Shown piece by piece: positions 1 through 44,559 of a stretch of 44,559 nucleotides of DNA. The DNA lies in the IMG/VR virus record IMGVR_UViG_3300028284_000245, positions 1 through 44,559 of that record; one strand, 5' to 3'. The stretch is from a virus. Position numbers and translations under genes: made by a program. Each line of letters begins with the position of its first letter. Position 1 is the stretch's first letter. The notes beneath the pieces are model-generated. The model saw nothing but the letters and a program-made list of their open reading frames with translations. It did not search any database and was not told where the DNA came from.

Positions 1-369
1 TCAGCCCATGGTAGTGTCACTGATGCATCGATCACTTCAGGTACTGACCTCAACGGAACAGCCGGAACAATTTGGTTGGATACGTTTGGTTATCAAATTT
101 ACCCCGATTTGGGTTGGACATATAACAGCTTGAAATTGCACGTTAGCACCAATGCCACCCACTCAGGCTTAGTTACCAACATTGCGGCAACAGATCCGTT
201 TAGGGCCACTAGGATAAATAGAGTATGTTGGAATGATGCTGCACGGACTGTCCTTAACGGGACGACGAACTTGACGATGCCCAATACAAATACCTGTTAT
301 TGGCAAACAACAGTAATGCCCGGGTCAGGTACATATGATGTTGGTATTCGTTGGGCAAATGGAGCATAA
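1..369 (+). CDS. Tail-fibre-like structural protein, C-terminal end (5' truncated by window)
   Basis: The frame is open from base 1 and ends at a TAA at 367-369, so only the last 122 codons are visible and the start lies outside the window. The visible part is rich in Thr, Ser, Gly and Asn with few charged residues and many short beta-prone stretches, as in phage adhesin or fibre C-termini. I recognise no specific domain. It sits just upstream of unknown and neck genes, where T4-like phages often carry tail-fibre or virion-decoration genes. The role is inferred from composition and position only. Confidence 0.5.
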   Translation, partial: SAHGSVTDASITSGTDLNGTAGTIWLDTFGYQIYPDLGWTYNSLKLHVSTNATHSGLVTNIAATDPFRATRINRVCWNDAARTVLNGTTNLTMPNTNTCYWQTTVMPGSGTYDVGIRWANGA

Positions 370-371
370 TT

Positions 372-1058
372 ATGTCAATTGAAAAGAACATTTATTTTAA
401 ACATATTAATATTTACGATAATGCTATAGACCTTACTCACGCGTTACCCGGACAACAAGATTGTTTTATTCGAAGAACTTCACTAGATGATATTCAAGTT
501 ACTGCTGAAGTTCATCCTAATTATGATTTTGTTATTAAAAATACTAATACTAATCATTTTTTTAATGGTGGTGCTAAAATCGATTTTAGTTGGACCAGTG
601 ATGAGAATTTTACTGAAACTCAAATTGATGAGTATATCAATTTAATTCAAAATAGTAATATCCTTGTTACTAAGGATATGGTAAATAGAATATTAACTCT
701 TGTTATTGCTGAAACAAACATACAGATGGATGAGTGGCAAGGCCAGGTTATTCCATGGGTGCTAAAATCTTCAAGTACAAAAATTACTATGTTAGATAGT
801 AGCAGTGAATATGTTTGTATTACGCGGTTTAACGATCATAACTCATATACGTTTTCTCAGAAAACTGTTGAGGATGGTGCATCAGCAAATATTAGTAAAC
901 TTGGTACTGAAGTATGTTATCTAATGGTTAGTACTGAGGTGACTACTGATACTAGTATTGTACTAAATCCTATTCAAATATATAAATTAACGAGTGATAA
1001 TATTAATATTAACAATAACAGTGGTTCTAGGACTAGAATCATTAGATTATACAAATGA
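372..1058 (+). CDS. Hypothetical protein, possible fibre-associated/structural
   Basis: A 228-residue protein that I do not recognise. The ATG at 372 is chosen because it begins 2 bases after the preceding stop; a slightly longer frame exists upstream but would overlap the fibre gene. The sequence is rich in Asn, Ile, Thr and Ser, with no signal peptide, membrane segment or Cys/His metal motif. The composition and the position directly behind a fibre-like gene suggest a tail-tip or fibre accessory protein, but no motif proves this. Confidence 0.6.
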   Translation: MSIEKNIYFKHINIYDNAIDLTHALPGQQDCFIRRTSLDDIQVTAEVHPNYDFVIKNTNTNHFFNGGAKIDFSWTSDENFTETQIDEYINLIQNSNILVTKDMVNRILTLVIAETNIQMDEWQGQVIPWVLKSSSTKITMLDSSSEYVCITRFNDHNSYTFSQKTVEDGASANISKLGTEVCYLMVSTEVTTDTSIVLNPIQIYKLTSDNININNNSGSRTRIIRLYK

Positions 1059-1071
1059 GGTATTGAGAAAT

Positions 1072-1911
1072 ATGTGGAATCTTAAGAAAATATTTAAAAC
1101 TACTAAATATCTAATGTCAACCGATGTTAATGGCTTTGGTGATCATGAGAACGCCGATATGAATGGACAACATCGTCTTGATCACGTAGTTAATATGTAC
1201 CGTGAGATGAATATTCCATTTGGTCCTATGATGGCTTTGGCTAATAATAAGACACGGGCTGGTAGAGATATTCTATGGGCTCGGGGTAAATTTAGCGTTG
1301 AGAACATGGATAATGTGGTTGTACCTACCTTGATGGATTTTGATTACTTAAAATCACTGGCGCCACATACTGTAGGTGCACATTATTATAATCTCATTAA
1401 GGGATGGGGTATTGAGGATCTGTACAATCAAAGATTTAAACATGAAGAGAATATTGATGATACGCTTGCGAGTGATGTAAGAGTTAACTTGTCAAGGCAT
1501 CTCTTGTTAAGCCATGACTTCTGGCACGTGTTGTTTAGATACGATACAGCAACTATGGGCGAAGCAATGATCCAAGAGGTCACAGCTCATCTATCTAAGT
1601 TTAAGCCACCAAAGCTCGTATCATTCTTCGGCACATGGAAAATGGCTAGAAAGTTAAAGTCTGATCTTCCATGGAAGGTAAGAAAAGAATGCATGCAGTT
1701 AGCTAAGGCTACTGATAGACGTTTATTTTTCCAAGACCAGATATCTTTATTAGAAAGGGATATTGCTGAAGTGAGAGCAGAGTATAATATTGGTGTACCT
1801 GTTGTGTATAAAGAGTACGTTACAAAGTTTGGAAAAGCTGGCGAATCAAGGATGGATACATTTCACCCACAGTACCAAGATGTTCACTGGGAAGAAGCCG
1901 TAGAAATATGA
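1072..1911 (+). CDS. Coq4-like protein (ubiquinone-biosynthesis COQ4 family)
   Basis: A 279-residue protein. The ATG at 1072 is preferred over an upstream in-frame start because GAGG lies at 1057-1060 and the upstream start would overlap the previous gene. Residues 148-164 carry H-D-F-W-H, then exactly 11 residues, then E, matching the HDxxHx11E metal-binding signature of Coq4. Upstream, around residues 98-112, PHTVGAHYYNLIKGWG resembles the conserved 'P-x-T-x-G-x-x-Y' segment of that family. Cellular Coq4 acts in the coenzyme Q pathway, where it removes or replaces the C1 carboxyl group of the ring and helps organise the Coq complex. It is unclear whether the phage protein does the same chemistry. 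The gene overlaps the next one by 4 bases (ATGA), indicating co-translation. The family call rests on motif and length. Confidence 0.65.
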   Translation: MWNLKKIFKTTKYLMSTDVNGFGDHENADMNGQHRLDHVVNMYREMNIPFGPMMALANNKTRAGRDILWARGKFSVENMDNVVVPTLMDFDYLKSLAPHTVGAHYYNLIKGWGIEDLYNQRFKHEENIDDTLASDVRVNLSRHLLLSHDFWHVLFRYDTATMGEAMIQEVTAHLSKFKPPKLVSFFGTWKMARKLKSDLPWKVRKECMQLAKATDRRLFFQDQISLLERDIAEVRAEYNIGVPVVYKEYVTKFGKAGESRMDTFHPQYQDVHWEEAVEI

Positions 1912-2504
1912 TCATTGTTGCGATGGCAAGATCTGGTGCCACGAAGATATGTATGGATCTTGCAGAAAAAAATAACTTACAGTTTGTGGGTGAGTTAACT
2001 GCAACTAATTTATATGATTCTACACGGTACAGAAAAGATAAAGATCATGAAACTAATTTTGAGATTGCATTTGATCCTGAGTTATGGACTAAGATTATAA
2101 ACCGGGATCCAAGCCTTTGTATATTAGCAAATCACGCAAAGCAATATACGTTATTGAAAGATGCTGATTACGTAATACTGAGAAAGAATTATGTAAATTG
2201 TTTATTAAGTTTTGCTGAATACAGGGTTCGTAATGTTCGTAATACACCGTTAACCCAAGAATACCTGTCGCATTTCAGAATTTTTATATACTTAATGCTG
2301 GATTCTTTGGTCGGTATTGCAACATACTGTTTAAATAATGATAAGAAAATTATATGGTATGAAGATTACTTTCCGAATATGCCAACTGAATATAAAGTAG
2401 CACGAGGACAACCCAGGATCATGGAGATTATTGATTCGGAAATAAGACGATTTCCTCATGCAAAAGGTTTAATGAAAGATCTACTAGTAAAATATAATGT
2501 ATAA
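1908..2504 (+). CDS. Sulfotransferase-like P-loop protein
   Basis: A 198-residue protein. The N-terminus (MIIVAMARSGATKICMDLA) has the spacing of the PAPS 5'-phosphosulfate-binding loop of sulfotransferases (beta strand, then R-S-G-x-T, then helix). Around residue 89, VILRKNYVNCLLSFAEYR resembles the 3'-phosphate-binding 'R-x-P-x-x-x-x-x-S' element, with Asn in place of Pro. Members of this family transfer sulfate from PAPS to alcohols or amines, and phage versions are often near tail-fibre genes. The substrate is unknown. The start overlaps the Coq4-like stop by 4 bases, so the two genes are probably one translational unit. A general P-loop kinase is the alternative. Confidence 0.55.
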   Translation: MIIVAMARSGATKICMDLAEKNNLQFVGELTATNLYDSTRYRKDKDHETNFEIAFDPELWTKIINRDPSLCILANHAKQYTLLKDADYVILRKNYVNCLLSFAEYRVRNVRNTPLTQEYLSHFRIFIYLMLDSLVGIATYCLNNDKKIIWYEDYFPNMPTEYKVARGQPRIMEIIDSEIRRFPHAKGLMKDLLVKYNV

Positions 2505-2507
2505 ATA
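2500..2507 (+). promoter_or_regulatory. T4-type late promoter box TATAAATA
   Basis: An exact TATAAATA overlaps the end of the sulfotransferase-like gene, 33 bases before the next ATG. This is the gp55-dependent T4 late -10 element. A gp55 homologue is encoded at 19355, so the system is present. Confidence 0.6.
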
Positions 2508-2539
2508 GATATAAGTTTAATAATTGGAAGTAAACGATA

Positions 2540-3220
2540 ATGTGGGATAGTAATCATATAACTGGATACCTTGGATTTGATATGTGGGTATACGGTAAGG
2601 TTCAAAGGGAAGAGAGGATTATCTCTCACCCAATAGGTCAAGAATGTTTAAAAGTGTTGTACGAACATTGGCCTGATGTTGAAGATTATGAATTGGATAT
2701 AAAGAATTACGTAGGGTTTTACGATGCATATCGTGAACCATATAGCTCTAAGGGTGTGAGTTGGTATAAGTTTAATCATCCAAAAGCAGGAATTATGGAG
2801 AAGTTTGGATTAAAACCTATCCATTTTACCGAAGGTTGGGGAGATGCTGGAAATGGTTGGTATGGTCTTAAGTTTGATTTAGAAACTAAAGAGTATACCC
2901 TTAAATTGCCTATGGCATATAACGATTTTACTAGAGGCATGACACCAGATTCAATGCATGCTGATGACTGGTTTAAGTACGGCAGAATGTTTTTTTCGAG
3001 GACCTTTAAACTTGGAGGTGAGAGAGATCCTAGAATAGATTATTATTATACTTGTAACTATAAATCGTTTGCACGACATTGTGAGCTGATTGGATTGGAT
3101 ATGCCAGTTAGCGAAGAAATTGGAAAAGATTTTAAGCTGTGGTCTACAGTATTTAATTATGAAACACGAAAGTACGAGGTGTCAAAAGCATATGAAAAAA
3201 TTATCAGAAAACCAGAATAA
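2540..3220 (+). CDS. Hypothetical protein with own late promoter
   Basis: A 226-residue protein that I do not recognise. It is rich in Tyr, Trp, Asp and Lys, soluble, and has no signal peptide or transmembrane segment. A late-promoter box lies 33 bases upstream and the gene immediately precedes the neck genes, so late synthesis and a virion or assembly role are plausible. Its 3' end overlaps the next small gene by 29 bases. No catalytic motif is evident. Confidence 0.65.
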   Translation: MWDSNHITGYLGFDMWVYGKVQREERIISHPIGQECLKVLYEHWPDVEDYELDIKNYVGFYDAYREPYSSKGVSWYKFNHPKAGIMEKFGLKPIHFTEGWGDAGNGWYGLKFDLETKEYTLKLPMAYNDFTRGMTPDSMHADDWFKYGRMFFSRTFKLGGERDPRIDYYYTCNYKSFARHCELIGLDMPVSEEIGKDFKLWSTVFNYETRKYEVSKAYEKIIRKPE

Positions 3221-3365
3221 TATTATTGAACAAACCTGGATTGATTCAAAAGATATCGATAAGAAATTCTGGGAAACCGTAGAACACGAAAGAAATATTG
3301 CTTTATCTAGGGATAAAGCTAAAGAATATAATCGAGGAAACCAAAATGGCAAAGCCAAATTCTAG
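3192..3365 (+). CDS. Small hypothetical protein (57 aa)
   Basis: The ATG at 3192 opens a 57-codon frame that overlaps the end of the 2540 gene by 29 bases and the start of gp13 by 20 bases. A longer frame upstream would be almost fully buried in the previous gene, so the short start is preferred. The product is highly charged (Lys, Glu, Asp, Asn) and probably helical. The function is unknown. It may serve mainly to couple translation between its neighbours. Confidence 0.4.
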   Translation: MKKLSENQNNIIEQTWIDSKDIDKKFWETVEHERNIALSRDKAKEYNRGNQNGKAKF

Positions 3366-4092
3366 ATCAACATTTATAGATTATTGTTTAAGAGCATTAG
3401 GCGCTCCAGTAATTGAGATCAATGTTGATGAAGATCAAATCGATGATAGAGTCGAGGAAGCTTTACAGTTTTATCAAGAGTATCATTCAGACGCTATGGA
3501 AAAAGTATTCCTTAAGCACCAAATTACTGCTGATGATATAACAAACGGTTATATTCCTATTAACGATCTTATTACAAATGTGATGAGAGTTTTCCCGTTT
3601 ACAGATACAACGACGAATCCGTTATTTGATGTTAAATACCAGATGCGTTTAAATGATGTATGGTCTCTAGGTTATATGGGATCTTTAGCCGAATATGAAA
3701 TGGCACAACAGTATCTTTCAATGCTCGATATGATCCTAGACAACGGAGATAAACACGTTGACTTTAATCGTCATAGAAATACATTACGTATCGATATGGA
3801 TTGGAGTAATGAGGTAGCGGTTGGTGATTATATCGTCGTCGAGTGTTATAGAATCCTTGATCCAGAAACATATACTGATGTATATAACGATTACTATCTT
3901 AAAAAGTATGCTACAGCTTTAATTAAACGACAATGGGGAATTAACCTTTCTAAGTTCGAAGGGATGGTGATGCCTGGTGGCGTAACGTTTAATGGCCGCC
4001 AAATGTTTGACGATGCAACTGCGGAATTAGAAAAACTCGAAGAAGAAGTAAGATTAAACTGGGAATTACCAGTCGACTTCTATACAGGATAA
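3346..4092 (+). CDS. 13: Neck protein gp13-like
   Basis: A 248-residue protein; the ATG at 3346 follows a GAGGAAA at 3334-3340. The N-terminus (MAKPNSRSTFIDYCLRALG) and the acidic 'DEDQIDDRVEEALQFYQEYHSDA' segment are typical of gp13 neck proteins from aquatic T4-like phages. In T4, gp13 and gp14 form the collar rings that close the filled head and accept the tail. It is directly followed by gp14 and gp15 homologues in the T4 order, which makes the assignment firm. It is shorter than T4 gp13 (about 309 residues). Confidence 0.85.
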   Translation: MAKPNSRSTFIDYCLRALGAPVIEINVDEDQIDDRVEEALQFYQEYHSDAMEKVFLKHQITADDITNGYIPINDLITNVMRVFPFTDTTTNPLFDVKYQMRLNDVWSLGYMGSLAEYEMAQQYLSMLDMILDNGDKHVDFNRHRNTLRIDMDWSNEVAVGDYIVVECYRILDPETYTDVYNDYYLKKYATALIKRQWGINLSKFEGMVMPGGVTFNGRQMFDDATAELEKLEEEVRLNWELPVDFYTG

Positions 4093-4095
4093 CCC

Positions 4096-5046
4096 ATGGC
4101 TAGAAATGTTTATTTTTCGCAAGCAGTAGGTTCAGAACAAGATCTATATGAAGACCTTGTTATTGAAAGCCTAAAAATATATGGCCAAGACGTATATTAT
4201 ATTCCTCGTACTATTGTAAATAAAGACAATATTATGGGAGAAGATATTGCATCTAAGTTCGATGATGCATATATGATTGAAGCCTATATCGAGAATCCCG
4301 AAGGTTTTGAGGGGTCTGGCGATCTATACAGTAAATTTGGCCTTGAAATTAGAGATGATGCCAACTTTATTATTTCGCGTAGACAATGGAATAGATTAGT
4401 TGGTGTATGGAACAATGCCATTGAAGTCACTAAGCCACAATCTGGTGATTTAATTTATCTTCCAATGTCTAATTCTATGTTTGAAATTATGATGGTTGAA
4501 GACGAGCAACCGTTCTATCAGCTTTCTAATCTTCCAGTATATAAATTACAATGCTCACTATTTGAATATAATAATGAAAGTCTTGATACTGGTGTTGATG
4601 CTATTGATAATCTATTAGTAAGTGTAGCGTATCAAGTTGCATTAGACCTTACCGTTACTGGTGCCAATCACTTTATTCTCGGTGAGACTGTTACACAAAC
4701 GATTGTTGAAGCTAATGGTGATGTACCTGCTATTGAAATTTATGGAGAGGTACAAACTGTTACTAAAACTTCAGACACTGTAGCATCTATTTCTGTATCT
4801 AATATTGGTGTCAAAAACTCAGAGATTGCTAGAGACTTTTCGGTATCATTAACCAAACCTTTGGTTGGTTCAACAACTGGTAATATTTGTTATATTACTA
4901 AAGTATATAACGTTGCTGATAACGATCCAAATAATGTATTTGCTAGCGATAGTCTTGCTAAAAATACTGCATTTGAATTTGAGGGTGATAGTATCCTTGA
5001 CTTTAGTGAATCTAATCCATTCGGCGATCCATCGGAGACTTATTAA
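4096..5046 (+). CDS. 14: Neck protein gp14-like
   Basis: A 316-residue protein starting at ATG 4096, three bases after gp13. The first ~160 residues (MARNVYFSQAVGSEQDLYED; then ESLKIYGQDVYYIPR) are characteristic of gp14 from aquatic T4-like phages. Gp14 joins gp13 at the head-to-tail neck. It is longer than T4 gp14 (about 256 residues). The extra mass lies between residues ~175 and ~275 and looks like a small beta module (FILGETVTQ...) also hinted at in the neighbouring gp15. The TAATG overlap with gp15 suggests coupled translation. Confidence 0.85.
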   Translation: MARNVYFSQAVGSEQDLYEDLVIESLKIYGQDVYYIPRTIVNKDNIMGEDIASKFDDAYMIEAYIENPEGFEGSGDLYSKFGLEIRDDANFIISRRQWNRLVGVWNNAIEVTKPQSGDLIYLPMSNSMFEIMMVEDEQPFYQLSNLPVYKLQCSLFEYNNESLDTGVDAIDNLLVSVAYQVALDLTVTGANHFILGETVTQTIVEANGDVPAIEIYGEVQTVTKTSDTVASISVSNIGVKNSEIARDFSVSLTKPLVGSTTGNICYITKVYNVADNDPNNVFASDSLAKNTAFEFEGDSILDFSESNPFGDPSETY

Positions 5047-6002
5047 TGTTTGGTTCACACTTCTATCATGCGACAATGCGAAAATCAGTAGCTGTTTTTG
5101 GTACTCTTTTTAATAATATCTCGGTCATTCGTAAAGACGGATCTGGTAATATTCTTAATCAAATTAAGGTACCATTAGCCTATGGACCTAAACAAAAATT
5201 CTTGGCTAGGATCGAATCTGATACTGGTCAAGCTGCTTCAATGGCGATTAAACTACCTAGAATGTCTTTTGAGATCTCGGGTATTGAACTAGATACAACT
5301 GCTAAGTTGCCTAAGAGAACCAGCATTCAAGAAACTGGGACTTCAGGACTTTCTAAAAATACTATTAAGCAAATAGCTTCATATAACATTAATATGTCTC
5401 TTAACGTTATGGCTAAAAACCAAGATGATGGCCTACAAATATTAGAACAAATATTACCGTATTTTCAACCAGAGTACACTGTAACAATTAATCCTGTTGA
5501 TAACTTTTCGTTTAAACAAGATGTACCTATTGTGTTAAACAGTACTTCAATTCAAGATGACTATGAGGGCGATTTTAATACCCGTAGAGTATTAATATAC
5601 ACCTTAGAGTTTACAATGAAAATGAAATTCTATGGTCCTACTGGCCAGCAAAGCATTATTCGTAATGTTGATATTAATCTGAATGATACTGATATGACTA
5701 CATTCTATGAGAAGGTTTCTGTTGATGCAACAGGAGATTCTGATCCATATACAATCACGACTACTATTGATCCATTATATATGCCAAACTCTATGACTAT
5801 AAATATTGATGTATCTTCTTTAGTGGGCGAGTTTACGGTCGGAGAATCAGTGCTTGGAATAGTGTCTGCTTCATCTGCTAAGGTAGTATCGTATGATAAT
5901 GGTGTATTAACAGTTAGTGATCCTGATGGATTCTTCTATCAAAGTGAGTCCCTTGTTGGACAAACCAGTGGAGCTACTGCTAGTATCTTAACTGCAGAGT
6001 AA
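5046..6002 (+). CDS. 15: Tail sheath stabiliser / tail terminator gp15-like
   Basis: A 318-residue protein. It starts at ATG 5046, sharing an A with the gp14 stop. The N-terminal 'MFGSHFYHATMRKSVAVFGTLFNNI' region is conserved among gp15 homologues, which cap the tail tube and sheath and form the surface that binds the neck. The last ~60 residues (EFTVGESVLGIV... to the end) form a Gly/Ser/Ala/Val-rich appendix reminding of repeat modules in aquatic T4-like virion proteins. It makes the protein longer than T4 gp15 (about 272 residues). Confidence 0.85.
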   Translation: MFGSHFYHATMRKSVAVFGTLFNNISVIRKDGSGNILNQIKVPLAYGPKQKFLARIESDTGQAASMAIKLPRMSFEISGIELDTTAKLPKRTSIQETGTSGLSKNTIKQIASYNINMSLNVMAKNQDDGLQILEQILPYFQPEYTVTINPVDNFSFKQDVPIVLNSTSIQDDYEGDFNTRRVLIYTLEFTMKMKFYGPTGQQSIIRNVDINLNDTDMTTFYEKVSVDATGDSDPYTITTTIDPLYMPNSMTINIDVSSLVGEFTVGESVLGIVSASSAKVVSYDNGVLTVSDPDGFFYQSESLVGQTSGATASILTAE

Positions 6003-6008
6003 TATAGA

Positions 6009-6434
6009 ATGATAAACAAAAAAGATCAACTGGCTACAAGGTTGGAGAAGCATTTGCCGGCTGAAAAAATGCCGGCACCTAAACCTGTCATTAAGCCATC
6101 AGATGTGCAAGATGATTATGAGTTTTCTCGTGATACATTAAAGAACCTTATTGCCACTGGCATGAATTCATTAGATGCATTAGCTGAACTTGCACGAGAG
6201 TCTGAACATCCTAGAGCCTTCGAAGTATTATCAAAATCAATTAAAGATATTGGTGATGTTACTGATAAGCTTATGAGCCTACAAAAGGCCACAAAAGATC
6301 TAACGACAGATAAGAATGATAATTCTGCCCAGGGTAATGTTACGAATAATAATGTTTTCTTAGGAAGTACGACGGACTTACAGCGACTACTATTGGACAA
6401 TAAGAAAATCATAGATGCAGACCCTCAAGAATAA
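6009..6434 (+). CDS. 16: Terminase small subunit gp16-like
   Basis: A 141-residue protein, helical and charged, with a likely central coiled coil (residues ~38-100: NLIATGMNSLDALAELARES and following). Small terminase subunits regulate the gp17 motor and recognise the DNA substrate. The identification is based on size, helical pattern and its position directly before gp17, which it overlaps by 20 bases as in other T4-like genomes. Sequence similarity to T4 gp16 itself is not obvious by eye. Confidence 0.75.
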   Translation: MINKKDQLATRLEKHLPAEKMPAPKPVIKPSDVQDDYEFSRDTLKNLIATGMNSLDALAELARESEHPRAFEVLSKSIKDIGDVTDKLMSLQKATKDLTTDKNDNSAQGNVTNNNVFLGSTTDLQRLLLDNKKIIDADPQE

Positions 6435-8034
6435 CGAATACGGATATCTTGGAAATCCTAACATTAAAAGAGATGGAGTACAAGCTCAATTTAGTGAAGA
6501 GGAAGTACAAGAATATATTAAATGTATGAATGATCCAGCATACTTTGCTACTAAGTATGCGAAAATTATCTCCCTTGATGAGGGATTGGTACCATTTAAT
6601 CTATATCCGTACCAAGAGAATATGTTTAGTCACTTTAACGAGAATCGGTTTTCGATTGTTCTCGCATGTCGACAAAGCGGTAAATCTATTTCATCTGTCA
6701 TATACCTATTGTGGTATGCAGTATTCCATCCAGAAAAAACAATTGCTATTCTTGCTAACAAAGGCGCTACGGCACGTGAGATGTTATCAAGGATTACATT
6801 AGCACTAGAAAACCTACCATTCTTTTTACAACCAGGATGTAAGGCAGTTAACAAAGGTTCTATAGAATTCTCGAATAACTCTAAGATCATTGCTGCGGCT
6901 ACATCAGGATCTTCAATTCGTGGTTTGTCTGTTAACCTACTGTTCCTTGATGAGTTCGCGTTCGTAGAAAACGATGGTGAGTTCTATACCTCTACATATC
7001 CTGTAGTCTCTGCCGGTAAGAACACTAAGATTATTATTACATCTACAGCAAATGGTATCGGTAACGTATTCCATAAGCTTTGGGAAGGTGCAGTACAAGG
7101 AACAAATGAATTTAAGCCATTCCGCGTTGATTGGTGGGATGTTCCAGGAAGAGATGAAGTCTGGAAAAGACAAACTATATCAAATACTTCTCAGATTCAG
7201 TTCGACCAAGAATTTGGTAATAATTTTAGCGGCCGAGGAAATACATTAATTAGTTCAGATTGCTTATTAAAGCAACAAGCTAAGGATCCAGTTTATACCC
7301 AAGAGAATGTGTACGTATACCACAAACCTATAGAGAATCATAACTATATTATGCTGGTTGATGTAGCAAAGGGCCGTGGTCAAGACTATAGTACATTTAA
7401 TATTATTGATGTTTCAACTGAACCATTCCAACAAGTAGCAGTATTTAGAGATAATAATATATCTCCTTTGCTCTTACCTGATATTTGTTACAAATATGCA
7501 ATGACTTATAACGAGGCATATATATTAGTAGAGTCTAATGATCAAGGTGCAGTCGTATGTAATGGATTGTATTATGATTTAGAATATGAAAATCTATTCG
7601 TAGAATCACAAGTTAAAGCCAATGCAATTGGTGCTACTATGACTCGTAGGGTTAAAAGAATTGGTTGTTCTAATATAAAGGATTTAATTGAACAAGGCAA
7701 ACTCACTATTGTAGATGCAAATACTCTAATTGAGATGAGTACATTTGTTGCAAAAGGTAGTTCGTATCAGGCATCAGATTCAAATCATGATGACTTGATG
7801 ATGAACTTAGTTATGTTTGGATGGTTTATTTCTACAGATATATTCAATGGACTTACCGATATCAATATGAAGAATATGTTATACCATGAACAACTTCAAG
7901 CTATCCAAGATGACATGTTACCATTTGGTCTTATATCGTCTAATGAAGTTGAGGATGTAAAATCAAAATACGAAAGAGGAGAAGATGGGTTATTATGGGA
8001 AGTTGACAGTCAAGTAAACACTGGAATTTACTAG
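6415..8034 (+). CDS. 17: Terminase large subunit gp17 (DNA packaging ATPase/nuclease)
   Basis: A 539-residue protein. The ATPase domain has a Walker A at residues 85-91 (CRQSGKS) and a Walker B with catalytic Glu at 175-180 (LLFLDE). The C-terminal RNase H-like nuclease shows the metal-binding Asp in MLVDVAKGRGQD (residues ~313-324), a further acidic motif at ESNDQGA, and a late D-D pair in SNHDDLMMN. The protein cuts concatemeric DNA and drives it into the prohead at the portal. The start overlaps gp16. It is shorter than T4 gp17 (610 residues), with all key motifs intact. Confidence 0.97.
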   Translation: MQTLKNNEYGYLGNPNIKRDGVQAQFSEEEVQEYIKCMNDPAYFATKYAKIISLDEGLVPFNLYPYQENMFSHFNENRFSIVLACRQSGKSISSVIYLLWYAVFHPEKTIAILANKGATAREMLSRITLALENLPFFLQPGCKAVNKGSIEFSNNSKIIAAATSGSSIRGLSVNLLFLDEFAFVENDGEFYTSTYPVVSAGKNTKIIITSTANGIGNVFHKLWEGAVQGTNEFKPFRVDWWDVPGRDEVWKRQTISNTSQIQFDQEFGNNFSGRGNTLISSDCLLKQQAKDPVYTQENVYVYHKPIENHNYIMLVDVAKGRGQDYSTFNIIDVSTEPFQQVAVFRDNNISPLLLPDICYKYAMTYNEAYILVESNDQGAVVCNGLYYDLEYENLFVESQVKANAIGATMTRRVKRIGCSNIKDLIEQGKLTIVDANTLIEMSTFVAKGSSYQASDSNHDDLMMNLVMFGWFISTDIFNGLTDINMKNMLYHEQLQAIQDDMLPFGLISSNEVEDVKSKYERGEDGLLWEVDSQVNTGIY

Positions 8035-8046
8035 GATTCCATTTCT

Positions 8047-8054
8047 TATAAATA
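8047..8054 (+). promoter_or_regulatory. T4-type late promoter box before gp18
   Basis: An exact TATAAATA lies 13 bases after the gp17 stop and 62 bases before the gp18 ATG. It should give tail sheath and tube genes their own strong late transcript. Confidence 0.75.
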
Positions 8055-8115
8055 ATAGTATTGAATATAACCGCATTATGTTAACACACTATAAACCCAT
8101 TGAGAGGACACGACT

Positions 8116-9774
8116 ATGGCATTTCAAGTCTCACCTGGCGTTGAAGTCAAAGAAATTGACGCCACAAACGTTGTTCCCGCAGTATCCACCAGTATCGGTG
8201 GTTTTGTTGGAGCATTTACATCGGGTCCGGTAAACCAAGTAATCACTGTTGGTTCTGAAAAAGAACTTGCGGAAGTATTCGGTAAACCTGACGACAGCAC
8301 AGCTAAGTATTTCTTAACTGCGGCTTCATTCCTAGCTTATGGTAACGCACTAAAAGTAGTACGCGTTGCTGGAGCTACAGCTAACGCAACCGGTTCTGGT
8401 ACGGCCGCAACTATTGCTAACGCCGATGATTATGCTCCTGTAGCATCTTCCATCTGGATCGCGCGCCAACAAGGCGAATTAGGTAATTCACTTAAAGTAG
8501 AAATTGCTGGACCAACTGGTTTTGCAACTATGACTACTGCATCAAGCTTTGATTCTGCTCCTGGCACTTCAGAGTATGCAACCAATCTAGGTAAAGCCTC
8601 TGCTGGTGATGAACTTCACATTGCAGTTATTGATGAGAATGGTGCAATCTCTGGTACTCCTGGAACTGTTCTAGAAACATTTGCGTATGTTTCTCAGGCT
8701 TCAGATGCTAAGAAAACTGATGGTAGTACTAACTACTATGTAAACGTAATTAATTCACAATCCAAGTATATCTACTGGGGATCACACGTTGCTTCAATGA
8801 CTGACGGTGGAGATAAGTTGTCTGTTACTACAGCTTTCACTGATCCTGGTGTCGAAGCGGATGCACTCTCTGGTGGTGCTGATGACAATGCGGTAACTGA
8901 TGCAGAATTGCAAGGTGGTTACGATATGTTGGCCGATGCTGATACTATTGACGTTAACCTCTTGTTTGGTACTCCAGATGCGGACGGCGCTGATGTTATG
9001 GCTAAATACTTGATTGCTATCGCTGAAACTCGTAAAGATTGCGTAGCTTTTGTGTCACCTCCAATCCAAGATAGCACTGGTTCTACTGGTAGTGTTGCTA
9101 ACGTAAAAGCTTGGGCAGACGGTCTTCCATCAAGCTCATACGGTGTTACTGATTCTTCAGCCCTATACGTATATGATAAATATAACGACGTATATCGTTG
9201 GATCGGTGCTGCAGGTCATACTGCTGGCCTTTGTGCTAATACCGATCGTGTAGCTGATGCTTGGTTCTCACCTGCTGGTATGACTCGTGGTCAACTTAGA
9301 AATGTTGTGAAACTTGCAATTAATCCTAAGAAAGCTGATAGAGATACCCTTTATAAAGCACGCGTTAATCCTTTGGTTGCATTCCCTGGTGAGGGTATCC
9401 AAATGTTTGGCGACAAGACTCTTCAAGCTAAACCATCAGCATTTGATAGAATCAATGTTCGTAGATTGTTCATTGTTCTTGAAAAAGCTATTTCCACTGC
9501 TGCTAAAGCATCACTCTTTGAATTCAATGATGAATTCACTAGAGCTCAATTCAGAAATATGGTTGAGCCCTTCCTGAGAGATGTAAAAGGTAGACGTGGT
9601 CTTACAGACTTCTTGGTTGTCTGTGACGAAACCAATAACACAGGTCAAGTGATTGATTCAAACAGCTTCGTATGCGACATGTATATTAAGCCTGCTCGTT
9701 CAATTAACTTTATCACTTTAAACTTTATTGCAACGAGAACTGGTGTTGAGTTCTCTGAAATTGCTGGCGCATAG
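8116..9774 (+). CDS. 18: Tail sheath protein gp18
   Basis: A 552-residue protein. The N-terminus 'MAFQVSPGVEVKEIDATNVVPAVSTSIGGFVGAF' is the classical contractile-sheath start. The C-terminal ~150 residues (NVRRLFIVLEKAIS... AQFRNMVEPFLRDVKGRRGLTDF) match the conserved sheath core that forms the handshake with neighbouring subunits. It polymerises around the gp19 tube and contracts during infection. A GAGAGGACACGACT leader gives a strong ribosome site. It is shorter than T4 gp18 (659 residues), mostly in the variable outer domains. Confidence 0.97.
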   Translation: MAFQVSPGVEVKEIDATNVVPAVSTSIGGFVGAFTSGPVNQVITVGSEKELAEVFGKPDDSTAKYFLTAASFLAYGNALKVVRVAGATANATGSGTAATIANADDYAPVASSIWIARQQGELGNSLKVEIAGPTGFATMTTASSFDSAPGTSEYATNLGKASAGDELHIAVIDENGAISGTPGTVLETFAYVSQASDAKKTDGSTNYYVNVINSQSKYIYWGSHVASMTDGGDKLSVTTAFTDPGVEADALSGGADDNAVTDAELQGGYDMLADADTIDVNLLFGTPDADGADVMAKYLIAIAETRKDCVAFVSPPIQDSTGSTGSVANVKAWADGLPSSSYGVTDSSALYVYDKYNDVYRWIGAAGHTAGLCANTDRVADAWFSPAGMTRGQLRNVVKLAINPKKADRDTLYKARVNPLVAFPGEGIQMFGDKTLQAKPSAFDRINVRRLFIVLEKAISTAAKASLFEFNDEFTRAQFRNMVEPFLRDVKGRRGLTDFLVVCDETNNTGQVIDSNSFVCDMYIKPARSINFITLNFIATRTGVEFSEIAGA

Positions 9775-9786
9775 GAGGATTAGACA

Positions 9787-10314
9787 ATGGCTATTTTAGG
9801 CGTAGATGACTTTAAGTCAAAATTGACTGGCGGCGGTGCTCGGGCCAACATGTTCAAAGTAACATGTAACTTTCCGGGTTACGCTCAAGGCGATGTAGAG
9901 TTTACATCCTTTATGTGTAAGGGCGCTCAAATGCCTTCATCTGTAATTGCACCGATCACGGTTCCTTTCCGTGGTCGACAACTGCAAATTGCTGGTGATC
10001 GTACATTTGAACCATGGTCCATCACAGTAATTAATGATGTAGATTACACAGTAAGAAATGCTTTTGAAAGATGGATGAACGGTATTAACGAACATGTTAA
10101 TAATACTGGTTTGTCAAACCCAACTGATTATCAAGCTGATATGATTATTGAACAGTTGAGAAAAGATGGTACGGTATCTAAGAGATATGATATTCGTGGC
10201 ACTTTCCCAACTAATATCAGTGCGATTGACGTCAGTTATGATTCCGAGAATACTATCGAAGAGTTCACTGTTGAGCTCCAAGTACAGTACTGGGAATCAG
10301 GAACTACTTCTTAA
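9787..10314 (+). CDS. 19: Tail tube protein gp19
   Basis: A 175-residue protein close in length to T4 gp19 (163). Shared features include 'RANMFKVTCNFPGYAQG', the internal 'GDRTFEPWSITVINDVDYTV' strand-turn-strand, and the C-terminal 'YDSENTIEEFTVELQVQYWE', which is nearly the T4 ending. It builds the inner tail tube. The RBS is AGGAGG at 9773-9778, overlapping the gp18 stop, so the gene is translated with gp18. Confidence 0.95.
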   Translation: MAILGVDDFKSKLTGGGARANMFKVTCNFPGYAQGDVEFTSFMCKGAQMPSSVIAPITVPFRGRQLQIAGDRTFEPWSITVINDVDYTVRNAFERWMNGINEHVNNTGLSNPTDYQADMIIEQLRKDGTVSKRYDIRGTFPTNISAIDVSYDSENTIEEFTVELQVQYWESGTTS

Positions 10315-10319
10315 AAGCA

Positions 10320-10327
10320 TATAAATA
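10320..10327 (+). promoter_or_regulatory. T4-type late promoter box before gp20
   Basis: An exact TATAAATA begins 6 bases after the gp19 stop. The expected transcription start is at about 10332-10336, immediately before the hairpin at 10335-10360. Confidence 0.7.
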
Positions 10328-10334
10328 ATACTAA

Positions 10335-10360
10335 AGGGAGGGAGGATATAACCTCTCTCC
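10335..10360 (+). promoter_or_regulatory. 5'-leader hairpin of the gp20 late mRNA
   Basis: The inverted repeat GGGAGGGAGG / CCTCTCTCCC around a 6-base ATATAA loop can form a 10-pair stem (one G-U). There is no T-run after it, so it does not look like an intrinsic terminator. Its position just after the predicted late transcription start suggests an mRNA-stabilising or regulatory 5' structure. Confidence 0.55.
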
Positions 10361-10388
10361 CGATAGTTTATATAGTGAGGATATAATT

Positions 10389-11870
10389 TTGGCAGATTTT
10401 TTTGGTTTTGAAATTAAACGGAAGAAAGGTGAAGAGCCTATTTCGTTTGTACCAGATACAGAATCCGATGGCGCTGGGGTAATTACTACCGGCGGGCATT
10501 TTGGCGCGTATGTGGATTTAGATGGTGATAATGCTAAGAACGAAGCAGAGCTTATTGTAAAATATAGAGACATTGCATCTCAACCAGAGTGTGATGCTGC
10601 CATTAGTGACATTGTGAATGAAGCCATTGTTGGCGATCATGACTCCTCACCAGTTAATATTATTTTAGATAAAGTAGAAACTTCTGATAATATTAAAGAT
10701 GTTATTAGAGAAGAATTTGATAATATTATGAGTATGCTTAATTTTAATAATTATGCTCATGATATTTTTCGTAAATGGTATATTGACGGCAGGTTACCAT
10801 ACCATATTGTAATCGATGACAAAAACCCTAAAAAGGGTATTCAAGAACTTAGGTATATTGATCCACTTAAGTTGCGTAAAGTAAAAGAAGTTGAAGAATC
10901 AAAAGATGCAAAAACTGGGGCTACATTAGTCAAATCGTCTCAGGAATATTTTATTTTTATGAACACGTCTATGGGTGACAAGAATACAACGGGTCTTAAG
11001 ATTCATAGAGATTCTATTGCATATTGTACATCAGGAATGTTAGATCCATCACGTAAGCGGATCCTATCCCATATACAAAAGGCAATTAAGCCGGTCAACC
11101 AATTGAGAATGATGGAAGACTCATTAGTAATCTATAGGATTTCTAGAGCTCCAGAGCGTCGAATTTTTTATATCGATGTAGGTAACCTTCCAAAAGGTAA
11201 AGCAGAAGAATATCTGCGTGGTATTATGAACCAATATAGAAATAAATTGGTATATGATGCAAGTACTGGTGATATTAAAGATGATCGTAAGCATATGTCT
11301 ATGCTAGAAGATTTTTTCTTACCTCGCCGAGAAGGTGGAAGAGGTACAGAAATTACTACTCTTCCTGGTGGTGAAAACCTAGGGCAGATTGATGATATTC
11401 TATACTTCCAGAAGAAGCTATATAGATCGTTGAATGTTCCGTTGAATCGTTTGGAACAAGAATCGCAATTCTCTCTAGGCAGATCTACTGAGATATCAAG
11501 AGATGAAGTTAAATTTAAGAAGTTTATTGATAGACTTCGTAAGAAATTTTCCGACTTGTTTGTACAGCTACTTAAGACCCAACTCATTCTAAAGGGTGTT
11601 ATTACTAAGTCTGATTGGGATAACTGGAAAGAAGATATTACATTCGACTTTATTGAAGATAACTATTTCTCTGAATTAAAGTATAATGAGATTCTGAGAG
11701 AAAGATTTGAGATGCTTCAATCTATGGATGAATATATAGGTAAATATGTATCTCATCAATGGGTTCGTAAGAATATTCTTAGACAATCTGATGAAGAGAT
11801 TGAAGAAATGCAAAAACAAATCGAAGAAGAGAAAGACGGCGACGAAAATGAAGCTGAAATTGACTTCTAG
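10389..11870 (+). CDS. 20: Portal vertex protein gp20
   Basis: A 493-residue protein (T4 gp20: 524). The start is TTG at 10389 with GTGAGGA at 10374-10380 upstream; no better ATG exists near the conserved N-terminus 'MADFFGFEIKRKKGE'. Conserved gp20 segments include 'DGRLPYHIVIDDKNPKKGIQELRYIDPLKLRKV', the 'FFLPRREGGRGTEITTLPGG' block and 'DEVKFKKFIDRLRKKFSDLF'. Twelve copies form the portal ring through which DNA is packaged and which seeds prohead assembly. The acidic C-terminal tail is typical. Confidence 0.96.
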   Translation: MADFFGFEIKRKKGEEPISFVPDTESDGAGVITTGGHFGAYVDLDGDNAKNEAELIVKYRDIASQPECDAAISDIVNEAIVGDHDSSPVNIILDKVETSDNIKDVIREEFDNIMSMLNFNNYAHDIFRKWYIDGRLPYHIVIDDKNPKKGIQELRYIDPLKLRKVKEVEESKDAKTGATLVKSSQEYFIFMNTSMGDKNTTGLKIHRDSIAYCTSGMLDPSRKRILSHIQKAIKPVNQLRMMEDSLVIYRISRAPERRIFYIDVGNLPKGKAEEYLRGIMNQYRNKLVYDASTGDIKDDRKHMSMLEDFFLPRREGGRGTEITTLPGGENLGQIDDILYFQKKLYRSLNVPLNRLEQESQFSLGRSTEISRDEVKFKKFIDRLRKKFSDLFVQLLKTQLILKGVITKSDWDNWKEDITFDFIEDNYFSELKYNEILRERFEMLQSMDEYIGKYVSHQWVRKNILRQSDEEIEEMQKQIEEEKDGDENEAEIDF

Positions 11871-11874
11871 AGAT

Positions 11875-11891
11875 TATAAATATTATAAATA
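11875..11891 (+). promoter_or_regulatory. Tandem late promoter boxes before prohead core genes
   Basis: Two overlapping-phase TATAAATA elements lie at 11875-11882 and 11884-11891, 9 bases apart, and the next ATG is at 11912. Either or both could direct late transcription of the prohead core, protease and scaffold genes. The close spacing of the second box to the ATG leaves a leader of only ~10 bases. Confidence 0.6.
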
Positions 11892-11911
11892 TATTACAAG
11901 GACAAATTGAT

Positions 11912-12079
11912 ATGAGCACAGAAAACCTTATTAATGCATTAAAAGATGGTGATAATATTGCCTCGGGTGCAGAATTTAATAATATCATGGCACAAAAGCT
12001 ATCCGATGCGTTGGATGCAAAAAGAATCGAAGTAGGTTCTACCATGATCGATCGTGTTACTACTAAAGAAGAAGAATAA
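11912..12079 (+). CDS. 67: Prohead core protein gp67-like
   Basis: A 55-residue acidic helical protein (MSTENLINALKDGDNIASG...) preceded by an AAGGA at 11898-11902. Its position between gp20 and gp21, its length, and the 'LINALKDGDNIASGAEFNNIMAQKL' pattern fit the small prohead core protein gp67, which is needed for proper head shape and is cleaved during maturation. Similarity is weak, so the symbol is positional. Confidence 0.55.
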   Translation: MSTENLINALKDGDNIASGAEFNNIMAQKLSDALDAKRIEVGSTMIDRVTTKEEE

Positions 12080-12083
12080 GTAT

Positions 12084-12317
12084 ATGGCATTAACATTCGT
12101 ACAACTCAGAGAAAAACTCGAATCAGGCGAGAAGGAAGTCAAATCCCTTAAGCTTGGTAAGAAGAAGAATGTTAAAGTAACAATTGCTCAAAAGGGCAGA
12201 GATTATATCGTCTATATTAATGGTGATAAGTTAGATGATAACTATAAATCCGCTGGCGATGCTGAGAAGTCTGCTGGCGAATTTATCAAGCTTATGGGCG
12301 AGGAACTCGAACAATGA
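12084..12317 (+). CDS. Prohead core protein gp68-like
   Basis: A 77-residue protein, Lys- and Glu-rich. The ATG at 12084 is 4 bases after the previous stop. It starts MALTFVQLREKLESG and contains repeated charged turns. The location between gp67-like and gp21 is that of gp68 in T4, a minor core protein, but it is only about half the T4 length and I see no decisive motif. The stop overlaps the gp21 start by 4 bases (ATGA). Confidence 0.45.
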   Translation: MALTFVQLREKLESGEKEVKSLKLGKKKNVKVTIAQKGRDYIVYINGDKLDDNYKSAGDAEKSAGEFIKLMGEELEQ

Positions 12318-12967
12318 AATTAATTGCTGAATATACAGATGGTTCTGATCTACAGATCATTACCGAGAAAAAAGCAGATGGCAAAAATAATTTTGTTATC
12401 GAAGGAATTTTTATGATGGCTGATGCGAAGAATCGCAATGGCCGCATTTATGAAAGAAGTATTCTAGAGAATGCCGTTAATAGATATGTTAATGAGCAGG
12501 TATTAACTGGTAGAGCCGTAGGGGAACTAAACCACCCTGAGGGACCAGCTATTAATCTAGACAAAGTTTCACATAAGATTACGGAACTCAGATTTGAGGG
12601 AAATAATGTTATTGGAAAAGCATCAATCCTTAATACTCCTATGGGTAATATCGTTAGCGGTTTACTTGAGGGCGGCGTTAAGCTTGGTGTATCAAGTCGT
12701 GGTATGGGTAGTCTTGAGAGTCGTAATGGCACCATGTATGTCAAAGATGATTTTATGTTAGCAACCGTTGATATAGTACAAGATCCAAGTGCTCCTGAAG
12801 CATTTGTAAATGGTATTATGGAGGGAGTCGACTGGATCTGGGATAATGGTATCCTTAAACCTCAAGAAATTGAATTAATTGAGACTGAAATAAAAACCGC
12901 TCGCAATATGAGATCTTCTGATATTGAGATTAAAGCGTTTAAGAATTTCCTCTCGAAACTTGTATAA
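12314..12967 (+). CDS. 21: Prohead maturation protease gp21
   Basis: A 217-residue protein, close to T4 gp21 (212). It has the herpes/HK97-type serine protease layout: catalytic His in 'AVGELNHPEGP' (around residue 76) and nucleophilic Ser in 'LGVSSRGMGS' (around residue 125-130), followed by the conserved 'VDIVQDPSAPEAFVNGIMEG'. It is assembled inside the prohead and cleaves the core and capsid proteins after (L/I)-x-E sites. It is co-translated with the upstream core gene. Confidence 0.93.
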   Translation: MKLIAEYTDGSDLQIITEKKADGKNNFVIEGIFMMADAKNRNGRIYERSILENAVNRYVNEQVLTGRAVGELNHPEGPAINLDKVSHKITELRFEGNNVIGKASILNTPMGNIVSGLLEGGVKLGVSSRGMGSLESRNGTMYVKDDFMLATVDIVQDPSAPEAFVNGIMEGVDWIWDNGILKPQEIELIETEIKTARNMRSSDIEIKAFKNFLSKLV

Positions 12968-12988
12968 CTCTTTAAAGGAGAGAATGTA

Positions 12989-14107
12989 ATGTCAGAAGAC
13001 GTAAAAAATGAAGTAGTCGAAGACATTCATGATGCAGAGCAAATTCAAGAATCTGAAGAGCTCGTTGATGAAACACAAGTTGAGTCTAACGAGGAAGAAG
13101 TTCTTGAAGCGAAGAAAGCTGAAGAAGGCGTAAAAGTTGAATCTGAAGATGAGTCTGATGAAGACGAAGACGAAGATGAAGACGAAGGTGAGGAAGAAGC
13201 TCCTCAGATGGAAATGCCTAAAACTAAAGCTGGAATTGTAACTGCTGCATATGATATGTTGAAGAAGGCTAAAAAAGAAGACGCTCAAAAAATCTATGCG
13301 AATATGCTTAAGGTTGCCGAGGGTGTTGAGATTGTAGATGGTGAAGAAGTTGTTGCTGAAGCTGTTGAAGCTGATGTATCACACATCGATTACCAAGAAG
13401 ATCTTGACGTCATGGTTGCTGAAGAAGCTACTTTGTCTGATGGTTTCCGTGAGAAGGCCGCTGTGATTTTTGAATCAGCTTTGAAAACTAAAGTTGGTGC
13501 CGAAATCGAACGTCTCGAGAGCGAATATGCTCAAAATCTTGAAGAAGAAGTTTCTTCTGTCAAGTCTGATCTAGTAGAGAAGGTAGATTCATACCTTAGC
13601 TATGTAGTTGAAGGCTGGATGAAAGATAACGAAGTTGCTATTGAAAATGGTCTCCGCACTGAAATTGCAGAGAACTTTATGGCATCTTTGCAGTCTGTAT
13701 TCAAGGAACACTACATTGAAGTGCCAGAAGCTAAAGTTGATATGTTCGACGAATTGGCAGGTCAAGTAGCTGAGCTAGAAGAGCAACTCAATAAATCCAC
13801 AGAAGAAAATATCCAAATGCATGAAGGCTTGCAGAGCTTTGTTCGTCAAGACATCGTGCGGAAGTATTCTTCACAACTAGTAACTACTGAAGCTGAGAAA
13901 CTTAGCTCTTTGGTAGAAGATCTAGATTTTACTGATGCTGAATCTTTCGAAATGAAAGTGAAGACTATCAAAGAATCTTACTTCGCTAAGGAATCAAGTG
14001 AATCAATCTCAGAAGATGCTGAACTAATCGGATCAGAGCAAGCACCAGATGGTGTAGTACCTGATTCAATGGCTAGATACATGCAAGCAATTGCTAAGTC
14101 TAAATAA
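12989..14107 (+). CDS. 22: Major prohead scaffold protein gp22
   Basis: A 372-residue protein with an AAAGGAGAG ribosome site. The first ~75 residues are extremely acidic (runs of Glu and Asp around residues 50-72) and the remainder is mostly coiled coil. This composition, and the position between the protease and the capsid gene, identify the internal scaffold, which shapes the prohead and is degraded by gp21. It is longer than T4 gp22 (about 269 residues) because of the acidic N-terminal extension. Confidence 0.88.
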   Translation: MSEDVKNEVVEDIHDAEQIQESEELVDETQVESNEEEVLEAKKAEEGVKVESEDESDEDEDEDEDEGEEEAPQMEMPKTKAGIVTAAYDMLKKAKKEDAQKIYANMLKVAEGVEIVDGEEVVAEAVEADVSHIDYQEDLDVMVAEEATLSDGFREKAAVIFESALKTKVGAEIERLESEYAQNLEEEVSSVKSDLVEKVDSYLSYVVEGWMKDNEVAIENGLRTEIAENFMASLQSVFKEHYIEVPEAKVDMFDELAGQVAELEEQLNKSTEENIQMHEGLQSFVRQDIVRKYSSQLVTTEAEKLSSLVEDLDFTDAESFEMKVKTIKESYFAKESSESISEDAELIGSEQAPDGVVPDSMARYMQAIAKSK

Positions 14108-14143
14108 AATTAATAAACATTATACCATATAGAGGAAATTAAA

Positions 14144-15451
14144 ATGTTTGATCAAGATAAAAATCTAATCGAAAAGTGGTCTCCCGTATTGGAGCACACT
14201 GATGCTGCCCCAATTCAAGACCAATACCGCAAGTCGGTAACTGCACGTCTCTTGGAAAACCAAGAAATTGCAATGAAAGAAGAAAAAGCCCACTCTGGTT
14301 TCCAGTTGAACGAAACTGCTGCTAACCAAACTGGCGGAAGCGTAGCTGGTTTCGATCCCGTACTTATCTCTTTGGTACGTAGAGCGATGCCTAACCTGAT
14401 TGCATATGATATTGCTGGCGTACAGCCTATGACTGGTCCTACTGGTCTGATCTTCGCTATGAAGAGCAAGTATGCTACTCAAGGTGGTACTGAAGCAATG
14501 TTCAACGAAGCTGATACTACCTTCTCTGGTACTGGTACTCAGGAAGTTGATCCATCGGGTCTGTTGGGTGTAACTGATAGTGATTCGGACGCCACTTTGG
14601 CTGACGAAACTAACGTTTCGACTTTCGGTGCCGGCCTTACTACTGCAGCTGCTGAAGCCCTTGGTAACACTGGTGGAGCATTTGGTGAAATGGCATTTAG
14701 CATTGAGAAATCAACTGTAACTGCTAAAACCCGTGCTCTGAAAGCTGAGTACACTGTTGAATTGGCTCAAGACCTTAAGAACGTACACGGTCTCGACGCT
14801 GAGTCTGAGCTTGCTAACATCCTGTCTAGCGAGATTCTGGCTGAAATCAACCGTGAAGTTGTTCGTACTGTGTTGACTAAAGCTAAGCTTGGTGCACAAC
14901 AAGCCAACGTTGCTCTGAAAGGTGCCTTCGATGTAAGCACTGATTCAGACGGCCGTTGGATGGCTGAGAAGTTCAAAGGTCTGGTTATGCAGATCGAGCG
15001 TGAAGCTAACGTAATTGCTAAAGAAACTCGTCGCGGTAAAGGTAACTATGTTATCGTTTCTTCTGACGTCGCTTCTGCACTTGCTGCTGCTGGCATGTTG
15101 GACTACTCTCCTGCTCTGGCAACTAACCTGAACGTTGATGATACTGGTAACACTTTTGCTGGTGTACTTAACGGTCGTACTAAGGTCTATATCGATCCAT
15201 ATGCTGCTGCTGACTATGTCTGCGTTGGCTACCGTGGTTCTAACCCTTATGACGCTGGTTTGTTCTACTGCCCATACGTACCACTTACTATGTCTAAAGC
15301 TATCGGCGAAGAAGACTTCCAGCCACGTATCGGGTTCAAGACTCGTTATGGTATGGTTGCGAATCCTTTCGTTGCTGCTGACGGCGTTGGTACTGACCGT
15401 GCAAACCCATACTTCAGAATCTTCCGTGTAGATTCGTTGATGGTTAGCTAA
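14144..15451 (+). CDS. 23: Major capsid protein gp23
   Basis: A 435-residue protein of the HK97 fold. The N-terminus 'KWSPVLEH' and 'RLLENQ' and the block 'FDPVLISLVRRAMPNLIAYDIAGVQPMTGPTGLIFAMKSKY' are highly conserved in gp23. A gp21-type cleavage site, L55-N56-E57, fits removal of the N-terminal segment after Glu57. The C-terminal 'ARNPF'-like segment reads VANPFVAADG, followed by NPYFRIFRVDSL. It is shorter than T4 gp23 (521 residues). The AGAGGA ribosome site is at 14131-14136 and a very strong terminator follows. Confidence 0.97.
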   Translation: MFDQDKNLIEKWSPVLEHTDAAPIQDQYRKSVTARLLENQEIAMKEEKAHSGFQLNETAANQTGGSVAGFDPVLISLVRRAMPNLIAYDIAGVQPMTGPTGLIFAMKSKYATQGGTEAMFNEADTTFSGTGTQEVDPSGLLGVTDSDSDATLADETNVSTFGAGLTTAAAEALGNTGGAFGEMAFSIEKSTVTAKTRALKAEYTVELAQDLKNVHGLDAESELANILSSEILAEINREVVRTVLTKAKLGAQQANVALKGAFDVSTDSDGRWMAEKFKGLVMQIEREANVIAKETRRGKGNYVIVSSDVASALAAAGMLDYSPALATNLNVDDTGNTFAGVLNGRTKVYIDPYAAADYVCVGYRGSNPYDAGLFYCPYVPLTMSKAIGEEDFQPRIGFKTRYGMVANPFVAADGVGTDRANPYFRIFRVDSLMVS

Positions 15452-15471
15452 GTCTAAAACTTTATAGTTTT

Positions 15472-15502
15472 AAAAGGGGAACTTCGGTTCCCCTTTTTTT
15501 TT
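15472..15502 (+). terminator. Strong intrinsic terminator after gp23 (UUCG tetraloop)
   Basis: AAGGGGAAC-TTCG-GTTCCCCTT followed by a run of T forms a perfect GC-rich stem closed by a C(UUCG)G tetraloop. It ends the capsid-gene transcript. It is followed within 10 bases by the next late-promoter box. Confidence 0.95.
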
Positions 15503-15505
15503 CTT

Positions 15506-15513
15506 TATAAATA
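15506..15513 (+). promoter_or_regulatory. T4-type late promoter box before lipoprotein gene
   Basis: An exact TATAAATA lies immediately after the gp23 terminator and 94 bases before the lipoprotein ATG. The ~85-base leader contains GTGG/CCAC hairpin potential (15561-15583) and two copies of GGATAGGA (15565-15572 in the loop, 15592-15599 as ribosome site). Confidence 0.7.
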
Positions 15514-15606
15514 ACTACAATGGATGATGTTCTGCGTATCAAGTGGTACGTACTGCACCTGAGTGGATAGGAAACCACCCTCGGAATTACAGGATAGGAG
15601 ATTATT

Positions 15607-15810
15607 ATGCATAAGTTATTTGCATTAATGACCGTAGTTTTATTGGTTGGATGTAGCACAGTTGACTCAGTAATTGATGGCACTAAGGGTATTATTAACG
15701 GTGTTGCATCAGACGTTGCTGGTGTTGCTACCGGAACATTGGATGTTGCATCTGGTACAATTAAAACTGTCGCCGATAAAACTGGCGTCGAAGAGTCAAA
15801 AGCTAAGTAA
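15607..15810 (+). CDS. Small late lipoprotein
   Basis: A 67-residue protein with a short positively charged N-terminus (MHK), a hydrophobic stretch and a lipobox LLVGC at residues 12-16, so it should be exported and lipidated at Cys16. The mature part has repeated Gly/Ala/Val/Asp/Thr segments and no proline. It has its own late promoter and a GATAGGAG ribosome site, implying strong late expression. Candidates are a superinfection-blocking lipoprotein (as T5 Llp), an outer-membrane spanin, or an entericidin-like lytic lipoprotein. Rz1-type spanins are usually proline-rich, which argues mildly against a spanin. The role is unresolved. Confidence 0.8.
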   Translation: MHKLFALMTVVLLVGCSTVDSVIDGTKGIINGVASDVAGVATGTLDVASGTIKTVADKTGVEESKAK

Positions 15811-15852
15811 AGTTTTAGGAGCAAGCCGGCCAAGGATGGCGCACCTAAGACG

Positions 15853-15860
15853 TATAAATA
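15853..15860 (+). promoter_or_regulatory. T4-type late promoter box before tail-tube-fold gene
   Basis: An exact TATAAATA lies 26 bases before the ATG at 15886, in the short gap after the lipoprotein gene. Confidence 0.65.
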
Positions 15861-15885
15861 AAGGTATAAGATAAACGAGGTTAAC

Positions 15886-16350
15886 ATGGCATCATTGACT
15901 GCAAACAAAAACTTTTTAAGTCCAGTTGGATTTCAATTTAAGATTGATAGTATTAAGTATCCTAACTTAGAGTACTTCTGTTCAGGCGTTACATTGCCTA
16001 ATATTTCCTTGTCTGAGGCTGCATTGCCGTATGGATCTATTAATAACGCAGAACCTGGTGATAGACTTAACTTTGGTGACCTTACTATTAAGTTTAACGT
16101 TACTGAGAATATGGATAACTACATTGAAACATATGATTGGATCCGTTCCCTTGTTGTAGATGACCAGGCTCACAGAGCAGATGCCACTCTTATGGTATTA
16201 TCCTCACACAATAACGTGACAAAAGAAATTAAATTTGATCAGATCTTCCCTGTTGATTTGAGCGAAATAACCTTTAGTGCTACCGAATCTGAAGTTGCCT
16301 ACGTTGAATGTAGTGTGACATTTAAATATATTCAATATAGATTCGTTTAA
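15886..16350 (+). CDS. Tail-tube-fold virion protein (gp3/gp19-like)
   Basis: A 154-residue protein preceded by CGAGG at 15875-15879. The pattern 'KYPNLEYFCSGVTLPNISLSEA', 'PGDRLNFGDLTIKFNVTENMDNY' and the closing 'VECSVTFKYIQYRF' resembles the tail-tube/terminator fold shared by gp19, gp3 and related proteins. In cyanophage-type T4-like genomes the gene between gp23 and uvsY is annotated gp3, the tail completion protein at the head-proximal tip of the tube, so that is the most likely role. A gp19 paralogue or baseplate tube protein is the alternative. Confidence 0.7.
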   Translation: MASLTANKNFLSPVGFQFKIDSIKYPNLEYFCSGVTLPNISLSEAALPYGSINNAEPGDRLNFGDLTIKFNVTENMDNYIETYDWIRSLVVDDQAHRADATLMVLSSHNNVTKEIKFDQIFPVDLSEITFSATESEVAYVECSVTFKYIQYRFV

Positions 16351-16353
16351 AGG

Positions 16354-16383
16354 TGTACAAAGCAGTACCTAATATGTTATAAT
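16354..16383 (+). promoter_or_regulatory. Early-type promoter TGTACA-N18-TATAAT (uvsY)
   Basis: TGTACA at 16354-16359 and TATAAT at 16378-16383 with TGT just before (extended -10). This is the only member of the family with an 18-base spacer. It lies 38 bases before the uvsY ATG. Confidence 0.75.
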
Positions 16384-16420
16384 ATGTAAACCTATACATA
16401 TACTATACTATGGAGATATA

Positions 16421-16867
16421 ATGAATAACCTTGAACAAATTTTACAGATGTGGAAAAAAGACTCAATCATTGAAGAATTGAATCTTGATGAAGCATCACG
16501 CGATTCCGCAAAACTTCACTCAAAATACCTAGAGATGCTAAGCGTCAACCGTTTACGTGTAAAGAAGCACGAGATGGACTTCAAAGTCCTATTGAAGAAT
16601 AAATGGTTATGGTATAACGGAAAAATGGACAAGGCTCAAATCGATGAACTTGGTTGGGGATATGACCCGTTGAATGGACTTACTGTACTCAAAGGAGATA
16701 TGGATAGATTTTATGATGCTGATCCAGATATCCAGGCATCACAGGCTAGAATTGATTATCTTAAGGAAGTGAATGATACTCTGAAAGAGATTATAGATAA
16801 TGTTAAGTGGAGACATCAATCAATTAAGAATGCCATCGATTGGCAGAAATTTACCAGTGGGATGTAA
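16421..16867 (+). CDS. uvsY: Recombination mediator UvsY
   Basis: A 148-residue charged helical protein, close to T4 UvsY (137). The pattern 'LHSKYLEMLSVNRLRVKKHEMDFKVLLKNKWLWYNGKMD' parallels the T4 'LYSKWLNKHS...LKARLDYYSGRGD' segment, and the C-terminal 'WRHQSIKNAIDWQKFTSGM' parallels 'IKSRGFAIKHIQDMRAFEAGK'. UvsY loads UvsX recombinase onto single-stranded DNA covered by gp32. UvsX is encoded at 42812. The position directly upstream of uvsW is conserved in aquatic T4-like phages. Confidence 0.85.
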   Translation: MNNLEQILQMWKKDSIIEELNLDEASRDSAKLHSKYLEMLSVNRLRVKKHEMDFKVLLKNKWLWYNGKMDKAQIDELGWGYDPLNGLTVLKGDMDRFYDADPDIQASQARIDYLKEVNDTLKEIIDNVKWRHQSIKNAIDWQKFTSGM

Positions 16868-16872
16868 TAACA

Positions 16873-17301
16873 ATGTATGAATATAAAGTAAAAGTTTTAA
16901 GAGTCGTTGATGGAGATACAGTAGATGTAGACATCGATCTAGGATTTGGTGTATGGTTAAGAAAAGAGCGTGTGCGCATTATGGGTATCGATACCCCTGA
17001 ATCGAGAACACGTGATAAAGTAGAGAAGAAGTTTGGTCTAGCGTCTAAGGCCAAGTTGAAAGAACTGCTCAAGGATGGAGCAATATTAAAGACCGAAGTA
17101 TCTAAGAAGGGCGAAGATATGAAAGGTAAGTTTGGTCGTATCCTAGGTGACTTTATCCTTGATGATAACCGAAAAGTGACTGAGGTTCTTATTCAAGAAG
17201 GCCATGCAGTTGCATATTTTGGCGGTAGCAAAGATGATGTAGATGCTGCTCATCTGTCAAATAGAAAGAGGCTTATTGCCGAAGGTGTAGTAGTCCTATA
17301 A
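16873..17301 (+). CDS. Staphylococcal-nuclease-like (SNc) endonuclease
   Basis: A 142-residue protein. The ATG at 16873 is chosen because homologues begin just before the first beta strand. Motifs are 'VVDGDTVDVDIDLGFGVWLRKERVRIMGIDTPES' (calcium-binding Asp and the catalytic-region Arg) and 'KFGRILGDF' (second Arg), the classical SNase pattern, so activity is likely retained. SNc enzymes cut DNA or RNA with calcium. It has no signal peptide, implying action inside the cell. It sits between uvsY and uvsW, suggesting a part in recombination or host-DNA degradation. Confidence 0.88.
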   Translation: MYEYKVKVLRVVDGDTVDVDIDLGFGVWLRKERVRIMGIDTPESRTRDKVEKKFGLASKAKLKELLKDGAILKTEVSKKGEDMKGKFGRILGDFILDDNRKVTEVLIQEGHAVAYFGGSKDDVDAAHLSNRKRLIAEGVVVL

Positions 17302-17302
17302 T

Positions 17303-18814
17303 ATGGAAAAAATAAGAGTACGAAAACTTAATCATGTTTGGCTAAAAATAGAATGTGATCCTGGCATCGGAATGGAGTTGTCTGAACATTTTTGTTTTTA
17401 CGTACCTGGATATAAGTTCATGCCCGCGTACAAGAACCGGATGTGGGATGGCAAGATCCGAATGTATGATATGAGAAAGGAATCTCTTTATTGTGGTCTA
17501 TTTAAATACCTAAAGGAATTCGCCGAGGTAAGAGATTACCAAATTGTTGTAGAGGAGAACCACGTATATGGTCGTCCTGATACTGAGGAGGTAGTCGATA
17601 TTCCTGCTTTAATGGATGAACTCACATTAAGCGCAGGTAAGGTAATGATAAAGCCTAGAGATTATCAGCTAAATGCTTTAGATCATGCACTCAGAAATAG
17701 ACAAGCTTTGCTTTTGTCACCAACGGCTTCTGGTAAATCATTGATAATCTATATGGCTATTCGTTACTATCTTGAGACGTATGGCGCTAATATATTACTG
17801 ATCGTCCCAACTACCTCATTGGTAGAGCAGATGTATTCTGACTTTGAGGACTATGCATACTTTGAGGAAGATTTTAAGGTAGAGGATAATTGCCACAGAA
17901 TCTACTCTGGTAAAGAGAAGTTTGGCGTGAAAAGCCGGGTGATCATCACTACATGGCAATCGATATACAAGTTACCCACAGCCTGGTTTGAAAACTTTGG
18001 TATGGTTATTGGTGACGAAGCCCATAACTTTAAAGCTAAGTCATTGACTAGTATTCTAGAGAAGTGCCATAATGCTAAATATCGTATAGGTACTACTGGT
18101 ACATTGGATGGATCACAGACTCATCAGTTGGTATTAGAAGGATTATTTGGACCAGTTAAGAAGGTTACTACGACGAAAGAACTTATTGATTCTGGGGCTT
18201 TGGCTGATTTGGATATATCGGTACTGCTTCTAAAGTATGATGATGAGACATGTAGAGTGGTCTCTAAGATGAAGTATCAGGATGAGGTAGACTATATTGT
18301 ACGCAACGAAGCACGTAATAACTTTATTGCAAATCTAGCACTTGATCAGGATGGCAATACATTAGTACTCTTTCAGTTTGTGGATAAACACGGCAAACCA
18401 TTACATGATCTGCTTAGACAAAAGATGGAAAAAATAGCACACACAAATCGTAAATTGTTTTATGTGAGTGGTGAAACTGATGTTGATACTCGTGAACAAA
18501 TACGAGCGCTAACCGAGACTCAGACTGATGCCATTATTGTGGCTTCGCTTGGTACATTCTCTACTGGTATTAATATTAAGTCACTAAATAATATCGTATT
18601 TGCTTCACCTAGTAAGTCTCAGATTAAAGTACTTCAGAGCATTGGTCGAGGATTAAGGAAGAGTGCAGACGGTAGAGGCACTAAAGTATTTGATATAGCT
18701 GATGATCTACATTGGAAAGCTAAGAAGAACTACACATTACAGCATGCTGGTGTACGTATAAGTATATACAGCAAAGAGAAATTTAAATATAAAATCTATG
18801 AGATAGGACTGTAA
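17303..18814 (+). CDS. uvsW: UvsW superfamily 2 helicase
   Basis: A 503-residue protein, the same size as T4 UvsW. Walker A SPTASGKSL at 139-147, motif II DEAH at 238-241, motif III region 'GTTGTLDG', and C-terminal motif VI 'QSIGRGLRKS' are all present, after an N-terminal DNA-binding domain of about 110 residues. T4 UvsW unwinds R-loops and drives branch migration and fork regression, switching replication from origin- to recombination-dependent mode. It starts one base after the nuclease stop. Confidence 0.95.
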   Translation: MEKIRVRKLNHVWLKIECDPGIGMELSEHFCFYVPGYKFMPAYKNRMWDGKIRMYDMRKESLYCGLFKYLKEFAEVRDYQIVVEENHVYGRPDTEEVVDIPALMDELTLSAGKVMIKPRDYQLNALDHALRNRQALLLSPTASGKSLIIYMAIRYYLETYGANILLIVPTTSLVEQMYSDFEDYAYFEEDFKVEDNCHRIYSGKEKFGVKSRVIITTWQSIYKLPTAWFENFGMVIGDEAHNFKAKSLTSILEKCHNAKYRIGTTGTLDGSQTHQLVLEGLFGPVKKVTTTKELIDSGALADLDISVLLLKYDDETCRVVSKMKYQDEVDYIVRNEARNNFIANLALDQDGNTLVLFQFVDKHGKPLHDLLRQKMEKIAHTNRKLFYVSGETDVDTREQIRALTETQTDAIIVASLGTFSTGINIKSLNNIVFASPSKSQIKVLQSIGRGLRKSADGRGTKVFDIADDLHWKAKKNYTLQHAGVRISIYSKEKFKYKIYEIGL

Positions 18815-18818
18815 TATA

Positions 18819-19181
18819 ATGACTGATATCGATAATTTAAATATCCGACAAATGAAACTTATTAGTGGCGAAGAGATTGTCTGTCTTGTAGCCTCTGATA
18901 ACGATGATAACTATCTAATAGAACGGCCGCTGGCCGTTACTAGCGTACTTCCAAATAAGTACCAATTGATACCATGGTTCTCATTATCAAATACTAATGT
19001 TATAAAGATGAATAAATCCAATGTAATCTCTCATGCTGAAGTTGATAATGATATTAAGCTGACATACATTAAGTTAGCACTAGATGATACTGATATGTCT
19101 GAATACGATGATGAAATGGATGAAGAACAACTTGATTTAGACTTTGATGATATGTCATATGACCCAACAACCATTCATTGA
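18819..19181 (+). CDS. Sm-like fold small protein (paralogue of the 33019 gene)
   Basis: A 120-residue protein. Residues ~10-70 begin 'RQMKLISGEEIVCLVASDNDDNYLIERP', matching the start of the 33019 protein (KLVRLSSGEEIVGNITQERDN). The layout of a short strand, S-G-E-E-I-V, a polar turn and strands is like an Sm/LSm barrel. The C-terminal 35 residues are very acidic. Phage proteins of this type are common near uvsW and gp55 in aquatic T4-like genomes, but the function is not established. RNA binding is inferred from the fold guess only. A possible antisense promoter at 19218-19246 faces this gene. Confidence 0.6.
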   Translation: MTDIDNLNIRQMKLISGEEIVCLVASDNDDNYLIERPLAVTSVLPNKYQLIPWFSLSNTNVIKMNKSNVISHAEVDNDIKLTYIKLALDDTDMSEYDDEMDEEQLDLDFDDMSYDPTTIH

Positions 19182-19217
19182 TCACAGTATACCTCTGTCC
19201 CCCGGGAGTAGTAATAT

Positions 19218-19246
19218 ATTATAACACATATTTCCCACTTTGTACA
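19218..19246 (-). promoter_or_regulatory. Possible antisense early-type promoter TGTACA-N17-TATAAT
   Basis: On the - strand, TGTACA (19246-19241), a 17-base spacer and TATAAT (19223-19218) preceded by TGTGT match the phage early-promoter family exactly, including the extended -10. Transcription would run leftwards into the Sm-like gene and uvsW in antisense. No - strand gene of useful length is there, so the product would be an antisense or small RNA. Confidence 0.55.
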
Positions 19247-19302
19247 CCTTTATTTTCATTTATTTTAAATTAATTTTTTATATCAATTATCTAAAATAGT
19301 TG

Positions 19303-19331
19303 TGTACATTCACCGCAAACTGTTGTATAAT
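19303..19331 (+). promoter_or_regulatory. Early-type promoter TGTACA-N17-TATAAT (gp55)
   Basis: TGTACA at 19303-19308, a 17-base spacer and TATAAT at 19326-19331, 23 bases before the gp55 ATG. It is divergent from, and 57 bases away from, the antisense candidate. The rest of the 173-base intergenic gap is A+T-rich with no other feature seen. Confidence 0.8.
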
Positions 19332-19354
19332 ATACACTATACAGGAGAATACAC

Positions 19355-19930
19355 ATGGCTAAATTAAAACCTAAAGAAAAACCACACTATGTCAATAATA
19401 GGGAATTCTCATATGCCGTTGTTGATTATGTACAATCTGTAAGAGATGCAAAGGAAAACGATACAAAGATTCCTGTTGTTACAGACTACATTGCAACATG
19501 CTTTATGAAGATCTCTGAAGGACTATCACACCGTCCTAACTTTGTACGATATAGTTATCGAGAAGAAATGGTAATGGACGCAGTTGAAAATTGTCTCAAA
19601 GCAATCCATAACTATAATATCGAAACTGCTACTCGTACCGGTAAACCTAACGCATTTTCATATTTTACCCAGATCTGTTACTTTGCCTTTATTAGACGTA
19701 TTACAAAAGAGAAGAAGCAACAAGATATTAAGTTTAGATTCATTGAAAAGATGGGTATTGAAGACTTTATGGAAATCGGCATGGATCGTGAAGCTGCTGG
19801 TGTTACTGCTGCCTATGTGGATACCCTACGTAATCGTATCGATAAGATCAGAGACAAAGATGTAGCAATCAAAGAATATGCTAAAGAAGAGAAGAAGAAT
19901 CTCAAAAAACTAGAATTGTTTATGGTATAA
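19355..19930 (+). CDS. 55: Late-transcription sigma factor gp55
   Basis: A 191-residue protein (T4 gp55: 185). The core 'GLSHRPNFVRYSYREEMVMDAVENCLKAIHNYN' and 'PNAFSYFTQICYFAFIRRITKEKKQQ' is the gp55 version of sigma region 2, which recognises the TATAAATA late box. It replaces the host sigma and works with sliding clamp gp45. The many TATAAATA sites in this window are its expected targets. The gene has its own early-type promoter and AGGAG site, and leads the gp47-gp46 operon. Confidence 0.95.
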   Translation: MAKLKPKEKPHYVNNREFSYAVVDYVQSVRDAKENDTKIPVVTDYIATCFMKISEGLSHRPNFVRYSYREEMVMDAVENCLKAIHNYNIETATRTGKPNAFSYFTQICYFAFIRRITKEKKQQDIKFRFIEKMGIEDFMEIGMDREAAGVTAAYVDTLRNRIDKIRDKDVAIKEYAKEEKKNLKKLELFMV

Positions 19931-19933
19931 TAT

Positions 19934-20995
19934 ATGAAAGTCGCTATATTAAATGATACACACGCTGGTGTACGTAATTCATCAGAAATCTTTATAGAAC
20001 ATCAAAATAAATTCTATACAGAGGTATTCTTTCCGTACTTGAAGGAACATAATATTAAGAATATCCTCCACCTAGGGGATTATTACGAGCATCGGAAGTT
20101 CGTTAATTTTAAAGCACTTAATTCAAATCGAAAGCATTTCCTTGAACCCATGCGAGATGCCGGCATTACTATGGATATTATCCCAGGTAACCACGATGTG
20201 TTTTACAAAAACACTAATGACTTATGTAGCCTTAAAGAACTGCTTGGACACTTTACTTCCCATGTTAATATCGTCATGAAGCCTACCGTATTAGATTATA
20301 GTGGACTTCAAGTTGCAGTTGTACCATGGATTAATAATGAAAACTATCTTGAATACACAGACTTCATTGCGAAATGTAAGGCTCCAATACTTGGTGCTCA
20401 TCTTGAGTTGACTGGATTTGATATGCATAAAGGTATTCCTAACCCTCATGGTATGAATCCTGATCTGTTTAGTCGATTTGAGATGGTACTATCTGGACAC
20501 TTCCATACGAAGTCTTCTCAGGCCAATATTCACTATTTAGGTTCACAATTCGAATTCACATGGAACGATGTAGATGATCCTAAGTACTTCCATGTACTTG
20601 ATACTGAGACGCGTGAGATTACAGCAATAAGAAATCCAAATACAATTTTTAAAAAATTTGTGTACAATGACGAAGAAATAGATTATAATACCATTGATAT
20701 GACGCAATTCGAAAAGAAATTTGTGAAACTCATTGTAGCTAATAAAACGGATCTGTATCAATTTGATAGGTTTGTCGACAAGCTACAGGATGTGGATTCT
20801 CACGAATTAAAGATTGCTGAAAGCTTCGAGGAATACAAGGGTGATAATGTTGAAGATGAAGCAGTATCCTTAGAAGATACAAAAGACTTACTAGATACGT
20901 ATGTTGATGCAGTTGATACAGATCTAGATAAAGATGGTATTAAAGTGCGTCTGAGAGAATTATATACAGAAGCACAGAATTTAGAGGTAGTTTAA
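19934..20995 (+). CDS. 47: Recombination endonuclease subunit gp47 (Mre11/SbcD-like)
   Basis: A 353-residue protein (T4 gp47: 339). Calcineurin-type phosphoesterase motifs are complete: NDTHAG (residues 7-12), LGDYYEHR (47-54), GNHDVF (85-90), a later GAHLEL, and GHFHTKS. With gp46 it forms the Mre11-Rad50-like nuclease that resects DNA ends for UvsX-mediated recombination and contributes to host DNA degradation. It begins 3 bases after the gp55 stop. A TGTACA-N17-TATAAT element lies inside the gene at 20661-20689. Confidence 0.95.
   Translation: MKVAILNDTHAGVRNSSEIFIEHQNKFYTEVFFPYLKEHNIKNILHLGDYYEHRKFVNFKALNSNRKHFLEPMRDAGITMDIIPGNHDVFYKNTNDLCSLKELLGHFTSHVNIVMKPTVLDYSGLQVAVVPWINNENYLEYTDFIAKCKAPILGAHLELTGFDMHKGIPNPHGMNPDLFSRFEMVLSGHFHTKSSQANIHYLGSQFEFTWNDVDDPKYFHVLDTETREITAIRNPNTIFKKFVYNDEEIDYNTIDMTQFEKKFVKLIVANKTDLYQFDRFVDKLQDVDSHELKIAESFEEYKGDNVEDEAVSLEDTKDLLDTYVDAVDTDLDKDGIKVRLRELYTEAQNLEVV
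20661..20689 (+). promoter_or_regulatory. Possible internal promoter within gp47
   Basis: An exact TGTACA-N17-TATAAT inside the gp47 coding sequence, without the TGn extension seen in most family members. It would transcribe the end of gp47 and gp46. An exact 12-base match at fixed spacing is unlikely by chance, but coding constraint cannot be excluded. Confidence 0.45.
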
Positions 20996-20997
20996 TT

Positions 20998-22719
20998 TTG
21001 ATTAAATTTAAGTCTTGCAAGTGGAAGAACTTTCTATCCACTGGCGATGAATTCACTGAAATTAGTTTAGATAGATCTCCAACTACATTGATTGTTGGTC
21101 AAAATGGTGCTGGTAAGTCTACACTATTAGACGCGTTATCCTTTGGTTTGTTTGGTAAACCACATAGGGATATCAAGAAAGATCAATTGATTAACTCAAT
21201 CAATAAGAAAAATGCTGTGGTTGAGGTTGAATTCTCGGTAGGTAAACACGACTTCCGTATCATGAGATCAATACGTCCTAATAAGTTTGAGATCTACCAG
21301 AACGACAATATGATTAACCAATCATCTACTGTCAAAGATTATCAAAAATTCTTAGAGCAAAATATTCTAAAGCTTAACCATAAATCATTCCATCAGGTTG
21401 TGGTATTGGGTAGCAGTTCTTTTATTCCCTTTATGCAGATGCCAGTATGGTCACGTAGGGAAGTTATTGAAGATCTACTCGATATCAACATTTTCACAAA
21501 GATGAATGGTCTACTCAAAGAACGTAACTCTAAGATCAAGGAAGAGATTAAAGATATTACTCACCAGATTGATTTGATCAATACAAAGATTGATGGTCAA
21601 ACTAAGTATATCAAAAACCTAGAATCTCTAAATACCGATCAGATTACACAGAAGCATGATTCCATATCGGATCTAAAGGGTAATATCGATACGTTATTTA
21701 CTGAGTCACAGGCACTAGGTAAGAATCTTTCTACCTTAATGGATTCTGGTGAGACTGATTATAAAAAGGTAAATGGTTCTATCAATCAATTATCAGCCTA
21801 TGATATGCAGTTCAAGTCTAAGATGAAATCTTTAGTCAAAGAATCTAAGTTCTATACTGAGAATGACACATGTCCTACATGTGATCAGGAGATTACACAA
21901 GATAAGAAAGACCAAAAGGTTTCTGAAATCTCAACTAAAGCTAAAGAACTACAAGTTGCAACTACTGATCTACAACGTAAACTAGACGAGGCTACATTAC
22001 AGGCTGAGGCAAGTAAAGCTAAACTTAAATCATTACAAGATCGTCAGGCAAAAATCCTTTCGAATAATGATCAGATTGCTATACTTCAGAATGAGATCAA
22101 TAAGACCTTAAAAGAAATCGAAAAGCTTTCTAGTCAAACTGGTGATATCTCTGGCGCAAAAGAAGAGCTAGATACATTACGAGATAGTAAGGATACTCAA
22201 ACCGAGCGTAAGCTTAAGTACCTAGAAGAAAGAACATACAACGAAATCATTGCTGAGCTACTTAAAGATACTGGTATCAAGACTAAGATCATTAAGCAAT
22301 ATCTGCCGGTGATGAATAAGCTTATTAACCAGTATCTACAGGTTCTTGACTTCTTTGTTTCGTTCCATCTTGATGAGACATTCAGTGAAACAATCAAATC
22401 ACGGCATAGGGATAACTTTAACTATGCGTCTTTCTCAGAGGGTGAGAAACAACGTATTGATTTGGCCTTATTGTTTACGTGGAGACAGATTGCTAAGATG
22501 AAGAATAGTGCTTCTACCAATCTGTTAGTATTGGATGAGACCTTTGACTCGTCTCTGGATCATGATGGTATCGATAACTTGACCAAGATACTTGATACCT
22601 TAGAAGAGGGATCTAACGTCTTTATCATATCCCACAAAGGTGATATCCTAGAGAATAAGTTTAGATCTAAGATTGAATTCCATAAAGAGCATAATTTCTC
22701 TAAGATGAAGTCCTTATAA
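20998..22719 (+). CDS. 46: Recombination endonuclease subunit gp46 (Rad50/SbcC-like)
   Basis: A 573-residue protein (T4 gp46: 560). The start is TTG at 20998, two bases after the gp47 stop; it gives the conserved N-terminus MIKFKSCKWKNFLSTGDEF. Walker A GQNGAGKS is at 34-41, two long coiled coils flank a zinc-hook CPTC at 292-295, the signature 'FSEGEKQRIDLALLF' follows, and Walker B LLVLDE is at 509-514. It is the ATPase partner of gp47. The stop codon lies in a sequence block repeated after the 22849 gene. Confidence 0.96.
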   Translation: MIKFKSCKWKNFLSTGDEFTEISLDRSPTTLIVGQNGAGKSTLLDALSFGLFGKPHRDIKKDQLINSINKKNAVVEVEFSVGKHDFRIMRSIRPNKFEIYQNDNMINQSSTVKDYQKFLEQNILKLNHKSFHQVVVLGSSSFIPFMQMPVWSRREVIEDLLDINIFTKMNGLLKERNSKIKEEIKDITHQIDLINTKIDGQTKYIKNLESLNTDQITQKHDSISDLKGNIDTLFTESQALGKNLSTLMDSGETDYKKVNGSINQLSAYDMQFKSKMKSLVKESKFYTENDTCPTCDQEITQDKKDQKVSEISTKAKELQVATTDLQRKLDEATLQAEASKAKLKSLQDRQAKILSNNDQIAILQNEINKTLKEIEKLSSQTGDISGAKEELDTLRDSKDTQTERKLKYLEERTYNEIIAELLKDTGIKTKIIKQYLPVMNKLINQYLQVLDFFVSFHLDETFSETIKSRHRDNFNYASFSEGEKQRIDLALLFTWRQIAKMKNSASTNLLVLDETFDSSLDHDGIDNLTKILDTLEEGSNVFIISHKGDILENKFRSKIEFHKEHNFSKMKSL

Positions 22720-22727
22720 CCAAAAAG

Positions 22728-22745
22728 TGTGACATTTATGTCACA
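22728..22745 (+). promoter_or_regulatory. Palindrome TGTGACATTTATGTCACA, copy 1
   Basis: A perfect 8-base inverted repeat with a 2-base centre lies 9 bases after the gp46 stop and 46 bases before the -35 of the promoter of the 22849 gene. There is no T-run, so intrinsic termination is unlikely. It recurs identically at 25083-25100. The half-sites GTGACA/TGTCAC around 4 bases suggest a dimeric regulator's operator or an activator site. CRP sites have a 6-base rather than 8-base centre between TGTGA and TCACA. Confidence 0.7.
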
Positions 22746-22791
22746 TATTCCATAAAAGTATAAAAAAATGGCAAAATACGCAAAATAGTTG

Positions 22792-22820
22792 TGTACATAC
22801 CCAGTTGTCCGTGGTATAAT
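22792..22820 (+). promoter_or_regulatory. Early-type promoter TGTACA-N17-TATAAT (HExxH/VWA gene)
   Basis: TGTACA at 22792-22797 and TATAAT at 22815-22820 with TGG before it. Upstream is an A-tract (22762-22768) that may serve as an UP element. It lies 28 bases before the ATG at 22849. Confidence 0.8.
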
Positions 22821-22848
22821 GGTTACATAAATTGATAAGGATACACAT

Positions 22849-25056
22849 ATGACATTACAAGTTAATCCGATGCTCGCCAAGCTTCTTGCCAAGGAGAACC
22901 TCGAAGTTCGCCATGGTAACTATAATACTGCTTGGTTTGACCCTGCAAATCGTGTCCTTGGTTTACCTATATGGGAAGATCATGGTAAAGACGTATACGA
23001 TCTGTTGGTTGGTCACGAGGTTGGTCACGCTTTGTTTACTCCTGCTGATGGTTGGCATGATAGTAACCAAGAGATCAAAGGTTGCCCACGTTCGTACCTC
23101 AATGTGATTGAAGATGTTCGTATTGAACGTAAGATTCGTGATACGTATCCTGGATTGATTTCTCCAATGCGTCGTGGTTATAAGGTACTCATCGAAAAGG
23201 GTTTCTTCGGTAATGCTGAAGAGTACAACTTTGATGAGATGAAGCTAATTGACAAGATCAACCTAAAGTCCAAGCTTTCTACCGAGCTCGAAGTTCCATT
23301 CAATACCAAAGAACAAGTCCTATTTGACCGTGCTCTAGTTGCCGAGACTTGGAGTGAAGTTGTTCAAATTGTTCGTGATATCTTGGCGTACCAAAAAGAG
23401 AATCAGACTGAGTTAATGTCTAATAAAGCACCATCTAAGAATGATGAAGATGAGTCTGGCGATGAAGGTACGGAGTCGCAGACTCAGTCAAATACAAATA
23501 CTCCTGAAGAAAATGAAGATCCCACTCAGTCTGGTCATGACGATCAAGAGGGTGAGACTCCAAATGACGAGGAAGAGGACGAAGAAGAAAAATCTACTGT
23601 GTCGTCTCAACCTGAGCATAATCCAGAAGAAGAAGTATCGGTTACGGATGAGATCTTCCGTAGTAAAGAATCTTCATTGATCGAACAAAATTCAAACGGA
23701 TTTCAGCCAATTTTTATTAACGAATTGTCAAAAGAGACACGTGAAAAATGTATAGTTCCGTATGCGATGCTAGCAGCTGACCGAGCACGTGTACAAAATA
23801 TTGGACGTAATGGTGATGACTCGTTTACATCTAAAGAGGTAACGTTTGGATACTACGCGAAATATAAGACTTACTTTCAAGGTGTAAAGAAATCAGTTGT
23901 TCCAGCAGTAAAAGAGTTCGAGATGCGTAAAGCAGCATATCAATATCAACGTTCATCTACCGCAAAAACTGGATCTTTAGACGTTAATAAAGTCCATAGT
24001 TATAAGTTTAATGATGATATCTTTGCTCGTGTTACGAAAGAAGCAAATGCTAAGAACCATGGTATGTTCTTATTAATTGACTTCTCTGGATCCATGTACA
24101 AATCAATGCCTTCGGTGCTTGATCAAGTCTGTCACCTTGTTGCATTTTGTAAATCAGTAAATATCCCATTTGCGGTGTATGGGTTTTCTACTGGCAAAGA
24201 CGATTCAGGTGTATACGATATGAAGCAGTCTGATATGCATGGAGCTTTAGATCTAGATAGTTTATCTTTGTTTGAGCTAACTAATTCTAAGCTTAAAAAA
24301 TCACAATTTGAAGAATCCATGTACCAAATTTTCCTTCGTAAACACCACGGTGACCTACGTAATGGACCTTATGGTTCTTATGCGCATATGTTTGATGCAG
24401 GATTTTGTCAAGATCAGGATTTTGTTTCTCCTTTTGAAGAATATGGTTCTACTCCATTGCACCAAGCGTTAATCATAAGCCACTACCTGGTTAAAGATTT
24501 CATTAATAGTCATAATGTAGAGAAGATGAATTTTGTCACATTGACTGATGGCGACACAAATCGAGTTAGTGTATACCGCCGTCGCGACATAGACAATAAT
24601 ACCTTGACTGATACGAGAAACTATCAAATACCTATTGATAAGAAGCTTGTAAAATTTCATCATAGCGATGTATGTAAATCTATATTAGAGAATATGAGTA
24701 AGCAGTTAGGTACAAATAATATTGGCTTCTTTATTGCTGATGACGCTCGGTCCATGGCATACAGACACCAACATGCGTTCGATGATAATTCTAAACTAAA
24801 TCGTTGGGATTGGGCGCGGAGTGACATGAATAAAGAATTCCGTAATAATCGTTGCTTGCATGTTTCTGATACTCTTGGATATGACGATTACTATATCCTT
24901 AAAGACGGCAAGAACAACCTAAGCACTGATGCTGACGAGTTTGATGCTACTGCTGAGGATAGCAAAGGCAAAGTGACCACTCAGTTCAAGAAATACTCAA
25001 AATCTAAGAAGACCAATAAGGTTCTAATGACAAAATTAGGAAAGGCTGTTGCATAA
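22849..25056 (+). CDS. CobT-like / zincin + von Willebrand factor A domain protein
   Basis: A 735-residue protein. An N-terminal zinc-protease-like domain has HEVGH at 56-60 and a conserved NVIEDVRIE at 85-93 that could supply a further ligand. A very acidic low-complexity linker covers residues ~198-262. The C-terminal VWA domain has the MIDAS motif DFSGS at 411-415 and a later 'TLTDGD'. This resembles cobaltochelatase CobT in plan, but phage versions, paired with a CobS/MoxR-type ATPase as here, more likely form a remodelling or proteolytic machine; cobalamin chemistry is not implied. The gene has its own promoter and an upstream palindrome identical to that of the ATPase gene. Catalytic competence of HExxH is inferred, not shown. 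Confidence 0.8.
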   Translation: MTLQVNPMLAKLLAKENLEVRHGNYNTAWFDPANRVLGLPIWEDHGKDVYDLLVGHEVGHALFTPADGWHDSNQEIKGCPRSYLNVIEDVRIERKIRDTYPGLISPMRRGYKVLIEKGFFGNAEEYNFDEMKLIDKINLKSKLSTELEVPFNTKEQVLFDRALVAETWSEVVQIVRDILAYQKENQTELMSNKAPSKNDEDESGDEGTESQTQSNTNTPEENEDPTQSGHDDQEGETPNDEEEDEEEKSTVSSQPEHNPEEEVSVTDEIFRSKESSLIEQNSNGFQPIFINELSKETREKCIVPYAMLAADRARVQNIGRNGDDSFTSKEVTFGYYAKYKTYFQGVKKSVVPAVKEFEMRKAAYQYQRSSTAKTGSLDVNKVHSYKFNDDIFARVTKEANAKNHGMFLLIDFSGSMYKSMPSVLDQVCHLVAFCKSVNIPFAVYGFSTGKDDSGVYDMKQSDMHGALDLDSLSLFELTNSKLKKSQFEESMYQIFLRKHHGDLRNGPYGSYAHMFDAGFCQDQDFVSPFEEYGSTPLHQALIISHYLVKDFINSHNVEKMNFVTLTDGDTNRVSVYRRRDIDNNTLTDTRNYQIPIDKKLVKFHHSDVCKSILENMSKQLGTNNIGFFIADDARSMAYRHQHAFDDNSKLNRWDWARSDMNKEFRNNRCLHVSDTLGYDDYYILKDGKNNLSTDADEFDATAEDSKGKVTTQFKKYSKSKKTNKVLMTKLGKAVA

Positions 25057-25082
25057 TGAGACAGTCCCTTATAACTAAAATG

Positions 25083-25100
25083 TGTGACATTTATGTCACA
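25083..25100 (+). promoter_or_regulatory. Palindrome TGTGACATTTATGTCACA, copy 2
   Basis: Identical to 22728-22745, in a similar context: a preceding CCTTATAAC block, an A-tract after it, and an early-type promoter whose -35 begins 37 bases downstream. It precedes the CobS-like gene. Confidence 0.7.
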
Positions 25101-25136
25101 TATAACAAAATAGTTTAAAAAAAGTGAATAAAGTAT

Positions 25137-25165
25137 TGTACACTACGTGAGATCTATGGTATAAT
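25137..25165 (+). promoter_or_regulatory. Early-type promoter TGTACA-N17-TATAAT (cobS-like)
   Basis: TGTACA at 25137-25142 and TATAAT at 25160-25165 with TGG before it, 30 bases before the ATG at 25196. The A-tract at 25117-25123 lies just upstream. Confidence 0.8.
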
Positions 25166-25195
25166 ACCTATATAAATTGATGAGGAAGCTATATT

Positions 25196-26341
25196 ATGAT
25201 GAAAATTTCGACTACTAAAATCCTGCAAGAACTCAAGTCAATCCAGCCTGATAGCAACATCTTCCGAAAAGGTCTTATTGAGCGAACTACGCTTTCTCTA
25301 GGATTCACCGGCAAGGACTATTGGGGTCCAATCTGTAATGCTGAAAACCGGTTCAAAACCGGTTCATACGACCTATCATCTATGATGGAAGGTATTACAA
25401 TTCCTAAAAAGGCTCCTGTCGCTGCAGCTATTGGTATGGTCACATCTGTTATGAATGATGAAAAGACCTTTGCTGACGTCGACCCAACGTTTGTTCCTTG
25501 GGGTTCATTCAACGACATCGTTAAGATCGTTAAGTCCGAGATGTTCTATCCTACTTACATCTCTGGTTTGTCTGGTAATGGTAAGACCTTTATGGTTGAG
25601 CAAGCTTGCGCGAAGATCAAGCGTCAATACATCCGTGTTCAGATTAACCCTGAGACTGATGAAGATGATTTGATTGGTGGTTTCCGACTCATCAACGGTG
25701 AGACAGTTTTTGCTAAAGGTCCAGTCATTAAAGCTATGGAGACAGGATCGATCCTTCTCCTTGATGAGATTGACCGTGCTACAAACAAGATCATGTGTCT
25801 TCAGGGTATTCTTGAGGGTAAGTCAGTGATGATCAAAAAGACTGGTGAGATCGTTAAACCAGCACGTGGATTCAACGTGATTGCTACCGCTAACACGAAG
25901 GGTAAAGGATCAGAGGATGGCCGATTTACTGCGGCATCCATTATCGATGATGCTTTCCTAGAGCGTTTTACAATCTCTATCGATCAACATTTTCCATCTG
26001 TATCAGTGGAACGTAAGATCATCGAGAAGCACATGGAAAAATATGGATCACTTGATCCAAACTTTTGTGAGAACCTAGTCAATTGGGCGGATATTATACG
26101 TAAGACCTTCTATGATGATGGTATTGATGAGGTTATTTCAACTCGTCGTCTATGCCACATTGTTCAAACTTTCTCTATCTTTAACGATAAGATGAAAGCA
26201 ATTGACTTGTGTACCTCACGCTTTGATGATGATACAAAGGAAGCATTCCTTGATCTATACACTAAAGTGGATTCAGGAGTAACTGTAGATTCTCCTGAAC
26301 CTGTAACAACTGACGCCGCGGCACCGCCGTCGCCATTTTAA
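25196..26341 (+). CDS. cobS: CobS-like MoxR-type AAA+ ATPase
   Basis: A 381-residue protein with Walker A GLSGNGKT at 124-131, Walker B LLLDEID at 187-193, 'VIATANTKGKGSEDGRF' (sensor 1 region) and 'AFLERF' (Arg finger region), as in CobS and MoxR ATPases. CobS-like genes are common in aquatic T4-like phages. In bacteria, CobS powers cobalt insertion with CobT and CobN, but MoxR ATPases generally remodel protein complexes together with VWA proteins, and a VWA protein is directly upstream here. The first two codons are both ATG. The Pro/Ala-rich tail is probably disordered. Confidence 0.88.
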   Translation: MMKISTTKILQELKSIQPDSNIFRKGLIERTTLSLGFTGKDYWGPICNAENRFKTGSYDLSSMMEGITIPKKAPVAAAIGMVTSVMNDEKTFADVDPTFVPWGSFNDIVKIVKSEMFYPTYISGLSGNGKTFMVEQACAKIKRQYIRVQINPETDEDDLIGGFRLINGETVFAKGPVIKAMETGSILLLDEIDRATNKIMCLQGILEGKSVMIKKTGEIVKPARGFNVIATANTKGKGSEDGRFTAASIIDDAFLERFTISIDQHFPSVSVERKIIEKHMEKYGSLDPNFCENLVNWADIIRKTFYDDGIDEVISTRRLCHIVQTFSIFNDKMKAIDLCTSRFDDDTKEAFLDLYTKVDSGVTVDSPEPVTTDAAAPPSPF

Positions 26342-26350
26342 GGAAATTAA

Positions 26351-26641
26351 ATGAAGAAACCAGCCCCAAATTATAAATTCAATGAAGACAAATTGATCGA
26401 AGAGTTTAAGCAATACATTGACTCTACGTACAATGGACATTATGGACAAGGAGGATTACAATCCTCTGAGGTCATTGTGGATCGTGGCCATGGCCTAGGA
26501 TTCTTCTTAGGTAACGTCGATAAGTACAACGGCCGTTATGGTAAGAAAGGCACACCCACAGATCATCGAAAAGATATTGTTAAGATTATCCACTATGGAT
26601 TTCTTGCACTATATGAACATGATCGAATTAACGAAAAATAA
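26351..26641 (+). CDS. DUF3310-like small protein
   Basis: A 96-residue protein. The segment 'HGLGFFLGNVDKYNGRYGKKG...HRKDIVKIIHYGFLALYEH' has the pattern of DUF3310 phage proteins (f-x-x-G-N-x-x-K-Y-x-x-R-x-x-K, then D-I-x-K and a hydrophobic helix). Their function is not settled; some annotations call them nucleotide kinases without proof. It starts 9 bases after the CobS-like stop with AAGGAAATTAA, so the two are one operon, while the next gene has its own promoter. Confidence 0.6.
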   Translation: MKKPAPNYKFNEDKLIEEFKQYIDSTYNGHYGQGGLQSSEVIVDRGHGLGFFLGNVDKYNGRYGKKGTPTDHRKDIVKIIHYGFLALYEHDRINEK

Positions 26642-26644
26642 GTG

Positions 26645-26673
26645 TGTACATTGTACTCAAACTGTGGTATAAT
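26645..26673 (+). promoter_or_regulatory. Early-type promoter TGTACA-N17-TATAAT (gp45)
   Basis: TGTACA at 26645-26650 and TATAAT at 26668-26673 with TGG before it, starting 3 bases after the previous stop and ending 26 bases before the clamp ATG. It opens the clamp, clamp-loader and RegA operon. Confidence 0.82.
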
Positions 26674-26699
26674 ATACCTATCATTAACTGGAGAACTAT

Positions 26700-27365
26700 A
26701 TGATTAATATATCAAATGATACTCTTTCTGTCCTGAAAAACTTCAGCACCATTAATCCTAATGTGGTTCTGAAGCCAGGTCAAAAGGTTAGAACTATTTC
26801 TGAAGCCAAGAACATCTTAGCAATCGCTGAAGTGGCCGAAGACTTTCCTCATGACATGGGGATCTATGACTTGAATGAATTCCTTTCAGTTTTTAATCTA
26901 GTACCCGATGGTAAACTAGAGATTGCTGACAAGCGAGTTAAAATCTCAAATGGTAAAGGTTGTGTTCAGTACTTCTTTTCTGAGCCATCTATCCTGACAA
27001 CCCCGCAAAAAGACATTACTATGCCTGAATGCGAAGTCAACGTTACGCTCACGAAGTCTATTCTGGACCAAGTACGTAAAGCAGCCGGAGCCTTGGGACA
27101 CGTCGAATTAGCAATTGTCGGATCGCCTGACGGTATCCAACTGCGAATCTTCGACTCAAAAGATGCTACTGCTAACACATATGAAATGGCAGTATCTGAT
27201 GAACCACAAGAAAAAGCTTTTGAATTCATTATGAATATCTCTAATCTGAAACTATTGGATGGAGACTATAACGTAGGTATTTCATCTAAGCTTATTTCTA
27301 ACTGGAAGAATACCACAAAACCAATTGAGTACTTTATTGCACTCGAAAAAAATAGTAAATACTAG
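26700..27365 (+). CDS. 45: Sliding clamp gp45
   Basis: A 221-residue protein (T4 gp45: 228) beginning MINISNDTLSVLKNFSTINPNVVLKPGQKVRTIS, the typical clamp start. The two-domain repeat and the C-terminal 'NWKNTTKPIEYFIALEKNSKY' resemble T4. The trimeric ring tethers polymerase gp43 to DNA and also acts as the mobile activator of late transcription with gp55. It leads the operon 45-(82 aa)-(85 aa)-44-62-regA. Confidence 0.93.
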   Translation: MINISNDTLSVLKNFSTINPNVVLKPGQKVRTISEAKNILAIAEVAEDFPHDMGIYDLNEFLSVFNLVPDGKLEIADKRVKISNGKGCVQYFFSEPSILTTPQKDITMPECEVNVTLTKSILDQVRKAAGALGHVELAIVGSPDGIQLRIFDSKDATANTYEMAVSDEPQEKAFEFIMNISNLKLLDGDYNVGISSKLISNWKNTTKPIEYFIALEKNSKY

Positions 27366-27374
27366 GAGAAAACT

Positions 27375-27623
27375 ATGACTGAAGAAACTAACACTCAAGC
27401 CGTTGAAGATCAAGAAGCACCAGCAGTACAAGGCCAACTAGGTATGAATGACCTTGCTATCCTCGTACAAGCTGTAGACATTGCTGCTAAAGCTGGAGCT
27501 TATGCTGGTAATGATATGGCAACTATTGGTACCGCTCGTAACAATGTAGCAGCTTTTGTAAAGGCTAATATGCCTGCGCCAGCTGAACCTACAGAAACTG
27601 AAGAAGCTCCTGAAGCTGAATAA
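27375..27623 (+). CDS. Small acidic hypothetical protein
   Basis: An 82-residue protein with a central helical part (GMNDLAILVQAVDIAAKAGAYAGNDM...) and acidic Pro/Glu-rich ends. Similar small proteins sit near the clamp gene in aquatic T4-like phages, with unknown role. An AGGAGAAA site precedes it and it is co-transcribed with gp45 and gp44. Confidence 0.65.
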   Translation: MTEETNTQAVEDQEAPAVQGQLGMNDLAILVQAVDIAAKAGAYAGNDMATIGTARNNVAAFVKANMPAPAEPTETEEAPEAE

Positions 27624-27640
27624 CCCCAAGGAATTATATT

Positions 27641-27898
27641 ATGCAAACAAGTGAAAAACAACAACTAATCGAGGCGTTACTCAAGGGTACTGTCACTGTA
27701 ACTTTCCAAAAGATTGATAGTGATGAGATCCGAGTAATGCCTTGTACCCTTAATCCCACTGTGCTTGAAGCTAATGGTATCAACATTGAAGTATCTAAAG
27801 TCAATTCTGAATCAGATCATATTGCAACGTGGGCTTTGGACAAAGAAGCATGGAGGTCATTCCGGACTAGTACCGTCCTTGGTTGGGAGGTACTATAA
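27641..27898 (+). CDS. DUF2693-like small protein
   Basis: An 85-residue protein. The core 'LLKGTVTVTFQKIDSDEIRVMPCTLNP...TWALDKEAWRSFRTSTVLGWEVL' fits DUF2693, a small beta-rich domain of unknown function common in T4-like and other phages (pattern: V-x-V-x-F-x-K, R-V-M-x-C-T-L, then W-x-x-x-x-x-x-W-R-S-F). It lies between clamp and clamp loader, and its stop abuts the GTG of gp44. Confidence 0.75.
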   Translation: MQTSEKQQLIEALLKGTVTVTFQKIDSDEIRVMPCTLNPTVLEANGINIEVSKVNSESDHIATWALDKEAWRSFRTSTVLGWEVL

Positions 27899-28834
27899 GT
27901 GAATGAATTTCTCTGGGTCGAAAAATATCGACCACAATCAATCAATGATACCATTCTTCCGGTTGCCCTTAAATCGACATTCGAACAGATTGTCGAAGGT
28001 GGTGAACTACCTAATATGATCTTTACTGGCACTGCTGGTGTCGGTAAGACCACAGTAGCTAAAGCTCTGTGTAATCAATTAGACCTAGATTACCTACTTA
28101 TTAACGGTTCGGAAGAAGGTAACATTGATACACTCCGAGGTAAGATCAAGCAATTTGCTTCCTCGGTTTCTTTACAGGGTGGATACAAAGTTGTGATTCT
28201 AGATGAAGCAGATTATCTAAATCCACAATCTACCCAACCTGCATTACGTGGATTCATCGAAGAATTCTCTAATAACTGCCGGTTTATTCTAACATGTAAC
28301 TTCAAGAATCGTATTATTGAACCACTACATTCTCGTTGTTCTGTGATTGAATTTAATCTCAGTAAAAAAGATCTTCCACCACTTATGGCAGGTTTCATGA
28401 AACGTGCAGAATATATTCTTACTGAAGAAGGTGTTCTGTTTGAAAAGCCAGTGCTTGCTGAGCTGATCATGAAGTACTGCCCAGACTGGCGTCGTGTTCT
28501 AAATGAACTTCAACGCTATTCTGTGTCAGGTAAAATCGATACCGGGATCCTTGTCTCATTGCAAGAAGCTTCCCTTGATAGCCTTATGGCTAACCTCAAG
28601 GATAAAAACTTTAAATCAATGAGACAGTGGGTTGCTGATAATATCGATTTAGAACCCGCTGCTCTCTTTCGTAAGATCTATGACAATATGTCTGATTATG
28701 TGAAGCCACAAAGTATTCCTCAACTGGTACTGATCCTTGCTGATTACCAATACAAGAATAGCTTTGTTGCTGATCATGAACTAAACTTTGTCGCATGTCT
28801 TACTGAGTGTATGGCTAACGTGGAGTTTAAATAG
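27899..28834 (+). CDS. 44: Clamp loader large subunit gp44
   Basis: A 311-residue protein (T4 gp44: 319). The start is GTG at 27899, directly after the previous stop; GGGAGG at 27885-27890 is the ribosome site. Walker A GTAGVGKT is at 44-51, DEAD at 102-105 and SRC at 145-147, the AAA+ clamp-loader set. Together with gp62 it opens and loads the gp45 ring onto primer-template junctions. Confidence 0.96.
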   Translation: MNEFLWVEKYRPQSINDTILPVALKSTFEQIVEGGELPNMIFTGTAGVGKTTVAKALCNQLDLDYLLINGSEEGNIDTLRGKIKQFASSVSLQGGYKVVILDEADYLNPQSTQPALRGFIEEFSNNCRFILTCNFKNRIIEPLHSRCSVIEFNLSKKDLPPLMAGFMKRAEYILTEEGVLFEKPVLAELIMKYCPDWRRVLNELQRYSVSGKIDTGILVSLQEASLDSLMANLKDKNFKSMRQWVADNIDLEPAALFRKIYDNMSDYVKPQSIPQLVLILADYQYKNSFVADHELNFVACLTECMANVEFK

Positions 28835-28836
28835 TC

Positions 28837-29214
28837 ATGAACCCTTTTGATTATTTGACCGCCATTAATACCTCAAAGAAAGATATCATGGTCGATGATG
28901 TAACCGAAAAAGCGTATAATGGATTTATGGTAAATCGCGGTTTATCATATTTCCATGATACGGTTCTTATTGCGAATGAAATGAATATCCACCATAATAT
29001 AGACCCGCGGCTTCAATTTGATTTTCTTATAAATATTGTTAGTAAGAAGAAACGTTTCTCTAAATGGCTTAAGGCCAATGAAGAGCAAAGCATTTCTGTT
29101 ATAAAAGAATATTATGGTTATAGTGATGAAAAAGCTAAATCCATTTTACCATTACTAACTAATGAACAAATTGACGAATTGAAAATAAGGATTTATAAAG
29201 GTGGAAAACGATAA
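28837..29214 (+). CDS. 62: Clamp loader small subunit gp62
   Basis: A 125-residue protein beginning MNPFDYLTAINTSKKDIM, similar to the T4 gp62 start, with a helical remainder. It is shorter than T4 gp62 (187 residues), as in aquatic T4-like phages. The position right after gp44 and before regA is the T4 order. The last 14 bases overlap the regA start, indicating coupled translation. Confidence 0.88.
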   Translation: MNPFDYLTAINTSKKDIMVDDVTEKAYNGFMVNRGLSYFHDTVLIANEMNIHHNIDPRLQFDFLINIVSKKKRFSKWLKANEEQSISVIKEYYGYSDEKAKSILPLLTNEQIDELKIRIYKGGKR

Positions 29215-29617
29215 TAATAACATTCGCTCGTGGACTCCGGCTGATATGCTGGAAGTCACGCTCAAAGAACCAGATGACTTTTTAAAGATCCGGGAAACTC
29301 TCACACGTATTGGAGTTGCTTCTCGTAAGGATAATAAGCTATATCAATCTTGTCATATTCTTCACAAACAAGGTAGATATTTTATTGTTCATTTTAAAGA
29401 GTTATTCCTGCTAGATGGTAAGCCATCAAATCTAATGGAAAATGATATTCATAGACGTAATACTATTGCAACGCTCATGGGCGATTGGGGTCTTATTACT
29501 ATCATTGATACTATTAAACCAGAAGAGATTGCACCATTGAGACAGATTAAAGTAATTCCTCACAAAGAGAAACCGATGTGGGAATTATGTCCAAAATATA
29601 ATATTGGAAATAAGTAA
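29201..29617 (+). CDS. regA: Translational repressor RegA
   Basis: From the internal Met at residue 16 the sequence aligns with T4 RegA almost position by position: MLEVTLKEPDDFLKIRETLTR, then LYQSCHILHKQGRYFIVHFKE, and near the end ELCPKYNIGNK. RegA binds ribosome sites of early mRNAs, including its own, and blocks initiation. The GTG at 29201 adds 15 residues relative to T4; an ATAAGG site supports it, but the ATG at 29246 is the alternative start. Confidence 0.93.
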   Translation: MENDNNNIRSWTPADMLEVTLKEPDDFLKIRETLTRIGVASRKDNKLYQSCHILHKQGRYFIVHFKELFLLDGKPSNLMENDIHRRNTIATLMGDWGLITIIDTIKPEEIAPLRQIKVIPHKEKPMWELCPKYNIGNK

Positions 29618-29635
29618 AACTTATATCTAATAGTG

Positions 29636-29643
29636 TATAAATA
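29636..29643 (+). promoter_or_regulatory. T4-type late promoter box before Hsp20
   Basis: An exact TATAAATA lies 18 bases after the RegA stop and 63 bases before the Hsp20 ATG, marking a switch from early to late transcription inside the replication gene cluster. Confidence 0.7.
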
Positions 29644-29706
29644 TATGTGGATTGCCGATATTCGGGATCCACTTTTTAACCTTGCTTAATAACTTAGGGG
29701 GTCAAT

Positions 29707-30165
29707 ATGACACATAAAGCAATCACACACGTACCACGTTCACTCTTTGTAGGCTTCGACAAAATGTTCGATGATCTAGAAAGGATTCATAGCTCAGCTC
29801 GAAGTGGGGCTGACAAATATCCACCGCATAACGTAGTGAAATTAGAAGATCAACTCTTCGACATTGAACTCGCTGTGGCCGGATTTAAAGAGGAAGATCT
29901 ACGAGTTGAAACCAAAGACGGTATTTTACATGTCTATGGTTGTAGTTCAGTAGATGATCGTGATTACGTGCACAAAGGCATTTCGTCACGCAAATTCGAG
30001 AAAAGCTTCCGCATCTCAGAATTTGTCGTAATAACCGGTGCTGATCTAAGGGACGGTATACTTGTCATTCACATGAAAGTAGAACTCCCAGAAGAAAAGC
30101 GTCCTAGGGAGATCAAAATCGGATCTGCTGGGGCATCAACCAAAGACGTCTTTCTACAAGACTAA
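29707..30165 (+). CDS. Small heat-shock protein Hsp20
   Basis: A 152-residue protein with an alpha-crystallin domain: 'PPHNVVKLEDQLFDIELAVAGFKEEDLRVETKDGILHVYG', then 'RKFEKSFRISEFVVITGADLRDGILVIHMKVELPEE'. Hsp20 holdase chaperones occur in many aquatic T4-like phages and may protect virion proteins during assembly. The late promoter upstream and the terminator downstream make this a separate late unit together with the small membrane protein that follows. Confidence 0.93.
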   Translation: MTHKAITHVPRSLFVGFDKMFDDLERIHSSARSGADKYPPHNVVKLEDQLFDIELAVAGFKEEDLRVETKDGILHVYGCSSVDDRDYVHKGISSRKFEKSFRISEFVVITGADLRDGILVIHMKVELPEEKRPREIKIGSAGASTKDVFLQD

Positions 30166-30210
30166 TTGAGAGAAACTCGGTAGATTGAACCTAATCTACT
30201 GGAGATAATT

Positions 30211-30336
30211 ATGGGCTACATACGTAAGCACAAAGATTCGATTGCAATGTATAGTGAAGTAATGTTTGCAACAGTGGGGACAGTATTTCTTATTGTCGGC
30301 CTACCGTTTGTAACTATTATGGCTGCTGCACTGTAA
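30211..30336 (+). CDS. Small single-pass membrane protein (41 aa)
   Basis: The ATG at 30211 follows GGAG (30201-30204). A charged N-terminus (MGYIRKHKDS) precedes a hydrophobic helix of about 22 residues (VMFATVGTVFLIVGLPFVTIM) ending close to the C-terminus. It shares the late transcript of Hsp20 and ends just before a terminator. A late small membrane protein could be involved in lysis timing or membrane interaction, but nothing identifies a function. Confidence 0.65.
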   Translation: MGYIRKHKDSIAMYSEVMFATVGTVFLIVGLPFVTIMAAAL

Positions 30337-30352
30337 TCGAACAAGACCTAAA

Positions 30353-30383
30353 TGGGGGAGCTTCAAAACTCCCTCATTTTTTT
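30353..30383 (+). terminator. Intrinsic terminator after the Hsp20 unit
   Basis: TGGGGGAG-CTTCAAAA-CTCCCTCA followed by TTTTTTT forms a GC-rich stem and U-tract. It separates late Hsp20 transcription from the gp43 promoter, whose -35 begins 2 bases after the T-run. Confidence 0.88.
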
Positions 30384-30384
30384 A

Positions 30385-30413
30385 TGTACATTATGACAAA
30401 ACTATGATATAAT
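30385..30413 (+). promoter_or_regulatory. Early-type promoter TGTACA-N17-TATAAT (gp43)
   Basis: TGTACA at 30385-30390 and TATAAT at 30408-30413 with TGA before it, directly after the terminator and 26 bases before the TTG of the polymerase gene. Confidence 0.8.
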
Positions 30414-30438
30414 ACATATATTATGAACGAGGTGATCT

Positions 30439-32952
30439 TTGACAAAATTCTATACTAATGTAAGTCGATATGCCAATTCTCTTCTGTACCGCGGATACGA
30501 GAATGGCAAACGTGTATCTAAACGCGTAAAATACAAACCAACTCTATATGTGTCTACCACAAAGCCAACCGACTGGAAAGCTCTTGATGGTACACCAGTT
30601 GCACCAATCCAAATGGATTCCATGCGGGATGCCAAGGAATGGATTGCAGAAAATAAACATACCGCTGGCCGAACTATCTTTGGCAATGACAAACATGTCA
30701 CTTGTTTCATCAATGATGAGTTTCCCGGCAAGATCGATTTTGATCGTAATGTAATCAACGTTACCACAATCGATATCGAGGTTGCATCAGACGATGGCTT
30801 CCCAGAACCAGAAGCTGCTGAACAACCAGTTATTTCAATTACAACCAAAAACAATATTGACAATACCTACTATGTCTGGGGTATGCAAGACTATGATGTA
30901 GATAATTCCTATATGCAAAGCCATAGAGTTGTCTATAAACAATTTGATACCGAAGCCCAGCTGCTTATGGACTTTATCGAATTCTGGTTTTCTAATACTC
31001 ACTCTCCAGATGTTATCACTGGTTGGAACGTAAAGTTCTTTGATATTCCGTATCTGGTCAATCGATCTCTTAAGATCCTTGGTGACGATCAAACTAAAAA
31101 GTTCTCACCTTGGGGTCTTGTGGATCGTAGAGATGTTACTCGTATGGGCAGGACTCAATGTTCTTATGAACTGAAAGGTATTGCAATCGTCGATTACCTT
31201 GAATTGTTCCAGAAGTTTGGTTACTCATATGGACCACAAGAATCGTATCGTCTTGACCATATTGCACACGTAGTACTTGGCGAAAAGAAACTCTCTTATG
31301 AAGAACATGGTTCCCTCCATTCTCTCTATCTAAATGACTTCCAAAAGTTCATTGATTATAACATCAAAGACGTTGAGCTGGTCGACCGTATGGAAGACAA
31401 GATGGGTCTTATTACCCTATGTATGACCATAGCATATAAGGGTGGTGTTAACTACTCCGATACCTTTGGTACTACCGCAATCTGGGAATCAATCATCTAT
31501 CGTCACTTGTATGAAAGCAATGTGACTATTCCGTTCTATGAAGAAAAGTTTAAATCTCCATATCCCGGTGGCTTTGTAAAAGATCCGCATGTTGGCATCC
31601 ATGATTACGTGGTATCTTTCGATTTGAACTCGCTATATCCATCTTTGATTATGCAGTACAACATGTCTACCGAGACTATTGCTGATGGTGAGGTAGCAAA
31701 TATCAATATTGATAAGTTACTCAGCGGTGAACAACGCGTTACCAACCCTGGAAAAGCTATCGGCGGTAACGGCCAGATGTTCCGAACTGACAAGAAAGGT
31801 GCATTGCCCACTCTCATTGATGAGCTGTATAGTGAACGTGTCCTTGTCAAGAAGGAAATGATCCAAGCCCAAAAAGACAAAGAGATTATTGACAAAGCCG
31901 ATAAGCAAGCAATCTATGATGTAGAACGTAAGATTAACATTGCTGAAAACCAGCAGATGGCGATCAAGATTCTTCTCAACTCTCTTTATGGTGCGTTAGG
32001 CAATCGATATTTCCGATTCTTTGACCAACGTATTGCTGAAGCTATTACATTGTCTGGTCAGCTCACTATCCGTTGGGCTGAGGTTGCTGTCAACAAATAT
32101 CTTAACAAAGTGCTTGGCACGAAAAAAGATTATGTGATTGCTATCGATACCGATTCCCTATATGTTAACCTAGGTGATCTTGTCGATAAAGTTAAACCTA
32201 CAAATCCGATTGACTTCCTTGATAAGGTATCATCAGAGAAACTCGAACCAGTCTTGGCAAAAGCTTATGCTGATCTGTTCTCAATGATGGGTGGTATCGA
32301 AGACCGTATGGTCATGAAGCGTGAAGCAATCGCCGATCGTGGCATCTGGACTGCAAAGAAACGATATATCCTTAATGTCCATGACAATGAAGGTGTTCGT
32401 TATGCTGAACCAAAGCTCAAGATCATGGGTATCGAAGCTATTAAGTCTTCTACTCCTGCACCGTGTCGTGAGGCTCTGAAAGAGCTCTTTAAGGTAATCA
32501 TATCCGGATCTGAAAGGAATACTCAAGCAGCTATTCAAGCTTTCAAATCTTACTTTGTTACACTTCCACCACATGATGTAGCTTTCCCGCGTGGTGTATC
32601 AAAAGTTAATGAATTCAAGAATAACCAAACCATCTACAAGAAAGGTACTCCGATCCATGTTCGTGGTTCTTTGCTGTTTAACAAGCGCGTAAAAGATCTT
32701 AATCTTTCGAAGAAGTATCAACCAATCTCGAATGGTGATAAGGTCAAATTCTTGTATATGAAAAAACCTAATCCGATCGGCGAAAATGTAATTGCGTTCC
32801 CACAGTATCTGCCTGAGGAATTCGGAATGCATAATTACATCGATTACGATACCCAATTTCAAAAGACATTCCTAGATCCTATTGAACCGGTACTGACAGC
32901 CATTAATTGGTCATCGGAGGAACGTGCAACCCTTGAAGATTTTTTTGGATAA
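30439..32952 (+). CDS. 43: DNA polymerase gp43 (family B)
   Basis: An 837-residue protein (T4 gp43: 898). The start is TTG at 30439 with GAGG at 30429-30432; it gives MTKFYTNVSRY, aligned with the T4 N-terminus. Exonuclease motif I D112-I-E114 has the same numbering as T4, Exo II is in 'GWNVKFFDIPYLVNR', and Exo III in 'YNIKDVELVDRM'. Polymerase motif A is DLNSLYPSL from D395, motif B 'KILLNSLYGALGN', and motif C DTDS at 570-573. The C-terminal 'ATLEDFFG' is the clamp-binding tail. Proofreading and synthesis should both be active. Confidence 0.98.
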   Translation: MTKFYTNVSRYANSLLYRGYENGKRVSKRVKYKPTLYVSTTKPTDWKALDGTPVAPIQMDSMRDAKEWIAENKHTAGRTIFGNDKHVTCFINDEFPGKIDFDRNVINVTTIDIEVASDDGFPEPEAAEQPVISITTKNNIDNTYYVWGMQDYDVDNSYMQSHRVVYKQFDTEAQLLMDFIEFWFSNTHSPDVITGWNVKFFDIPYLVNRSLKILGDDQTKKFSPWGLVDRRDVTRMGRTQCSYELKGIAIVDYLELFQKFGYSYGPQESYRLDHIAHVVLGEKKLSYEEHGSLHSLYLNDFQKFIDYNIKDVELVDRMEDKMGLITLCMTIAYKGGVNYSDTFGTTAIWESIIYRHLYESNVTIPFYEEKFKSPYPGGFVKDPHVGIHDYVVSFDLNSLYPSLIMQYNMSTETIADGEVANINIDKLLSGEQRVTNPGKAIGGNGQMFRTDKKGALPTLIDELYSERVLVKKEMIQAQKDKEIIDKADKQAIYDVERKINIAENQQMAIKILLNSLYGALGNRYFRFFDQRIAEAITLSGQLTIRWAEVAVNKYLNKVLGTKKDYVIAIDTDSLYVNLGDLVDKVKPTNPIDFLDKVSSEKLEPVLAKAYADLFSMMGGIEDRMVMKREAIADRGIWTAKKRYILNVHDNEGVRYAEPKLKIMGIEAIKSSTPAPCREALKELFKVIISGSERNTQAAIQAFKSYFVTLPPHDVAFPRGVSKVNEFKNNQTIYKKGTPIHVRGSLLFNKRVKDLNLSKKYQPISNGDKVKFLYMKKPNPIGENVIAFPQYLPEEFGMHNYIDYDTQFQKTFLDPIEPVLTAINWSSEERATLEDFFG

Positions 32953-32966
32953 AGCGAAAATAACTG

Positions 32967-32995
32967 TGTACATTTGGTGCAACATAGTGTATAAT
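32967..32995 (+). promoter_or_regulatory. Early-type promoter TGTACA-N17-TATAAT (33019 operon)
   Basis: TGTACA at 32967-32972 and TATAAT at 32990-32995, 15 bases after the polymerase stop and 23 bases before the next ATG. Confidence 0.8.
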
Positions 32996-33018
32996 ATAAA
33001 CCTAAACGGAGAAAACAT

Positions 33019-33306
33019 ATGAAACTAGTAAGACTATCAAGCGGTGAAGAAATCGTGGGTAATATTACCCAAGAGCGTGACAATAGTGTCACAATTAAAG
33101 ACGGACATTTGCTTATTCCAGCGGGCGAAGGTAAGATTGGATTTATGCCATTTGCACCGTATACCAATGCAAAGGATGGCGTCAATATTAAAGATAATTT
33201 CATTGTCTTTATGGTTGATCCTGTTCCTGAACTTGCAGCTCAAGTAGAGCAAATGGCGAATCCTTCGCAAATTATTACCCCTAAACAACAAGGAATTATT
33301 GTATAA
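33019..33306 (+). CDS. Sm-like fold small protein (paralogue of the 18819 gene)
   Basis: A 95-residue protein: 'MKLVRLSSGEEIVGNITQERDNSVTIKD', strands, then 'NFIVFMVDPVPELAAQ'. It shares the S-G-E-E-I-V start with the 18819 protein, but lacks its acidic tail. The pattern is reminiscent of LSm barrels. An RNA-related role is only a fold-based guess. It leads an operon with the MazG-like gene (1-base overlap). The coding sequence holds a GTGACA-N4-TGTCAC palindrome at 33077-33092 with the same half-sites as the 22728 and 25083 dyads. Confidence 0.6.
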   Translation: MKLVRLSSGEEIVGNITQERDNSVTIKDGHLLIPAGEGKIGFMPFAPYTNAKDGVNIKDNFIVFMVDPVPELAAQVEQMANPSQIITPKQQGIIV

Positions 33307-33707
33307 TGAGTACTAACTGGGCAGCGGATATCGCTGAAATGCATGCCAAATACGGCGTACACGAATGGGTTAAGAATAACCCCGACAAACTGGAACAGCT
33401 TCTGCATTTTCGCGTAGCTTTCTTGAAAGAAGAATATGACGAAACCTTTAAAGCTGCTGGCATGAAGGATGCTGAAGAAATCGTTGATGGCCTTATCGAT
33501 CTATGTGTTGTAGCAATCGGTACACTAGATCAATTCGGTATTGATGCGAATAAAGCATGGGATCGAGTTCATGAATCAAACATGACTAAAGAAGTTGGTG
33601 TGAAAGAATCGCGACCAAACCCACTCGGCCTTCCGGATCTAATCAAGCCAGAGGGATGGGAAACCCCTTCACACCAGGATAATCATGGTCTCTTTAACAA
33701 TATTTGA
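33306..33707 (+). CDS. MazG-like NTP pyrophosphohydrolase
   Basis: A 133-residue all-alpha protein. 'FLKEEYDETFKAAGMKDAEEIVDGLIDLCVVAIGTLDQFGID' supplies the E-x-x-E and E-x-x-D magnesium ligands of the MazG/phosphoribosyl-ATP pyrophosphatase superfamily, and 'VHESNMTK' the conserved Lys/Asn tail. Such enzymes convert NTPs or dNTPs to monophosphates. In a phage that makes a modified nucleotide it could clear unmodified dNTPs, but the specificity cannot be read. It overlaps both neighbours. Confidence 0.8.
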   Translation: MSTNWAADIAEMHAKYGVHEWVKNNPDKLEQLLHFRVAFLKEEYDETFKAAGMKDAEEIVDGLIDLCVVAIGTLDQFGIDANKAWDRVHESNMTKEVGVKESRPNPLGLPDLIKPEGWETPSHQDNHGLFNNI

Positions 33708-34602
33708 TAGTATATACGATAACAAAACTCATAAGCGAATGGACTATAATTCATTCGATGATCTTGAGCAAGTGTTGTATAACCTAGCAAAGAATAAGAA
33801 ATACCAAACTAAAAAGGATGCACCGCTGATTTCCCCAGCGGTGTATACTCCACTCACCACAAGAGCTAATGTTAATGTTATCTCTTGGGGTGGTTTTGGT
33901 ATTGTCGATGTTGATGACTATGAGGGTGACATTGAAGACATTCATAAGAAGTATGAGCAATACAAATATGTTTGTTATTCAACCGCCAGTTCCACAAAGG
34001 AACATCCGAAGTTTCGATTGGTATTTCCACTTACTCGTGAAATACCTAATGAGCAGATCAAGCATTTTTGGTTTGCATTGAATCGAGAAATTGGTGATAT
34101 TGCTGATATTCAGACTAAAGATCTTTCTCGAATGTATTATGTTCCTGGTACATACAAAGGTGCTTATAACTTTATCTTCACGCACGAAGGTGAGGTTATG
34201 AATCCGGATGTTATTATGGAGAAGCATAAGTATGTTGTACCAGCTGAATCTTTCTTTGATAGACTACCACCTGCAATTCGCGAAGGTTTAGTTGCTCATC
34301 GTAAGAATCAATTGACAAACAGAGATTATAGTTGGACTGGTTATAATGATTGTCCATTTGTAAATAAGAAACAGGTTGAAGAATATAAGCAAATCTCTGG
34401 CGGTGGTTGGTACTATAAGATGTATCAAATTATGGTAGCAATTGCTGGTTCTGCTGTGTCTAAGGGTTATCCTATTACAGCAAAAGAAATTGAGTACATA
34501 GTTCGTGATCTTGATAGTGCAACAGGTGGTTGGTACAAAGATCGTCCTGTTCGTAAAGAAGCGGAACGAGCTATTGAATTCGTATTTAAGAACAATATGT
34601 AG
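33685..34602 (+). CDS. Primase-polymerase-like (AEP-type) protein, tentative
   Basis: A 305-residue protein. 'GGFGIVDVDDYEGD' (h-h-h-D-h-D) and 'VCYSTASSTKEHPKFRLVFPLTREI', followed by 'LSRMYYVPG', match the layout of archaeo-eukaryotic primase/replication-initiator domains (motif I acid pair, motif II S-x-x-x-x-H, then an R-x-x-Y-x-P-G element). The C-terminal third is helical ('RPVRKEAERAIEF') as in the PriCT-like region. T4 uses gp61 primase with gp41, so a second primase-like enzyme would be an addition. No helicase domain is fused. The start at 33685 overlaps the MazG-like gene by 23 bases. Confidence 0.55.
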   Translation: MVSLTIFDSIYDNKTHKRMDYNSFDDLEQVLYNLAKNKKYQTKKDAPLISPAVYTPLTTRANVNVISWGGFGIVDVDDYEGDIEDIHKKYEQYKYVCYSTASSTKEHPKFRLVFPLTREIPNEQIKHFWFALNREIGDIADIQTKDLSRMYYVPGTYKGAYNFIFTHEGEVMNPDVIMEKHKYVVPAESFFDRLPPAIREGLVAHRKNQLTNRDYSWTGYNDCPFVNKKQVEEYKQISGGGWYYKMYQIMVAIAGSAVSKGYPITAKEIEYIVRDLDSATGGWYKDRPVRKEAERAIEFVFKNNM

Positions 34603-34611
34603 GTATATATT

Positions 34612-34920
34612 ATGGTACAAAAGAACGAGTTTACACAAGAAGAGATAGAGAATTCAAAGAGAATTTTCAAGTCTGCTACTCCAAAATACACTTTGGATTG
34701 GTATGTCAAATGGATAGCATCGGTTATTGTTCTATGCGCCATGGCATTCCGTTCAAATGGAGGATTCCATGAGTATGATGTTGGATTATCATTTATTGGA
34801 TGTGTGTTATGGCTATGGGTATCTCTTATGTGGCAAGATAGAGCACTCATCGTATTAAACGCTGCTGCAACATTAATGTTAGCAGGTGGCGTAATTAAAA
34901 TTTTATTCGGAGCAAACTAA
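34612..34920 (+). CDS. Membrane protein of unknown function (102 aa)
   Basis: After a charged 30-residue N-terminus there are probably three membrane helices (residues ~31-46, ~59-74 and ~79-98). Gly/Ala-rich hydrophobic segments and the terminal 'IKILFGAN' are seen. No motif assigns a role. It is in the early-type operon starting at 33019 and its stop abuts the start of the GroES-like gene. Confidence 0.65.
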   Translation: MVQKNEFTQEEIENSKRIFKSATPKYTLDWYVKWIASVIVLCAMAFRSNGGFHEYDVGLSFIGCVLWLWVSLMWQDRALIVLNAAATLMLAGGVIKILFGAN

Positions 34921-35175
34921 ATGAAAATGTTACAAGATAATGTGTTACTCGCTGAAGTAGCAAAAGAAGAAACAACGACAGGTGGTATTATTTTATCTTC
35001 GGCTCAAGTGAGTAAAGCATCGCAACCAGGTTTGGTTCTTGCAGTTGGCCCTGATGCTGTAGGTATTGAACAAGGTGATCGTGTATTCCTTGAATGGTCT
35101 AAATCGATGCCGATTGACCACGACATGAAAGCAGCGGTTATTGTATCAGCACAGTATATTAAAGCCGTACTATGA
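34921..35175 (+). CDS. GroES-like co-chaperonin (gp31 analogue)
   Basis: An 84-residue protein: 'MKMLQDNVLLAEVAKEETTTGGIILSSAQVSKASQPGLVLAVGPDAVGIEQGDRVFLEWSKSMPI' follows the Cpn10 pattern (N-terminal L-x-D-x-V-L, mobile loop T-x-G-G-I-I-L, then G-x-V-x-A-V-G-P and G-D-x-V). The mobile loop hydrophobic tripeptide IIL should bind GroEL. T4 gp31 replaces host GroES to fold gp23, and this protein is the likely counterpart. Confidence 0.88.
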   Translation: MKMLQDNVLLAEVAKEETTTGGIILSSAQVSKASQPGLVLAVGPDAVGIEQGDRVFLEWSKSMPIDHDMKAAVIVSAQYIKAVL

Positions 35176-35699
35176 TCATAATCGATAACTTTTTGAACGA
35201 GGATCAATGGTCCAAATTCACATATGAAGGTCTATGGTATAAACCTAAGACCTATCATTGGTTTGGCATGGATCAACCTCCTCGTAATGTATGGGACGAA
35301 ATTGCATTCCATATATGGTCTTATGTTGATTCAAGAGGTTATGTAGATCTTGGTGGTTTTGATGGTATTGAGCATTGGACGAATATTATGACTCCAGATG
35401 GTGATGCCGATCTACCATTACATTATGACAAAGACGAATATCTCTGGAGAGAAACTGGAGAGGTTCGAGTCCCTAAAATCGGATCTGTTTTGTATGGTCA
35501 TGACGAGCAACCTACTGGTGGATACCTAGAGATGATTGATGAGAATGGAGTATCTGAAAGGATTGCTCCTATTCCTAACAGACTCATTATCTTCCCTAGT
35601 GGTTTACCACATCAGGTAACCGAAACTACGAGTGGCATTCGTAAAGTATTTGCAACGAATATCTGGACCGATAAGCCATCACCTGAAAACTTTGATTGA
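35172..35699 (+). CDS. 2OG-Fe(II) oxygenase
   Basis: A 175-residue protein with the double-stranded beta-helix iron site: H84-x-D86 in 'PLHYDKDEY', distal H147 in 'GLPHQVTE', and R157 in 'GIRKVFATNIW' for 2-oxoglutarate. Members hydroxylate proteins, small molecules or nucleobases. 2OG-Fe(II) oxygenases are frequent in aquatic T4-like phages and their substrates are mostly unknown. It is not evidently a TET/JBP-type base oxidase. It overlaps the GroES-like gene by 4 bases (ATGA). Confidence 0.85.
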   Translation: MIIIDNFLNEDQWSKFTYEGLWYKPKTYHWFGMDQPPRNVWDEIAFHIWSYVDSRGYVDLGGFDGIEHWTNIMTPDGDADLPLHYDKDEYLWRETGEVRVPKIGSVLYGHDEQPTGGYLEMIDENGVSERIAPIPNRLIIFPSGLPHQVTETTSGIRKVFATNIWTDKPSPENFD

Positions 35700-35706
35700 G
35701 GTTAAG

Positions 35707-35865
35707 ATGAGAAAGTATTGGAGACTTTGGGCAAAGAGCCTAGGCGAAAAAGAAGGCGAGACTGACTGGGAAGCAGACAAAGTCGCCATTATTAGAACCA
35801 TCGTAGTAGGAGTCAATTTTATAACCTGCTTAGTAATCATCGCTGGTAATATACATCATTGGTAA
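35707..35865 (+). CDS. Small single-pass membrane protein (52 aa)
   Basis: The ATG at 35707 follows GAGGT at 35699-35703. The product MRKYWRLWAKSLGEKEGET, then one transmembrane helix (TIVVGVNFITCLVIIAGNI), ends HHW. Proteins of this shape, with a conserved RLWA/EADK start and a His-Trp end, recur in aquatic T4-like phages. The role is unknown. Confidence 0.75.
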   Translation: MRKYWRLWAKSLGEKEGETDWEADKVAIIRTIVVGVNFITCLVIIAGNIHHW

Positions 35866-35873
35866 AAAAATAT

Positions 35874-35902
35874 TGTACAAGCGTATAATAATATGTTATA
35901 AT
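35874..35902 (+). promoter_or_regulatory. Early-type promoter TGTACA-N17-TATAAT (glycosyltransferase)
   Basis: TGTACA at 35874-35879 and TATAAT at 35897-35902 with TGT before it, 32 bases before the ATG. A second TATAAT at 35884-35889 is too close to the -35 to be used with it. Confidence 0.75.
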
Positions 35903-35934
35903 GTGTATATTACAAATAATGAGAATCCCCCTAT

Positions 35935-36954
35935 ATGAAACGATTAAAGTACTATGTACTCACGTCTAGCAATTTAGACTTACTCAAGCGCCATGCAAGT
36001 ATCGAGTACAGTAATATCCCAATAGACCTTTTAGTAGTGGTTATCAACACTAAGGATAAGGTGTATGAGAAAGAAGCTTCTGAATATTGTCAACAAGCCG
36101 GGATAGAATACTATATTACTGAATCGAATGGCACCCCAGGAAGGGGTAAAAACTCATTGCTCGAAAAGTTTCTAGAGAGCGATAATGATTACTGCGTTCA
36201 GATTGATGGTGATGACTACCTCACACCACATGGCGTATATGTGTATAATAATCTAGCCAATACTAAAAACCCGCCCGATGCCGTATGCCTAACCAAGCAA
36301 ATATCTATGATGTACGACCCAGAAGGGTCTAGCAAAATTCCAATGGCAATGCGATTTTTCCATATCGATTATGACGTGGAAATTGCAAAGTTACAAGAAC
36401 ACGGAGTTGACGATCGTGTTATTGAGTTCTATCAAGCACAAAAAAAGTATTCTGAAAAAGAAGAAAGCCATTGCCGAGTTACGTGGTACTCTAGAAAGGC
36501 TGCTGAGCATCGGTTTCTCGAGAACATACACATCGGTGAAGACACTCTCCACTACTTTAAACTAAAACACGAGCACTTCGCTGGGAGGTTAGTTTTTATG
36601 AATAATGTAGAAAGTCCGCCGACATACATATATGACCAAACTATAGATGGAATCGTTAAAACCAACTCTCAGGATCCGACTAATGTTTATGAGTGGATGG
36701 GTAAGTATATGCAAATACTTCGGCAATACGAGAAGGAAGGAACTCTATATGATAATTCAACACACTCTTTACCATTATTGAAGATTGATTATCCAGTTGA
36801 ATATGTTCCGGATGACTATGGATATACTGGTAATATGGTATATGCGGTTACAGATAATTTAGGAAACAGTGGTAACATGGAGCATCCAGCTAATGCATCT
36901 GAGAAAAGCTTAATAGCAAAATATCAGACTATGTTTCAAACTGACGAGAAGTAA
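35935..36954 (+). CDS. GT-A fold glycosyltransferase-like protein
   Basis: A 339-residue protein. The N-terminal half has the GT-A pattern: a first strand 'LKYYVLTSSN', 'IDLLVVVINTKDK', 'NGTPGRGKNSLLEKFLESDNDYCVQIDGDDYL' with the metal-binding D-G-D-D at 91-94, as in GT2-type enzymes. It could transfer a sugar to DNA bases, to virion proteins or to host surface glycans. The early-type promoter and nearness to the nucleotide-modification genes make DNA glycosylation of hydroxymethylcytosine an attractive but unproven option. The region after residue ~250 is not recognised. Confidence 0.7.
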   Translation: MKRLKYYVLTSSNLDLLKRHASIEYSNIPIDLLVVVINTKDKVYEKEASEYCQQAGIEYYITESNGTPGRGKNSLLEKFLESDNDYCVQIDGDDYLTPHGVYVYNNLANTKNPPDAVCLTKQISMMYDPEGSSKIPMAMRFFHIDYDVEIAKLQEHGVDDRVIEFYQAQKKYSEKEESHCRVTWYSRKAAEHRFLENIHIGEDTLHYFKLKHEHFAGRLVFMNNVESPPTYIYDQTIDGIVKTNSQDPTNVYEWMGKYMQILRQYEKEGTLYDNSTHSLPLLKIDYPVEYVPDDYGYTGNMVYAVTDNLGNSGNMEHPANASEKSLIAKYQTMFQTDEK

Positions 36955-36960
36955 TATATT

Positions 36961-37473
36961 ATGAAAACTATGACTTGTATTATGACTGCGTTATTATTAT
37001 CCGGATCAGCTTCTGCTATTAATGAAACATCGTATGAAGATGATAATATAGTATGTATGGCTCAAAACATATATCATGAAGCACGTGGAGATAACTACGC
37101 TGGCCAGATAGCCGTTGCTGATGTAGTACTTAACAGAGTAGAAGACTCCAGATACCCGAATACTATATGCGGTGTTATTAAACAGGCTAAGTTATCAGAA
37201 TGGTGGCTAGCTCGTGGTAAAGAAGTTCCTATCAAACATCAATGTCAATTCTCATGGTATTGCGATGGTAAATCTGATAAAATAACTAACCAAAGATCCT
37301 GGAATCAGGCACTTGCTATATCTTATAGTATGGTTACTACTGGGATCTACGCCGGAATTACTGAGGGAGCAACGCATTATCATGCCACCTACGTAGATCC
37401 TTACTGGGCATCGAGCCATCAGATGCAACTTATTGGTCCAATTGGTGACCATGTTTTTTATAAATGGAAATAA
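36961..37473 (+). CDS. SleB-type cell wall hydrolase with signal peptide
   Basis: A 170-residue protein. Residues 1-19 form a signal peptide (MKTMTCIMTALLLSGSASA). The domain then shows 'MAQNIYHEARGDNYAGQIAVADVVLNRVEDSRYPNTICGVI', 'HQCQFSWYCDGK' and 'ATHYHATYVDPYW', the Hydrolase_2/SleB pattern with catalytic Glu40 in YHEARG. SleB enzymes are lytic transglycosylases. This is the likely endolysin of the phage, or a wall-remodelling enzyme. Sec-mediated export would mean lysis without a classical holin. Confidence 0.87.
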   Translation: MKTMTCIMTALLLSGSASAINETSYEDDNIVCMAQNIYHEARGDNYAGQIAVADVVLNRVEDSRYPNTICGVIKQAKLSEWWLARGKEVPIKHQCQFSWYCDGKSDKITNQRSWNQALAISYSMVTTGIYAGITEGATHYHATYVDPYWASSHQMQLIGPIGDHVFYKWK

Positions 37474-37477
37474 TATA

Positions 37478-37891
37478 ATGATTGGTACATATAAAGCTAC
37501 TGTGACACCTGAGTTTATTCAACACCGTAATCGACAAGCACCTAAATATAACGCTGGAGTATTTGGAGCAGATGCTGAGTTTCCGGAGCATCATCAGGCA
37601 TCTATTGATGATGAACAAGTATTGTATGAAAAGTGGGAATATGATACTTACCACACTGCACTTGAATGTTCTATGGATTATAAAATGCATAGTCATTCCG
37701 GAATCCACGTATCTCCAGCGATCCAACGGGCAATCAAAGCCGGTAAGACTGATAAGCTTGTTATATGGCGATGGCTTCCGGAATATGTCGAACTAGAGGC
37801 AGGTATGGAAGTCGAATATGAAATCTTAGCAATCGTTGATGCCAAGGAATCTATACGTAATCTTGACCGGCATAATAGATTTGAATTTTAA
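37478..37891 (+). CDS. Hypothetical protein (137 aa)
   Basis: The ATG at 37478, four bases after the wall-hydrolase stop, is preferred to an earlier in-frame start inside that gene. The protein is rich in Tyr, His, Glu and Asp with alternating strands, and no signal peptide or transmembrane helix. 'MHSHSGIHVSPAIQRAIKAGKTDKLVIWRW' stands out, but I recognise no family. A promoter for the next operon follows directly. Confidence 0.6.
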   Translation: MIGTYKATVTPEFIQHRNRQAPKYNAGVFGADAEFPEHHQASIDDEQVLYEKWEYDTYHTALECSMDYKMHSHSGIHVSPAIQRAIKAGKTDKLVIWRWLPEYVELEAGMEVEYEILAIVDAKESIRNLDRHNRFEF

Positions 37892-37902
37892 TAAAATAAG
37901 TG

Positions 37903-37931
37903 TGTACATTCATGATAAACTGTGGTATAAT
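37903..37931 (+). promoter_or_regulatory. Early-type promoter TGTACA-N17-TATAAT (nucleotide/modification operon)
   Basis: TGTACA at 37903-37908 and TATAAT at 37926-37931 with TGG before it, 32 bases before the TTG at 37964. No terminator is visible between here and 42743, so it could transcribe the whole nucleotide and base-modification block. Confidence 0.82.
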
Positions 37932-37963
37932 ATACACATTATGCAAACAAAGGAGACTAGCAC

Positions 37964-38287
37964 TTGGCTAAATTCGATACTGACAAACCACCTCTGGCGC
38001 TTATTCCATCCGAAGCTCTTATAGAAATTTCAAAAGTCTTAAAGTTCGGTGCTGACAAGTATGGCGTTAACAACTGGCGTAAAGATGGACATTGTACTAG
38101 CTTTTCTCGTACATATTCTTCTATTCAAAGGCATCTATTAGCATGGAATGCTGGTGAAGATATCGACCCAGAATCTGGCTGCTCGCATCTTACCCATGCC
38201 ACTACTCAGCTTATAATTTTAATGATTCACCAAATGGAACACCCAGAAGTAGATGATCGTTACTCCGCAACTAAGGATAAAAAATAA
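37964..38287 (+). CDS. dATP/dGTP diphosphohydrolase-like protein (DUF5664-like)
   Basis: A 107-residue protein starting at TTG 37964 after AAAGGAGA. 'KFDTDKPPLALIPSEALIEISKVLKFGADKYGVNNWRKDG', 'RHLLAWNAGEDIDPESGCSHLTHATTQLIIL' is the signature of the phage dATP/dGTP diphosphohydrolase N-terminal family (related to MazZ). It probably hydrolyses a dNTP to dNMP plus pyrophosphate. It heads the operon that also makes the modified pyrimidine precursor, so a dNTP-pool role fits. Confidence 0.78.
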   Translation: MAKFDTDKPPLALIPSEALIEISKVLKFGADKYGVNNWRKDGHCTSFSRTYSSIQRHLLAWNAGEDIDPESGCSHLTHATTQLIILMIHQMEHPEVDDRYSATKDKK

Positions 38288-38973
38288 TGAATACTGTATA
38301 TGACATTCGTGAATATTTCATTCAAGAACTCGAAGCAGAAAGATTCTGTACTGATCGTAATGGCGGCAAAACTATCGAGATGCTCGGTGCATGCTTCCTT
38401 GCTGATAAAGAATCAATCTTTGGTAAAGTAAATCATGAATACGTAGATGCTGAAATCGAGTGGTATCAGTCAATGTCGACTAATATTAATAGGTTATCTG
38501 AAATCTATGGCAGATCTCCAGTCGCGTGGCAATACTCTGCCAATGAGTATGGCGAAATCAATTCAAACTATGGGTATCTAATCTATTCAGATAAGTTCTA
38601 CAATCAATACGATAATGCCCTTGAAGAATTAATTCATAATCCTGATTCTCGTCGTGCATCGATGATCTATAACCGTCCAAGTGTCTGGACCGATTTCGAT
38701 GATGATGGTAAGAACGATTTTATTTGCACGAATGCAGTAACCTATTACATCCGTGACGGTAAACTGAATTGTGTAGTTCAAATGCGAAGTAACGATGTAG
38801 TCTTTGGTTATAAAAACGATTATGCATGGCAAAAGTTTGTCTTAGACCAGCTAGTAGATGATCTGAACAAATCGACGGTTATGATCTTTGAAGATTCTAT
38901 TGAACCAGGTGATATTTTTTGGCAAGTCCAAAATCTTCACGTATATGAAAAGCACTTTGATCTGGTGAAATAA
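38287..38973 (+). CDS. 42: dCMP hydroxymethylase (gp42-like, thymidylate synthase fold)
   Basis: A 228-residue protein (T4 gp42: 246). Thymidylate-synthase-family landmarks are S-R-R at 121-123 (phosphate-binding Arg pair), the nucleophile C147 in 'FICTNAV', 'QMRSNDVVFGYKNDYAWQ' at 165-182, and LHVYEKH at 217-223. The residue that is Asn in dUMP-using thymidylate synthases is Asp here (D178). In T4 dCMP hydroxymethylase the equivalent pair is C148/D179, and Asp selects dCMP. The enzyme should therefore make 5-hydroxymethyl-dCMP from dCMP and methylenetetrahydrofolate, indicating hydroxymethylated cytosine in phage DNA. The start overlaps the previous stop by one base. Confidence 0.87.
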   Translation: MNTVYDIREYFIQELEAERFCTDRNGGKTIEMLGACFLADKESIFGKVNHEYVDAEIEWYQSMSTNINRLSEIYGRSPVAWQYSANEYGEINSNYGYLIYSDKFYNQYDNALEELIHNPDSRRASMIYNRPSVWTDFDDDGKNDFICTNAVTYYIRDGKLNCVVQMRSNDVVFGYKNDYAWQKFVLDQLVDDLNKSTVMIFEDSIEPGDIFWQVQNLHVYEKHFDLVK

Positions 38974-38974
38974 G

Positions 38975-39133
38975 ATGCTAGAAATGATAATTGGTTACTT
39001 TTTAGGTGGGATTATTATTGTATTAGGAGTGGCAGCATGTTATGCATCAAGCATAGAGTTGGCAGAACGAAAGCGGCAATGGCGTGCAGGCACGCATGAT
39101 TATTATGGGAATAAATTAAATGATGATGAGTGA
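38975..39133 (+). CDS. Small single-pass membrane protein (52 aa)
   Basis: The ATG is at 38975, one base after the hydroxymethylase stop. The sequence is an N-terminal membrane helix (MIIGYFLGGIIIVLGVAACYA) followed by a charged tail rich in Arg, Asn and Asp. The function is unknown. The stop overlaps the region of the next gene's possible start. Confidence 0.55.
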   Translation: MLEMIIGYFLGGIIIVLGVAACYASSIELAERKRQWRAGTHDYYGNKLNDDE

Positions 39134-39140
39134 AAGGCAT

Positions 39141-39284
39141 ATGCCTAAGGTAACACGTGTTGAGATTATTGATAAAAATGGTAGATCGTATACTAATTAT
39201 AAAGTAGCCGATCTCCACTTAAGTTGTCAAGATGACGGCCAAACATTAAAAATCTTTGTTGCTGAAGAATCTGAAGATGAATGA
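39141..39284 (+). CDS. Small hypothetical protein
   Basis: The frame is open from ATG 39120 (54 codons) and has a further ATG at 39141 (47 codons). The later start gives MPKVTRVEIIDKNGRSYTNY, which resembles the beginning of small conserved proteins in other T4-like phages, and GAAAGG precedes it closely. The rest, 'LSCQDDGQTLKIFVAEE', suggests a small beta-sheet protein. The 3' end overlaps the deaminase start by 8 bases. No function is assigned. Confidence 0.55.
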   Translation: MPKVTRVEIIDKNGRSYTNYKVADLHLSCQDDGQTLKIFVAEESEDE

Positions 39285-39738
39285 TAATAAATGGGATCAT
39301 AGATTTTTGGCTATGGCAAAGGAAATTGCATCATGGTCTAAAGATCCATCTAAGAAGATCGGTGCAGTTGCAGTTTCAGATAAAGGCCAAGTATTATCCC
39401 AAGGATACAATGGCTTCCCTCGAGGGATCAATGATACCGATCATAGACTGCATACTCGTGCCGAGAAATACAAGTATGTAGTACATGCCGAAATGAACGT
39501 AATATACAATGCTACATATACTGGTGTTTCACTAGATGGAGCAACTCTATACGTAGTTGGATTACCGGTATGTTCTGAATGTGCAAAAGGTATCATTCAA
39601 ACCGGAGTCAAACGAATCGTAATGGCTGATGTAGAGGGTGGCATGGACCGATGGAAAGAATCTTGGGAATTGTCTAAAATGATGTTTGATGAAGTAGGAA
39701 TACAATATGAATTCAGTGATTACGAATCCGATAAGTAA
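39277..39738 (+). CDS. cd: dCMP deaminase
   Basis: A 153-residue zinc deaminase. 'HAEMN' (residues ~72-76) carries the zinc-binding His and catalytic Glu, and 'PVCSECAKGI' supplies the Cys pair. 'SKKIGAVAVSDKGQVLSQGYNGFPRG' is the substrate-side signature of dCMP deaminases. It makes dUMP for thymidylate synthesis. With a dCMP hydroxymethylase next to it, it shares the dCMP pool, as in T4. Its end overlaps the next gene by 32 bases. Confidence 0.92.
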   Translation: MNDNKWDHRFLAMAKEIASWSKDPSKKIGAVAVSDKGQVLSQGYNGFPRGINDTDHRLHTRAEKYKYVVHAEMNVIYNATYTGVSLDGATLYVVGLPVCSECAKGIIQTGVKRIVMADVEGGMDRWKESWELSKMMFDEVGIQYEFSDYESDK

Positions 39739-40684
39739 TATACCAGTTAATGCTAAATCCCATGTTCATGGGTGGACCCAAACCTGGCACAGGCAACTAG
39801 GCTCAGATATAAACTATAAATGTACTCCTAAAGTAATGGACTATGACACGGTGTATATCGATCATGGTGCTAACTTTGGCGGTACTCTTAATTTATTTGG
39901 GGGTGCGGACAAATCAGTATACGATAGAGTTAACCGTATCGCCGCATCTAAAAATGTAATATCTCTTGACCATGATATGCCAGAATGGGGAGAACAGTTT
40001 CGTAAAAGAATCGGTGCTGCATCCACATACGAAGGTATTACCGAAGAATGGTGTAATGGTCTCACGTGTCGATTCAAAAAAACAGAATCACTAAAGCAAG
40101 AAGATTTACAAATGGATGGAATTACATTAGGTGATTCACATACTATTGCATTTGCTCGAGACAATGATAGTGTTCTACGTAATGATGGTAAAACCCTACA
40201 TGGTGCTTTAAAACAAGGTCTTCGTACTATGTTTAGAGGTAAACCAATCCGTGGTAACATTACATTGTGCTTTGGTTCTATTGATATCCGTCATCATCTG
40301 TTAAGGCATAAAGACTTTGTTCTAGAAAATCTAATTAAAGAGTATGTCACACAAGGTCAAGCATTAGAGTTAACCGAGGATTGTGATGTATATTATGCAA
40401 CACCAGTTCCTATCGAATTTGAGGGCAGACGTATACCTAAATCTGGATTTTATAAGAAAGAACCATTCTTTGGGTCATGGCAAGAACGTTACGACCTCAC
40501 AAACAGATTTATTGATGAGCTATATAAACAGTCAGGCGGAAAAGTTATCCAACCACCAACGGAATGGTATACGATGGACCCTGAGAAATACGCAAAAGAA
40601 TTTATGGAGCATGGATCATCATTTCATATTGCTCCACCATTTTACAGAAGCAACGATTGGGGAGTAACCGAGATTGGCGCATAA
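39707..40684 (+). CDS. SGNH/GDSL-like protein of the modification cassette
   Basis: A 325-residue protein. The N-terminal half is not recognised ('YDTVYIDHGANFGGTLNLFGG'). From residue 139, 'ITLGDSHTIAFA' resembles SGNH hydrolase block I (Ser144), 'ITLCFGSIDIRHHLLRH' block III, and 'FHIAPPFYR' near the C-terminus may hold the catalytic His with a preceding Asp. SGNH enzymes hydrolyse or transfer acyl groups. The gene is embedded by overlaps between dCMP deaminase and a PLP-enzyme-like gene, so a role in the same modification pathway is likely. The fold call is by motif only. Confidence 0.55.
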   Translation: MNSVITNPISNIPVNAKSHVHGWTQTWHRQLGSDINYKCTPKVMDYDTVYIDHGANFGGTLNLFGGADKSVYDRVNRIAASKNVISLDHDMPEWGEQFRKRIGAASTYEGITEEWCNGLTCRFKKTESLKQEDLQMDGITLGDSHTIAFARDNDSVLRNDGKTLHGALKQGLRTMFRGKPIRGNITLCFGSIDIRHHLLRHKDFVLENLIKEYVTQGQALELTEDCDVYYATPVPIEFEGRRIPKSGFYKKEPFFGSWQERYDLTNRFIDELYKQSGGKVIQPPTEWYTMDPEKYAKEFMEHGSSFHIAPPFYRSNDWGVTEIGA

Positions 40685-41603
40685 TAAACACGTAATAGAT
40701 AATACGAATAAAGATGTAAGTAACCTTATGATGGAAGGCGTTTTCGACCGTCATGACGCAAAAGAATATTATCTAAATTTAGCAAAGGATTGGACTGATC
40801 CTAATCCTGTACCTGTTGTAAAAGTTCATGATGATGTACGTGTATTACGAGATGATCTTCTTGTTGGATCTAAAACCAGAGGTGGTGATTGCTTAATTAG
40901 TAGTCTACCAGAACATATTGATACGATTGTCTATGTGCAACCTCGATTCGGCCTTGCTGGTGTATCGTTATTGGATGTTGCAAAACGTCATAACAAGAAG
41001 GTTCGTCTGTTCATGCCTTCAAGCAAAAGAATCAGTCCTCACCAGGCAGCATGTATCGAACGTGGTGCCGAAGTAAGTTTCCACCGTATTGCAGCAATGC
41101 CTAATCTAAACTTGATCGCAAAGAACTGGGCAGACAAACATCCCAATTGTTTCTTTGTGCCACTTGGATTAAAACATGAATTAGTGACTGCTGGATTCGT
41201 AAAAGTAGCATCACAGATTCCTGAGCCTGATGATGTATGGACAGTGTTATCTACAGGTGTCCTACACCGATCATTACAGATTGCATGGCCTAATGCAACA
41301 TTCCATGGTGTTGCTGTTGCTCGTAATATGAAAGCCGGTGAAGTTGGACATGATCGAATCATTAGCCATCCGCTTGCATTCACCCAAGGGCTTAAAGAAG
41401 AAGACATGCCTCCATTCCCGTGTATCGCTGAGTATGATGCTAAAGGTTGGGCACCTGCAGTTCAGTTTAAAAAGGATAATCCAGATCGTGATGTATTATT
41501 CTGGAATGTAGGTAATGAAGTCGCACCTGAAGACGAAACAATTTATGATAGAATAGATTCATATCGTGACTGGGAGAAAAACAATGCCAAAAAAGTGGAT
41601 TAA
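40674..41603 (+). CDS. PLP-dependent enzyme-like protein (fold type II)
   Basis: A 309-residue protein starting at TTG 40674 with GGGGAG at 40659-40664. 'VRVLRDDLLVGSKTRGGD' resembles the R-x-D-x-x-x-x-x-x-K-x-R segment that holds the PLP Lys in ACC deaminase/threonine synthase-type enzymes (candidate K67). 'YVQPRFGLAGVSLLDVAKRHNKKVRLFMPSSK', 'HQAACIERGAEVS', 'FFVPLGLKHELVTAG' and 'WTVLSTGVLHRSL' follow that family's order. PLP lyases occur in phage pathways that build amino-acid-like substituents on thymine or cytosine. The genes on both sides overlap it. A decayed or repurposed PLP fold is possible. Confidence 0.6.
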   Translation: MAHNKHVIDNTNKDVSNLMMEGVFDRHDAKEYYLNLAKDWTDPNPVPVVKVHDDVRVLRDDLLVGSKTRGGDCLISSLPEHIDTIVYVQPRFGLAGVSLLDVAKRHNKKVRLFMPSSKRISPHQAACIERGAEVSFHRIAAMPNLNLIAKNWADKHPNCFFVPLGLKHELVTAGFVKVASQIPEPDDVWTVLSTGVLHRSLQIAWPNATFHGVAVARNMKAGEVGHDRIISHPLAFTQGLKEEDMPPFPCIAEYDAKGWAPAVQFKKDNPDRDVLFWNVGNEVAPEDETIYDRIDSYRDWEKNNAKKVD

Positions 41604-42615
41604 TGAAGAGGCCATGGACATATTGGCCAACTACTATTACCCTCGTGCCAAATGGTTACAGTTAAATTCTAATTGGGGTAAGCTAGGATACAATAGTCCA
41701 GAGGCTGACACTGCAGTAAATGATCCACTTATGCAAGCAATCGATATTTATGATTGCTTTACTCGTAATGCTGCTGGATTCTCTAACGTCCTTCAAGACC
41801 TTAAGTTCATGACTAATACTCCAAAGTGGCACCATCAAGATGATACTCGACATAAATTAATCGAGGGTTATGATACTACTTCATGGGATCTAAAGACTTG
41901 GTTCTACGTATATCTCTGTCACCGAACCACCGGCTCTGGTGCATCCTTTACTCGAGATCACGGATACCGCAATAATGATATTCAGTATTGGGGCAATCTA
42001 AGAGATATTAAAGATATGCAAGAGCATATGATACACGTAAAGAGTTCAGGAAAACCACTCTTTACTTCTATTGGTAACCAACCACCTTCTCCTCGTAAAG
42101 GTGTTACATGTTTAGATTTTATGGTAAATGAACTTGAACCTTTACTCGATCGATTCATGGATTGGTTACATGCAGGTGGTAAAAAAGATCATAAGTCTAT
42201 TGTTGATTATCTCAATAAACATAACATAGAGCAAGGGCATAAACGATTTAATTTTGTTTACGCGGCATTCTCATATGACTTAGGCGATTATCATAAGGAC
42301 CTGGTTGATGATATGTCACATGGTTATTTTGGAAACAACGCAATCCGAAGTATGAAGGTATTAAGTCAAGGTTATTCTACTGATGAGTTTATGGACTTAT
42401 TGTGTGAACGTATGGGTGGAGCGCCAAGAGATAACGAAGATGTGTTATGTGACTTCGTACGGTTTGGTCAGAACTATGTCCCACGAAGCGATACTACATT
42501 TGACCACGTTCCGGAAGACATTATTAATAATTCTGGTTGGGTATCAGGATGGGAACAGCGGCAAGGTAAACCTAATGTAAATAGTAGTGTACAACTAGAT
42601 GCGTTTATGTTATAA
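41584..42615 (+). CDS. aGPT-Pplase/ADDT-like DNA-base modification protein
   Basis: A 343-residue protein; the ATG at 41584 follows GGGAGA at 41570-41575. It is helical, with conserved-looking blocks CHRTTGSGASFTRDHGYRN (112-130), 'FTSIGNQPPSP' (160-170), 'RFNFVYAAFSYDLGDY' and 'GYFGNNAI'. These recall the alpha-glutamyl/putrescinyl-thymine pyrophosphorylase (aGPT-Pplase, ADDT clade) family, predicted to attach amino acids or amines to activated hydroxymethyl pyrimidines in DNA. The assignment is from memory of the family pattern. It overlaps the PLP-like gene by 20 bases. No hydroxymethyl-dU kinase is visible in this window. Confidence 0.6.
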   Translation: MPKKWINEEAMDILANYYYPRAKWLQLNSNWGKLGYNSPEADTAVNDPLMQAIDIYDCFTRNAAGFSNVLQDLKFMTNTPKWHHQDDTRHKLIEGYDTTSWDLKTWFYVYLCHRTTGSGASFTRDHGYRNNDIQYWGNLRDIKDMQEHMIHVKSSGKPLFTSIGNQPPSPRKGVTCLDFMVNELEPLLDRFMDWLHAGGKKDHKSIVDYLNKHNIEQGHKRFNFVYAAFSYDLGDYHKDLVDDMSHGYFGNNAIRSMKVLSQGYSTDEFMDLLCERMGGAPRDNEDVLCDFVRFGQNYVPRSDTTFDHVPEDIINNSGWVSGWEQRQGKPNVNSSVQLDAFML

Positions 42616-42616
42616 T
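42588..42616 (+). promoter_or_regulatory. Early-type promoter embedded at the end of the 41584 gene
   Basis: TGTACA at 42588-42593, a 17-base spacer, and TATAAT at 42611-42616 overlapping the ATG of the next small gene. The TGT before the -10 matches the family. It is an upstream partner to the uvsX promoter at 42751. Confidence 0.6.
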
Positions 42617-42743
42617 GGAAGAATTAGATCCGATACAACTTGTAGCAGATTTTTATGATATTAAATACGAGGATGCCATCATGTATTATAGTGATGAGAT
42701 CTTGGTAGCAAAAAAATTAATCAAAGAAGGAATATTAGTATAA
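42615..42743 (+). CDS. Small acidic hypothetical protein (42 aa)
   Basis: The ATG shares its A with the previous stop (TAATG). The product MEELDPIQLVADFYDIKYED, then a second helical half, is acidic and probably two helices. Similar short proteins next to uvsX are not known to me. A promoter -10 overlaps the start codon, so it may be translated mainly from the upstream transcript. Confidence 0.5.
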   Translation: MEELDPIQLVADFYDIKYEDAIMYYSDEILVAKKLIKEGILV

Positions 42744-42750
42744 TAAACGA

Positions 42751-42779
42751 TGTACAATGCAATTAAAGTGTGTTATAAT
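42751..42779 (+). promoter_or_regulatory. Early-type promoter TGTACA-N17-TATAAT (uvsX)
   Basis: TGTACA at 42751-42756 and TATAAT at 42774-42779 with TGT before it, 33 bases before the uvsX ATG. Confidence 0.8.
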
Positions 42780-42811
42780 ATACTATATAAAATAAACTGG
42801 AGAAGATACAA

Positions 42812-43891
42812 ATGTCTATAATGGATAAACTAAAAAAGAACTCAAAGATCAAAGGTACTGATACACTTGCCGATAGTATCTACTTTGGGGAAAAAGATAT
42901 GGTAGCGACTGATGTGCCTATGGTAAATGTTGCGCTATCTGGCGATCCGGATGGCGGTTTGACCTCGGGTCTTACTGTGCTTGCCGGCCCATCGAAACAC
43001 TTCAAAACTTCCTTTGCCCTACTCATGGCTGGTGCATATCTCAGAAAGCATAAAGATGCTGTAATGTTATTCTATGATTCCGAGTTCGGTTCACCACAAT
43101 CATACTTCGAAGCATTTGGTATTGATACAAATCGTGTATTGCATACTCCTATTACTGATGTAGAACAACTGAAGTTTGATCTAGTAGGCCAATTGGATAA
43201 TATTGAACGTAATGATAAAGTCATTATTGTAATCGATTCTATTGGTAACCTTGCTTCGAAGAAAGAACTTGAAGATGCTTTGAATGAGAAATCAGTTGCT
43301 GATATGTCTCGTGCTAAGGCACTCAAAGGTTTGTTCCGTATGGTAACACCTTACTTGACCATGAAAAATATTCCACTGCTTGCGGTAAATCATACATATC
43401 AAGAGATTGGTCTATTCCCTAAAGCTGTAGTATCGGGTGGTACAGGTATCTACTACTCGGCCGACAATATCTGGATCCTTGGCCGTCGTCAAAACAAAAC
43501 TGGCACTGAGGTTACCGGTTATGATTTCATCATTAATGTTGAAAAGTCTAGGATGGTTAAAGAGAAGTCTAAGATTCCTGTGTCTGTGTCTTGGGATGGT
43601 GGTGTTGAGCGTAATAGCGGTTTGTTGGATATTGCTCTTGCTGGCAATTTCGTTGCTAAGCCTTCTAATGGTTGGTACTGCGTTGTTGATCGCACAACTG
43701 GAGAATTGATGCAACCAAAAGTTCGTGAGAAAGATACCAAGACTGATAAGTTCTGGGATCCAATCCTCAAAGATCCAGAGTTTAAAGCTTTCCTAATTGC
43801 TCAATATCAAATTGGTCACAAATCAATTGTTGACTTTGATCCTGAAATCCCTGTAAATAGTAGTGTACAAGAGGTCAAAAATGAGTTATAA
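42812..43891 (+). CDS. uvsX: Recombinase UvsX (RecA-like)
   Basis: A 359-residue protein (T4 UvsX: 391). The Walker A-like GPSKHFKTS at 59-67 matches the T4-type variant. 'YDSEFGSPQSYFEAFGID' and 'VIIVIDSIGNLASKKE' are the conserved ATPase blocks, followed by 'VNHTYQEIG'. It forms filaments on single-stranded DNA and performs strand exchange with UvsY's help. It is preceded by two early-type promoters and AACTGGAGAAG. Confidence 0.95.
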   Translation: MSIMDKLKKNSKIKGTDTLADSIYFGEKDMVATDVPMVNVALSGDPDGGLTSGLTVLAGPSKHFKTSFALLMAGAYLRKHKDAVMLFYDSEFGSPQSYFEAFGIDTNRVLHTPITDVEQLKFDLVGQLDNIERNDKVIIVIDSIGNLASKKELEDALNEKSVADMSRAKALKGLFRMVTPYLTMKNIPLLAVNHTYQEIGLFPKAVVSGGTGIYYSADNIWILGRRQNKTGTEVTGYDFIINVEKSRMVKEKSKIPVSVSWDGGVERNSGLLDIALAGNFVAKPSNGWYCVVDRTTGELMQPKVREKDTKTDKFWDPILKDPEFKAFLIAQYQIGHKSIVDFDPEIPVNSSVQEVKNEL

Positions 43892-43892
43892 T
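43864..43892 (+). promoter_or_regulatory. Early-type promoter embedded at the end of uvsX
   Basis: TGTACA at 43864-43869 and TATAAT at 43887-43892 within the uvsX/43881 overlap. The -10 lacks the TGn extension. It could give extra transcription of the gp41 helicase gene. The upstream 18 bases are identical to those at the end of the 41584 gene. Confidence 0.5.
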
Positions 43893-44198
43893 ACTATTTC
43901 AGATGATGATTTTAGCTTCGTAGAAAATCCACAAGAGGACTTCTACGGGGTTAAACTCAAGGGTGGACAATATAATGGTGTGATTGTAGTATATGGTAAA
44001 GTATCGATCAAAGAAGATGCTGTAACAGAATTTGCAACACTATCATTTACATATAATATTCAGGATAGCGGCAAGTACCAACCAGATGAGCTAGAAAAAG
44101 ACGAGGCATTCAATAATTACCTTGGCGAACTTCTAACTTACTTTGTTACTAGCCAAATGGAAAACGATCAGGAGCAAACAATTGGATCTGAAGAATGA
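43881..44198 (+). CDS. Conserved hypothetical protein between uvsX and gp41
   Basis: A 105-residue protein; the ATG at 43881 follows GAGG at 43871-43874 inside the uvsX 3' end. It is acidic, with a beta-rich middle ('VIVVYGKVSIKEDAVTEFATLSFTYNI') and an acidic helical end. Proteins of this size between uvsX and the helicase are common in aquatic T4-like phages, with no known function. The 3' end overlaps the gp41 start by 17 bases. Confidence 0.72.
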   Translation: MSYNTISDDDFSFVENPQEDFYGVKLKGGQYNGVIVVYGKVSIKEDAVTEFATLSFTYNIQDSGKYQPDELEKDEAFNNYLGELLTYFVTSQMENDQEQTIGSEE

Positions 44199-44559
44199 TT
44201 TATCTACGCACATACTTTCTCATCTATTAAACAATGAGGATTATTGTCGTAAAGTTATACCATATCTAAAACCTACGTACTTCGAAGGCCCCGCTCGTAT
44301 CGTATTTGATATGATTGTGTCCTTTGTTGGTACTCATAATAAGTTGCCTACAGGGAAAGTACTAGCACTTGAATTACAGAAAGTAAATGCTGATGAGGAT
44401 ATGCTTACTGCAGCTTCTATTGTATTAGAAGAAACCAAAGCAGCCACTGATGTTGATACTGATTATCTTATTAAGGAATCAGAGAAATGGTGTCGTGATA
44501 AATCAATCTATGCAGCAATCATGGAGTCTATTCAAATCATTGATGGCTCGCACAAAGAG
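44182..44559 (+). CDS. 41: Replicative helicase gp41, N-terminal part (3' truncated by window)
   Basis: An open frame of 126 codons runs off the window end. The start is TTG at 44182 with AGGAG at 44170-44174. 'HILSHLLNNEDYCRKVIPYLKPTYFEGPARIVFDMIVSFVGTHNKLP' follows the T4 gp41 N-terminus (ILSHLIFDQAYF..., EYFESGPAK), and 'DYLIKESEKWCRDKSIYAA' parallels 'WLVKETEKYVQQRAMFNA'. Gp41 is the DnaB-like helicase of the replication fork. The ATPase domain lies outside the window. Confidence 0.88.
   Translation, partial: MDLKNDLSTHILSHLLNNEDYCRKVIPYLKPTYFEGPARIVFDMIVSFVGTHNKLPTGKVLALELQKVNADEDMLTAASIVLEETKAATDVDTDYLIKESEKWCRDKSIYAAIMESIQIIDGSHKE

Follow-up and report, generated by a model that had tools for sequence, protein, structure and literature searches.

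The question raised by this locus is which DNA base its gene cassette modifies, and by what chemistry. The window, i.e., the whole 44,559 nt of IMGVR_UViG_3300028284_000245, is a contig of a T4-like phage in which positions 38287-42615 code for a dCMP hydroxymethylase (HMase), a dCMP deaminase, an SGNH-fold protein, a PLP protein of the M6 gp52 type (PALP), and a protein here termed X3; the cassette sits between the HMase gene and uvsX, the place of the beta-glucosyltransferase gene (b-gt) in T4. We favor, with modest confidence, the reading that the cassette encodes a post-replicative pathway of 5-hydroxymethylcytosine (hmC) hypermodification that adds an amino-acid-derived side chain, with the SGNH protein replacing the kinase. 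Within this reading, hypermodification of DNA cytosine by the cassette is probable, an amino-acid origin of the side chain is slightly favored, and the assignment of the activating step to the SGNH protein is tentative.

Layout and recurrence of the cassette

The genes placed below, from the diphosphohydrolase-like gene to uvsX, lie on the plus strand. A promoter-like element (TGTACA, a spacer, and TGNTATAAT; 37903..37931, plus strand) precedes the entire run and would act as its promoter; the motif has 13 copies in the window, compared to 1.16 expected by chance. Further copies found by motif search before uvsX (42588-42616 and 42751..42779, plus strand; uvsX at 42812..43891, identified by Pfam and PHROG) flank the run on its other side, and likely mark the end of the cassette transcription unit. 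The first gene, a dATP/dGTP diphosphohydrolase-like precursor-pool gene (37964..38287; PF18909, E 4e-29), overlaps the HMase gene (38287..38973) by 1 bp; it occurs near 9 of 59 X3 loci and does not accompany every cassette. The HMase gene ends 303 bp upstream of a head-to-tail overlapping run that consists of the deaminase (39277..39738; the listed ORF starts with TTG at 39256), SGNH (39707..40684), PALP (40674..41603), and X3 (41584..42615) genes, with overlaps of 32, 11, and 20 bp. A previous sequence-only reading of this DNA had proposed a single overlapping run beginning with the HMase; its four reading frames (HMase, SGNH, PLP, and X3) are indeed open and the last three overlap, but the HMase stands apart, and the intervening deaminase had been overlooked. 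That reading had also missed that no 5-hmdU-kinase helical domain is detected, and that the cassette is widely conserved.

The cassette carriers are uncultured bacterial viruses from the ocean and from freshwater, and each of two scans yielded at least 500 environmental relatives. Neighborhoods were counted at the 59 distinct X3 loci that have 4.5 kb or more of sequence on both sides; SGNH was found near 53 of them, PALP and HMase near 49 each, and dCMP deaminase near 48. Gene order varies widely between loci, and the cassette genes share one strand throughout (222/222); since the grouping recurs in 59 well-flanked loci, in many orders and on one strand, it is not due to chance. The cassette is also found in phages outside the UvsX/gp41 context (loci L078, L112, and L116), and SGNH and X3 occur without PALP at loci L107, L108, and L308. 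Common as the cassette is in environmental viruses, X3 has no match (0) in 50,697 phage records.

Properties of the encoded proteins

The HMase, a member of the TS superfamily (Pfam E 1e-16; PHROG E 2e-47), has equivalents of T4 gp42 residues C148, E60, and D179, and thus combines the TS fold and the catalytic Cys with the Asp that replaces the dUMP-binding Asn in enzymes of the T4 gp42 type. HMases of the cassette type carry Asp in the D179 column without exception (83/83), whereas the thymidine-hypermodifying phages ViI, M6, phiW-14, and PaMx11 carry Asn (4/4); the window HMase is therefore not the dUMP-type hydroxymethylase that a thymidine hypermodification pathway requires. Judged by these residues, a cytosine-type (dCMP) enzyme, as the sequence-only reading had suggested, is strongly supported. 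The translated deaminase (Pfam PF00383, E 2e-20; PHROG E 5e-45) matches the deaminase profile and carries the zinc motifs HAE and PVCSEC.

The SGNH protein (phrog_13881, E 2.5e-96) consists of an N-terminal Rossmann-like part (residues 1 to about 130) and an SGNH domain (about 130-320). In its AlphaFold2 model (pLDDT 90.5), residues ~128-320 align with GDSL/SGNH esterases (Z about 12; 3.1-3.5 A), in agreement with the SGNH-like character noticed earlier, and the O-acetyltransferase PatB is among these structural matches. The flavodoxin-like fold, the block I GDS, and the block V His place it in the SGNH superfamily; in the alignment, GDSH (142-145) is present in 112/112 and H307 in 111/112 sequences. 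As a caveat, the block III GxND motif lacks its Asn and reads G[S/N]ID, with Ile192 in 112/112 sequences, and the Asp of the block V DxxH motif is absent, with S, Q, K, or G in its place; ordinary acyl-transfer chemistry is uncertain because both residues are missing. The literature searched contained no report of DNA base modification by an SGNH superfamily enzyme, and a PDB sequence search with the SGNH, PALP, and X3 profiles gave no credible match.

PALP, previously recognized as PLP fold-type-II-like, can be assigned more narrowly by sequence to the M6 gp52 type: it matches phrog_7093 (E 4e-36) and M6 gp52 (hhalign, 97.7%, E 2e-12), with a profile similarity that includes the C-terminal signature PPFP..YD.K.W...FWNVG, while its match to the general PALP family PF00291 (E 3e-5) falls below the curated cut-off. 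The invariant K67 is presumably the PLP lysine. In M6, the PALP gene directly follows an ADDT-family gene (gp51-gp52); the gene is present in ViI and M6, and was not found in phiW-14 and PaMx11. The M6 and ViI enzymes reportedly decarboxylate the base-linked amino acid; outside phages, PALP enzymes mostly catalyze eliminations or replacements, not decarboxylations.

X3 is predicted to be all-helical, with an amino-acid:DNA-transferase/aGPT-Pplase-like fold, and appears to be related to ADDT/aGPT-PPlase by this predicted fold only. In structure comparison, its model (pLDDT 86.6) hits viral models that bear the name 'Amino acid:DNA transferase domain' (for A0A6J5L8T5, E 7e-16 and TM 0.79) and, more weakly, aGPT-Pplase1 and 5-hmdU-kinase helical proteins (E 0.007-0.04); it has the helical DNA-glycosylase-like fold common to the ADDT and aGPT-Pplase families, to which the comparison with the PaMx11 glycinyltransferase adds weak support (Z 9.3, equal to the value for 8-oxoG glycosylases and still in the range where helical folds call for caution). 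X3 matches no Pfam (including ADDT, PF18724) or PHROG family, single X3 sequences show no link to ADDT/aGPT, and two X3 alignments gave no significant hhalign match to an ADDT/aGPT-Pplase2 alignment (probability about 1%). The ADDT-like assignment of the sequence-only reading thus holds for the predicted fold and not for the sequence; the structure prediction that it had proposed as a check bore out the SGNH fold and an ADDT-like X3, although Foldseek found no significant match of X3 in the PDB. Invariant X3 residues are R61, R114, G117, S118, D232, N252, E285, C289, and R293. A PF18724 match in another cassette record, G001 (E 0.01), was rejected as ADDT; it sits in a clamp-loader-like ORF.

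Candidate pathway and its alternatives

The HMase would convert dCMP to 5-hydroxymethyl-dCMP and the deaminase would drain leftover dCMP towards dTMP, so that replication would incorporate hmC; this first step has strong sequence support. The SGNH protein might then turn the hydroxymethyl group of hmC into a leaving group, e.g., by O-acylation via Ser144/His307, in the role of the 5-hmdU DNA kinase in thymidine pathways. The predicted fold of X3 and its place in the operon suggest that it would take the flipped base and swap the activated group for an amino acid, which PALP, given its homology to M6 gp52, would shorten to an aminoalkyl-type group, probably through decarboxylation. The resulting cytosine would be bulky, would probably carry an amine, and would protect the DNA from restriction and CRISPR nucleases.

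The kinase domain HMUDK_hel (the 5-hmdU-kinase helical domain) matches all four thymidine-hypermodifying phages but was not found in cassette records G000-G003 (44, 135, 142, and 102 kb; possibly incomplete); SGNH shows the converse distribution, present in these records but not in the four phages. The kinase search covered HMUDK_hel and AAA_33, and the latter gave only weak matches that did not reach the cut-off; two of these, in G000 (28019) and G001 (39116), fall within clamp-loader genes, and another in G001 is a 141-aa ORF.

A less likely alternative is that the SGNH protein caps or edits late: a kinase of the host, or one encoded elsewhere in the phage, would activate hmC, X3 and PALP would install an amine or alcohol, and SGNH would acylate or deacylate this group. 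Such a role would suit a superfamily of esterases and acyltransferases with PatB among the matches, and a kinase could sit outside the cassette in possibly incomplete records; yet the SGNH substrate need not come from X3 or PALP, because the gene-42 phages 44RR and 25 have SGNH without detection of either.

An unlikely possibility is a thymine-type base, with the deaminase converting 5hm-dCMP to 5hm-dUMP and X3 and PALP acting on 5hmU in the manner of ViI and M6. The deaminase shares the operon with X3 and PALP, both of which resemble thymidine-pathway enzymes, and 5hm-dCMP is reportedly a substrate of T-even dCMP deaminases; however, T4 makes hmC with the same HMase and deaminase pair, neither a dUMP-type HMase nor HMUDK_hel was found in the cassette records, the cassette occupies the glucosyltransferase slot, and the deaminase is absent or displaced in some X3 loci.

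Glycosylation is quite unlikely; here, SGNH would descend from or replace T4 b-gt, a GT-like gene at 35935-36954 would encode the transferase, and X3 and PALP would have other roles. SGNH occupies the same genomic slot, and its N-terminal part shows a weak likeness to b-gt (hhalign score 33.8, whereas 60 shuffles did not exceed 23.5; HMM E 4e-4 in G011; E 0.013 for one A2 member), but its C-terminal part has the SGNH fold with GDSH instead of a GT-B nucleotide-sugar domain, and the GT-like gene occurs in no other cassette locus. When the cassette records were searched for T4-type beta-GT, no match passed the cut-off. Finally, an auxiliary metabolic operon of SGNH, PALP, and X3 unrelated to DNA bases is very unlikely in view of the linked cytosine-type HMase (49/59 loci), the slot between gene 42 and uvsX, the DNA-modification-type PALP subfamily, and the ADDT-like X3 fold.

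Comparison with known systems

Amino-acid-derived decorations of phage DNA have been described on thymine, as in the end bases 5-NedU of M6 and 5-NeOmdU of ViI, and sugars and carbamoyl groups on cytosine; to our knowledge, amino-acid-derived base groups are so far known only on thymine. If the hmC pathway favored here is correct, the cassette extends such decoration to cytosine, using an SGNH superfamily step, and it may possibly supply new hmC-reading or hmC-tagging enzymes. A more speculative extension is that many uncultured marine and freshwater phages modify cytosine in parallel to the known thymine pathways, with hmC activated by an SGNH-fold enzyme, as an acyl or other ester, rather than by phosphorylation, and with an SGNH module common to cultured Aeromonas T4-like phages.

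The M6 and ViI pathways share with the cassette an HMase-family enzyme, a helical protein of the amino-acid-transferase type, and a PALP enzyme; they differ in that the cassette HMase is of the dCMP rather than the dUMP type, X3 is linked to ADDT by fold only, and HMUDK_hel and a radical-SAM gene were not found in the cassette, which has SGNH instead (background on thymidine hypermodification is taken in part from PMC9476957). With T4 hmC glucosylation, the cassette shares dCMP-HMase, dCMP deaminase, and modification genes between gene 42 and uvsX, where SGNH, PALP, and X3 take the place of b-gt. In the 5-carbamoyloxymethylcytosine system (MetaGPA, PMC8670742), an hmC-esterifying phage enzyme likewise occurs in association with domains of the TS family and of dCMP deaminase; this enzyme is a carbamoyltransferase, in contrast to the SGNH, PALP, and X3 of the cassette.

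Aeromonas phages 44RR/31 and 25 have gene 42, no glucosyltransferase, and an SGNH protein that is 28-32% identical over its length; no X3 or PALP match was found in 44RR and 25, in an X3 search without positive control. In 44RR and AS4, SGNH forms the N-terminal part of a protein of ~800 aa; the fused C-terminal domain of 44RR is helical and weakly matches Pfam HMUDK_hel (E 4e-4 to 0.0036), but hhalign does not link it to the HMUDK profile, nor is it linked to X3. In phage 25, the SGNH gene neighbors a UDP-galactopyranose mutase gene. SGNH is thus a candidate gene for the base modification of phages 44RR, 31, and 25, and since these carriers are cultured, mass spectrometry of their DNA is feasible.

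Gene Content and Conservation of the Cassette

The 44.6-kb virus record comes from a T4-like phage and encodes structural proteins (tail sheath, portal, major head protein) as well as replication and recombination proteins (a UvsW-type helicase, an SbcC-like nuclease subunit, sliding clamp, clamp loader, DNA polymerase, UvsX, and the start of gp41). The cassette genes named in the sequence-only reading are present on the plus strand where it had placed them: a dCMP 5-hydroxymethylase (HMase; 38287-38973), an SGNH-fold protein (39707-40684), a fold-type-II PLP protein (PALP; 40674-41603), and X3 (41584-42615); the SGNH gene was said to follow the HMase gene, and a dCMP deaminase gene that this reading did not mention sits between them. 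Overlaps join the deaminase and SGNH genes (32 bp), SGNH and PALP (11 bp), and PALP and X3 (20 bp); on its 3' side the HMase gene is bordered by a 303-bp gap, and it shares 1 bp with a dGTP/dATP diphosphohydrolase-like gene. The promoter-like motif TGTACA-N15-TGTATAAT (at most two mismatches) has 13 copies in the window vs. 1.16 expected, 12 of them on the plus strand (for example 19303, 32967, 37903, and 42751), and is probably this phage’s own promoter class. Since one copy lies just 5' of the cassette run at 37903 and the next only at 42588 and 42751, ahead of uvsX, we infer that the diphosphohydrolase-like gene, X3, and the genes between them form a single transcription unit. A 2OG-Fe(II) oxygenase-like gene (35172-35699) 5' of the cassette recurs in a close relative (L093); a 339-aa protein (35935-36954) with a weak glycosyltransferase-2-like match (Pfam E 0.05) occurs in no other cassette locus.

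IMG/VR searches with the SGNH, PALP, and X3 proteins retrieved relatives having the same neighbors; two profile-type scans with X3 gave at least 577 and at least 522 confirmed relatives among the 600 candidates listed. Among 149 distinct X3 proteins, neighbors were counted for the 59 that are flanked on each side by 4.5 kb or more; SGNH genes lie near X3 in 53 of these 59 loci, PALP and HMase genes in 49 each, dCMP deaminase genes in 48, and UvsX in 38, and SGNH or PALP neighbors always share the strand of X3 (222/222). Gene orders vary (HMase-deaminase-SGNH-PALP-X3, HMase-deaminase-X3-PALP-SGNH, PALP-SGNH-X3, and others), and the cassette also occurs in contigs without uvsX and gp41 neighbors (L078, L112, L116); this linkage, kept despite rearrangement and apart from those neighbors, argues that the cassette genes serve one function. 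The SGNH gene is missing near X3 in six of the 59 loci, one of which, on a 174-kb record, has it elsewhere. Seven loci are in bacterial MAG contigs, with phage-like neighbors; no X3 match was found among 50,697 phage records, with divergent members also used as queries.

Relationships of PALP and X3

By sequence, the kinship of PALP with gp52 of phage M6 is the best link to any known hypermodification pathway. The window PALP is a member of phrog_7093 (E 4e-36), and its profile matches gp52, encoded directly 3' of the ADDT-family (amino acid:DNA transferase) protein gp51, with 97.7% probability (E 2e-12), including the C-terminal signature PFP..YD.K.W...FWN(V/I)G; K67 is invariant (126/126). 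Pfam PALP matches are present in the thymidine-hypermodifying phages ViI and M6, and were not found in two others, phiW-14 and PaMx11. In M6 and ViI, the PLP enzyme reportedly acts on the attached amino acid; in the cassette, PALP would trim such an amino acid. An M6-like cassette, SN1, combines hydroxymethylase, aGPT-Pplase1, nucleotide kinase, radical SAM, PLP enzyme, and aGPT-Pplase2 (PMC9476957). PALPs of the same subfamily are found inside a ParB/N4-N6-methylase-like protein in Erythrobacter phage R6L (L003) and right after one in Microcystis phage Mae-JY30 (L004); a distant PALP clade (L079-L092) occurs where the cassette is missing, and its L079 member is close to genes for an Asp/Arg-hydroxylase-like protein and a PLOD-type glycosyltransferase.

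The suggestion that X3 is an aGPT-Pplase/ADDT-like protein holds for its predicted fold and not for its sequence, since neither sequence profiles nor Pfam connected it to ADDT/aGPT-Pplase2. The almost entirely helical AlphaFold2 model (pLDDT 86.6, pTM 0.86) has as its top BFVD matches three uncultured-phage proteins (E 3e-17 to 2e-14), among them A0A6J5L8T5, named “Amino acid:DNA transferase domain-containing protein” (TM 0.79, 24% identity), followed by a second ADDT-named protein (E 6e-4) and by aGPT-Pplase1 and 5-hmdU DNA kinase helical-domain proteins (E 0.007 to 0.04). Among solved structures (VIA), the PaMx11 5-PmdU glycinyltransferase (8z2n) and AGOG DNA glycosylases both reach Z 9.3, which for helical proteins may reflect a common arrangement only. 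As modeled, X3 appears built like ADDT/aGPT-Pplase enzymes; because of the sequence results, family membership is not claimed. Its invariant polar residues (148 sequences) include R61, R114, S118, D232, N252, E285, C289, and R293, and X3 would transfer the amino acid. A weakly related second family of about 58 sequences, X3b (hhalign 66%, E 5e-5), usually lies directly 3' of X3 (L262:3218-4219 and about 57 other loci).

The SGNH Protein

Structure prediction assigns residues 130-320 to the SGNH fold. All 112 sequences have GDSH and 111 keep His307, Ile replaces the Asn of GxND, and the Asp of DxxH is lost; since these two residues are gone while conservation is complete or almost complete at E237, R241, K250, R261, and E301, the protein is a specialized, possibly non-hydrolytic member of its superfamily. 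It is absent from ViI, M6, phiW-14, and PaMx11; conversely, the cassette records gave no match to the 5-hmdU-kinase helical domain (HMUDK_hel), which these four phages all have. Aeromonas phages 44RR and AS4 encode the SGNH part joined to a C-terminal region; in 44RR ORF233c (L001:6001-8388; 795 aa), a natural fusion, this region weakly matches HMUDK_hel. In phages 25, AS-gz, and IME13 (L002:3776-7047, L141, L144), SGNH is grouped with a UDP-galactopyranose mutase gene and an unknown gene, which suggests a galactofuranose-type variant. Aeromonas phages 44RR, 31, and 25 have gene 42 without a glucosyltransferase, and what such phages add to 5-hydroxymethylcytosine (hmC) was left open in a review (PMC2993671).

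Since the SGNH protein is common to phages with different downstream genes, we place it early, where it would activate the hydroxymethyl group of hmC; the rival placement has it acting late. Its N-terminal part (window 39707-40100) shows weak collinear similarity, including N.FGG, to that of T4 beta-glucosyltransferase (hhalign E 6e-4, score 33.8, with 23.5 as the highest among 60 shuffles), which would fit an hmC-binding half and is only a lead. Tenacibaculum phage PTm1 has a distant SGNH relative among ribonucleotide reductase genes (L140:4554-5573; structure match E 4e-12).

Base Specificity and Comparison with Known Systems

In an alignment with T4 gp42, the window HMase retains the counterparts of Cys148 and Glu60 and carries Asp in the Asp179 column; Asn is found there in the HMase-family enzymes of ViI, M6, phiW-14, and PaMx11 and in the true thymidylate synthases of 44RR and 25. 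Asp occupies this column in 83 of 98 distinct HMase-family enzymes from the fetched loci; of the 15 with Asn, M6-type or PaMx11-type loci account for 14, and the last (L311) resembles an ordinary thymidylate synthase. By this established residue rule, a preference for cytosine, as first read from the sequence, is strongly indicated. Rival readings are a thymine product, reached by deamination of 5hm-dCMP, and glycosylation. In the reading preferred here, the cassette would act on hmC in DNA, and the product would protect the DNA from nucleases.

The T4 gene order is 42, b-gt, (segA), uvsX, 40, 41, whereas the window and its relatives have HMase, cassette, uvsX, (small ORF), 41, so that the cassette occupies the place of the T4 beta-glucosyltransferase. 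A T4-type beta-glucosyltransferase above cut-off was found in none of eight cassette-bearing records. In phage C48C1 (UvsX 76% identical), genes for an epimerase and for UDP-glucose dehydrogenase precede uvsX, and no X3 match was found. No published description of the gene set was found in the literature searched. The cassette would specify a pyrimidine hypermodification, a kind of modification already known, and may lead beyond that kind; the known additions to hmC found in the same literature are sugars and carbamoyl, and a pelagiphage paper assigns TS and aGPT-Pplase1 to thymidine.
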